A stretch of DNA of 35,282 bases from a virus: positions 1 to 35,282 of the IMG/VR virus record IMGVR_UViG_3300040751_000396. One strand, written 5' to 3'. Under the pieces are notes generated by a model. The model saw nothing but the letters and a program-made list of their open reading frames with translations, had not been told where the DNA came from and ran no database searches. The position numbers and the translations under genes were made by a program. Within the stretch, counting starts at the first letter, position 1, and each line of letters starts with the position of its first letter. Below are positions 1 to 35,282 of this stretch, piece after piece.

Positions 1-38
1 CAATTACTTGGGTAGGAACTTCAAGATAGGGAGAAACT

Positions 39-230
39 ATGTATTATATATTTGAAGATGACGGAGCTTTTGCTTATTCAATTAACACTCCTCCTGTGCC
101 TGATGAAATACGTCAAATTGTGTCAGACGATAGAGAAGTTGATTTTCAAACGCAAAGACCGAAATTGGTAAATGGCACACTTGTATTTGAGAATTATGTT
201 CAAGTTGCACCGCCAGAAGTAACGGAATAA
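39..230 (+). CDS. Small hypothetical protein next to fibre/lysis module
   Basis: This encodes 63 residues with no domain I recognise. The ATG is preceded by a good purine-rich ribosome site (GGGAGA, spacing about 5). The protein is acidic, soluble-looking and Pro-containing (INTPPVPDEI near residues 16-25), with no membrane segment. It lies 24 bases before the 80-residue gene whose near-copy follows the tail fibre at the right edge. Short ORFs in this position often sit just downstream of tail-fibre genes, so a fibre-associated role is possible, but nothing in the sequence proves it. Confidence 0.6.
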   Translation: MYYIFEDDGAFAYSINTPPVPDEIRQIVSDDREVDFQTQRPKLVNGTLVFENYVQVAPPEVTE

Positions 231-254
231 ATATGTCTAATTGAGGAGTTTACA

Positions 255-497
255 ATGGACGAACTAACAGCAGAACAAATCGCACAGCACTACATAGCAA
301 TGGGTCACAGCGTTGACCTCATCAATGCTATCATTGCTGGCGAGGCTATGGCAGACGATGATGCCGCAGATAAACAGGACTGTGTAAACAGGAATGTTGA
401 GCATCTTGAGATTATGGTTGCAAAAGACTTCTGGACTACAGAAGACATGACTGCGGCTAATGCGGCTATTTCTGCTGGTCAAGCATACTCAGCTTAA
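255..497 (+). CDS. Hypothetical acidic helical protein, complete copy of a duplicated gene
   Basis: This encodes 80 residues, acidic and rich in Ala, Asp and Glu, predicted mainly helical with no membrane segment. GGAG lies 7 bases upstream of the ATG. The first 95 bases match the partial gene at 35188-35282 with only four differences, three of them silent and one Ile to Thr. The stop codon overlaps the start of the next gene by one base (TAATG), which indicates translational coupling to the lysis cluster. Function is unknown. Its presence beside a receptor-binding fibre gene at one copy hints at a tail-associated or late role, but this is only positional. Confidence 0.65.
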   Translation: MDELTAEQIAQHYIAMGHSVDLINAIIAGEAMADDDAADKQDCVNRNVEHLEIMVAKDFWTTEDMTAANAAISAGQAYSA

Positions 498-667
498 TGA
501 ATAAGCCAACTGTCACAGATGTTAAGTCACAGATCGACACACATGAGGCTGTGTGTGCTGAACGCTGGAAAGAAACTATCCTGCGTATTAAACGCATTGA
601 ACACATTATGATCGGTACTGCTGGTACTATGATCTTGTTGCTATTGAGTGTGATCTTGCGGGGCTGA
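497..667 (+). CDS. Small single-pass membrane protein, XhlA-like
   Basis: This short ORF encodes 56 residues. It starts on the A of the preceding TAA. Residues 1-36 are a charged helix with a coiled-coil look (KRIEHI at its end). Residues 37-54 form one hydrophobic membrane segment ending in Leu-Arg-Gly. A charged amphipathic helix followed by a C-terminal anchor is the architecture of XhlA-type lysis accessory proteins of phages. The position, with the endolysin 1.8 kb downstream in the same run of overlapping genes, agrees. The assignment rests on architecture and context, not on a diagnostic motif. Confidence 0.6.
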   Translation: MNKPTVTDVKSQIDTHEAVCAERWKETILRIKRIEHIMIGTAGTMILLLLSVILRG

Positions 668-671
668 AGAT

Positions 672-1148
672 ATGATTGCAGAGGTACTAACAGGTATTGC
701 GTTAGTCCAGCAATCCGTAAAATTCATTAAAGAAAACATTGAGACTGTCTCTGACATAGGGCAAATAGCCAATCAGATCGATGATTTATTCACTGGTGAA
801 AAGCAAGTTCAGCAAGCTAGAAATAAAAAATCTGGTGGTGGTTTAGGGGATCAGTTTGGCGTTGATACTGTAGCCAAAGAAGTTATTGATGCCAGGTTAG
901 CCGCAGAGCAATTGGCAGAAGTAGCGCGTATGGTTGACTTCCGCTTTGGTCACGGCACTTGGGCAGGGATTATAGCTGAGAGAGCCAAGCGCATACAGGC
1001 GGCTAAAGAAGCCGAAGCAGAAGCGCGGCGACAAAAAATAAAAGAGGCAAGAGAGTTTGAAGAAGCGATGAAAAACTTTTTGCTCATATCTATAATTGTT
1101 GTTCTGACTTTAGCGTTTTTTATAGGTCTATTTACGATGGTGTTATAA
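672..1148 (+). CDS. C-tail-anchored helical protein in lysis cluster
   Basis: This encodes 158 residues. The N-terminal third is amphipathic, followed by a Gly-rich turn (SGGGLGDQFG near residue 54). A long, highly charged Ala/Glu/Arg helix spans about residues 105-133, likely a coiled coil. A strong hydrophobic segment at about 136-157 ends the protein. That makes it a tail-anchored inner-membrane protein with its bulk in the cytoplasm. The stop overlaps the start of the next gene (TAATG). It could be a spanin-like or holin-regulating protein or a late membrane protein. No family motif was recognised. Confidence 0.6.
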   Translation: MIAEVLTGIALVQQSVKFIKENIETVSDIGQIANQIDDLFTGEKQVQQARNKKSGGGLGDQFGVDTVAKEVIDARLAAEQLAEVARMVDFRFGHGTWAGIIAERAKRIQAAKEAEAEARRQKIKEAREFEEAMKNFLLISIIVVLTLAFFIGLFTMVL

Positions 1149-1468
1149 TGGCACAAAAAAAATTACAGAATGGTAGCCGGTTTAACAAGCATGACCTTGA
1201 TGGTGATGGCATTGTCACTGATGAGGAACTCGCCAAAGAAAAAGAAATGGTTGAGATGGAATTGCGTGAGGAAAAGAGCGAGGCTCAGAAGCGCATGGCT
1301 TGGATTGCTATGGTTAGCATGATTGCTTTTAGCATTTTTCTTTTTCTGCCGATTGTGTCCGACAACAGAGTGAAGGCTTTGGCTGATTTGCTTGGGTTAT
1401 TCTACATAGCGCAAGCTGGTGTAGTTGGTGCTTACATGGGGGCGACTGCTTGGATGAGTAAAAAGTAA
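1148..1468 (+). CDS. EF-hand protein with two membrane segments
   Basis: This encodes 106 residues. Residues 16-27 form a textbook EF-hand calcium loop: Asp16, Asp18 and Asp20, Gly21 at position 6, hydrophobic Val23 at position 8 and Glu27 at position 12. A charged helix follows (about 28-47). Two hydrophobic segments, about 48-68 and 76-100, suggest a membrane hairpin. It overlaps both neighbours by one base inside the lysis cluster. A class II holin-like or holin-regulating role is plausible because of the two membrane helices and the setting. Calcium binding is expected from the loop but untested. Only one EF-hand is present, whereas these usually work in pairs, so dimerisation may be needed. 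Confidence 0.7.
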   Translation: MAQKKLQNGSRFNKHDLDGDGIVTDEELAKEKEMVEMELREEKSEAQKRMAWIAMVSMIAFSIFLFLPIVSDNRVKALADLLGLFYIAQAGVVGAYMGATAWMSKK

Positions 1469-1671
1469 TGTACCAAGCCTTAGTGGTCGCTTGCTTTGTG
1501 GCAAATATGCAACAGTGTGTGACATTAGAGGATCAGGGCTGGTACGAAACAGAAACCAGATGCAGGGCAAGAGCATTTGAAATGGCTAATGACGTACACA
1601 AATACATGAAAAGCCATAAGCCTGTAAGCTGGCAATGTAGGGTTTTACCAGAAGGGATGCTGACAAAATGA
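1468..1671 (+). CDS. Small cysteine-containing, probably exported protein
   Basis: This encodes 67 residues with four cysteines (Cys9, 17, 32 and 57). The N-terminal 15 residues are hydrophobic and resemble a short signal or anchor segment without a basic n-region. The rest is polar and could be periplasmic with disulfides. It starts on the last base of the previous stop and overlaps the holin-like gene by four bases (ATGA). In many phages the slot between holin and endolysin holds a spanin, but no clear lipobox or proline-rich Rz1 pattern is visible, so I leave function open. Confidence 0.5.
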   Translation: MYQALVVACFVANMQQCVTLEDQGWYETETRCRARAFEMANDVHKYMKSHKPVSWQCRVLPEGMLTK

Positions 1672-2126
1672 TGAGTTTACTAGGAAGTTTACTAGGATTT
1701 GGAACCAGCTTCTTGCCGGAAGTCCTTAATTTCTTTAAGGCCGGTCAGGAACACAAGCAGAAGCTTGAGACTATGAAGATGGAAGCGGAGTTGATGGAGA
1801 AACGCTCTGCTCTAAAGCTTCAAGAGTTAGACAAGCAAGCTGATATTGCAGAAACCAAAGGGATTTATGAGCATGACAGAAGTATTGATGCGGGAAGTTT
1901 TGTTAATGGTCTGCGCGGTTCTGTACGTCCTGTCATAACTTATGCCTTCTTTCTTTTGTTTTGCGCTGTAGAAGCTGTTATAGTTATCAAGGTTCTTGAG
2001 AGTGGCGGCGATTGGAAAGCTGCTGTAGAACTATTATGGAGTGGTGACACGCAAGGTTTGTTTGCTGCGATTATGTCATTCTGGTTTGGTAATCGTGCGG
2101 TTAGCAAGTATGTAAGGAAAAAGTAA
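1668..2126 (+). CDS. Putative 3TM-type holin
   Basis: This encodes 152 residues. It begins with a hydrophobic, Gly-rich segment (about 2-22), followed by a charged Lys/Glu coiled coil (about 26-70). Then comes the signature Val-Arg-Pro-x-x-Thr-Tyr opening a strong membrane segment (about 86-110). A last hydrophobic segment (about 128-144) carries FWFGNRAV. The RP...TY and FWFG-x-R combination is what I know from the holin family of gene-transfer agents and related alphaproteobacterial phages. It would form the inner-membrane hole that releases the endolysin encoded about 300 bases downstream. The ATG lies inside the preceding stop region (ATGATG), so start choice is uncertain by one codon. 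Confidence 0.7.
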   Translation: MMSLLGSLLGFGTSFLPEVLNFFKAGQEHKQKLETMKMEAELMEKRSALKLQELDKQADIAETKGIYEHDRSIDAGSFVNGLRGSVRPVITYAFFLLFCAVEAVIVIKVLESGGDWKAAVELLWSGDTQGLFAAIMSFWFGNRAVSKYVRKK

Positions 2127-2281
2127 TGCCAAAGACAGGTCTTTATTCAAACATCCACGCCAAGCGTAAGCGTATCGCTGCTGGCTCTGGTGAAAAAATG
2201 CGTAAGCCTGGAAGCAAAGGTGCGCCTACATCAAAAGCATTTAAGCAATCAGCAAAGACTGCAAAGAAGCGGAAAAAATGA
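2126..2281 (+). CDS. Small basic conserved phage protein
   Basis: This short ORF encodes 51 residues, very rich in Lys and Arg. It contains the string NIHAKRKRIAAGSGEKMRKP, a pattern I recognise from small basic proteins scattered through marine phage genomes. It starts on the last base of the holin stop, and its own stop overlaps the start of the next gene. Function is unknown. The charge suggests nucleic-acid binding or a minor packaged protein. The overlap at both ends and the familiar string are the evidence that it is a real gene. Confidence 0.7.
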   Translation: MPKTGLYSNIHAKRKRIAAGSGEKMRKPGSKGAPTSKAFKQSAKTAKKRKK

Positions 2282-2421
2282 TGCCGTTAGTTCAAGGTTA
2301 TAGCAAGAAAGCTATCTCTAAAAACATTAGCGGAGAGATGAAGCGCGGCAAGCCTAAGAAACAAGCCATTGCTATTGCTTTATCAACAGCGCGTAAGGCA
2401 AAGAAAAAGCGGAAAAAATAA
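2281..2421 (+). CDS. Small basic protein, DUF6496-like
   Basis: This short ORF encodes 46 residues. The core reads as Lys-Lys-Ala-Ile-Ser-x-Asn-Ile, then Glu-Met-Lys-x-Gly-Lys-Pro-x-Lys-Gln-Ala, then Ile-Ala-Leu-Ser-x-Ala-Arg. This is the pattern of a tiny helical family I know as DUF6496, found in phages and bacteria. The C-terminus is a run of Lys/Arg. One-base overlaps join it to both neighbours. Its function is not established; basic charge suggests nucleic-acid contact. Confidence 0.65.
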   Translation: MPLVQGYSKKAISKNISGEMKRGKPKKQAIAIALSTARKAKKKRKK

Positions 2422-2870
2422 TGCAGCTATCAAAGAACTTTAGCCTAGCTGAAATGATCAAGAGCCAGACTGCTGAACGCAAAGGCATACCAAACACGCC
2501 TGATGATGTTCAAGTACACGCTATGGCTATGCTTTGTGAGAATATTTTGCAGCCAATCCGCGATGAGTTTGGATCATTCATTGTATCGTCTGGGTTTAGA
2601 TCGCCAGAACTATGCCTAGCTATTGGCAGCACAATCAATAGCCAACACGCTAAAGGACAGGCGGCAGATTTTGAGGTGGCTGGTGTAGATAACTACGAAC
2701 TAGCCAGATGGATTGAAGCGAATTTACCATTCGATCAGCTAATCCTTGAGTGTTATACTGGCGGGAATAGCGGATGGGTTCACTGTAGCTATGTTGAGAA
2801 TGGACGCGGTGAAACGCTTACATACAACAAGCACAACGGTTATGTTCATGGGTTAAAAGAAGATGGCTAA
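2421..2870 (+). CDS. Endolysin, M15-family peptidase
   Basis: This encodes 149 residues, the normal length for a single-domain M15 (VanY/DUF882-type) zinc peptidase that cuts peptidoglycan peptide crosslinks. Motifs are in order. SSGFRS sits near residue 56. The zinc motif SQHAKGQAADFE supplies His76 and Asp83. A probable catalytic Glu110 lies in QLILECY. WVH gives the third zinc ligand, His121. There is no signal peptide, so export would need the holin upstream. It starts on the preceding stop and overlaps the following basic ORF by eight bases. This is the best-supported gene of the lysis cluster. Confidence 0.92.
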   Translation: MQLSKNFSLAEMIKSQTAERKGIPNTPDDVQVHAMAMLCENILQPIRDEFGSFIVSSGFRSPELCLAIGSTINSQHAKGQAADFEVAGVDNYELARWIEANLPFDQLILECYTGGNSGWVHCSYVENGRGETLTYNKHNGYVHGLKEDG

Positions 2871-3132
2871 GTCACCGGCATGGCAGCGCAAGGCAGGGAA
2901 AAACCCTAAAGGCGGGTTAAACGCCAAGGGAAGGGCATCTGCCAAACGTCAGGGGATGAACTTAAAGCCGCCTGTATCTAGGAAGCAAGCAAAGAAATCA
3001 CCGAAAGCTGCGGCTAGACGCAAGAGTTTCTGCGCTAGAATGAAGGGCATGAAGAAGAAGCTGACTAGCAAAAAGACAGCGCGTGATCCTAACAGCCGTA
3101 TTAATAAAGCTTTGCGTAAGTGGGATTGCTAA
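2863..3132 (+). CDS. Small basic conserved phage protein (WQRKxGKNPxGGLN type)
   Basis: This encodes 89 residues, about a third Lys/Arg. The N-terminus has the recognisable string WQRKAGKNPKGGLNAKGR, followed by GMNLKPPV and FCARMKGM, a combination common in uncharacterised basic proteins of aquatic phages. It overlaps the end of the endolysin gene by eight bases and is the last plus-strand gene of the cluster. Its stop overlaps the stop of the convergent minus-strand gene. Function is unknown; I would guess nucleic-acid binding from charge alone. Confidence 0.75.
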   Translation: MAKSPAWQRKAGKNPKGGLNAKGRASAKRQGMNLKPPVSRKQAKKSPKAAARRKSFCARMKGMKKKLTSKKTARDPNSRINKALRKWDC

Positions 3133-3392
3133 AGCAGGAAGTCGTATCCGTTAAGGATATATTCAGACAAGCAATCTATGACATATGGCTCTGTAAGCCA
3201 GCCACTTTTCTCTGCTTCAAATGATCTAATGTATTTAGGTTGATGGCTTTCGTAACCGTGTTCTTCAAGGATACGGAATAATCCCCAGCCATTGTTTATC
3301 AGGTGGATGTAATAATCATAGGCTATTTCTCTAGCCTCTTGGCGTTGCCTGTCGTTGGTAACGCTGAGTTGCACAATTTTTTCCTGCGCCAT
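3129..3392 (-). CDS. Hypothetical protein, end of leftward recombination operon
   Basis: This encodes 87 residues without a recognised motif. The sequence is aromatic-rich (YDYYIHLINNGWGLF near residues 25-39) and ends hydrophobically. The start lies within the upstream zinc-ribbon gene. The spacing to a Shine-Dalgarno-like AAGG is rather long (about 12), so initiation may depend on coupling. The stop codon overlaps the convergent stop of the basic protein at 2863-3132 by four bases, leaving no room for a normal terminator between the two operons. Confidence 0.55.
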   Translation of the reverse strand: MAQEKIVQLSVTNDRQRQEAREIAYDYYIHLINNGWGLFRILEEHGYESHQPKYIRSFEAEKSGWLTEPYVIDCLSEYILNGYDFLL

Positions 3393-3522
3393 GACACAAT
3401 AACCTTCCCTCGCCGTTGATTATCCATTGGCCTACAAGCAAGTCGTGGGCATTGCCACAATCGTCACAATGCACCACGCTTATTTCTCTGCTGTAATGGC
3501 TAGTTTGTTTCTTCTTTGCCAT
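3331..3522 (-). CDS. Small zinc-ribbon-like protein
   Basis: This encodes 63 residues. Cys19 and Cys22 form a CxxC knuckle, and Cys43 and Cys50 probably complete a zinc site. His18, His26 and His44 are also nearby. The N-terminus is basic. Small zinc ribbons like this are common among early phage regulators and accessory nucleic-acid binders. It overlaps both neighbours in the leftward operon, so it is probably translated by coupling. The zinc site is read from the sequence; any function is inference. Confidence 0.6.
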   Translation of the reverse strand: MAKKKQTSHYSREISVVHCDDCGNAHDLLVGQWIINGEGRLLCHGAGKNCATQRYQRQATPRG

Positions 3523-3745
3523 TGATTGCCTTACTCATTTGAGCGTGATCCCCACCCCTTTTGATCAATTCATCTATGCGAACATAGTAACGGTCATTGA
3601 ACTTCTGGGCTTTGATCTGGCCTTTTGCAATTGAACTGCGAACAAGCCTAGCTTTGCTTGCACTACCAAACAATATTTCTGCTGCCTCTGAAACAGAATA
3701 AAATATCTTGTCGTCAGATGGCTTAGAACGGAACGTCTGTGTCAT
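3500..3745 (-). CDS. HTH DNA-binding protein, excisionase/MerR-like fold
   Basis: This encodes 81 residues. Residues 15-60 look like a winged helix-turn-helix of the excisionase/MerR type: FYSVSEAAEILFG, a recognition-helix stretch KARLVRSSIAKGQIKA, then a wing FNDRYYVRIDEL. A strong site (AAGGAG, about 8 bases before the ATG) lies inside the end of the SSB-like gene and supports this start. It could be an early transcription regulator or a directionality factor, but no integrase is visible in the window, which argues for a regulator. Confidence 0.6.
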   Translation of the reverse strand: MTQTFRSKPSDDKIFYSVSEAAEILFGSASKARLVRSSIAKGQIKAQKFNDRYYVRIDELIKRGGDHAQMSKAINGKEETN

Positions 3746-4052
3746 CTAGCTGCTCCTTTGTTGGGTGATACTTGGCTTGCACAGCTTGGGCTGCACTCTT
3801 GAAACCGCCTTGAGAAATATTATCAGCCGGATTGTCAGTGCCTTCATACTCAACCACTTGGCTAATACTTACACCGATTGATCCATCATCATTGATGAAC
3901 CCTTTTACGCTATAGGTATTGTCACCGCGCAGCGTAATGTCGGCATTTGCGCCATCACGATAAGGCTTCCACTTGTTGTTGGAATAGGCAGCTTTGCCAT
4001 CATCATTTTTAAACAAACGGATCGAACAAACTTTTTCATACTTTCTCATCAT
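3723..4052 (-). CDS. Putative single-stranded DNA-binding protein
   Basis: This encodes 109 residues. The body is beta-rich (CSIRLFKND, ADITLRGDNTYSVKGFIND, SIGVSISQVVEY), compatible with an OB fold. The last seven residues are DDTDVPF, almost the canonical acidic SSB tip (DDDIPF) that recruits host repair and replication proteins. It lies directly downstream of the annealing protein, the classic place for a phage SSB. I see no clear match to E. coli-type SSB in the core, so this would be a divergent phage SSB. Two adjacent ATG codons make the start uncertain by one codon; AGGGG precedes both. Confidence 0.6.
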   Translation of the reverse strand: MMRKYEKVCSIRLFKNDDGKAAYSNNKWKPYRDGANADITLRGDNTYSVKGFINDDGSIGVSISQVVEYEGTDNPADNISQGGFKSAAQAVQAKYHPTKEQLDDTDVPF

Positions 4053-4701
4053 TTACCCCTGTCTTTTTTTTTAATTTAGTGTTCATACGGACAAGCATAT
4101 CTCTAGCGATTTGGTACTTATCTGGATCAGCCGCTTGCATAGCTGCCATTCTGTCTTTGAAGTGACCACCACCCATGAAATGCAATAACTCTTTATGGGT
4201 CTTGGTGTTCTTCAACTTCACATCGATTTCACGCAACAACGCTTCCCATTCGCTAGGTTCAGCAGATTGATCCACTGGTGCTGGTGCAGGGCTGCTCTTA
4301 ATCGCCTCAGATTTGCGCGTGACGGCATCCATCTCATTAGATGAGGCATACTCGCCACCAGCAAGGCCAATGCTGCTCAGTGCGCGTCCTATGGCTGATG
4401 TTTCTGCGTTCTCTAAAGCAGATGTGGTATTGACATGACCTTGGCCTCTGATTTCTTCAGCCATGCCAGAACCGATCTGGTTGTGATTGCTGTCTGTAAT
4501 GACAGCTTTGATGACAACTCTGTGTCCATCATCAACCATTATCTGTGTGTCCACACCATAATCCAGGCCAAGAAAACGTCTGAACGCTTCCATTCGATGC
4601 ACAACTTGAGTGTATTTCTTGCCACCGCGTTGCGTTACGCCATGCGATTTGTTCAATTCATTAACAAAATCCATGACATTGCTAAATTGGTTCTCAGCCA
4701 T
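4036..4701 (-). CDS. Rad52/ERF-like single-strand annealing protein
   Basis: This encodes 221 residues. The N-terminal domain (about 1-135) has the run from RMEAFRRFLG through ALENAETSAIGRALSSIGLAGG and YASSNEMDAV. The AExxAIGRALxxxGL segment is the hallmark of phage single-strand annealing proteins of the ERF/Sak group. A low-complexity Ser/Pro/Ala linker (about 145-160) and a charged helical tail follow, as is usual in this group. It would anneal resected DNA together with the exonuclease and SSB of the same operon. It starts on the stop codon of the upstream gene (TAATG). The exact subfamily (ERF versus Sak3) I cannot settle by eye. Confidence 0.7.
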   Translation of the reverse strand: MAENQFSNVMDFVNELNKSHGVTQRGGKKYTQVVHRMEAFRRFLGLDYGVDTQIMVDDGHRVVIKAVITDSNHNQIGSGMAEEIRGQGHVNTTSALENAETSAIGRALSSIGLAGGEYASSNEMDAVTRKSEAIKSSPAPAPVDQSAEPSEWEALLREIDVKLKNTKTHKELLHFMGGGHFKDRMAAMQAADPDKYQIARDMLVRMNTKLKKKTGVNDEKV

Positions 4702-4904
4702 TAGTGAGATGTCCTTTCTATGCCAAGCTTGTCGGCAATCAAATGAGTAAATACAGACAACGCAGTTTCCATTGATGCAACCTTATCGTTTAACTGCTGA
4801 ACGTGCTTGTTAAGGTGGTCAACGTGCTGCCACGCATCATTCTGATCTTGCTGAAGCTGCGCCATTTGCGTGTGCAAATCTTCAATGTGTTCTTCATTTG
4901 TCAT
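4701..4904 (-). CDS. Small coiled-coil protein
   Basis: This encodes 67 residues from the chosen start. That ATG lies 4 bases after the upstream stop and follows a strong GGGAG...AAGG site. An in-frame ATG at 4949 lies inside the neighbouring gene and is less likely. Nearly the whole protein is a heptad-patterned helix rich in Gln, His and Asp (for example HLNKHVQQLNDKVASMETAL), typical of a dimeric coiled coil. It sits between an unknown protein and the annealing protein, so a partner role in recombination is possible but unproven. Confidence 0.55.
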   Translation of the reverse strand: MTNEEHIEDLHTQMAQLQQDQNDAWQHVDHLNKHVQQLNDKVASMETALSVFTHLIADKLGIERTSH

Positions 4905-4908
4905 GGCC

Positions 4909-5550
4909 TTACTCCCAAAACCACTTTTGTGATGCGGCATCCCAATCACGATTATATAAATTACGATGAAGCATAATCATGCGATGCATTTTTTCGATAG
5001 CATCATCAGCATTTTCTTCTGGTGTCGAGCCATCAGTATCTTTGTGAAAACCAAACCTTAGTTCTTGAGCAATTTCTTTCTGGCAGACTAGAATAAAATC
5101 TTCTTCCTTTGGAATTTGCGAATAAACATTTTGTGTATTCCAATCAAAAGGCTTGTCATTAATATCGGTTGCATCTTCAGCCCAGCCGTAATCGGTTGGG
5201 TCAAAGCCCATGCCTAAATCAAGAATACTGCCATTATATTCCCAATCTCCAACACCCCAGAAAAAAGATATGTCTAATTTTTTACCTTTTAGATCGTTAT
5301 CTGTGGCAACAATTCTTTCGATGCTAACTCTATCTGCTTCCGGCTCATCGTTATTTCGCTTTTCGAGTTCTGCACCGTAAGCTTCTAAGACAGGTCGGCA
5401 AAGCTTTTCTGCTTCTTCATTGTAAAACGTAGCAACAGTTTGCATTTCTGTGTGCATATTTTCATCAAAAGCATCCATATCAACATGGCCTGTGCCTGTG
5501 AATTTAATTTCACCCTGATAAAACAGTTCTTTTATATAGTCTATTTTCAT
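4909..5550 (-). CDS. Hypothetical acidic protein in recombination operon
   Basis: This encodes 213 residues from the ATG that overlaps the upstream stop as ATGA and follows GGGAGAAG. A longer reading from 5583 is not needed. The protein is acidic and aromatic-rich. It has a distinctive Trp/Gly/Asp block around residues 95-140 (FFWGVGDWEYNG, MGFDPTDYGW). The helical C-terminus ends in WFWE. I see no catalytic motif or known domain. The tight coupling to recombination genes suggests a shared early role. Confidence 0.6.
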   Translation of the reverse strand: MKIDYIKELFYQGEIKFTGTGHVDMDAFDENMHTEMQTVATFYNEEAEKLCRPVLEAYGAELEKRNNDEPEADRVSIERIVATDNDLKGKKLDISFFWGVGDWEYNGSILDLGMGFDPTDYGWAEDATDINDKPFDWNTQNVYSQIPKEEDFILVCQKEIAQELRFGFHKDTDGSTPEENADDAIEKMHRMIMLHRNLYNRDWDAASQKWFWE

Positions 5551-5888
5551 ACTTCTTCTCCCTTGTAGAATGGTGTAGCCCACATAACAAGCTGGCCTCT
5601 GCCTGACTTGCCCCTACGTTTGCGATCATCAACTTTTATCAAGCCTTTTTCTTTTAACTGCTTGTATCTTGCGGTGATCGTGCTATATCGATGATGCGGC
5701 AGGGCATCCTGTACCTCGTCAGAGATGCACCCTGCTGCACCAAACATTTCAATCGCATCCAGAACCACTTGCTCCATGTAGTTTGCGTCTATGCTTTTAG
5801 CCGCATCCTTGCTGGTTTGTGGATCATTACGCCTTGCTAGTTTGTAGGCTGGCGTATCAAACAGATCGACTATTTCACCCTTGTGCAT
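5547..5888 (-). CDS. Winged-helix DNA-binding protein
   Basis: This encodes 113 residues. After a charged N-terminus with ARRNDPQTSKDAA, a phrase common in small phage proteins near recombination genes, residues about 38-90 form a winged helix. A helix covers VVLDAIEMFG, a helix-turn-helix runs through SDEVQDAL...YSTITARYKQLKEKGLI, and a basic hairpin DRKRRGKSGRGQ follows. GGGAGG sits 7 bases before the ATG. It overlaps both neighbours. It may load onto DNA or regulate the operon. Related proteins are often annotated only as hypothetical. Confidence 0.6.
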   Translation of the reverse strand: MHKGEIVDLFDTPAYKLARRNDPQTSKDAAKSIDANYMEQVVLDAIEMFGAAGCISDEVQDALPHHRYSTITARYKQLKEKGLIKVDDRKRRGKSGRGQLVMWATPFYKGEEV

Positions 5889-6112
5889 ATCCAGCCTCCC
5901 ACTTCCTTATTGAACTTGGTCTTGATATGACCTTTGCCAAAGGCAGCGTGCGCTGCTGAATGAACAGAATTGCGGTCATCCTTGCTGTAGGCAACGATAT
6001 AATCGTTAACATCAAGCGATCTCACTGTTTTGATGATATCGCCATGCTTGGCTTCAGAGAACTGCTTTTCTCTGCCGACAGCTTTATTCCATAGTCTCAA
6101 TAGATAATACAT
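5870..6112 (-). CDS. Hypothetical small protein
   Basis: This encodes 80 residues if it begins at the ATG that overlaps the exonuclease stop by one base (TAATG). An ATG four codons upstream lies inside the exonuclease gene and is less favoured. The sequence starts with a hydrophobic stretch (MYYLLRLW). It contains a possible DNA-contacting segment rich in His and Lys (SVHSAAHAAFGKGHIKTKF) and ends basic. No family is recognised. Overlaps on both sides show that it belongs to the recombination operon. Confidence 0.5.
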   Translation of the reverse strand: MYYLLRLWNKAVGREKQFSEAKHGDIIKTVRSLDVNDYIVAYSKDDRNSVHSAAHAAFGKGHIKTKFNKEVGGWICTRVK

Positions 6113-7002
6113 TAGATACTCCATGCCTGTTTAGCTAGTGTTACGATTGATGGCCCATGCCTACGCGCTATTTCGTTTATGTCCGGCTGGACAAGACCAA
6201 ACAACGTATTCCATGAGCCGTTAGCGGCCTTCAACAAGTTCTGAGTGATTACCCAGCTTTGAACGGCCTCATTGTAAGCGCGGTTCAGATTAGCCTCTGA
6301 CAACGCTTCACAATTTTCTGGTGTGCAGATATGGTAGCCTGATCCTGTAACGAACAGCAATGCTGGTGTTTCGCCAGTAGCCTTCCAATAGATTGATTGT
6401 TGTACGACTTGCTGCCAAGTGGGTTCGGTCTTTGGCTTTGGTGTGCGCCAAGTTCTTGTGCCATCTTTCTTGACAGGATTACGCATTGGTAGTGAGCATT
6501 TAAGATCGATCTGTGTACCAGCCCCACTAAAATCTTGGTACAACATAATAGGCACATCACTCTTTGGCTCATCAAGCCAACGCTGATGCTCTCCGGCAAT
6601 TTGGTTTGCGCCTTGGAAAAACTCATTCACCCCAGCGATAGAATGAGCCATCATTTCTGGCAACACTTCACGAAACGCATCATATTCTTCTGCGTCCTTG
6701 CCATCATCCCAATCACGCGGTTTATATTCATCATACTTAGCCATCATATGTCTGGTGGCTTCAGCAATGGGCATACCTTCTTGCTGCCCGATGATCTCAT
6801 TATAGTCTTGCAAACCAAGCGCAAGGTTCGCGCCATGCTGCACAGATATGCCAGCCCAAGGTCTAGCTGCCATAGGGAAATTCATTTTATGCTCTTTACG
6901 CAACCACAACTTCAAGAACATTTCATCCTTGGTTGCAGTAGCCCCAGACGCACTGTCATGGTAATATCCCATGTCCTTTAGTGATACAGGTGCTTCTTTC
7001 AT
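6112..7002 (-). CDS. RecB/Cas4-like PD-(D/E)XK exonuclease
   Basis: This encodes 296 residues from the ATG at 7002, which is preceded by AGAAAGAG. An in-frame ATG at 7062 would fall in the operator region. Nuclease motifs are visible: His56, a probable acidic Glu138 (GEHQRW), Asp157, then Asp166-Leu-Lys168 (IDLKCS) as the metal-binding and catalytic motif. Gln201-x3-Tyr205 (QxxxY) follows, as in RecB and Cas4 nucleases. It would resect DNA ends to feed the annealing protein of the same operon, like a Red exonuclease. It is the first gene behind the leftward promoter. Assignment to the fold is fairly safe; direction of digestion cannot be told. Confidence 0.75.
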   Translation of the reverse strand: MKEAPVSLKDMGYYHDSASGATATKDEMFLKLWLRKEHKMNFPMAARPWAGISVQHGANLALGLQDYNEIIGQQEGMPIAEATRHMMAKYDEYKPRDWDDGKDAEEYDAFREVLPEMMAHSIAGVNEFFQGANQIAGEHQRWLDEPKSDVPIMLYQDFSGAGTQIDLKCSLPMRNPVKKDGTRTWRTPKPKTEPTWQQVVQQSIYWKATGETPALLFVTGSGYHICTPENCEALSEANLNRAYNEAVQSWVITQNLLKAANGSWNTLFGLVQPDINEIARRHGPSIVTLAKQAWSI

Positions 7003-7020
7003 AATGTCTCTTTCTGTATT

Positions 7021-7035
7021 AAAACGTATCGTTTT
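7021..7035. promoter_or_regulatory. Perfect palindrome, candidate operator near exonuclease start
   Basis: The sequence AAAACG-TAT-CGTTTT is a perfect 6-3-6 inverted repeat. It sits between the leftward -35 region and the start of the exonuclease gene, so a bound regulator would block leftward transcription. Candidates for binding are the Cro-like protein encoded just to the right or the HTH proteins of the operon. Confidence 0.5.
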
Positions 7036-7066
7036 GTTCAATGTGTAAACAATCAGTAGCAAGTAA

Positions 7067-7081
7067 TTGACAGCCTGTCAA
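7067..7081. promoter_or_regulatory. Palindromic operator overlapping divergent -35 boxes
   Basis: TTGACAG-C-CTGTCAA is a perfect 7-1-7 palindrome containing a consensus sigma-70 -35 hexamer (TTGACA) on each strand. Rightward, about 17 bases later, AT-rich sequence (CATAAA at 7090-7095) can act as -10 just before the Cro-like gene. Leftward, about 17 bases away, TACTGA is a weak -10. One dimer bound here would shut both early promoters, as in compact phage switches. Confidence 0.6.
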
Positions 7082-7101
7082 CACTCAGGCATAAATAAAT
7101 T

Positions 7102-7299
7102 ATGACGTTAAACGATTACATATCATCAAAGGGTATCAGCCAAGCAAAGATGGCAAGGCGGTGCGGGTTGTCTCGCTCTGCCATTTGTCTTCTGCTTTCT
7201 GGCAAGCGGTTCCCTACCGCAGAAACAATGCGCCGGATATTTTTAGCAACTAACGGTGAGGTAAAGCCAAATGACTTCTTTGACCAAGCCATGCAGTAA
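7102..7299 (+). CDS. Cro/C1-type HTH repressor
   Basis: This encodes 65 residues, about Cro length. Residues 11-45 form an HTH_3/XRE domain (GISQAKMARRCGLSRSAICLLLSGKRFP) with helix 2 and recognition helix 3 clear. A short tail ends in DFFDQAMQ. It lies 20 bases to the right of the divergent palindrome, so it probably binds there and controls both early operons. No dimerisation or cleavage domain is present, so it is Cro-like rather than CI-like. Its last 29 bases form one arm of the direct repeat that flanks the PAPS-reductase gene. Confidence 0.8.
   Translation: MTLNDYISSKGISQAKMARRCGLSRSAICLLLSGKRFPTAETMRRIFLATNGEVKPNDFFDQAMQ
7271..7299 (+). repeat. Left copy of 29-bp direct repeat flanking PAPS-reductase gene
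   Basis: This 29-base segment runs from the ATG of the PAPS-reductase gene to the stop of the Cro-like gene. It matches 8128-8156 at 27 of 29 positions. In one frame it encodes the repressor tail (xFFxQAMQ and stop). In the other frame it encodes the first nine residues of the following gene (MxSLTKPCS). Confidence 0.85.
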
Positions 7300-8131
7300 T
7301 CCATATATTCTTCCAGAGGGGAATGTGCAGATTAGTTTTTCTGGCGGAAGAACGTCAGCTTATATGTTGTATAAAATACTTGAGGCCAACAATGGGTTGC
7401 CTGATAACGCAGTTGTTTCATTCCAAAACACCGGCAGGGAAATGCCGCAGACTTTGGACTTTGTGCAAGAAGTTTCTGAACGGTGGAACGTGCCTATAGT
7501 ATGGCTTGAGTATGACCGTATTGACGGTAAACCGGCGGCTTCTGTCGTTAGCCATAATTCTGCAAGTAGGGCGGGTGAACCGTTTGAAAAAATTATTGAA
7601 GCAAAAAAAGTTTTACCTAACACGCTTATGAGGTTCTGCACTGTTGAGTTAAAGATAAATACAGCCAAACGATATTTAAAAAAGTTGGGCTGGAAAGAGT
7701 GGAGCAATGCTGTTGGTATAAGGGCTGATGAACCAAACAGGTTGTCTCGCGCACCTAAAAAAGATTGTTGGGTTCCTTGGAGGCCATTAGTCTTGGCAAA
7801 TGTAGGTAACAATCAGATAAGTGAGTTTTGGAAAACGCAACCATTTAATTTACTTCTACCAGTCAGCAACGGTAGAACAATGTATGGGAATTGTGACGGA
7901 TGTTTTTTAAAGTCAGAATCTCAGCTTGTGATGCTTGCTAGGGAACATCCAGAAAAATACGATTGGTGGGTGCGGCAAGAGCAGAACCACCAGCATAGGG
8001 GCGATTGGGGCTTTTTTCAACGGAATAGACCGCTTGCGGAATTGCGTGATTTTATCAATGTGCAAGCTGATTGGGTATTTGATGAAGAAGGTTATTTTTG
8101 TCAAGCAGATGGCGGGGAGTGTACTGGATGA
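7271..8131 (+). CDS. PAPS-reductase-family PP-loop protein
   Basis: This encodes 286 residues. The ATP pyrophosphatase PP-loop SGGRTS is at residues 24-29, inside SFSGGRTSAYML. NTGREMP follows as in adenylyl-sulfate reductases, then RFCTVELK with Cys123. GIRADEPNR comes later, and GNCDGCFLKS with Cys208 and Cys211. The last two cysteine sites and Cys residues near the C-terminus could hold a metal or Fe-S cluster. Known relatives in phages and in DNA phosphorothioation systems (DndC) activate sulfate or nucleotides, but the phage enzyme's substrate is not known. GAGG precedes the ATG. The first nine residues come from the repeat, so the N-terminus seems to be a junction product. Confidence 0.8.
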   Translation: MTSLTKPCSNPYILPEGNVQISFSGGRTSAYMLYKILEANNGLPDNAVVSFQNTGREMPQTLDFVQEVSERWNVPIVWLEYDRIDGKPAASVVSHNSASRAGEPFEKIIEAKKVLPNTLMRFCTVELKINTAKRYLKKLGWKEWSNAVGIRADEPNRLSRAPKKDCWVPWRPLVLANVGNNQISEFWKTQPFNLLLPVSNGRTMYGNCDGCFLKSESQLVMLAREHPEKYDWWVRQEQNHQHRGDWGFFQRNRPLAELRDFINVQADWVFDEEGYFCQADGGECTG

Positions 8132-8156
8132 TTTCTTTAACCAAGCCATGCAGTAA
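8128..8156 (+). repeat. Right copy of 29-bp direct repeat
   Basis: This is the second arm of the repeat, 857 bases from the first. It opens the DnaJ-type zinc-protein gene and, in another frame, still carries the DFFNQAMQ-stop ending seen in the Cro-like gene. That leftover ending has no role in the present gene order. It is best explained as a scar of the ancestral junction between the repressor and the zinc protein. Confidence 0.85.
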
Positions 8157-8397
8157 ATGCAAGGGCAAAGGTTTCTCTTATGTCAGGGATTACTTCGATC
8201 CTACTGAGGTCGTACCGGAAGACTGCGAATATTGTGATGGCTCTGGTAAAGTGTCTCACATAATTCAGCAAGGCGATGGCTCTTTTGCTAAACGGTTAGC
8301 CAACGATACTTGTGTTAGATGTAACACATTTCTTGATGGTGCGTTACAATGTAGAACTTGCAACCTTGTTTATGGTGATAAAAATGGGAAAGCCTAA
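8128..8397 (+). CDS. DnaJ-type double zinc-ribbon protein
   Basis: This encodes 89 residues from the ATG that overlaps the upstream stop (ATGA); an in-frame ATG at 8098 is inside the PAPS-reductase gene. Cys8-x2-Cys11-KGKG and Cys33-x2-Cys36-DGSG make the DnaJ-type CxxCxGxG pair. Cys62/Cys65 and Cys75/Cys78 form a second four-cysteine site. It is probably a small two-zinc protein that binds protein or nucleic acid. It sits between a sulfur-transfer type enzyme and a nuclease. The zinc sites are clear; the partner is not known. Confidence 0.65.
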   Translation: MISLTKPCSKCKGKGFSYVRDYFDPTEVVPEDCEYCDGSGKVSHIIQQGDGSFAKRLANDTCVRCNTFLDGALQCRTCNLVYGDKNGKA

Positions 8398-8620
8398 AGG
8401 TTTAATGGTTAAGCGTTCAATGGTGGAATATCAACCGTTGGTTAGCTTTGAATACAACAAACAAAAAGAGCGTGATAAAAAAGCATGGCAAGATATCTCT
8501 GATAGTCTGCCTGATAATGCTTTTGCTGATGATGTTGTGCCTGATGACAATGAAACCTACGGTAAGGTAGATAAAAAACCATTTCATTTAGAAACAGAGA
8601 TTAGTCACTATGACGGATAG
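8384..8620 (+). CDS. Small acidic hypothetical protein
   Basis: This encodes 78 residues from the ATG that overlaps the zinc-protein stop by 14 bases; a longer reading from 8312 would lie within that gene. After a basic start (GKPKGLMVKRSM), residues 20-45 look helical and charged. The C-terminal half is very acidic (DDVVPDDNETYG), which could mimic DNA or bind a basic partner. No family is recognised. It overlaps the nuclease gene downstream by 11 bases, so it belongs to the short rightward early operon. Confidence 0.5.
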   Translation: MGKPKGLMVKRSMVEYQPLVSFEYNKQKERDKKAWQDISDSLPDNAFADDVVPDDNETYGKVDKKPFHLETEISHYDG

Positions 8621-9017
8621 TCGGCAAAAAGGTGCAGCTTTTGAAAGAAGCATAATCAACGCCATCAAAGACAGCCTTGGCGATAAGCTTGTTGAAACGC
8701 CGAAGCGCAATCTCTCTCAATATCAGATCAAAGGCGAAGCAGATATTGTTATCCCTGGATGGTCGATAGAATGTAAGGCTTACGCTAACACTGGTGGCGT
8801 ATACAAAGAAGCTTGGTGGCAACAGGCTATCGAAGCCGCTGCAAACACTGACCGCTTCCCTGTTTTGATCTATAAATTTAACAACAGGCCGATCCGCTGC
8901 GTGCTACAACTCATGGCTGTTTGTCGTAATTTCTCTTATGATCCTGATCTTACTTGCGAAATCTCTCTTGAAACTTGGCTTCACATTGCGCGTGAAAGTT
9001 ATGGGGTTGACAGCTAA
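8610..9017 (+). CDS. Hjc-like PD-(D/E)XK nuclease, putative Holliday-junction resolvase
   Basis: This encodes 135 residues. It starts with KGAAFERSI (Glu12), then KGEADIVIPGWSIECKAY with Asp45 and the Glu54-x-Lys56 catalytic pair. This is the E...D...ExK order of archaeal-type Hjc resolvases and related small phage nucleases. The length fits a single nuclease domain. It would resolve branched DNA made by the recombination operon before packaging, or act as a restriction-like nuclease. It is the last gene of the rightward early operon and is followed by hairpins at 9117-9167. Confidence 0.7.
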   Translation: MTDSRQKGAAFERSIINAIKDSLGDKLVETPKRNLSQYQIKGEADIVIPGWSIECKAYANTGGVYKEAWWQQAIEAAANTDRFPVLIYKFNNRPIRCVLQLMAVCRNFSYDPDLTCEISLETWLHIARESYGVDS

Positions 9018-9069
9018 TTTGGCCTCGATATAATCAGCTTTGCTGCTTTACTGCAATGACACGCGGCAA

Positions 9070-9084
9070 CAATGCAGTGCATTG
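9070..9084. repeat. Perfect palindrome CAATGCA-G-TGCATTG
   Basis: This 7-1-7 inverted repeat lies in the 161-base gap between convergent operons. Related TGCATTGCA/CAATG words recur in the terminator stem at 9117-9148 and again in the noncoding region near 12460-12500. Possible roles are a protein-binding site or part of a plus-strand stem structure. It is not followed by a T-run, so it is not a terminator by itself. Confidence 0.5.
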
Positions 9085-9109
9085 ATACTATTCTTTGATA
9101 AATTTCTAT

Positions 9110-9148
9110 AAAAAAAAGCACTGCAATGATGTAGTGCATTGCAGTGCT
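9110..9148 (-). terminator. Rho-independent terminator of leftward operon 9179-12277
   Basis: The stem AGCACTGCAATG/CATTGCAGTGCT is 12 base pairs with an 8-base loop (arms 9117-9128 and 9137-9148). On the minus strand it is followed by a run of eight T. It lies about 30 bases past the stop of the leftward acyltransferase gene, the expected place for the operon end. Confidence 0.8.
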
Positions 9149-9151
9149 AGT

Positions 9152-9178
9152 AATGCCACGCGGCATTGCATAGGTTTT
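9152..9178 (+). terminator. Possible weak rightward terminator
   Basis: The stem AATGCC/GGCATT with loop ACGC (9152-9167) is followed by GCATAGGTTTTCT. The T-run is short and displaced by several bases, so this is a weak candidate for stopping the rightward early transcript. The large stem at 9117-9148 would also be read on this strand but lacks a T-run there. Confidence 0.35.
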
Positions 9179-9724
9179 CTAATCTAAAATAATTTCTCCG
9201 TGAACTAAATCTTGTAGCTCGTTCAAGGTTTGTTTTGTAAAGCGCATTTCCTCTTCAGTTGGTTGTAATCCATTAACGCAAACCCACTGCACTAAACCAT
9301 CAACGCTGCCGCTATCATACTTTGCAGCCCTAGCTTTTTGTATGTGAAAGCCAGCGGCTTTAAGAGATGCGCCAGATTCGTATGGTTGAGTATAAGTTAT
9401 TAAAACTCTATACCCCATAGCAAAACAAGCTTGTCTAGCTTTACCTAATAAAAAACTGGCAAGAGGCAAATTTTTCTCTGTTACACAATCTTCTTCAGCA
9501 ATACACAAACGCCTCACTTCTGCGTGATCCCTGCGTTTTGACCATGCAGAAGAACACCTGTCTACAGTCACCACTCCATACATTTGTTTAGCTGTGTAAA
9601 AATGATTAACAGGACTAGCACCTATGCTGAACATATGTCTTTTTAATGGCGGTGAGTGTCGATGGTATTCGTCAACAAACTCTTGAGCCTCAACAAGTTT
9701 TAATCTGTGATGATATAATTTCAT
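9179..9724 (-). CDS. XF1762-type GNAT-like acyltransferase
   Basis: This encodes 181 residues. Diagnostic strings are EYHRHSPPLKRHMFSIGA (about 19-36), EVRRLCI (about 69-75) and a block YRVLITYTQPYESGASLKAAGF (about 105-126). This order is that of the phage and bacterial XF1762 family, a GNAT-like fold of unknown substrate. The ITY...GASL...AGF part corresponds to the acetyl-CoA-binding core and C-terminal strand of GNAT enzymes. It starts on the stop of the XRE-regulator gene, whose last codons contain the ACTAGCAAA leader motif. It ends the leftward cassette operon, just before a strong terminator. Confidence 0.7.
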   Translation of the reverse strand: MKLYHHRLKLVEAQEFVDEYHRHSPPLKRHMFSIGASPVNHFYTAKQMYGVVTVDRCSSAWSKRRDHAEVRRLCIAEEDCVTEKNLPLASFLLGKARQACFAMGYRVLITYTQPYESGASLKAAGFHIQKARAAKYDSGSVDGLVQWVCVNGLQPTEEEMRFTKQTLNELQDLVHGEIILD

Positions 9725-9939
9725 TAATTCTTCCCTCTCTCTTTTGCTAGTTCTTCGTTACGCTCTAAAATGGCGTTTCTCTTTAAGGCTTCGTGTAACA
9801 TGATTACAGGCTTTGGTATTTGCCTTTCCCCCATTTCATAACGCTGATATGTTCTAAGCCCTACGCCTAGTCGTTCTGCCATTTTTGATTGGCTTATCCC
9901 TAGCTGCAATCTTTCCAGCTTGATCTTTGTCGTTTCCAT
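9724..9939 (-). CDS. XRE-family HTH regulator
   Basis: This encodes 71 residues. Residues 10-45 form an HTH_3 domain (LGISQSKMAERLGVGLRTYQ then RYEMGERQIPK). The C-terminal tail is a charged helix ending in ELAKERGKN. It overlaps the start of the acyltransferase gene by one base. The pair resembles an HTH plus GNAT two-gene module, which is known in some toxin-antitoxin systems, but here the order and the XF1762 family differ from the standard ones. The leader contains one copy of the ACTAGCAAA motif about 34 bases before the ATG and a nearer GTAAAGAAAGG site. Confidence 0.75.
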   Translation of the reverse strand: METTKIKLERLQLGISQSKMAERLGVGLRTYQRYEMGERQIPKPVIMLHEALKRNAILERNEELAKERGKN

Positions 9940-9987
9940 AGCTATACCTTTCTTTACCTTTACGGTGTCCTCTTTGCTAGTGGGCTA

Positions 9988-10022
9988 GGCGGTGCGGTAG
10001 TCAATATTGCACCGCCTTTTTT
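9988..10022 (+). terminator. Rightward intrinsic terminator lying antisense in leftward operon
   Basis: GGCGGTGC (9988-9995) pairs perfectly with GCACCGCC (10009-10016), and six T follow at once. On the plus strand this is a textbook rho-independent terminator, yet both flanking genes lie on the minus strand. On the minus strand the stem is preceded, not followed, by T-complementary bases, so it should not stop the leftward transcript. Confidence 0.7.
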
Positions 10023-10037
10023 ACCCTCTCTCTTTTG

Positions 10038-10274
10038 CTATTCTGTTTTGAATTGGATGTAGTGGACGACAGTCTCGCCATCGATATCAAATTCTGAATA
10101 CATACGATCAGCAATATCGATTATCTTTTTGGTGAACTTTGTCCAACACATATTAGGGTTCCAGTAGAACGTAGCCAATGCCAAGGTTTCATCCTTGTAT
10201 GGATCGTTGCGATCTACAACTTTGATGATTTCTATTTGAGCATTTGCCCTATCTACCATGTTTCTGTGAGCCAT
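10038..10274 (-). CDS. Hypothetical small early protein
   Basis: This encodes 78 residues with no known motif: a mixed alpha/beta pattern with a central FYWNPNMCWTKF segment and a basic first third. The ATG follows an ACTAGCAAAAGAGAAAGGG leader. The TAG stop is itself part of a further copy of this motif (TAGCAAAAGAG), showing how the leader can double as a stop codon. Function is unknown; the setting is the host-takeover or early region. Confidence 0.5.
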   Translation of the reverse strand: MAHRNMVDRANAQIEIIKVVDRNDPYKDETLALATFYWNPNMCWTKFTKKIIDIADRMYSEFDIDGETVVHYIQFKTE

Positions 10275-10426
10275 GATTTTGCCCTTTCTCTTTTGCTAGT
10301 TGGTTTTAAAACGTCATTTCTCTGCTAGTCTGTATGGTAAAGGCTTTGATTTGCCTTGCCGATGCCATATGCCATTGCTGGCGATTTAAGAGCCACTGAC
10401 AGCCTTTGCGCTGTCAATGGTAGTTA
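10275..10426. other. Noncoding gap with leader motifs and TGACAGC hairpin
   Basis: This gap of 152 bases holds one exact ACTAGCAAA leader (minus strand, 10292-10300) and a variant (10321-10329). It also holds a GTTTTAAAAC palindrome at 10303-10312. A hairpin has TGACAGC (10397-10403) pairing with GCTGTCA (10410-10416). The minus strand of the hairpin begins TTGACA, so it may also hold a -35 box for a promoter serving the genes to its left. The TTGACAG half-site is the same as in the operator at 7067. Confidence 0.4.
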
Positions 10427-10579
10427 TTAGCCTAGCCCTATCAATTGAGCCGGTGTGACACATTCTGGCGCGATCCAATCATTGACTAAGCCGCAACCTG
10501 TCGCAATGTTGATGATCAAAAAAGCAATCATCAGATTAAACGCGATAAAGGCCAAGCCAATGAAAAAGCCTTTAAGCAT
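10427..10579 (-). CDS. Small membrane protein with one transmembrane segment
   Basis: This short ORF encodes 50 residues. Residues 4-27 form a strong hydrophobic segment (FFIGLAFIAFNLMIAFLIIN), followed by a short tail with Cys29 and Cys40. The ATG overlaps the end of the upstream gene by eight bases, which supports translation by coupling. Short early membrane proteins of this sort sometimes serve in superinfection exclusion or host membrane modification, but no motif points to a specific role. Confidence 0.5.
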   Translation of the reverse strand: MLKGFFIGLAFIAFNLMIAFLIINIATGCGLVNDWIAPECVTPAQLIGLG

Positions 10580-10925
10580 TGCTATTCACCCATGCCATAG
10601 CCTTGATCATCAGGTCACTGCCAACGCCCCAATCATCTACGCCGCCATCCAAATTTAAGCCGCCGCATTTTGACCAATCGGTTTCGTTCAATGTTTCTAA
10701 ACAGTAACGACTGACAAATTGACCTAAAACCTTGCCGTGTGGCGTGCTGCAATGCGGATATCTGCGATCATAAAATTCCACCATTGTTTCGCCTTTCCCC
10801 TCGCCGCGATTGTCAGGCTCATTTGTCAGGCAATTATCAAGGCCATATTTGTCGCCATGATAAACAATGCGAATTGACCAGTTTAGGCCGCTTTCCTTGT
10901 CTTTGAATATTTTGGTTTTACACAT
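10572..10925 (-). CDS. Hypothetical early protein
   Basis: This encodes 117 residues, soluble, Gly/Asp-rich and Cys-containing (Cys2, 32, 59, 75 and 87 approximately). A segment MVEFYDRRYPHCSTPHGKVLGQF in the middle and a Gly-Leu-Asn-Leu-Asp-Gly-Gly-Val-Asp-Asp-Trp block near the end look conserved-protein-like, but I do not recognise the family. The ATG lies close behind an ACTAGCAAAGGAAAAAAGGG leader. It is probably co-transcribed with the membrane protein downstream. Confidence 0.55.
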   Translation of the reverse strand: MCKTKIFKDKESGLNWSIRIVYHGDKYGLDNCLTNEPDNRGEGKGETMVEFYDRRYPHCSTPHGKVLGQFVSRYCLETLNETDWSKCGGLNLDGGVDDWGVGSDLMIKAMAWVNSNA

Positions 10926-11014
10926 AACCCTTTTTTCCTTTGCTAGTGTTAACTGATGGCCTCATCAGTAGCGAAACAATCGCTAGACGCGGCTTGCGCC
11001 GCGTTTCGGCCTGT
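10926..11014. other. Short gap with two hairpins and a leader motif
   Basis: This gap of 89 bases contains ACTAGCAAA on the minus strand (10939-10947), CTGATG-GCCT-CATCAG, and a strong stem ACGCGGC/GCCGCGT with loop TTGC (10987-11004). No T-run follows the strong stem on either strand, so it is more likely an RNA-processing or attenuation structure than a terminator. Confidence 0.4.
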
Positions 11015-11845
11015 TTAGAAATCATTGAATTGATCGCCAGCTACAGGCTTGCCAGCGGCAAGCTTGGCAAACTGAACAAACAGGTCATCATCGGCTAAAT
11101 TGCCGTCAAAATCAGTCCATTCACCGCCGCCGCGATGGTCAAGGGTGATAAAATCCTGATGCGGCTGGCCTGTAAATATATCAGGCGTTTTGCCGTCAAT
11201 GTCAGGGTTTTCTATACTGAACCCGCAATCATCCAAAACGACTGCGTAATGTTCGCAATGGTCTGCCATTTTAAACAACTTTGCATCGGTATAACCGCCG
11301 CGAACATCGGCACCGCCGTGAATTTGGATCAAAACATATTGTTCGCCGTTGTCGTTTTCTAAATCAGTACCCTGCAAAACTTGCGAAAACTGATTATCCC
11401 AGTTGTAAGTATTCCAACCAATATTGAGATCGTGCTTTCCGATAGTCCACAAGGCAAAATCAGAACGGCTTGTATCGCGCGGTAAAAAACCATTATCTGC
11501 CAACCATTCAAATTGATCGCGGCTTGTGCCGTAATAGTCGCCTTCCCAATCATCACAAGGCATTGCGTTAAATTCGCGGCATAGTTCATCTTGTTCTACA
11601 ATGCCGCTTGTCAGCTTGTGAAATACTGAAACGCTCAACTCGGGTTCTGCGCTGATGATTTCGCCTTTGTCGTTTTCCCGCGTGTAAAAATTAAGCGTTG
11701 CGGGTGGCTCATTTCTGAAATCATCAATGGTCAAGCCTTGGTTGCGTTGCCAGTTGCGTCCATTATCGCCGCCGCTATCCAACATATGCGTGCCAGTGTT
11801 AGCCGTTAGCATTTCAAAAATTACTTGTTCGGTTGATTTGTTCAT
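11015..11845 (-). CDS. Hypothetical early protein, largest gene of cassette operon
   Basis: This encodes 276 residues. It is strongly acidic, rich in Asp, Gly, Trp and aromatic residues, with no transmembrane segment. Blocks such as DWEGDYYGTSRDQFEWLADNGF (about 98-119, given here without its last residues) and a Gly-Gly-Ala-Asp-Val-Arg-Gly-Gly motif look structured, perhaps an SMI1-like or antirestriction-like acidic fold. I cannot name a family, and no catalytic site is evident. The ATG lies 12 bases after an ACTAGCAAAGGA leader. The high negative charge is compatible with a DNA mimic, but that is speculation. Confidence 0.55.
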   Translation of the reverse strand: MNKSTEQVIFEMLTANTGTHMLDSGGDNGRNWQRNQGLTIDDFRNEPPATLNFYTRENDKGEIISAEPELSVSVFHKLTSGIVEQDELCREFNAMPCDDWEGDYYGTSRDQFEWLADNGFLPRDTSRSDFALWTIGKHDLNIGWNTYNWDNQFSQVLQGTDLENDNGEQYVLIQIHGGADVRGGYTDAKLFKMADHCEHYAVVLDDCGFSIENPDIDGKTPDIFTGQPHQDFITLDHRGGGEWTDFDGNLADDDLFVQFAKLAAGKPVAGDQFNDF

Positions 11846-11873
11846 TGTCCTAATTCCTTTGCTAGTGTGATGA

Positions 11874-12059
11874 TTATTTGTCGCTGGCGATCAGCATTGC
11901 CGCCATGCTTGAAAGAAAAGCCAAGCCGCCAGTCATAAAGACAGCAAGGCTTAAAAGATCATAGCCATTAGCAAGCAAGGCAAAGCTTGCTGGTAAGGCC
12001 ATGATGAAAAGAAAGCCGGTTAATACAAAGGCCAGATCAGTGATAGTTGTCTTTGTCAT
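11874..12059 (-). CDS. Small protein with two membrane segments
   Basis: This encodes 61 residues. Two hydrophobic helices (about 6-28 and 35-57) are separated by a short polar loop (ANGYDLLS), and the N-terminus is MTKTT. It is probably an inner-membrane hairpin. The gene starts 2 bases after the stop of the upstream gene, so the two are coupled. In phage early operons such proteins can block later infection or alter membrane potential, but this is only a possibility. Confidence 0.55.
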   Translation of the reverse strand: MTKTTITDLAFVLTGFLFIMALPASFALLANGYDLLSLAVFMTGGLAFLSSMAAMLIASDK

Positions 12060-12061
12060 AA

Positions 12062-12277
12062 TTATGCCCCTAACGCTGTCAAAAGCATTTCATATTTACC
12101 GACTACATTGTTATAGCCTAATTCTTTGCAGCGTTTGATCTTGGCTTTGATAACTTTAACGATGCCATGCTTTGCAAGGTCTTCGTTAGTTGCGACTACA
12201 TAAGCAAAGGGAACACCTTTCAACTTTACAGTCGTGATGCGGCTTTGCTGCTTGATGATAAGAGTTGGCTTTGTCAT
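12062..12277 (-). CDS. Small basic hypothetical protein, first gene of cassette operon
   Basis: This encodes 71 residues, Lys-rich (net basic), with a beta-like first half (TLIIKQQSRITTVKLKGVPFAYVV) and a helical second half (KVIKAKIKRCKELGYNNVV). No family is recognised. The ATG follows an ACTAGCAAATAGAAGGG leader, and a TTGACT/TATTTA promoter lies a short distance upstream. As first gene of the operon it may be expressed earliest. Confidence 0.5.
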   Translation of the reverse strand: MTKPTLIIKQQSRITTVKLKGVPFAYVVATNEDLAKHGIVKVIKAKIKRCKELGYNNVVGKYEMLLTALGA

Positions 12278-12713
12278 TTGTTTATCCCTTCTATTTGCTA
12301 GTGATAAGCTTTAAATAATGCCCATTGGACATAAAGTCAACACTATCACATAACTTTTTTTCATAGCCTATTATTATATAGACGATCAGGCTTTGCCTTT
12401 TATTGCGTCCATTGGTCAGATTTACTGTCAACATTATATGTGATATTTAGAACAGTATTCATTGCACGCATTGCACAAAGGCATGGCAATGATGCAGTGA
12501 TCAGGCTTTGAATTGGTAGTGAAATGTCGTTGGAATACGTTTCTTTTCACACACAACACAGACAAAGCTTGCGCGGCAATGCAAGGCTTGCACAATGCCA
12601 GCAAATGCAAGGCCAAGGGGGGCTTTGCCTTGGATCAATGCCCCCGACAGTCGGTGCCGCGCTTTATATGTGTTAAATACTACCTTCCAACACACAGCCA
12701 GCAGTGAGGTTCT
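12278..12713. other. 436-base noncoding, repeat-rich region before terminase
   Basis: I see no convincing gene here. The contents are as follows. There is a leftward promoter at 12312-12340. A 12-base direct repeat GATCAGGCTTTG occurs at 12384-12395 and 12499-12510. A tandem CATTGCAC starts at 12460 and 12469. TGCAAG-G-CTTGCA (12580-12592) lies within a larger imperfect stem. CCAAGG/CCTTGG (12613-12633) is followed by CCGAC-A-GTCGG (12644-12654). The position, just before the small terminase gene, is where cos or pac sites often lie. An origin or small RNA is also possible. Confidence 0.5.
12312..12340 (-). promoter_or_regulatory. Candidate leftward promoter of cassette operon
   Basis: On the minus strand TTGACT (12335-12340) is separated by 17 bases from TATTTA (12312-12317). 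A second TTGACA at 12426-12431 has no good -10 at standard spacing. Transcription would start close to the ACTAGCAAA leader of the first gene. Confidence 0.5.
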
Positions 12714-13109
12714 ATGGCAAAGTTGACGAAAGTGAAGCAAGAGCAAGTAGAGCAGTTAGTGACAGATGGTCATAGCTTGGTACAGGCTTGTTCATTAGCT
12801 AAAGTTAATCGTTCTATGCTTTACAAGCGTATGGGAGAGGATAGCGAGTTTGAGAGTGCTATTCGTACAGCGCAGCGGCAGAGTGCTGAGAAGGCGTTAG
12901 AGGAGTTGGATGAGTTGTATGCTGATGCGTTGCACAAGCGTAAGGACTATGATCCTAATGTCTTGCGTGATTATGCAACTCATGTAAGGTGGAAGGCATC
13001 AAAGATTATATCTGACCGTTATGGCGAGGCTAAGAGTAGGGCTGGTGTAGAGGTTAGTGACGGTACGGTTCGCATTGTTTGGGAGACGGCGGAGGCTATT
13101 GAGGGATAA
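12714..13109 (+). CDS. terS: Terminase small subunit
   Basis: This encodes 131 residues. Residues about 8-38 form a helix-turn-helix (VEQLVTDGHSLVQACSLAKV, then NRSMLYKRM), as in phage small terminases that recognise the packaging site. A helical oligomerisation region follows (about 45-105), with ETAEAIEG at the C-terminus. It sits directly before the large terminase and directly after the repeat-rich noncoding region, which may hold its target. GAGG precedes the ATG. The family call rests on HTH, length and gene order. Confidence 0.8.
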   Translation: MAKLTKVKQEQVEQLVTDGHSLVQACSLAKVNRSMLYKRMGEDSEFESAIRTAQRQSAEKALEELDELYADALHKRKDYDPNVLRDYATHVRWKASKIISDRYGEAKSRAGVEVSDGTVRIVWETAEAIEG

Positions 13110-13145
13110 TATACCAATATCCGTGTGTATAGGGTTTGGTATATT
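13108..13145 (+). promoter_or_regulatory. Inverted repeat with extended -10 promoter before large terminase
   Basis: AATATACCAA (13108-13117) pairs with TTGGTATATT (13136-13145). The right arm contains TGGTATATT, an extended -10 element (TGnTATATT). The same 11 bases TTTGGTATATT recur at 30717-30727 before the tail fibre. No clear -35 is present, as expected for extended -10 promoters. The inverted repeat may add a regulator site or form a hairpin in the terS-terL message. Confidence 0.5.
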
Positions 13146-13227
13146 CGTATATTTTTAATGGATGATGTTGTAACTTCCCTAAAAAGCCGTATAGCGTTGT
13201 TCAAGTTAGAACATTCATGGGTGTGGG

Positions 13228-14514
13228 ATGCAGATAAAAATACCGTACAAGCCAAGGGCGTTACAGGCAGAGATGCACCAGAGCGTGAAGCGTTGGAACG
13301 TGCTGGTGATGCACAGACGTTTCGGCAAGACGGTATGGGCTGTTAACCATCTTATTAAGCACGCTCTTACTTGTGAACTTCCCAGACCAAGGGTTGCGTT
13401 TGTAGCCCCTACCTTTACTCAGGCCAAGCGAATTGCTTGGGATTACGTTAAATACTATGCCGGTGTTATTCCAGGGGTTACGTTCAACGAAACAGAGTTG
13501 AGAGTGGACTTCCCTAACGGCTCACGTTTAATGCTTTTGTCTGCTGAAAATCCAGATAGCTTGCGTGGTATCTACCTTGATCTATGCGTGTTCGATGAAT
13601 TTGGTATGCAGAACCCAAGGGTATGGGGGGAAGTTGTTAGACCAGCCCTATCCGATAGAGAGGGTTCGGCTGTATTTCTAGGTACGCCAGCCGGACATAA
13701 TCATTTTTTTGATCTACTGCAAACCGCTAAAGAGCAAACGGAAGAAGGCTCTGACCAATGGTATTGGAAGATTGCAAAGGCCAGCGAGACAGGGCTTGTT
13801 AAGGATACTGAGTTAGAAGCTGCACAAGCGCAGATGACCCCAGAGCAATATGAACAGGAATATGAATGTTCCTTCACTGCGGCTATTATAGGGGCTTACT
13901 ATGGAAAACTGCTGGCTGACGCTGATGATGATGGAAGGATTGCAAGGGTTCCATATGATCCCGCTTATCCTGTGCATACCGCTTGGGATTTGGGTATAAA
14001 CGATTCAACAGCCATCTGGTTTGCCCAGATATTCAGAAGTGGAGCAATCAATGTTATTGACTACTATGAAAGCAGCGGTGTCGGGCTTGACCACTATGCT
14101 GAAATCCTGCGTCAAAAAGATTATCATTGGGGTGATCACCTTGCTCCTCACGATATTGAAGTTCGTGAACTTGGCAGTGGCAAAAGCCGACTTGAAACTG
14201 CGTTCAGTCTTGGCATCCGTTTCAGAGTAATACCAAAGATGAAGGTGGCTGATGGCATCAATGCAGCCAGAATGATGATACCTAAGTGCCACTTTGATAA
14301 AGATAAGTGCGGTCAAGGTATTGAAATGCTTAGACAATATAGGCAAGAGTGGGATGAGAAAAGAAAATCTTTCAGAGATCATCCAAGGCATGATTACACT
14401 TCTCATGCTGCGGATGCGTTTAGGTATCTGGCTGTTGGGATGGAGAATAGACAAGCTGTTGTTCGCCCACCGCAACAAATCGCGGTTAATGAGTACAATC
14501 CGTTTTCGCTATGA
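13228..14514 (+). CDS. terL: Terminase large subunit (packaging ATPase-nuclease)
   Basis: This encodes 428 residues. The ATPase has Walker A MHRRFGKT (28-35), a strand VAFVAPT, Walker B LCVFDEFG, and the coupling motif LGTPAGHN. The nuclease half has its first Asp in HTAWDLGINDST and a last metal site in HDYTSHAADAFRY. These are all hallmarks of large terminases, and the length is normal. It powers DNA translocation into the prohead and cuts the concatemer. The ATG is the only good in-frame start before Walker A. It overlaps the next gene by four bases. Confidence 0.93.
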   Translation: MQIKIPYKPRALQAEMHQSVKRWNVLVMHRRFGKTVWAVNHLIKHALTCELPRPRVAFVAPTFTQAKRIAWDYVKYYAGVIPGVTFNETELRVDFPNGSRLMLLSAENPDSLRGIYLDLCVFDEFGMQNPRVWGEVVRPALSDREGSAVFLGTPAGHNHFFDLLQTAKEQTEEGSDQWYWKIAKASETGLVKDTELEAAQAQMTPEQYEQEYECSFTAAIIGAYYGKLLADADDDGRIARVPYDPAYPVHTAWDLGINDSTAIWFAQIFRSGAINVIDYYESSGVGLDHYAEILRQKDYHWGDHLAPHDIEVRELGSGKSRLETAFSLGIRFRVIPKMKVADGINAARMMIPKCHFDKDKCGQGIEMLRQYRQEWDEKRKSFRDHPRHDYTSHAADAFRYLAVGMENRQAVVRPPQQIAVNEYNPFSL

Positions 14515-14933
14515 CACCTACAAAAGAAGACATAGATGATATATCTTATCTAATGAGGCGTAGCCATTACCATGAATGGTACGGCGTTAAAGAGGTTAAT
14601 GATTATATTAGAACTCCGTTGCTGCTTAACCAGTACATAATACTAAGAGACGAGGGGCGTGTTCCATTGGTGTTTGCTACTTGGGGGTTCCCAAACCACG
14701 ATCAGGTGTCTGAATATGTGCAGGAGTTAACTTTCCCACCAGAAGGCTATGCTGGTGGCGGGGATATACCTTGGTTGATTGACTTTATTGCTGAAGGCGG
14801 GAAGCGAAATATAGCATTGGGTTTTCGTAAGATGAAAAGTGTGTTATCAAATAGAGGGTATAATCAGGCGTTCTGGTTGCGTACTGAAGCGCAAAAGCTT
14901 GGATTTCATCAGTGGGGTGATCAAAATGGGTAG
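14511..14933 (+). CDS. HlyC-like toxin-activating lysine acyltransferase homologue
   Basis: This encodes 140 residues. The chain aligns from end to end, by eye, with HlyC/RtxC enzymes, which transfer acyl groups from acyl-ACP to lysines of RTX toxins. SHYHEWYG with His21 matches the catalytic SPLHRNW. NQYIILRDEGRVPLVFATWG matches the NQY...P.A..SW block. IPWLIDFIAEGG with Asp91 matches WFIDWIAPFG. Both catalytic residues are kept with nearly the same spacing (70 against 69). It overlaps terL by four bases. There is no RTX toxin here, so the substrate may be a virion or host protein. Confidence 0.72.
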   Translation: MTPTKEDIDDISYLMRRSHYHEWYGVKEVNDYIRTPLLLNQYIILRDEGRVPLVFATWGFPNHDQVSEYVQELTFPPEGYAGGGDIPWLIDFIAEGGKRNIALGFRKMKSVLSNRGYNQAFWLRTEAQKLGFHQWGDQNG

Positions 14934-15360
14934 TAGAATAAAGAAAGCTGTTAAAAAATTTACAAAGTTTGTAGACAAGAAAGTTGTCGAGCCTTTGGAA
15001 AAGCCGGTAAAGTCTGCTGTCAAAGCAGTTGTAGTGAAGCCTGTTACGGCTGTTTCTAAAGTTGCTGAAGAAGCTTTTGAGGAAGTCATTGAAAAGCCAG
15101 TAAAAAAAGTTGCTGCTGAAACTTTTGATGTTGTGATGAACACGGATAAAGAAGAACGCCGCGCTATGTTAGGTGACGCACCGCCAGCCCCAGAGCCAGA
15201 AGTTACCCCAGAAGTAACGCCAGAAACCGCTCCTGATGAGCCAACCATTGTTGGCAGGGGCAGACGGCGTTCTAAGCGGTCAGGGCAAGCTGGAACAATT
15301 ATGGAAGAATATGGCGCACTAACAGCCAAGGCAAAAGCCAAAGCAGTAGAGAGGGCATAG
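14926..15360 (+). CDS. Lys/Ala-rich, Pro-linker protein upstream of portal
   Basis: This encodes 144 residues from the ATG that overlaps the acyltransferase stop by eight bases; an earlier in-frame ATG at 14839 lies inside that gene. Residues 1-70 are Lys/Val/Ala helical repeats (KKAVKKFTKFVDKKVVEPL and similar). An acidic Pro/Glu/Thr linker follows (about 87-107, with repeated PEVTPE), then a basic patch GRGRRRSKRSG and a helical tail. Unusually lysine-rich for this module, it is a possible substrate of the neighbouring lysine acyltransferase. It may be a minor head protein. Confidence 0.6.
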   Translation: MGSRIKKAVKKFTKFVDKKVVEPLEKPVKSAVKAVVVKPVTAVSKVAEEAFEEVIEKPVKKVAAETFDVVMNTDKEERRAMLGDAPPAPEPEVTPEVTPETAPDEPTIVGRGRRRSKRSGQAGTIMEEYGALTAKAKAKAVERA

Positions 15361-15362
15361 TC

Positions 15363-15584
15363 ATGTCATTTTTAAAACCAAAGGTTTACACCCCGCCCCC
15401 GCCATCAGCCCCAGAACCAATTGCAGAGCCGGATTACAAACGCGCTGCCGCGCTTTCTGAGGAAGCTGTAGCATCAGAACGCCGTGGGCGTAAGGGCAGA
15501 GGCTCTACTATTGTTGCTGGTGTTATGGGTGAACAAGTATCGCCAACAGGCGGCACAAGCACTAAACCAACTTTATTGGGGTAG
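15363..15584 (+). CDS. Pro-rich small head-region protein
   Basis: This encodes 73 residues. An extended proline-rich start (YTPPPPSAPEPIAEPDYKRA) is followed by a charged helix and a Gly/Arg-rich RRGRKGRGSTIVAG segment. Small proteins with this RKGRGST phrase lie just before the portal in many T7-like marine phages. It sits 2 bases after the preceding gene and 3 bases before the portal gene. It is likely a minor virion or head-tail protein, but the exact role is not known. Confidence 0.65.
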   Translation: MSFLKPKVYTPPPPSAPEPIAEPDYKRAAALSEEAVASERRGRKGRGSTIVAGVMGEQVSPTGGTSTKPTLLG

Positions 15585-15587
15585 ATC

Positions 15588-17174
15588 ATGCAAGATGCAA
15601 AAGCCATCATATCGCGCTTTGAGAAGCTAGAAGGCGCGAGAGCAAATTGGGATACGCATTATCAGGAATTGGCAGATTATATGCTGCCGCGCAAAGCTGA
15701 TATTGTTCGCAAACGTAGTCGTGGCGAAAAGCGTATGGAGTTGATTTTTGATGGCACTGCATTGCAAGCTGTCGATCTACTAGCTTCATCTTTACATGGT
15801 ATGCTTACAAGCGGTGCTACGCCTTGGTTCCATCTAACGCTAAAGGATGATGATCTGGGGCGTGATGAGGAAGTGCAAGCTTGGCTTGAAGATAGCAGCC
15901 AGCGTATGATGCGTGCCATTACCACATCAAACTTTGAAACTGAAATCCATGAGATGTATGTGGATTTGGTCGTGTTTGGTACTGGCTGTATGTTTGCGGA
16001 GATGGACAAAGAAAATCTGCGCTTTAGCACGCGGCATATCTCAGAGTTTTATGTAGCTGAAGATCAGTATGGGATTGTCGATACTGTATTTAGAAAATAC
16101 AAATTGCCAGCGCGTCAAGCGGTGCAGCGGTTTGGCATTGAAAATGTAGGCACTTACATTCAAAGAGTGCATGAGAAGAAACCTGATGAGGAAGTGACTT
16201 TACTTCATGCAGTTCTGCCACGCGCAGAACGCGATACTACAAAACGCGATAACAAGAATATGCCATTTGCTTCTATGTATATTTGCATGGAAACAAAGAT
16301 GATCCTTATGGAGAGTGGCTTTCAAGAGTTTCCGTATGTAGTTCCGCGCTTCCTCAAGGCAACTGGGGAAGTGATGGGTCGGTCGCCAGCTATGGTGGCG
16401 TTGCCTGACGTTAAGATGCTTAATCTTATGTCCAAGACCATCATACAAGCTGCACAGAAACTAATAGACCCTCCCTTGTTAGTTCCTGATGACGGATTTC
16501 TTCTCCCTGTCCGTACCCAGCCTGGTGGCCTCAACTTCTTTAGAAGCGGCACAAGAGATACAATTACGCCACTAAACACAGGCGCAAACATTCCTATCGG
16601 CCTAAACATGGAAGAACAGCGCAGACAAGCTATTCGTTCTGCTTTCTTTGTAGATCAACTGCTGACAGGCGGTGCGCCTAATATGACAGCTACAGAGGTA
16701 GTGCAGCGTCAAGAGGAGCGTATGCGCGTTATTGGGCCAGTATTAGGGCGTTTGATGAATGAGATGCTGCGTCCATTGATTGACCGTACATTTGCTTTGA
16801 TGTTGCGTGCAGATATGCTTGCACCACCACCAGAGATTTTGCAGGGGCTTGATGTTGATATTGAGTATGTGTCGCCACTGGCACGCGCACAAAAATCTAG
16901 CAGCTTGAATAGCACAATGAAGGCTTTGGAAATCTTGTTGCCGTTGGCTCAAGCATTGCCTGTTGCAGACCATATTGATGCAGACGGCCTTGTTAATCAC
17001 ATTATGGAAAGCCTTGGCGTTCCAAAGAAAGTTGTGAAGTCTCAGTCTGAGGTTGATGCAGCGCGACAAGAACAAGCTGCACAACAGCAAGCAATGATGG
17101 AGCGTCAAGAGGCAAGTCAAGATGTTCAAGACGTTGCTCAGATTGCACAGGCATCACGGATGGTATCTAAATGA
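15588..17174 (+). CDS. Portal / head-tail connector protein, T7-like
   Basis: This encodes 528 residues, typical for T7-like head-to-tail connectors. It begins with IISRFEKLEGARANWDTHYQ and LADYMLPRK, a start shared by this family. FDGTALQAVDLLASSLHGML (about 54-73) and the later NMTATEVVQRQEERMRVIGPVLGRL are also conserved. The C-terminus is a Gln/Ala-rich coiled coil. Twelve copies would form the ring through which terminase pumps DNA and to which the tail tubular proteins attach. Its stop overlaps the next gene by four bases. Confidence 0.92.
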   Translation: MQDAKAIISRFEKLEGARANWDTHYQELADYMLPRKADIVRKRSRGEKRMELIFDGTALQAVDLLASSLHGMLTSGATPWFHLTLKDDDLGRDEEVQAWLEDSSQRMMRAITTSNFETEIHEMYVDLVVFGTGCMFAEMDKENLRFSTRHISEFYVAEDQYGIVDTVFRKYKLPARQAVQRFGIENVGTYIQRVHEKKPDEEVTLLHAVLPRAERDTTKRDNKNMPFASMYICMETKMILMESGFQEFPYVVPRFLKATGEVMGRSPAMVALPDVKMLNLMSKTIIQAAQKLIDPPLLVPDDGFLLPVRTQPGGLNFFRSGTRDTITPLNTGANIPIGLNMEEQRRQAIRSAFFVDQLLTGGAPNMTATEVVQRQEERMRVIGPVLGRLMNEMLRPLIDRTFALMLRADMLAPPPEILQGLDVDIEYVSPLARAQKSSSLNSTMKALEILLPLAQALPVADHIDADGLVNHIMESLGVPKKVVKSQSEVDAARQEQAAQQQAMMERQEASQDVQDVAQIAQASRMVSK

Positions 17175-17377
17175 GTGAGCAGATCACACAATTACGAACT
17201 ATGTATACAGACGTATTTACAAGCACTGCTGGACAAAAGGTGCTTAGTGATCTTGAGGTGCGTTGTAACTGGCGTGCTTCAAGCTATGTGGCTGGCGATG
17301 CCAATGCCACAGCTTTTGAGGAAGGGAAGCGTGCAGTGATACTGCACATCTACAACATGATGAATGAGGAGAAGTAA
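17171..17377 (+). CDS. Bbp19-like small virion protein
   Basis: This encodes 68 residues. TYxDVFxSTAGQKVLSDLEVRC, then SSYVAGDANATAFEEGKRAVILHIYNM, follows the pattern of the Bbp19-like family (F..T..G..VL.DL, then GD..AT...EG.R.V...I). That family lies between portal and scaffold in Bordetella phage BPP-1 and other podoviruses. It is probably a minor head protein. It overlaps the portal by four bases and abuts the scaffold gene. Confidence 0.7.
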   Translation: MSEQITQLRTMYTDVFTSTAGQKVLSDLEVRCNWRASSYVAGDANATAFEEGKRAVILHIYNMMNEEK

Positions 17378-18226
17378 ATGTCAGAACAGGTTGCCGAACA
17401 GGTAGCCCAGCCAGAAGCGGCTCCATCTATGCTGGAAACCCCAGCGGAAGTTGCACAAGGCGGGTCTGGTAACGGTTTCATGGAAATGATACCAGAAGAA
17501 CTAAGGGAGCATCCAAGCCTTGCACCTATTAAGGATGTGGGCAATTTAGCGCGTTCCTATGTGAACGCTCAAAGATTGATTGGTTCAGACAAAGTTCCGT
17601 TGCCAGCTAATCCTACGGATGAGGATTTAGACAACATTTATTCAAAGCTTGGTAGACCAGAAGATGCGTCAGGCTATGAAATCGCCACTGATGGGAACAT
17701 TATTACAGAGGAAGTGGCTACTCAATACGCTGATGTGGCGCATAAGCTGCGTCTTACACCAGAGCAAGCCAATGGTATTCTTGAGTATTACAAGGGTACT
17801 ATAGGGCAAACTGAAGAAGAAATGCAGCAATTCGCAGAGCAGCAAGCTGAAGAAACCACTGCTGAACTGCGGCGGGAATGGGGCAGAGCGTTTGAAGACA
17901 AGGTTGCCCTAGCTAAAGATGTAGTCGATCAGTTTGCTGGGAATGAAATCCTGCAAATGCGCCTTGAAGATGGAACAATGATTGGCAACCATCCAGCGTT
18001 TATCAAGGCTTTTGCTGCGATTGGTGACTTTAAGTCTACTGTAACCAGTGAAGATACAATTAGCGATGGTGCGGTTAATCGACAGTTTACACCGGCACAA
18101 GCGCAAGCAGAAGTTGATGCGATGCTGAACGACAAATCTCATGCTTATTGGGATAGAAAAAATCCTGTAGCGCGTGAGCGTGCCGTACAGCGGATGCAGG
18201 ATTTAATGGCGATGATACATGAGTGA
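17378..18226 (+). CDS. Capsid scaffolding / assembly protein
   Basis: This encodes 282 residues, directly before the capsid gene, as expected for T7-like scaffolds. The N-terminus is an acidic low-complexity Gln/Ala/Glu region. IPEELREHPSLAPIKDVGNLARSYVNAQRLIG (quoted in part) is a well-known scaffold segment (about 39-68). A Pro-Glu-Asp-Ala-x-Gly-Tyr motif and a long helical, charged middle follow. The C-terminus (DRKNPVARERAVQRMQDL) probably binds the capsid protein. No protease is visible, so the scaffold is likely released whole. Confidence 0.88.
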   Translation: MSEQVAEQVAQPEAAPSMLETPAEVAQGGSGNGFMEMIPEELREHPSLAPIKDVGNLARSYVNAQRLIGSDKVPLPANPTDEDLDNIYSKLGRPEDASGYEIATDGNIITEEVATQYADVAHKLRLTPEQANGILEYYKGTIGQTEEEMQQFAEQQAEETTAELRREWGRAFEDKVALAKDVVDQFAGNEILQMRLEDGTMIGNHPAFIKAFAAIGDFKSTVTSEDTISDGAVNRQFTPAQAQAEVDAMLNDKSHAYWDRKNPVARERAVQRMQDLMAMIHE

Positions 18227-18449
18227 TACTGAAAATACATTATCCCCATTGGAAATTAGGCTCGAATGTCTTAGAATGGCAGTCGAGTTTGGTACTCAAC
18301 GTGATATTATGAATCCAGTAGGACTGGCAGATAAATATTATAATTGGGTAATGAGCGAGGGTAGCGGAGAAATCCGTCCTCAAGACCATCGGAAAGACGA
18401 TAGCCATAAGTCGGCTCAAAAGACTAGGAGTGTCCGATCAGTCGGGTAG
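18219..18449 (+). CDS. Small hypothetical protein between scaffold and capsid
   Basis: This encodes 76 residues and overlaps the scaffold end by eight bases. The first half is helical (SPLEIRLECLRMAVEFG) with a PVGLADKYYNWVM segment. The second half is charged and disordered (HRKDDSHKSAQKTRS). Similar small proteins with an EIRLECLRLA phrase are found in phage head modules. I infer a minor assembly role from position only. Confidence 0.55.
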   Translation: MSDTENTLSPLEIRLECLRMAVEFGTQRDIMNPVGLADKYYNWVMSEGSGEIRPQDHRKDDSHKSAQKTRSVRSVG

Positions 18450-18496
18450 CACGCTGCAAAGTTCAAATGTAACCAGTAGAAAAAAGGAGTGACGCT

Positions 18497-19354
18497 ATGT
18501 CAACTCAAGTAACTACAGCATTTGTACAACAGTATTCTGCTAACGTGCAGATGCTATCGCAGCAGATGGGAAGCCGTCTTCGTGATGCAGTGCGCGTTGA
18601 AAATGTTGTTGGAAAAAATGCTTTCTTTGACCAAGTGGGTGTAGCTACTGCACAATTGCGTACTACTCGCCATGCCGATACACCACAGATCGACACACCT
18701 CATGCACGCCGCCGCGTTTCGCTTGCGGATTATGAGTATGCTGATCTGATTGATGACCAAGACAAGGTTCGTATGCTGATTGATCCTACCAGTGCTTATG
18801 CAATGGCAGCGGCAGCAGCTATGGGTCGCGCAATGGATGATGTTGTCATCACCGCTGCACTTGGCACATCTTTCACAGGTGAGACAGGCTCAACATCAAC
18901 TGCTCTGCCATCGGGTCAGCAAATTGCTGCCGGTGGTGCAGATATGACTGTTGCAAAGCTGCGTGAAGCCAAGAAAATTCTTGACTTGTCTGACGTTGAC
19001 CCATCAATTCCGCGCTACATTGCGGTGGGGCCAAACCAGATTGAGGCACTGCTTGGTGACACAAATGTAACTAGCAGCGACTTCAATACGGTAAAGGCAT
19101 TAGTGCAAGGTGAAGTAAACCAGTTCATGGGCTTCAACTTCATTATGACAAACCGTCTTTCAGTCTCAGGTGGTACTCGCTCATGCTTTGCATGGGCAGA
19201 AGATGGTATCGCTCTTGGCGTGGGTAAAGATGTAAATGCAAGAATTGATGAGCGTGCTGACAAAGGCTACGCAACTCAAGTCTACTATTGCATGAGCATC
19301 GGTGCGACACGGATGGAAGAAAACAAAGTCGTTCAAATCGATTGTGCAGAATAG
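18497..19354 (+). CDS. Major capsid protein
   Basis: This encodes 285 residues, predicted to adopt the HK97 fold. The segments QQMGSRLRDAVRVENVVGKNAFFDQVG and TPHARRRVSLADYEYADLIDDQDKVRMLIDPTS (both quoted in part) are typical of the Phage_capsid_2-like podoviral capsid proteins. YAMAAAAAMGRAMDDVVITAALG follows. It is preceded by a very strong site (AAAAAAGGAGTGACGCT before ATG), suiting the most abundant virion protein. It is flanked by the scaffold and a second capsid-type gene. The call rests on both motif and gene order. Confidence 0.88.
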   Translation: MSTQVTTAFVQQYSANVQMLSQQMGSRLRDAVRVENVVGKNAFFDQVGVATAQLRTTRHADTPQIDTPHARRRVSLADYEYADLIDDQDKVRMLIDPTSAYAMAAAAAMGRAMDDVVITAALGTSFTGETGSTSTALPSGQQIAAGGADMTVAKLREAKKILDLSDVDPSIPRYIAVGPNQIEALLGDTNVTSSDFNTVKALVQGEVNQFMGFNFIMTNRLSVSGGTRSCFAWAEDGIALGVGKDVNARIDERADKGYATQVYYCMSIGATRMEENKVVQIDCAE

Positions 19355-19365
19355 GAGATTGAAGA

Positions 19366-19830
19366 ATGGCTACTGTATATTCCGTACAAAAGACTAACTG
19401 GAACCAAACAGTTCCAGCGGTCAACAACAAGACAAACGAAATGGGCGGTCGTGTTCGCATTGCTCATGGCGTTTATGAGGCATCTTCCCTCGCATCAGGT
19501 GACGTTATTGAGATGTTCAACATCCCAAATGGCGCACGCTTGATCGAAGGTTCGCTGGCTCACGATGGTCTTGGTGGCTCAACAACTTTGTCTGTAGGCT
19601 ATGCAGCCCACACTGATAGCAGCGGCACAGCCGTTGCTGCGGCACCGGCAGCATACAAAGCAGCAGCAGCTTCAACAGCAGCACAGAAGGTAGACATCTT
19701 GGCTACCCTTGCGCTGGGTTCTGGAACTGTTGTAGATGCAGATAAGGATGGCTTGCCAGTTTCCGTCACAATGGGCGGTGCTGCTGGTACAGGCACTATT
19801 GAAGTCACAATCAAGTGGGTTCTTGACTGA
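19366..19830 (+). CDS. Capsid-associated (decoration-type) protein
   Basis: This encodes 154 residues with strong predicted beta structure, very low charge and Ala/Gly/Thr-rich composition. It has an AAVAAAPAAYKAAAAS-like helical linker near the middle and a closing strand GTIEVTIKWVLD. It begins 11 bases after the capsid stop behind AGGAG, so it is translated at high level. A protein of this type follows the capsid gene in many related podoviruses, and a decoration or head-fibre role is likely. A weak terminator-like hairpin follows it. Confidence 0.6.
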   Translation: MATVYSVQKTNWNQTVPAVNNKTNEMGGRVRIAHGVYEASSLASGDVIEMFNIPNGARLIEGSLAHDGLGGSTTLSVGYAAHTDSSGTAVAAAPAAYKAAAASTAAQKVDILATLALGSGTVVDADKDGLPVSVTMGGAAGTGTIEVTIKWVLD

Positions 19831-19837
19831 TTTGGTT

Positions 19838-19857
19838 GGGGCGGCTTTTGTCGCCCC
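19838..19857 (+). terminator. Weak intrinsic terminator / attenuator after capsid genes
   Basis: GGGGCG pairs with CGCCCC across an 8-base loop, followed by TTCCTTCCTATT rather than a pure T-run. It could reduce expression of the tail genes relative to capsid, a common arrangement in podoviruses. Confidence 0.5.
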
Positions 19858-19880
19858 TTCCTTCCTATTAGGAGTGGGCC

Positions 19881-20477
19881 ATGCCATCTGTTGTTGATAT
19901 TTGTAACGAAGCTATGGATTTGCTAGGTGCGGCAACCATTACCTCATTAACCGAAAATTCAAAAGAAGCGCGACTTTGCAACCGCAAGTTTGAGGTAGTG
20001 CGAGATGCAGTGTTACGCGCACACCCTTGGAATGTAGCTATATCTAGGGCAGCACTAGCTGCTAATAGCACGCCACCAGCATTTGGGTTCACTTACCAGT
20101 TTCCTCTACCTACCGATCCTTATTGTTTGCGCGTCTTGTCTTTCTGGAACTCAAACGTAAACAATGAACTTGCCGCGTATGACAGCAACATTATGTTTAA
20201 GATTGAAGGTCGAAGCATCCTTAGTAATGAAAATGATTGCCGGATTGTTTACATATCTCGCGTCACCGACACAGAACAGTTTGATCCTTTGCTTTCAACC
20301 ACCATAGCGCACCGGCTTGCTGCTGACACAGCCTATGCAATCACTGGCAGTAACAGTGTTTCCCAGCAAATGTTTGCTCTTTATGAGAGCCGATTGAAGG
20401 AAGCAAAGGGTGTGGATTCTATGGAAGGCTACCCAGAGCAGCCAGTAGCGGATTACTTTATCGACATCAGGTATTAA
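19881..20477 (+). CDS. Tail tubular protein A (T7 gp11-like)
   Basis: This encodes 198 residues, the usual length. ICNEAMDLLGAATITSLTE and KEARLCNRKFEVVRDAVLRAHPWNVAISRA (quoted in part) are the signature of T7 gp11-type tail tube/adaptor proteins. The PDRYC-like YQFPLPTDPYCLRVLSF strand region follows. It binds beneath the portal and forms the upper tail. A good site (AGGAG, spacing 7) precedes the ATG, and tail tubular protein B follows after 3 bases. Confidence 0.9.
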   Translation: MPSVVDICNEAMDLLGAATITSLTENSKEARLCNRKFEVVRDAVLRAHPWNVAISRAALAANSTPPAFGFTYQFPLPTDPYCLRVLSFWNSNVNNELAAYDSNIMFKIEGRSILSNENDCRIVYISRVTDTEQFDPLLSTTIAHRLAADTAYAITGSNSVSQQMFALYESRLKEAKGVDSMEGYPEQPVADYFIDIRY

Positions 20478-20480
20478 AAC

Positions 20481-22883
20481 ATGGCGCGTGTATCCAGCAT
20501 TATTACTAACTTCCGCGCTGGTGCTATATCGCCGCGTCTTGAAGGCCGTATTGATTTAGAAAAATACAGTCAAGCTGCCAAGACATTGCAGAATATGATT
20601 GTGTTTCCACAAGGCGGTGTGACTAGAAGGCCTGGAACATACTACGCCACCACATCAAAAGACGGCGGCAAGGTAAAGCTAATCGACTTTGAATTTAGTG
20701 ATGAGCAAGCTTACATCCTTGAGTTTGGTGCTAATTACATCCGCATAATTAAAGATGGCGCGTTAGTCACTGAGACAACTAAATCGATTACTGCTGTAAC
20801 ACAGGCGAACCCTGCCGTTGTAACCTCTGCATCACACGGATATTCAAATGGTGATAGAGTGTTCGTAACCGGCATCGTGGGAATGACACAGCTAAACAAC
20901 CGTGAGTTTACTATAGCTGGCGCGACAACTAATACGTTTGAGTTGTCTGGTGTAAATAGTTCAGCTTACACAGCTTACGCAAGCGGCGGCACTGTAGGCA
21001 AAATTGTCGAAGTAACTACCAGTTATTCTGTAACTGAGGTTTTTGAAATTAACCATACGCAATCTGCTGACATACTTTATCTTGTTCATAAAAACCACCC
21101 CCCAGCAAAGCTGATAAGAACATCTGCTCATGCTGGATGGACGTTATCAGATATAGATATTATTGATGGCCCATATCTTGATGAAAATATAACCTCTACC
21201 ACTTTGTATGCTTCTGCTGACACAGGAAGCGTTACTTTAACAGCATCAGCTAGTTTGTTTACAAGTTCAGATGTGGGTAGATTGGTTAGGTTCCGTGAAG
21301 TATTAGAGATACATCATGATGAATGGGCGGCATCTACAAGCTACGCAAACGGTGTAACTGTGCGTTATAATGGTCATGTCTATGAGCAAGTGACCGGCAG
21401 CACCCAAACATCAGGTCTCACACCGCCAGTTCATTTGGAAGGCGATGAAACCTATGGTGCTATAACTTGGCGATATAAGCATGATGGAACTGGTTATCTA
21501 AAAATAACAGCGTTTACTAACGCGACTACAGTAACAGCCTTAGTGAAGAACTCTACAGGCGTTTTGCCAGATCATGTAGTTGGATCAGGCAACGCCACAG
21601 AAAAATGGTCTTTAGGGGCGTTTGGCGGCGATCAGGGCTACCCTAGAGCCATTGGCTTCTATGAGGAGCGTTTATACCTAGCTGGCACTACAGGCCAGCC
21701 ACAGACGATATTTGGCAGCGTATCGGCTGACTTTGAAAACCATGCCCCTGGAACATTAGATGACAGCGCAGTAAACTTTACTATTGCGTCTGACAAAGTG
21801 AACGTGATTAAGCATATTCTTCCAGCGCGGTTCTTGCAGTTACTTACAACCAGTGCTGAATTTACATTGTCAGGCGGGTCTGGAACTACGCCAGTATCGC
21901 CAACAAATGTTAACGTGTTGCGTGAAACCACGTTTGGCACATCGGATGTTCGGCCTTTACGCGCCGGAAACAGCACAATCCTTATTCAGAAAGGCCAAGA
22001 AAAAGTAAAGGAAATAACCTTTGACTTGGACACTGATGGATTGCTGGGCATTGATCTTAGCATTTTGGCTGATCATATCCCTCGCGGTGGATTAACTGAC
22101 ATGGTTTGGCAGCAAGAGCCAGAACTTATTTTATGGTTCGTACATTCAGACGGACGTTTGATTGGCCTGACATATGACCGCGCTAACGGTGCTATTGGCT
22201 GGCATGAGCATCCTTTAGGCGGTGATGCTGTTGTAGAAAGTGTAGCCGCTATCCCAAGTGGGTCAGAAGACCAGATTTATTTGTCTGTTAAGCGTACAAT
22301 TGACGGCAGCACAGTGCGCCATATCTGCTACATGACACCTATATATTTTAATGATGATATTCTTGACGCATTTTTTGTAGACAGCGGGCTGACGTATGAC
22401 GGCAGCGCAACATCTACAATCACTGGATTAAACCATTTAGAGGGTGAAACAGTATCAATCTTAGCTGATGGCTCTACACACGCGGATAAGGTAGTTACTG
22501 GCGGCACTATAACTTTGGATAGAGATGCGTCTAAAGTACACATTGGTTATAGCTACACATCATATATTGAAACACTGCGCTTAGAAGCCGGTGCTGATGA
22601 TGGCGTTGCTCAAGGAAAGATCAAACGTATTCACGGCGTAACGGCTAGGTTCTTGAACTCAGTAGGCGCAGAGATTGGCCCATCAGTTAACAGTCTGGAT
22701 AGGGTTCCATTCCGCGACAGCAGCATGGCAATGAACCAAGCTGTTCCAATGTTTACTGGTGATAAGGAAGTGTCGTTCCCATCAGGATATGACAACGATG
22801 CCAAAATTGTGATACAACAGACACAGCCACTTCCAATGACGGTACTGGCTATTATGAGAAGGTCGAATACTTTTGATGCTTAA
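20481..22883 (+). CDS. Tail tubular protein B (T7 gp12-like) with carbohydrate-binding-like insert
   Basis: This encodes 800 residues, normal for the tail nozzle protein. It begins NFRAGAISPRLEGRIDLEKY and continues with MIVFPQGGVTRRPGTYY, the standard start of gp12-type proteins. GFYEERLYLAGTTGQPQTIFGS in the middle and EVSFPSGYDNDAKIVIQQ near the end are also family features. At about residues 280-315 an inserted-looking segment (WAASTSYANGVTVRYNGHVYE) resembles a small CBM5/12-like carbohydrate-binding module and may touch cell-surface glycans. It overlaps the next gene by eight bases. Confidence 0.92.
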   Translation: MARVSSIITNFRAGAISPRLEGRIDLEKYSQAAKTLQNMIVFPQGGVTRRPGTYYATTSKDGGKVKLIDFEFSDEQAYILEFGANYIRIIKDGALVTETTKSITAVTQANPAVVTSASHGYSNGDRVFVTGIVGMTQLNNREFTIAGATTNTFELSGVNSSAYTAYASGGTVGKIVEVTTSYSVTEVFEINHTQSADILYLVHKNHPPAKLIRTSAHAGWTLSDIDIIDGPYLDENITSTTLYASADTGSVTLTASASLFTSSDVGRLVRFREVLEIHHDEWAASTSYANGVTVRYNGHVYEQVTGSTQTSGLTPPVHLEGDETYGAITWRYKHDGTGYLKITAFTNATTVTALVKNSTGVLPDHVVGSGNATEKWSLGAFGGDQGYPRAIGFYEERLYLAGTTGQPQTIFGSVSADFENHAPGTLDDSAVNFTIASDKVNVIKHILPARFLQLLTTSAEFTLSGGSGTTPVSPTNVNVLRETTFGTSDVRPLRAGNSTILIQKGQEKVKEITFDLDTDGLLGIDLSILADHIPRGGLTDMVWQQEPELILWFVHSDGRLIGLTYDRANGAIGWHEHPLGGDAVVESVAAIPSGSEDQIYLSVKRTIDGSTVRHICYMTPIYFNDDILDAFFVDSGLTYDGSATSTITGLNHLEGETVSILADGSTHADKVVTGGTITLDRDASKVHIGYSYTSYIETLRLEAGADDGVAQGKIKRIHGVTARFLNSVGAEIGPSVNSLDRVPFRDSSMAMNQAVPMFTGDKEVSFPSGYDNDAKIVIQQTQPLPMTVLAIMRRSNTFDA

Positions 22884-23298
22884 AATTGTGCCATTTAAAA
22901 AGGAACATATTGAGCAAATTGAAACCCGCTACCATTTCCCAGATACGGCAAAGGTAGCCTTTACAAGTGATAACTCTATGGTGGCTTATACAGGTATGAT
23001 GGGTAACAAGATATTCGCATTAGGTGGCGTATATCAATTGTGGCAGGGCGTTGCTGAAGCGTTCTTCATAATGTCATCACACGCATACGATAAGCCTTTA
23101 ACTGCGGCTAAGTATTCACGCGCCATGCTTGACTATATCCAAGAAGAAAACAATTACAATAGGTTGCAAGCCAGTGTTAGCTGCAACGATGAAGAAGCTG
23201 TAAGATTTATTGGTTGGCTAGGTTTTGAAAATGAGGGGCTAATGAAAAAGTTTGGGCTGGATGGCACTGACTACTATCGTTACGCAAGGGTGCAATAA
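22876..23298 (+). CDS. gp13-like GNAT-fold virion-associated protein
   Basis: This encodes 140 residues from the ATG; a TTG one codon earlier is not needed. It has a GNAT-like layout. A first strand (MLKIVPFKKEHIEQI) is followed by a central FALGGVYQLWQGVAEAFFIMS block and NRLQASVSCNDEEAVRFIGWLGFENEG, the typical GNAT C-terminal motif. T7 gp13 and its relatives occupy the same slot between tail tube and internal core genes and share this fold. Whether it still acetylates anything is unknown. It overlaps both neighbours. Confidence 0.75.
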   Translation: MLKIVPFKKEHIEQIETRYHFPDTAKVAFTSDNSMVAYTGMMGNKIFALGGVYQLWQGVAEAFFIMSSHAYDKPLTAAKYSRAMLDYIQEENNYNRLQASVSCNDEEAVRFIGWLGFENEGLMKKFGLDGTDYYRYARVQ

Positions 23299-23750
23299 TG
23301 GCTGATCCTTTCACAGCAGGGGCTATGCTTCTTGGTGGCACAATGTCGTTCAAAGGAAAGCAAGCCGAAGCTAAACAGGCTCAAAAGATTGCTGAATACA
23401 ATGCTCAAGTGGCAGAGCAAGAAAAGAAAGTGCTTGCTGAAGTAAAGCGTGATGAAGAAGCAAGTTTGCGAAACCAGTCAGCACGTTTGGTTAGTACTCA
23501 AAGAGTTATGACTGCTGGCTCCGGTGTTCAAATGACAGGCAGCCCGATGACCATAGCCGCTGAAACATTCTTTGCCACTCAAATGGATGCGTTAAATATT
23601 CAGCAAGCAAGCAGCAGAGAGCAAGCTATGAAAACTCAAGAAGCTGCAATGACACGGCTAGAAGGTAGGGCAAAAGCATCTGGCCTTAAATACCAATCAT
23701 ACGCCAGCCTTATTAACAGCGGCTCTAAAGCTGCAACTTTGATGGGATAA
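23298..23750 (+). CDS. Internal virion protein B (T7 gp14-like)
   Basis: This encodes 150 residues. The hydrophobic Gly/Ala-rich N-terminus (MADPFTAGAMLLGG) could insert into a membrane. It is followed by a long Ala/Gln/Glu/Lys helix and SARLVSTQRVMTAGSGVQMTGSPM, a phrase typical of gp14-type internal core proteins. These are ejected with DNA to help build the channel across the envelope. It lies between the gp13-like and gp15-like genes, the conserved place. Its first base is the last base of the previous stop. Confidence 0.82.
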   Translation: MADPFTAGAMLLGGTMSFKGKQAEAKQAQKIAEYNAQVAEQEKKVLAEVKRDEEASLRNQSARLVSTQRVMTAGSGVQMTGSPMTIAAETFFATQMDALNIQQASSREQAMKTQEAAMTRLEGRAKASGLKYQSYASLINSGSKAATLMG

Positions 23751-23753
23751 GAT

Positions 23754-26357
23754 ATGCCAAAGATACCCCTATACAATCAAGGTTTAGGCCAGACAGTAAC
23801 TACAAAGCCAATACAAGGCATCCGCGCCAATGAAGGTGCGTTTACTGCTGCTCAAAAAGGGTTTTCTGCTCTTGGGAAATCCATAGAAGACGCTGCGTTT
23901 CAATTTGGCATGGAAGAAAAGAAGGCTGAGACTGAGCGTTACAGAAACAAAATAAACACAGAAGTAAACCAAGAGATGAACAATTTTACAATGTCATCTG
24001 AGGCAACAACTGTGGCTGAGTACCAAGCATTAGCTGACAAAAAACGCCAAGAGTTGCGTAATAAACATTTATCTGGGCTTGAAGGCAAGCTTACTAAAAG
24101 CCAGTTCAGTGCTGTATCAATGCAGTTTGATAATACGTTTGCCGCTAAAGTCGCTACTGGTAGCCAGATGGCTCACGCTAAAGGGCAGCAAATACGCACA
24201 GATCAAGTCAATACTACTATTGAAGATACCGTGTCTCAGCTTAGAAGTCTTGATCCTAGCAGCCAGCTATATCAAGACATACAGGCTAACTTAGATGCAG
24301 GGTTTGATAGATGGGCTTCACAAGGGCTTGCGCCTAAATACAGCAAAACAACATATCGTAGAGAGTTGTCTGCCAGCCGTTTTGTCAGTGATATAGAAAA
24401 AGCTAGTTCTCAAGCCGATATAGATAGATTGCGTAGCCAAGTAGAAGCTGACAGAGGCGACATGACCGCCGCTGATTTTGCGGCGCGAAACACTGCTATT
24501 GATGCTCAAGAAAAAATCACTGACGCAATGCAAGTAGACGCTGCGTTTGAAACAATAATTGAAAACAAACCAGATGCCACAGATGAGCAATTGGCAGAGG
24601 GTGTGCAAACCATAAGAGATGGAAAAGTTTTAACAATAACAACAAACGCCGGAGAAGATGTTGTTGTTGATTTTGGCACAATGAAACCATCAAATCGTGC
24701 CATGTTGATTGCAAGGATAGAGGCTAAAAACAAGTCAGATAAAGCAGAGGCTCTAAGCGCAAACAAACTCGCTGCTAAAGAAAAATTTAGGGGTACAAGT
24801 TCTTTAGAGGAGTTGAGGCTTATTAGAAACCAATTCACTCAAAAAGGAGATGACGGTAAATATCTGCATTTCCCTGATGTGACTACTTTTGAAGGAAGGC
24901 AAGCAATAGAAGGCTTGCTTGATAGAGAGCTTGCTGAGAAAGCTGTAAGGGTTGTTGCAGAAACAAGCCGTGATATGGATGATGTGAACGCAAGAATAGT
25001 TCAAAATGACGGCATTATTAGTTCAGAAGATTCTCAACTTATTGCTAGTGCTAAATCAAAATTAGTGGCTGCTAATCTGATAGAGGAATCGATTGCTTTA
25101 CAAGATACTGTAGATGCTACGATGAACTCATCGGTTTTATTCAAAGAGATTGAATTTGGCAGCGCATCTGAGCAAGCCCAAACACTGTCAGAGGCGTCTA
25201 GGTATACTGATGCAACTGGAAAGAAAACATATGAACTTTTGCAAAATAGAATGGCTGTTGCCGCAGAAGCCATGCAAAAAGATTTTGTTGGATATTATTT
25301 AAAAAGCAAAAAGATAGACCCAGATGATGAGCAGCCAACAGCAAGCGAACTTTTAAATATCCAAATGGAGATGGGAATACCAGCTTCAGATGCGCGTGTT
25401 ACAAGCAACGCGCAGCTACGGTCATTTTCTGCTCAATACAAAGCAGCAGAAGTCCAAGATAAAGGACAGGTAATGGATCAGTTCCTTGCTCAGTTCCCGA
25501 ACAACGAAGATAGGGTTATGAAGCATTTGGTGGAGACCAAAACTATTAGCTTAGTTGATAGTGTTGTTAATGCTTATCCAGATAATGCAAACATGAGCAT
25601 GGTGCTTGATGCTAATAGTGAAGCAGGGCAAAAATTAATAAAGGATAAATCTATTATAAGCGCAGATGACCGCCAAACAATTAATGATCTTGCTGCTGAA
25701 ACTATGGCTGATTATGGTCAAAGCATCCTTGGCAGATTTGTTGATGAGACTAGGGGCGGCGGTGATAATAGTCGGGTGTTCCACACCCTTGGTATGCGTA
25801 AAATTGTTCAAGACACTGCTGCGTATATTAGGGCTTCTGACCCCACCACAAGCCATCAAGAAGCTGTTGATATAGCTTATAATGCTGTTATAGGTAACAA
25901 TTTCACTTTCCCAGAAGTAAACGGCACAAAACTACGGTTGCCGAAAAAATATGAAGGAGCCGAAAATGATATCTCTTTGGTGCTTGAAGGTGGTGTAAAT
26001 TTAAACAGAGATATGCTTGCTGCAAAAATACAATTTCCACCGCCAATGGCAGGGCAGACTGTACAGCAAGCTAATGAACAGTATCTAAATGATCTTGAAG
26101 CAGAAGGCACATGGCGCACCACAACAGATGGCACTGGTGTTTATCTTGTAGATCAAACAGGAAATATGGTTCGCATGAGAAGGGGAACTGGCGCGGCGGT
26201 CGCTCCTAGCCCTACAGGAGCGTTGAAAGATTTTGTTACTGTATCTTTCGATGAGGTACGGTCATTTGGCGCAGCAATGCCTGACAGCATAAAGGGCAGT
26301 AGCGCACTTGCTAAAAAACGGCGTAGAGAATTTTATAGAACAAGGAACTTGTTTTAA
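23754..26357 (+). CDS. Internal virion protein C (T7 gp15-like)
   Basis: This encodes 867 residues, largely helical, with many charged Ala/Glu/Gln/Lys stretches and no membrane helix. The start (PLYNQGLGQTV) and AFTAAQKGFSALGKSIEDAAFQFG-like opening are what I expect of internal core proteins ejected into the periplasm. Length and gene order match gp15. No enzymatic motif was seen. It starts 3 bases after the gp14-like gene and ends on the first base of the next gene. Confidence 0.8.
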   Translation: MPKIPLYNQGLGQTVTTKPIQGIRANEGAFTAAQKGFSALGKSIEDAAFQFGMEEKKAETERYRNKINTEVNQEMNNFTMSSEATTVAEYQALADKKRQELRNKHLSGLEGKLTKSQFSAVSMQFDNTFAAKVATGSQMAHAKGQQIRTDQVNTTIEDTVSQLRSLDPSSQLYQDIQANLDAGFDRWASQGLAPKYSKTTYRRELSASRFVSDIEKASSQADIDRLRSQVEADRGDMTAADFAARNTAIDAQEKITDAMQVDAAFETIIENKPDATDEQLAEGVQTIRDGKVLTITTNAGEDVVVDFGTMKPSNRAMLIARIEAKNKSDKAEALSANKLAAKEKFRGTSSLEELRLIRNQFTQKGDDGKYLHFPDVTTFEGRQAIEGLLDRELAEKAVRVVAETSRDMDDVNARIVQNDGIISSEDSQLIASAKSKLVAANLIEESIALQDTVDATMNSSVLFKEIEFGSASEQAQTLSEASRYTDATGKKTYELLQNRMAVAAEAMQKDFVGYYLKSKKIDPDDEQPTASELLNIQMEMGIPASDARVTSNAQLRSFSAQYKAAEVQDKGQVMDQFLAQFPNNEDRVMKHLVETKTISLVDSVVNAYPDNANMSMVLDANSEAGQKLIKDKSIISADDRQTINDLAAETMADYGQSILGRFVDETRGGGDNSRVFHTLGMRKIVQDTAAYIRASDPTTSHQEAVDIAYNAVIGNNFTFPEVNGTKLRLPKKYEGAENDISLVLEGGVNLNRDMLAAKIQFPPPMAGQTVQQANEQYLNDLEAEGTWRTTTDGTGVYLVDQTGNMVRMRRGTGAAVAPSPTGALKDFVTVSFDEVRSFGAAMPDSIKGSSALAKKRRREFYRTRNLF

Positions 26358-28060
26358 TGGCTAATGTTTATATCCCAGAACAGAAAGAAAGCAGGGTTCT
26401 TAGGGAAAGATATTTTGACTATGCCAAAGCAAGCACAGCAGATGTTCTTGGCGCGTCACTAGATGAGGCTCTTTATTACAACCCAACAAATGCTTTAGGA
26501 AGGCTTGTAAACCAAGGCTTTCTGGAAGGGCAGCAAGGGGCTGCTCTTACCAAAGATGAATGGGCTGAAAGTGAGTTTTTCCGTGAGGGCATAGAAGTTG
26601 GCGATGAGGGCATCAAAACAGGGATGGCTTCTTTACTAGCTGAACGCCATGACGAAAGAGCCTCATTTCGGGCTACGCTAAATAGATCAAGAGGGGGCGT
26701 TGGTCTGACTGCCGCGCAATTTGGCGTGGGGCTGGCTGCTAGTGTTATAGACCCTATCAATGTCGCTTCTGCTTTTATACCGTCTGTAACCATTGCTAGA
26801 GGCGCAACAATGGCTGCTAAGATGGGCAGGGTAAAAGGCAACCGTTTTATGACAGGGGCAATGGATGGCGCGATTGGTGCTACTGTTGTGGAGCCTTTGG
26901 TAATTGGCGCAGCCTACGCGGAACAAGATCGTGACTACGGCCTTATGGACAGTTTCTTAAATGTTACTGTCGGTGCGGCTTTGGGCGGTGCAATTTTTTA
27001 CGGTGCAGGAAAAATATCTGACCGTTACAAAAGACTGCCACAATCAACGAAGGATGAGGCGCAACATACATCTGTAGGCCAAGCCATATTAGATGAAAAT
27101 GTAAATGTTAAGCCAATCACTGATGCTGGCGAAGCAAGGGTAACTGCGAGAGAAGCAGCAAAAGCTGCTGAAGAAGCAGAACTGGCAAGGCCAAAAACTC
27201 CGTATGATGAAGACTATGAAATAAATGATTTCCTTGATGGGGATAAGACGCGCCTTTTAGCTGACATGGTTGAAGAAGAACTAGACGCTAACCTTCAATA
27301 TATAGACGCTCAAATAGAAGCTGCTGCACTAGCTGGTGATGCAAACTTAGTCCAGAAGCTAGAGGCTGACAAAGAAGCTATTACCATACAGAAGCGCAGA
27401 AACGCTGGCGAAACTATTGAGCGTCCAACAGAGCCAGAAACAGCAGAAATTGCACCGCCTAAGTTTACATCTAAGAATGTTCCGATGATGGTAGGCGGCA
27501 AGCCTAGTCTTGATCCGCGCGAAAAAATTATAGCTGTAAGTGATGGCACAACGACTAGGTATTTAGATTTTGTTGAGGACGATGGCTTTGGCGGTTCTTT
27601 AGGATGGGTTGAGGTAGATGAAACAGGGGAGCCTCTGCCGCAAAACCAACAGCCTGTCATTTACGCAGAAAAACAAAAGCAGAAGAAAGAAGCCATCAAG
27701 GATATGCAAGATGATATGCTTGCAAAACGTAAAGAAACTTCAACAGGTGGTGATCCAGCCGCACAAGTTGAGGAGCCAGAAATAAAACCTACACCGCTAG
27801 GCAGATTAGAAGAATACTCTGAAGACGTTAACACCTTGAAGGCTCAGAAATTAGAGCAAGATGAAATCATGGCTAATGAGATAGATGCTGAAAACAATAT
27901 CTTGTTAGAAGAACTCACATCACCAGAGAATTTAGCTTTATTGCCAAAAGATGCCAGAGATAGCCTAAACGAAATAGGTGCTTTGGAGACAAAGGTAGAG
28001 AAGTACGAAACTGTGGTTGAAGCAGGGCGTGCCTGTGTAATTAGAGGTAAAAGCGGATGA
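26357..28060 (+). CDS. Internal virion protein D, N-terminal part (gp16-like, split)
   Basis: This encodes 567 residues. The N-terminal quarter is soluble. Residues about 110-145, 160-185 and 198-222 hold Gly/Ala-rich hydrophobic segments (LTAAQFGVGLAASVIDP, FLNVTVGAALGGAIFYGAG) that could insert into the host membrane. The rest is acidic and coiled. The sequence ends in ACVIRGKSG and overlaps the next gene by four bases (ATGA). No lytic transglycosylase motif is visible, unlike T7 gp16. Together with the next gene it has the size of one gp16-like protein. Confidence 0.7.
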   Translation: MANVYIPEQKESRVLRERYFDYAKASTADVLGASLDEALYYNPTNALGRLVNQGFLEGQQGAALTKDEWAESEFFREGIEVGDEGIKTGMASLLAERHDERASFRATLNRSRGGVGLTAAQFGVGLAASVIDPINVASAFIPSVTIARGATMAAKMGRVKGNRFMTGAMDGAIGATVVEPLVIGAAYAEQDRDYGLMDSFLNVTVGAALGGAIFYGAGKISDRYKRLPQSTKDEAQHTSVGQAILDENVNVKPITDAGEARVTAREAAKAAEEAELARPKTPYDEDYEINDFLDGDKTRLLADMVEEELDANLQYIDAQIEAAALAGDANLVQKLEADKEAITIQKRRNAGETIERPTEPETAEIAPPKFTSKNVPMMVGGKPSLDPREKIIAVSDGTTTRYLDFVEDDGFGGSLGWVEVDETGEPLPQNQQPVIYAEKQKQKKEAIKDMQDDMLAKRKETSTGGDPAAQVEEPEIKPTPLGRLEEYSEDVNTLKAQKLEQDEIMANEIDAENNILLEELTSPENLALLPKDARDSLNEIGALETKVEKYETVVEAGRACVIRGKSG

Positions 28061-30693
28061 GTTGTTCTGAGGTAATAATCGATGCCGCTAAAAGGGCTGG
28101 CATTGAATTTGATGCAGATGAAGCGCAAGAAATTGTAGACATTCTTGAGGAACGTCTATCCAAGCGCGTTGAGAACGCTCTGGCTGATGAATATGAAGAC
28201 ATATTCAAGCTTGCTAGAAACATAGCAAAGCAAGCTAGGATCAATGCTGTCATTGAAAAAAGAGCCAGAATATTAAATGCAAAAGCTTATGTTGACATTA
28301 TGTCTGCTATTGCAAAAAACCCAAATGACCCAGCGGAAGCTTTGTCAGCTATATTGGTGGGAAGTGCAAGACTTGGAAACTTGAATAGTGTAGACGCACG
28401 CCAACACGCATTAAACACAAATTATCAAGGCAGTTTGCTTGCAGCACTCAGGGAAGCAAATCTTGAAGGTGTGTTTAAAAGCAAAGACATGGAAGCTTTA
28501 ATTTATCAGGCTATGTTTGATGGTGATAACTTTAATGTAAGGCAAGCCGGTGGCGCAGAAGCAAAGCAAGTCGCTGAGATTGTTAAGAAGCACCAAAAGC
28601 TACGGCTAGACAGAAAAAATCTACATGGTGCTGTCATTGCTGAAACAGAGAATTATGCTGTGAGGCAAGGGCATGATCCTATTCTGTTGCGAAACGGTGC
28701 TAAAACAGCAGAAGAAATGGAAGCAGCCAAGAATAGTTGGGTTGCATATATGCTTGAACGAAACAGTGACGGAAGCTTAAAACGGTTAAGTTCAAAAACA
28801 TTTGACAACAAGCCATCTACTAAAGAAGTAGATAATAAGAAAGTTCCCTATACTGAGGAAATGTTCCTTGGTGATATGTGGACTAACCTTGTTAGTGGGC
28901 AGCATCAGAATGTTGGCTCTATACGCGGTGATGATGGTCAGATTGATGTTGTATCTGCTTTTAAAGGGCCATCAAACTTAGCAAAGAAACTAAGCCAAAG
29001 TCGCGTAATACATTTTAAAAATGGCACAGAAGCTTACGAATATTCAAAAAAATATACACGCATGAGTTTAGTGGATGCTGTCATGTCTGGCATTGACCAT
29101 GACGCCCAAGCTATTGGCCTGATGGAAGTGTTCGGCACAAACCCTGCTGCAATGTTTGATAGGGTTCTTACTGATATAAAAAGCGGTGCTAAGACAGACA
29201 TACTGACGCTGGATAAGATTGGTGAATTTAAGCTTAGAACTCAGTTTAAAGAAATTGATGGCACATCAAAATCAAGGGGTGCTGGAAGACCTGTAATGTT
29301 TGGGGCTGACTTTGCTGGGCTGGCTTCTGGTTGGCGTATGATACAGTCTATGGCTAAGTTAGGATCAGCCACTATTTCATCATTTGGTGATATTGCTACA
29401 AACGCAACCTTTATTAATACGAATACAAATAGAGGTATATTTGGTTCATATGCTCAAGCCCTTGGTTTTGCCTTTAAAATGTTTCCTAGAAAGGAACAGC
29501 AAAAGTTAGCTTACCTTTTGGGTGTCGGCATTGATGGCGCAATGGGCAGTACGCACGCTAGATTTGGCTCTAACGATAGTCTCCCTGGAATGGTAGGTAA
29601 GGCACAGCAGCACTACTTCCGTCTTAACCTAATGACATTTTGGAACGATGCTCAGAAGTCAGGGGTAGCTAAAATACTAGCCGCTGATTTAGCTACATAT
29701 AAAAATGATGCTTTTGAAAGCCTAAATATCAGAACACGAAACGGCTTGAAAAGATACGGCATCGATGAAGCCGAATGGGATGTAATGCGTCAGATGGATA
29801 TGCTTGCGGCTGACGGTCGTGAGTATATGTTCGCTGGTGGAATAGATACTATCCCTGATAGCGTTATTGAAGCAGCGGCATTGGCTAAAATTAATGCTGG
29901 CAGAAAGCGTAAAATTAAACAACCTACTCAAGCCGCTATTGATAAGTACAAGAATGATTTAGCAACAAAATATTCAATGTATATAACGGATTCCGCTGAC
30001 ACCGCTATCCCAACACCAGGGGCGAAAGAACGCGCTTACATGAACTTAGGCACTGAGCGTGGCACTGTTGTAGGTGAGGCGATTAGAGCGTTTATGCAGT
30101 TTAAAGCTTTCCCTGTTACATATGTAACTAAGGCAGCACAAAGGCAGCGTTATGCAAGAATACAAGAAGGAAGAAGTGGTGTATTTGGCATAGCGCAAAT
30201 GATGGTTGGCACAACCATGATGGGGTATTTGTCCGTTACAATGAAAGACATTCTGTCTGGAAAAAACCCTCAAGAAGTATTTAGCGATGAATATGGCCTC
30301 AACCCTAAATTGCTAACTAGGGCTTTTGTTCAAGGCGGCGGTGCTGGCATTTATGGCGATTTCCTGTTTGGTGAATATGGGGGATATGGCAGGGGTCTTA
30401 TTCAAACAATGTCTGGGCCAACATTCGGCAGTATAGATGAAATTGGCAATATTTATAAAAGTGCTGCATCAGGAGATGCTGACGCTTTGCAAAGGAATGT
30501 GACTAAATTTGTTAAAGGCAATGTACCTGGGATGAACCTTTTTTACACAAAGACAGCTTTAGATTATTTGTTCGTACACGGCATGATGGAACACGTTAGT
30601 CCAGGGTATTTGAGACGCATGGAAAAGAGAATGAAGCGCGACATGGATCAGACATATTATTTTCCACCAAGTCAATCAGCGGTTAGGTTTTAA
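28057..30693 (+). CDS. Internal virion protein D, C-terminal part (gp16-like, split)
   Basis: This encodes 878 residues. After a charged helical start, the middle and C-terminal parts are those of large internal core proteins: MIQSMAKLGSATISSFGDIA near residue 430, then MNLGTERGTVVGEAIRAFMQFKAFPVTYV and a Gly/Tyr-rich YGDFLFGEYGGYGRG (quoted in part). It probably forms the inner part of the core and, once ejected, spans the host inner membrane. The start codon overlaps the previous stop, so the two halves are translated in a coupled way. Confidence 0.75.
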   Translation: MSCSEVIIDAAKRAGIEFDADEAQEIVDILEERLSKRVENALADEYEDIFKLARNIAKQARINAVIEKRARILNAKAYVDIMSAIAKNPNDPAEALSAILVGSARLGNLNSVDARQHALNTNYQGSLLAALREANLEGVFKSKDMEALIYQAMFDGDNFNVRQAGGAEAKQVAEIVKKHQKLRLDRKNLHGAVIAETENYAVRQGHDPILLRNGAKTAEEMEAAKNSWVAYMLERNSDGSLKRLSSKTFDNKPSTKEVDNKKVPYTEEMFLGDMWTNLVSGQHQNVGSIRGDDGQIDVVSAFKGPSNLAKKLSQSRVIHFKNGTEAYEYSKKYTRMSLVDAVMSGIDHDAQAIGLMEVFGTNPAAMFDRVLTDIKSGAKTDILTLDKIGEFKLRTQFKEIDGTSKSRGAGRPVMFGADFAGLASGWRMIQSMAKLGSATISSFGDIATNATFINTNTNRGIFGSYAQALGFAFKMFPRKEQQKLAYLLGVGIDGAMGSTHARFGSNDSLPGMVGKAQQHYFRLNLMTFWNDAQKSGVAKILAADLATYKNDAFESLNIRTRNGLKRYGIDEAEWDVMRQMDMLAADGREYMFAGGIDTIPDSVIEAAALAKINAGRKRKIKQPTQAAIDKYKNDLATKYSMYITDSADTAIPTPGAKERAYMNLGTERGTVVGEAIRAFMQFKAFPVTYVTKAAQRQRYARIQEGRSGVFGIAQMMVGTTMMGYLSVTMKDILSGKNPQEVFSDEYGLNPKLLTRAFVQGGGAGIYGDFLFGEYGGYGRGLIQTMSGPTFGSIDEIGNIYKSAASGDADALQRNVTKFVKGNVPGMNLFYTKTALDYLFVHGMMEHVSPGYLRRMEKRMKRDMDQTYYFPPSQSAVRF

Positions 30694-30716
30694 CAGGGTT
30701 TCTAAAGAAGGTAATC

Positions 30717-30727
30717 TTTGGTATATT
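30717..30727 (+). promoter_or_regulatory. Extended -10 promoter before tail fibre
   Basis: TTTGGTATATT is identical to the element at 13135-13145. TGGTATATT fits TGnTATAAT extended -10. A start site about 7 bases downstream would leave a short leader with TTTGGAGACATGAA as ribosome site before the fibre ATG at 30751. Confidence 0.5.
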
Positions 30728-30750
30728 AGGCAAGTGTTTGGAGACATGAA

Positions 30751-33273
30751 ATGACAGTTAGCAGCACCACCACAAAAAATAGTTACAGCGGTAACGGTAG
30801 CTTAACCGTATTTGCCTATGGCTTTAAAATCTTTGATGAAGATGATATTCAAGTCATCTTGCGTAATGATGCTACTGGAACTGAAACAGTCCAGACGATT
30901 ACGACTGACTACAGCGTTTCTAATGTAGGCAACGCTAATGGTGGTAATATTACTTTTGTGACTGCCCCTGCCTCTGGCATAACTGTTGTGTTACGCCGCG
31001 CTTCTCCGCTAACGCAAACAACGGATTACACTCCAAACGATCCTTTCCCTGCCGAAAGCCATGAAGATGCTCTTGATAAGCTGACGTTTATTTCTCAGCA
31101 GCTTCAAGAAGAAGTTGACCGTTCAATTAAACTGTCTCGCACAAATACTATGACTTCAACAGAATTTACTGTTGGTGCGGCGGATCGTGCTAATAAAATT
31201 CTAGCATTTGATGGCAACGGTGAAATTAATGTTGCTCAAGAGTTAGGTGCTTTCCAAGGGAATTGGTCATCAGGAACAGCATTTGCTGCGCGTGATATTG
31301 TTAAAGACACAAGCACAAACAATATTTTTATTGCTAACACAGCGCACACATCTAGCGGTTCGCAGCCACTAACAACCAATACTGATAGCGCAAAATGGGA
31401 TTTATTGGTAGATGCAGCATCGGCAACAACGGCGGCTTCAAGTGCAACAAGCAGCGCAACGGCAGCGGCGGCTTCAGCATCAGCCGCAAGCACAAGCGCA
31501 AGTAATGCCTCAACAAGTGAAACAAATGCCGCAACATCAGCTTCTAACGCCTCAACAAGCGAGACAAATGCAAGCAACAGCGCGACAGCAGCATCCAATG
31601 CACAAGCCGCAGCGGAAGCAGCATTAGACACATTCACAGACCAATATCTAGGTTCCTTGGCATCAGACCCGACAACGGACTTAGACGGCAATGCGCTGAC
31701 TGACGGCGATTTATATTTCAACACCACTGATAATGTGATGAAGGTCTATGACCTTGGTAATACAACTTGGAAACAGCTAACACCTACAGCCGCACAGCAA
31801 ACAAACATTGATACTGTTTCTGGCATTGCCGGTAACGTAACAACTGTTGCTGGTATCTCAGGGGATGTTACCACCGTTTCTGGAAACACTGCTAATATTG
31901 GCACTGTTGCTGGTTCAATTAGCAACGTAAACGCTGTTGGTACAAACATAACCTCAGTCGTTAATGCAGCAAACAGCATTGCCAGCATTAACAACTTTGG
32001 TGATACCTATTTTGTTAGCGCAACAGCACCATCATCACCTACTCTTGGTGACTTGTGGTTTGACACAGCAAACAACATTATGAAAGTGTACGGTTCTGGC
32101 GGTTTTGTGAACGCTGGTTCATCAGTCAACGGCACAGCTAACCGTTATGCGTGGACTGTAGGCACAGCATCAGGCACCTACACAGGCAGTACCACAGTAT
32201 TCCCAGCAACTTATGACGCTGGTTATGCCGATGTGTTCCTAAACGGTGTTAAGCTGTTGGTTGGAACAGACGTTACGGCAACAAACGGCACAGATGTTAC
32301 ACTTGCTACGGCGGCAGCGGCTAATGATATTGTTGAGATTGTGGCTTACGGCACCTTTACTGCGGCAACTGCGCTGTCTCTGGGTGACAATGAGAAGATA
32401 CAGCTAGGTGCTTCTCAGGACTTACAGATTTATCACGATGGTTCTAACTCAATCATTAATGACGCTGGCACAGGTTCGCTAAAGTTTCAGTATGGTGGTA
32501 CTGACGGTGTTGTGTTTGATAGCAGCGGAAACTTTTTGGTGGGTAAGGCTGCGTCCAACGTAGCCACCGAAGGCGCAGAAATACGCTCAAGTGGTTTCAC
32601 TGGATTAACGGTTGATGGCGGTGCTGGATTAACAATCCGAAGGCTGACCAGCGATGGTGAGTTGCAGTCGTTCTTTAAGGACACCACTAAGGTGGGTAGT
32701 ATTGCCTCAACTACAAGAGGCGGTGCAACAGACATATTCATTGGCTCCGGCGACACTGGCATCTACTTTACTCAAGCACTTGACGCAGTAGCCCCTTCAA
32801 ATCAGGGCAGCGACAGAGACGCCGCCATTGATTTAGGTCGGTCAGCAAACCGCTTCAAAGACCTCTACCTATCCGGCGGTGTCTACTTGGGCGGCACTGG
32901 TTCGGCTAATTATCTGGATGACTATGAGACCGGCTCTTGGACTCCTGTTATTACCGCTAACACTGGCTCTATTAGTTCATATACTGCGTCTGGAACATAT
33001 ACAAAAATTGGAAATTCTGTGGTTGTTATGGTGGATATAAGTATAGCCAATATTGGAACAGCCGGTGGATTTATAAGAGTTTCTTCATTACCTTTTTCAG
33101 CAATAACAAGTGTTTTGTTTTCTGGATTTGGAAGGGAAAGAAATTCTACTGGTTATAATTTATCTATCGACTATTGGAGCCAAACCGAGTTTGTCTTTCA
33201 AAAATATGATGGGTCATTTTTGGGAGGGAATGGGTATAGGTTTTTAGTGACGGCAGTTTATGAAGCAGCATAA
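30751..33273 (+). CDS. Tail fibre protein, T7 gp17-type N-terminus
   Basis: This encodes 840 residues. Residues 1-130 are the Phage_T7_tail domain that plugs the fibre into the tail (start TTTKNSYSGNGSLTVFAYGF; later ASPLTQTTDYTPNDPFPAESHEDALDKL, quoted in part). An Ala/Ser/Thr/Asn coiled-coil repeat follows at about 225-290, then modules with GDLYFNTTDNVMKVYD and GDLWFDTANNIMKVYG repeats. A DLQIYHDGSNSIINDAG module and a distal C-terminal domain, likely receptor-binding, end the protein. The last 100 residues use a more AT-rich, different-looking composition, which suggests exchange of the tip. Confidence 0.9.
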   Translation: MTVSSTTTKNSYSGNGSLTVFAYGFKIFDEDDIQVILRNDATGTETVQTITTDYSVSNVGNANGGNITFVTAPASGITVVLRRASPLTQTTDYTPNDPFPAESHEDALDKLTFISQQLQEEVDRSIKLSRTNTMTSTEFTVGAADRANKILAFDGNGEINVAQELGAFQGNWSSGTAFAARDIVKDTSTNNIFIANTAHTSSGSQPLTTNTDSAKWDLLVDAASATTAASSATSSATAAAASASAASTSASNASTSETNAATSASNASTSETNASNSATAASNAQAAAEAALDTFTDQYLGSLASDPTTDLDGNALTDGDLYFNTTDNVMKVYDLGNTTWKQLTPTAAQQTNIDTVSGIAGNVTTVAGISGDVTTVSGNTANIGTVAGSISNVNAVGTNITSVVNAANSIASINNFGDTYFVSATAPSSPTLGDLWFDTANNIMKVYGSGGFVNAGSSVNGTANRYAWTVGTASGTYTGSTTVFPATYDAGYADVFLNGVKLLVGTDVTATNGTDVTLATAAAANDIVEIVAYGTFTAATALSLGDNEKIQLGASQDLQIYHDGSNSIINDAGTGSLKFQYGGTDGVVFDSSGNFLVGKAASNVATEGAEIRSSGFTGLTVDGGAGLTIRRLTSDGELQSFFKDTTKVGSIASTTRGGATDIFIGSGDTGIYFTQALDAVAPSNQGSDRDAAIDLGRSANRFKDLYLSGGVYLGGTGSANYLDDYETGSWTPVITANTGSISSYTASGTYTKIGNSVVVMVDISIANIGTAGGFIRVSSLPFSAITSVLFSGFGRERNSTGYNLSIDYWSQTEFVFQKYDGSFLGGNGYRFLVTAVYEAA

Positions 33274-33321
33274 CCCCGCACCATAGGGGTTGGACAGTCC
33301 AACCATCACAGGAGATAAACG
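33274..33321 (+). promoter_or_regulatory. Gap with perfect palindrome after tail fibre
   Basis: GGTTGGAC-A-GTCCAACC (33288-33304) is a perfect 8-1-8 inverted repeat, preceded by CCCC...GGGG. No T-run follows. The AGGAG site of the next gene lies just after it. It could be an RNA stem stabilising the fibre message, a processing site or a protein target. Confidence 0.45.
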
Positions 33322-33606
33322 ATGGCATTAACAGAAGAAACAATCCAAGACAAAATTGAAATCGTAGGTGACTACAAGCACGTTCAAGTACGCACCGCAA
33401 CGGTTATCAAGCGTGATGGCGTTGAAATTAGCCGTGCGTTCTCACGGCACGTTGTAGCACCTGACATTTCGGCTACTGACCTAGCTAACGAAAGCACAGA
33501 GGTACAAGCTATCTGTGCAGCGGTACACACACAGGCTGTGAAGGATGCCTATGCAGCACATCTGGCGGCACAAGCTGCTGAGATGGCTCCGGCTGAAGGG
33601 GAATAG
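33322..33606 (+). CDS. Small fibre-associated hypothetical protein
   Basis: This encodes 94 residues. The beta-rich N-terminus (ETIQDKIEIVGDYKHVQVRTATVIKRDG) includes the repeated hydrophobic pattern of a small beta sandwich. The second half is an Ala-rich helix ending acidic. AGGAG lies 8 bases before the ATG. It is placed between two fibre genes, as are similar short proteins in marine podoviruses. A tail-associated role is likely but unproven. Confidence 0.65.
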   Translation: MALTEETIQDKIEIVGDYKHVQVRTATVIKRDGVEISRAFSRHVVAPDISATDLANESTEVQAICAAVHTQAVKDAYAAHLAAQAAEMAPAEGE

Positions 33607-33609
33607 TAA

Positions 33610-35169
33610 ATGACTAGAGCAAGAGAACTTGCAGACCAGCATAAGACCCTCGATGTAGACGGCGGCACAATCAAGCTGGATGGTAACTATCCTGTTGGCA
33701 CGAACAACGTGGCGTTGGGTGATGCTGCGCTGGATGATGGTAGCTTGTCTGGTAGTTACAACACAGCCGTAGGTTCAAGTGCATTAACCGCTAATACGAG
33801 TGGTCAAGGTAATACTGCTACTGGATATACAGCACTATTAGTAAACAGCACTGGCAATGAAAACTCTGCCTTTGGGCAGTACGCTCTGTACGATAACACA
33901 TCTGGTTCCAGCAATGTGGCTGTGGGTCGTTCTGCTTTAGAAAACAACACCACCGCCAGCAGCAACACTGCCGTGGGTTATCAGGCGGCTTACTCTAATA
34001 CGACAGGGGTAAACCTTGTTGCAGTTGGTGTTAGTGCTTTAAATGCAAACACTACTGGTTCCAACAACGTGGGGTTGGGCATATCTGCATTGCGCCTTAA
34101 TTCCACAGGCGATAATAACATAGGTATTGGAACTGGTGCTTTGGACGCAAACACTGCGTCTAGCAATACTGCGATTGGACATAATACACTACTCTCCAAT
34201 ACCACAGGCGGCAATGTGGTTGCTACTGGCTATCAGGCTTTGTACTCAAACACCACAGGAAACGACAATAATGCGTTTGGGTGGCAAGCACTTTATGCCA
34301 ATACTACCGGCTCTGAAAACACTGCTGTGGGTTTTCGTGCTCTTGCCACCAACACCGGCGACAATCTCAACACTGCTATTGGATACAGAGCAGGCCACTA
34401 CGCAACCGCCAGTCAAAATACATTTGTAGGGGCGTATTGTGGCACAAACTTTTCAACAGGACACTCTGCGGTTTTTGTTGGCTATCAGGCTGGTGTTAAT
34501 AATACAACCGGCAATGCCAGCGCAGTTTTGGGGCATTTAGCTGGGTCAGGTCTAACAACTGGAGATGGCCTTGATGCTCTTGGACATTATGCTGGTGGCA
34601 CTGTTACTACAGGTAGCCAGAATATATGTATTGGGCAGTATGCAGGTGCTTATATAAACCCCATAACAACAGGCAGCTATAATGTAATGCTTGGTCAGTA
34701 TTGTAGGCCAAGTGCGTCTGCTGGCACTCATCAAATTGTTATAGGGTATGACAAAACTGGCAAAGGTAATAGCACAGGATTTATCAGTCCTGCTGGCGGC
34801 GGTGTTTATCAAGGCAACAACTCATCTACTTGGTCAACAACTTCAGATGAACGCCTAAAGAAAAACATTGTTGATAACGATGAGGGCTTGAATAAAATCA
34901 ACGCAATTCAAGTTCGCAACTTTGAATATCGCACCGCTGAAGAAGTTACCGAACTAGACCCAATTAACACCATTGATATCTCAGGCGTACAGCTTGGTGT
35001 TATTGCACAAGAACTTGAAGCTATTTGTCCAGAATGTGTAAAGACAGAAAGCACTGGTGTTAAATCAGTGGATACAGACAGCTTGTTCTGGCATATGCTA
35101 AATGCCGTTAAAGACCTTTCGGCAAAGAACGATGCACTTGAGGATCGTATAGCCGCACTTGAGTCCTAA
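33610..35169 (+). CDS. YadA-like repeat tail fibre with S74 intramolecular chaperone
   Basis: This encodes 519 residues. After a short N-terminus (residues 1-30), residues about 31-370 are a run of YadA/Hia-type beta-roll repeats of the form AxGxxALxxNTTGxxN. At about 405 begins the Peptidase_S74 domain. TSDERLKKNI has Ser412 and Lys417, five apart as in the endosialidase Ser/Lys pair that cuts just before the serine. GVIAQELEAI and a final coiled coil (AVKDLSAKNDALEDRIAALE) follow. The chaperone makes the trimer and then detaches. The short N-terminus means it must attach to another fibre or tail part. Confidence 0.88.
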   Translation: MTRARELADQHKTLDVDGGTIKLDGNYPVGTNNVALGDAALDDGSLSGSYNTAVGSSALTANTSGQGNTATGYTALLVNSTGNENSAFGQYALYDNTSGSSNVAVGRSALENNTTASSNTAVGYQAAYSNTTGVNLVAVGVSALNANTTGSNNVGLGISALRLNSTGDNNIGIGTGALDANTASSNTAIGHNTLLSNTTGGNVVATGYQALYSNTTGNDNNAFGWQALYANTTGSENTAVGFRALATNTGDNLNTAIGYRAGHYATASQNTFVGAYCGTNFSTGHSAVFVGYQAGVNNTTGNASAVLGHLAGSGLTTGDGLDALGHYAGGTVTTGSQNICIGQYAGAYINPITTGSYNVMLGQYCRPSASAGTHQIVIGYDKTGKGNSTGFISPAGGGVYQGNNSSTWSTTSDERLKKNIVDNDEGLNKINAIQVRNFEYRTAEEVTELDPINTIDISGVQLGVIAQELEAICPECVKTESTGVKSVDTDSLFWHMLNAVKDLSAKNDALEDRIAALES

Positions 35170-35187
35170 TTTACAAGGAGTATTAAA

Positions 35188-35282
35188 ATGGACGAACTAA
35201 CAGCAGAACAAATCGCACAACACTACACAGCAATGGGTCACAGCGTTGACCTCATCAATGCGATTATTGCTGGCGAGGCTAT
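35188..35282 (+). CDS. Partial second copy of 80-residue gene, cut by right edge
   Basis: This holds the first 31 codons plus two bases, cut by the end of the window. Ninety-one of 95 bases match the start of the gene at 255-497, and only one of the differences changes an amino acid. AAGGAG precedes the ATG, though the upstream 20 bases are not the same as in the first copy. It lies 18 bases after the second fibre gene. Confidence 0.75.
   Translation, partial: MDELTAEQIAQHYTAMGHSVDLINAIIAGEA

Follow-up and report, generated by a model that had tools for sequence, protein, structure and literature searches.

Insertion of a PAPS-reductase-like gene at the overlap of a Cro-like gene and a zinc-protein gene in an uncultivated phage, with the overlap left in two copies

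In the viral DNA analysed here (the window, a 35,282-base virus record) a PAPS-reductase-like gene has very probably been inserted at an ancestral overlap of a Cro-like repressor gene and a zinc-protein gene by illegitimate recombination at boundary microhomologies, with selection keeping both neighbours. The entry of single genes into tightly overlapping phage operons mostly has to be deduced with no ancestral site at hand. In the present case an occupied site can be compared with a near-identical empty one, with a second site that was occupied independently and with a related PAPS lineage in other contexts, which reveals the joints to the base. The rule that follows is that two copies of an overlap must result when a gene is inserted into it, and that the newcomer may gain the N-terminus of its neighbour. 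The window carries terminase, head-tail adaptor and tail genes, and by this gene content it belongs to a podovirus-like, uncultivated tailed phage. The features of the junction are collected in Table 1.

Table 1. Features of the Cro-PAPS-zinc junction (positions of the window).
Feature	Position	Strand	Remarks
Cro-like HTH repressor gene	7102..7299	+	65 aa, ends NDFFDQAMQ-stop
Shine-Dalgarno-like GGTGAGGTA	7254..7262 (approximate)	+	inside Cro codons; putative ancestral zinc initiation region, now that of PAPS
Left repeat copy	7271..7299	+	functional Cro tail and captured zinc-gene start, now PAPS start
PAPS-reductase-like gene (NinC-type PP-loop)	7271..8131	+	286 aa; residues 1-8 from zinc gene
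Putative left joint	7295..7299	+	AGTAA: zinc TGC-AGT-AA/A vs PAPS (ATG)-AGT-AA/T-CC
PAPS 3' end GGGGAGTGTACTGGATGA	8114..8131	+	GECTG-stop with Shine-Dalgarno and ATGA start; candidate right joint at ATGA
Right repeat copy	8128..8156	+	functional zinc start and vestigial Cro tail DFFNQAMQ-stop
Zinc protein gene with CxxCxGxG repeats	8128..8397	+	89 aa

The Cro-like protein matches Pfam HTH_3 (9.6e-06) and the transcriptional repressor family phrog_35 (7.7e-11), and the PAPS-reductase-like protein matches Pfam PAPS_reduct (9.5e-07, above the gathering cut-off) and phrog_424 (3.9e-53). The match of the zinc protein to Pfam DnaJ_CXXCXGXG (9.6e-06) lies under the gathering cut-off. The Cro and PAPS genes overlap by 29 nt, the PAPS and zinc genes by 4 nt (ATGA). 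The insert between the Cro and zinc genes consists of the PAPS gene alone and holds no recombinase.

The 29-bp direct repeat described in the first-pass annotation is present: positions 7271-7299 (ATGACTTCTTTGACCAAGCCATGCAGTAA) and 8128-8156 (ATGATTTCTTTAACCAAGCCATGCAGTAA) match at 27 of 29 bases, and both copies can be read in two frames, as the Cro tail DFF(D/N)QAMQ-stop and as the zinc-protein start M(T/I)SLTKPCS. This pair is the longest direct repeat within 6500-9500; after first-order Markov shuffling of this 3-kb stretch (20 shuffles) the best 29-mer pair reaches 20-23 matches.

The ancestral Cro/zinc overlap and the empty-site phage, both predicted from the repeat, are found among relatives of the window. 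IMG/VR record 3300025769_000406 (G001, 34,696 bases) aligns with the window at 97% identity over 5500-7299 and at 94% over 8128-9177. It lacks the PAPS gene, is collinear with the window to 7299 and again from 8128, and carries one copy of the repeat, ATGATTTCTTTGACCAAGCCATGCAATAA; the two alignments share exactly positions 4992-5020 of G001, i.e. 29 bases. The Cro-like proteins of the two phages are identical (100% aa identity), and the zinc proteins share 93% of their residues. The junction of a more distant relative (G002, 77-83%) is also empty, with 23 bases common to its two alignments. Among 85 distinct Cro-like loci the Cro gene directly overlaps a CxxCxG zinc gene in 71, a nuclease gene taking this place in 10 and a PAPS gene in 3; the zinc gene of the 71 Cro-zinc loci starts 17-59 bases 5' of the Cro stop. 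A wider alignment-based scan of 96 Cro loci gave 76 with zinc, 10 with nuclease and 3 with PAPS genes. The conserved start of the zinc gene in the relatives is the AATGAC within the NDFF codons of Cro. The annotated phage collection yielded no relatives of the zinc protein and only weak ones of the Cro-like protein.

The PAPS gene appears to have taken over the ribosome-binding site, the start codon and the first eight codons of the zinc gene. Its nearest relatives (L092-L097, 92-94% identical) match the window protein only from residue 9 and begin with M(T/S)NPY(L/V)LPEG. The columns of residues 1-8 (MTSLTKPC) are almost empty in the alignment of 69 family members, and in the AlphaFold model these residues have pLDDT below 50, the predicted fold starting after them. 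The proposed comparison of the N-terminus with its relatives thus marks residues 1-8 as unique to the window protein, the closest relatives starting with M(T/S)NPY. It had been claimed that the first nine residues were taken from the zinc protein; this holds for residues 1-8, while Ser9 need not have this origin, because an AGT serine codon follows Met in some PAPS relatives too. The ATG at 7271 is the sole ATG before the conserved LPEG/PP-loop region (with TTG at codon 4 and GTG at codon 19). The sequence GGUGAGGUA pairs with the anti-Shine-Dalgarno at -7.3 kcal/mol, and (G/C/A)AGGT is kept before AATGAC in the relatives. The left joint was placed by comparison of the window, G001 and the PAPS relatives. 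It was set at AGTAA because Ser9 is common to the zinc protein (PCS) and some PAPS starts (MS-NPY); this joint comprises only 5 bases, and the nearest PAPS relatives have ATGACC or GTGAGC there.

At its other end the PAPS gene would provide the displaced zinc gene with a new Shine-Dalgarno sequence and an ATGA start. In the window GGGGAG is located 8 bases 5' of the zinc ATG, with an anti-Shine-Dalgarno energy of -7.7 kcal/mol. Genes of the PAPS family mostly end with G(E/D)C-T-G-stop, the stop overlapping the ATG of the next gene; such overlap with the next start is seen in 108 of 145 distinct PAPS genes (85 ATGA, 23 TRATG) and in 72 of 85 genes of a smaller set. Of 107 coupled PAPS genes, 100 have GGG or GGA as the tail glycine codon, versus 28% of the glycine codons elsewhere in the same genes. 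The corresponding number for uncoupled genes is 19 of 34 (Fisher p = 1.7e-6, where kin are counted as independent and the certainty is overstated). Tight coupling at overlaps of this kind was measured in 13 of 14 pairs from other organisms (PMC6728339). The same PAPS family is found in many other gene contexts. It can tentatively be proposed that NinC-type PAPS genes are portable translational cassettes, which can enter ahead of nearly any overlapping phage gene and leave the expression of that gene intact, because the conserved Cys-tail codons (GECTG-stop) double as Shine-Dalgarno sequence and ATGA; if true, this would explain the recurrence of one family at several operon junctions.

The Cro-zinc junction is occupied by PAPS genes in two other phages, L017 and L035, whose PAPS proteins are 56% identical to that of the window and 63% to each other. 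Both genes start from an ATG of their own, located at the stop of Cro (MMSNPYNLPDG and MMALSYNLPEG), and so their left joint is unlike that of the window. Strongly supported branches of the PAPS tree require two or more arrivals of PAPS at this place, and the carriers fall among phages with an empty site. The same holds, again on strongly supported branches, for a tree of the divergent gene next door (6112-7062), constructed without L035 (its record is too short). L035 displays the anatomy of the window independently: its right copy encodes, out of context, the EFFTQKMRGM-stop known from the Cro tails of the empty-site phages L046/L068, and it matches the one copy of these phages at 28/29 bases. 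The repeat of L017 is eroded (14/29, which alone is no different from chance), and the duplication there is argued from gene order alone. As judged from these sequences, another PAPS gene has evidently entered this junction on at least one further occasion.

The neighbour genes of the PAPS gene in L092-L097 are only ~30-40% identical to those of the window, and this contrast with the high identity of the PAPS protein means that PAPS moved as a single gene. Third-position identity to the same relatives is 66-74%, against 92-94% for the protein, which shows that the gene is under purifying selection. L121 is the better match for its first ~130 nt (7298-7430) and L118 for its last ~60 nt (8069-8131), while the middle resembles L092/L093. 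The PAPS gene is an intragenic mosaic and recombination within the family is frequent, so that parts of the allele originally inserted may have been replaced later. Relatives in bacterial genomes are mostly alphaproteobacterial and have at most 56% identity over the full length, with one match of 75% over 51 residues. A scan of viral contigs for the PAPS-tail/zinc-start joint returned only the known carriers L017 and L035, and no donor with PAPS directly upstream of the zinc allele of the window.

The Cro-like and zinc genes initially overlapped by ~30 bases, as in the relatives, and a PAPS-reductase-like gene from related phages entered this junction, as the empty site shows. Both joints would have formed at microhomologies of gene boundaries, AGTAA at the PAPS coding start and ATGA at the PAPS stop; the right joint is clear, and the left one is short and putative. 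Selection would retain only those joints that spare both neighbours. Cro cannot do without its final 29 bases, nor the zinc gene without its initial 29; the overlap is therefore kept twice, and the repeat would be a consequence of selection rather than a transposase footprint. The PAPS gene would now start from the internal Shine-Dalgarno sequence and ATG of the zinc gene, with the first eight residues of the latter, and its last six codons, which contain a Shine-Dalgarno sequence and ATGA, would supply the new start of the zinc gene. The left copy may then be the recipient allele and the right copy the donor allele, two related phages having recombined. Identity to G001 is 98.9% in the left flank, 89.6% in the right flank at 8157-8530 (374 bases) and 96.5% beyond. 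A joint of two parents is favoured over copying in place because the right flank diverges more from G001, and this faintly hints at a two-parent origin of the copies; the left-flank bins also dip to 85% against G001, other mosaic blocks occur in the genome, and the asymmetry of the flanks could be ordinary mosaicism. As for the duplication of the junction, proposed earlier, the overlap is indeed present twice, but two alleles may have been joined rather than one segment copied.

An in-place event in one recipient genome, where a staggered break or replication slippage copied the 29 bases at the capture of PAPS, is rather unlikely, albeit worth weighing, and differs from this explanation in the molecular step only (being similar to a target-site duplication). 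It agrees with the repeat flanking the insert exactly and with the 93% identity of the copies. However, no inverted repeats are found at the insert flanks (7240-8190), a feature looked for as a sign of transposon-type insertion, the insert contains no recombinase, both edges of the repeat are gene-boundary sequences (ATGA, AGTAA), the left joint of the other carriers lies elsewhere, at the Cro stop, and the divergence of the right flank suggests a second parent. It is improbable that PAPS between Cro and zinc is the older state and that recombination of the two 29-bp repeats removed it from phages of the G001 type. Perfect excision would leave exactly one copy, and Pope et al. could not exclude the same for Island3/Brujita (PMC3029335), but the site is empty at 76 of the 96 Cro loci, all close tree neighbours among them, and the PAPS versions at the junction differ in origin. 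Moreover, the G001 copy has T at position 5 and G at position 12, whereas the left copy of the window has C and G and the right one T and A; the G001 copy is not a single-crossover product, because the 5' part of such a product must come from the left copy. Such loss could happen from the present arrangement of the window and is an unlikely explanation of G001.

Even less credit can be given to a homing-like mobilisation of PAPS by the neighbouring PDDEXK nuclease: in relatives PAPS is often directly upstream of such a nuclease, but in the window the nuclease is two genes away. This candidate was rejected since empty-site phages (G001) carry the nuclease too, and it is therefore a fixed operon gene. 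That the repeat is a chance or convergent outcome of two similar gene starts is scarcely conceivable; the AATGA start context is common to the relatives, yet the 27/29 match includes the out-of-frame Cro tail and stands against 20-23 in the shuffles, and the single copy at the empty site of G001 refutes this explanation.

The closest precedent is gene 68 of Island3, an extra gene with respect to the near-identical Brujita, with a ~60-bp duplicated gene end that is present in one copy where the gene is absent (PMC3029335). As in the window, the gene is flanked by the duplicate and the empty relative has a single copy. In Island3 the duplicated segment is the 3' end of a gene, and gain and loss could not be told apart (PMC3029335), while in the window an overlap read in two frames is duplicated, most loci are empty and the start of the neighbour is captured. 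The present case is a well-documented variant of phage mosaicism, more informative than its precedent because the overlap is read in two frames, a start was captured and the junction was used repeatedly. The inserted gene had been described as a moron, and like phage morons it is a single extra gene between genes contiguous in relatives, absent from the junction of G001 and G002 and from the 76 empty loci of 96. The definition of a moron also includes its own promoter and terminator (PMC3029335), and in this respect the name does not fit. In a scan limited to sigma-70-type consensus, promoter-like and terminator-like sites occurred at chance numbers, with one 10/12 promoter-like match at the PAPS start (7280-7309) and terminator-like sites inside the gene; its expression appears to depend on translational overlap. 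In its main points the first-pass annotation was right, both the empty site and the unique residues 1-8 being in its favour.

The PAPS protein has the motifs SGGRTS (PP-loop), RFCT and GNCDGCF as well as a C-terminal Cys. It belongs to phrog_424 and is homologous to lambda NinC (32% over 214 columns, 5e-24); more distantly, it matches SspD of the phosphorothioation defence system (4.3e-19). None of the solved structures matched it by sequence, and the nearest solved fold is CysH, with partial Foldseek similarity (TM about 0.4-0.5). ECGxH is the C-terminal catalytic motif of CysH. The window protein has the PAPS_reduct domain of CysH but ends with GGECTG, where C284 is kept in 68 of 68 proteins and GxH is absent. 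The annotation and the domain are common to it and to viral cysH auxiliary metabolic genes, from which it differs by the only partial CysH fold similarity and by ECTG instead of ECGxH, and a role in sulfate assimilation is putative. Sulfur or adenylation chemistry is likely.

In lambda the homologous PP-loop protein is encoded by ninC of the ninR region, the 3' end of which, GGGAGGGAAGCTGCATGA, comprises a Shine-Dalgarno sequence and ATGA for ninD. The nin genes are joined by ATGA motifs (PMC8022706, citing Kroger and Hobom 1982). The order of lambda ninC-ninD (L208:1000-1100), a PAPS-like gene followed by a gene of a small CxxCxxC protein, is the same as in the window. In L037, L044/L124 and L061 PAPS is located directly after the zinc gene and overlaps its end, and in other phages directly upstream of a PDDEXK nuclease gene. 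Just 3' of the PAPS-containing operon of the window, on the opposite strand (9179-9724, -), lies the gene of a Mom-like DNA modification protein (phrog_1384, 1.1e-16; NCBIfam XF1762 family, 3e-28). The region 9007-9178 contains a 12/12 match to the sigma-70 consensus promoter (TTGACA-16-TATAAT) and then an intergenic stretch with the 15-bp palindrome CAATGCAGTGCATTG and the perfect 12-bp hairpin AGCACTGCAATG/CATTGCAGTGCT, which may serve as operator or terminator close to a second HTH gene (9724-9939).
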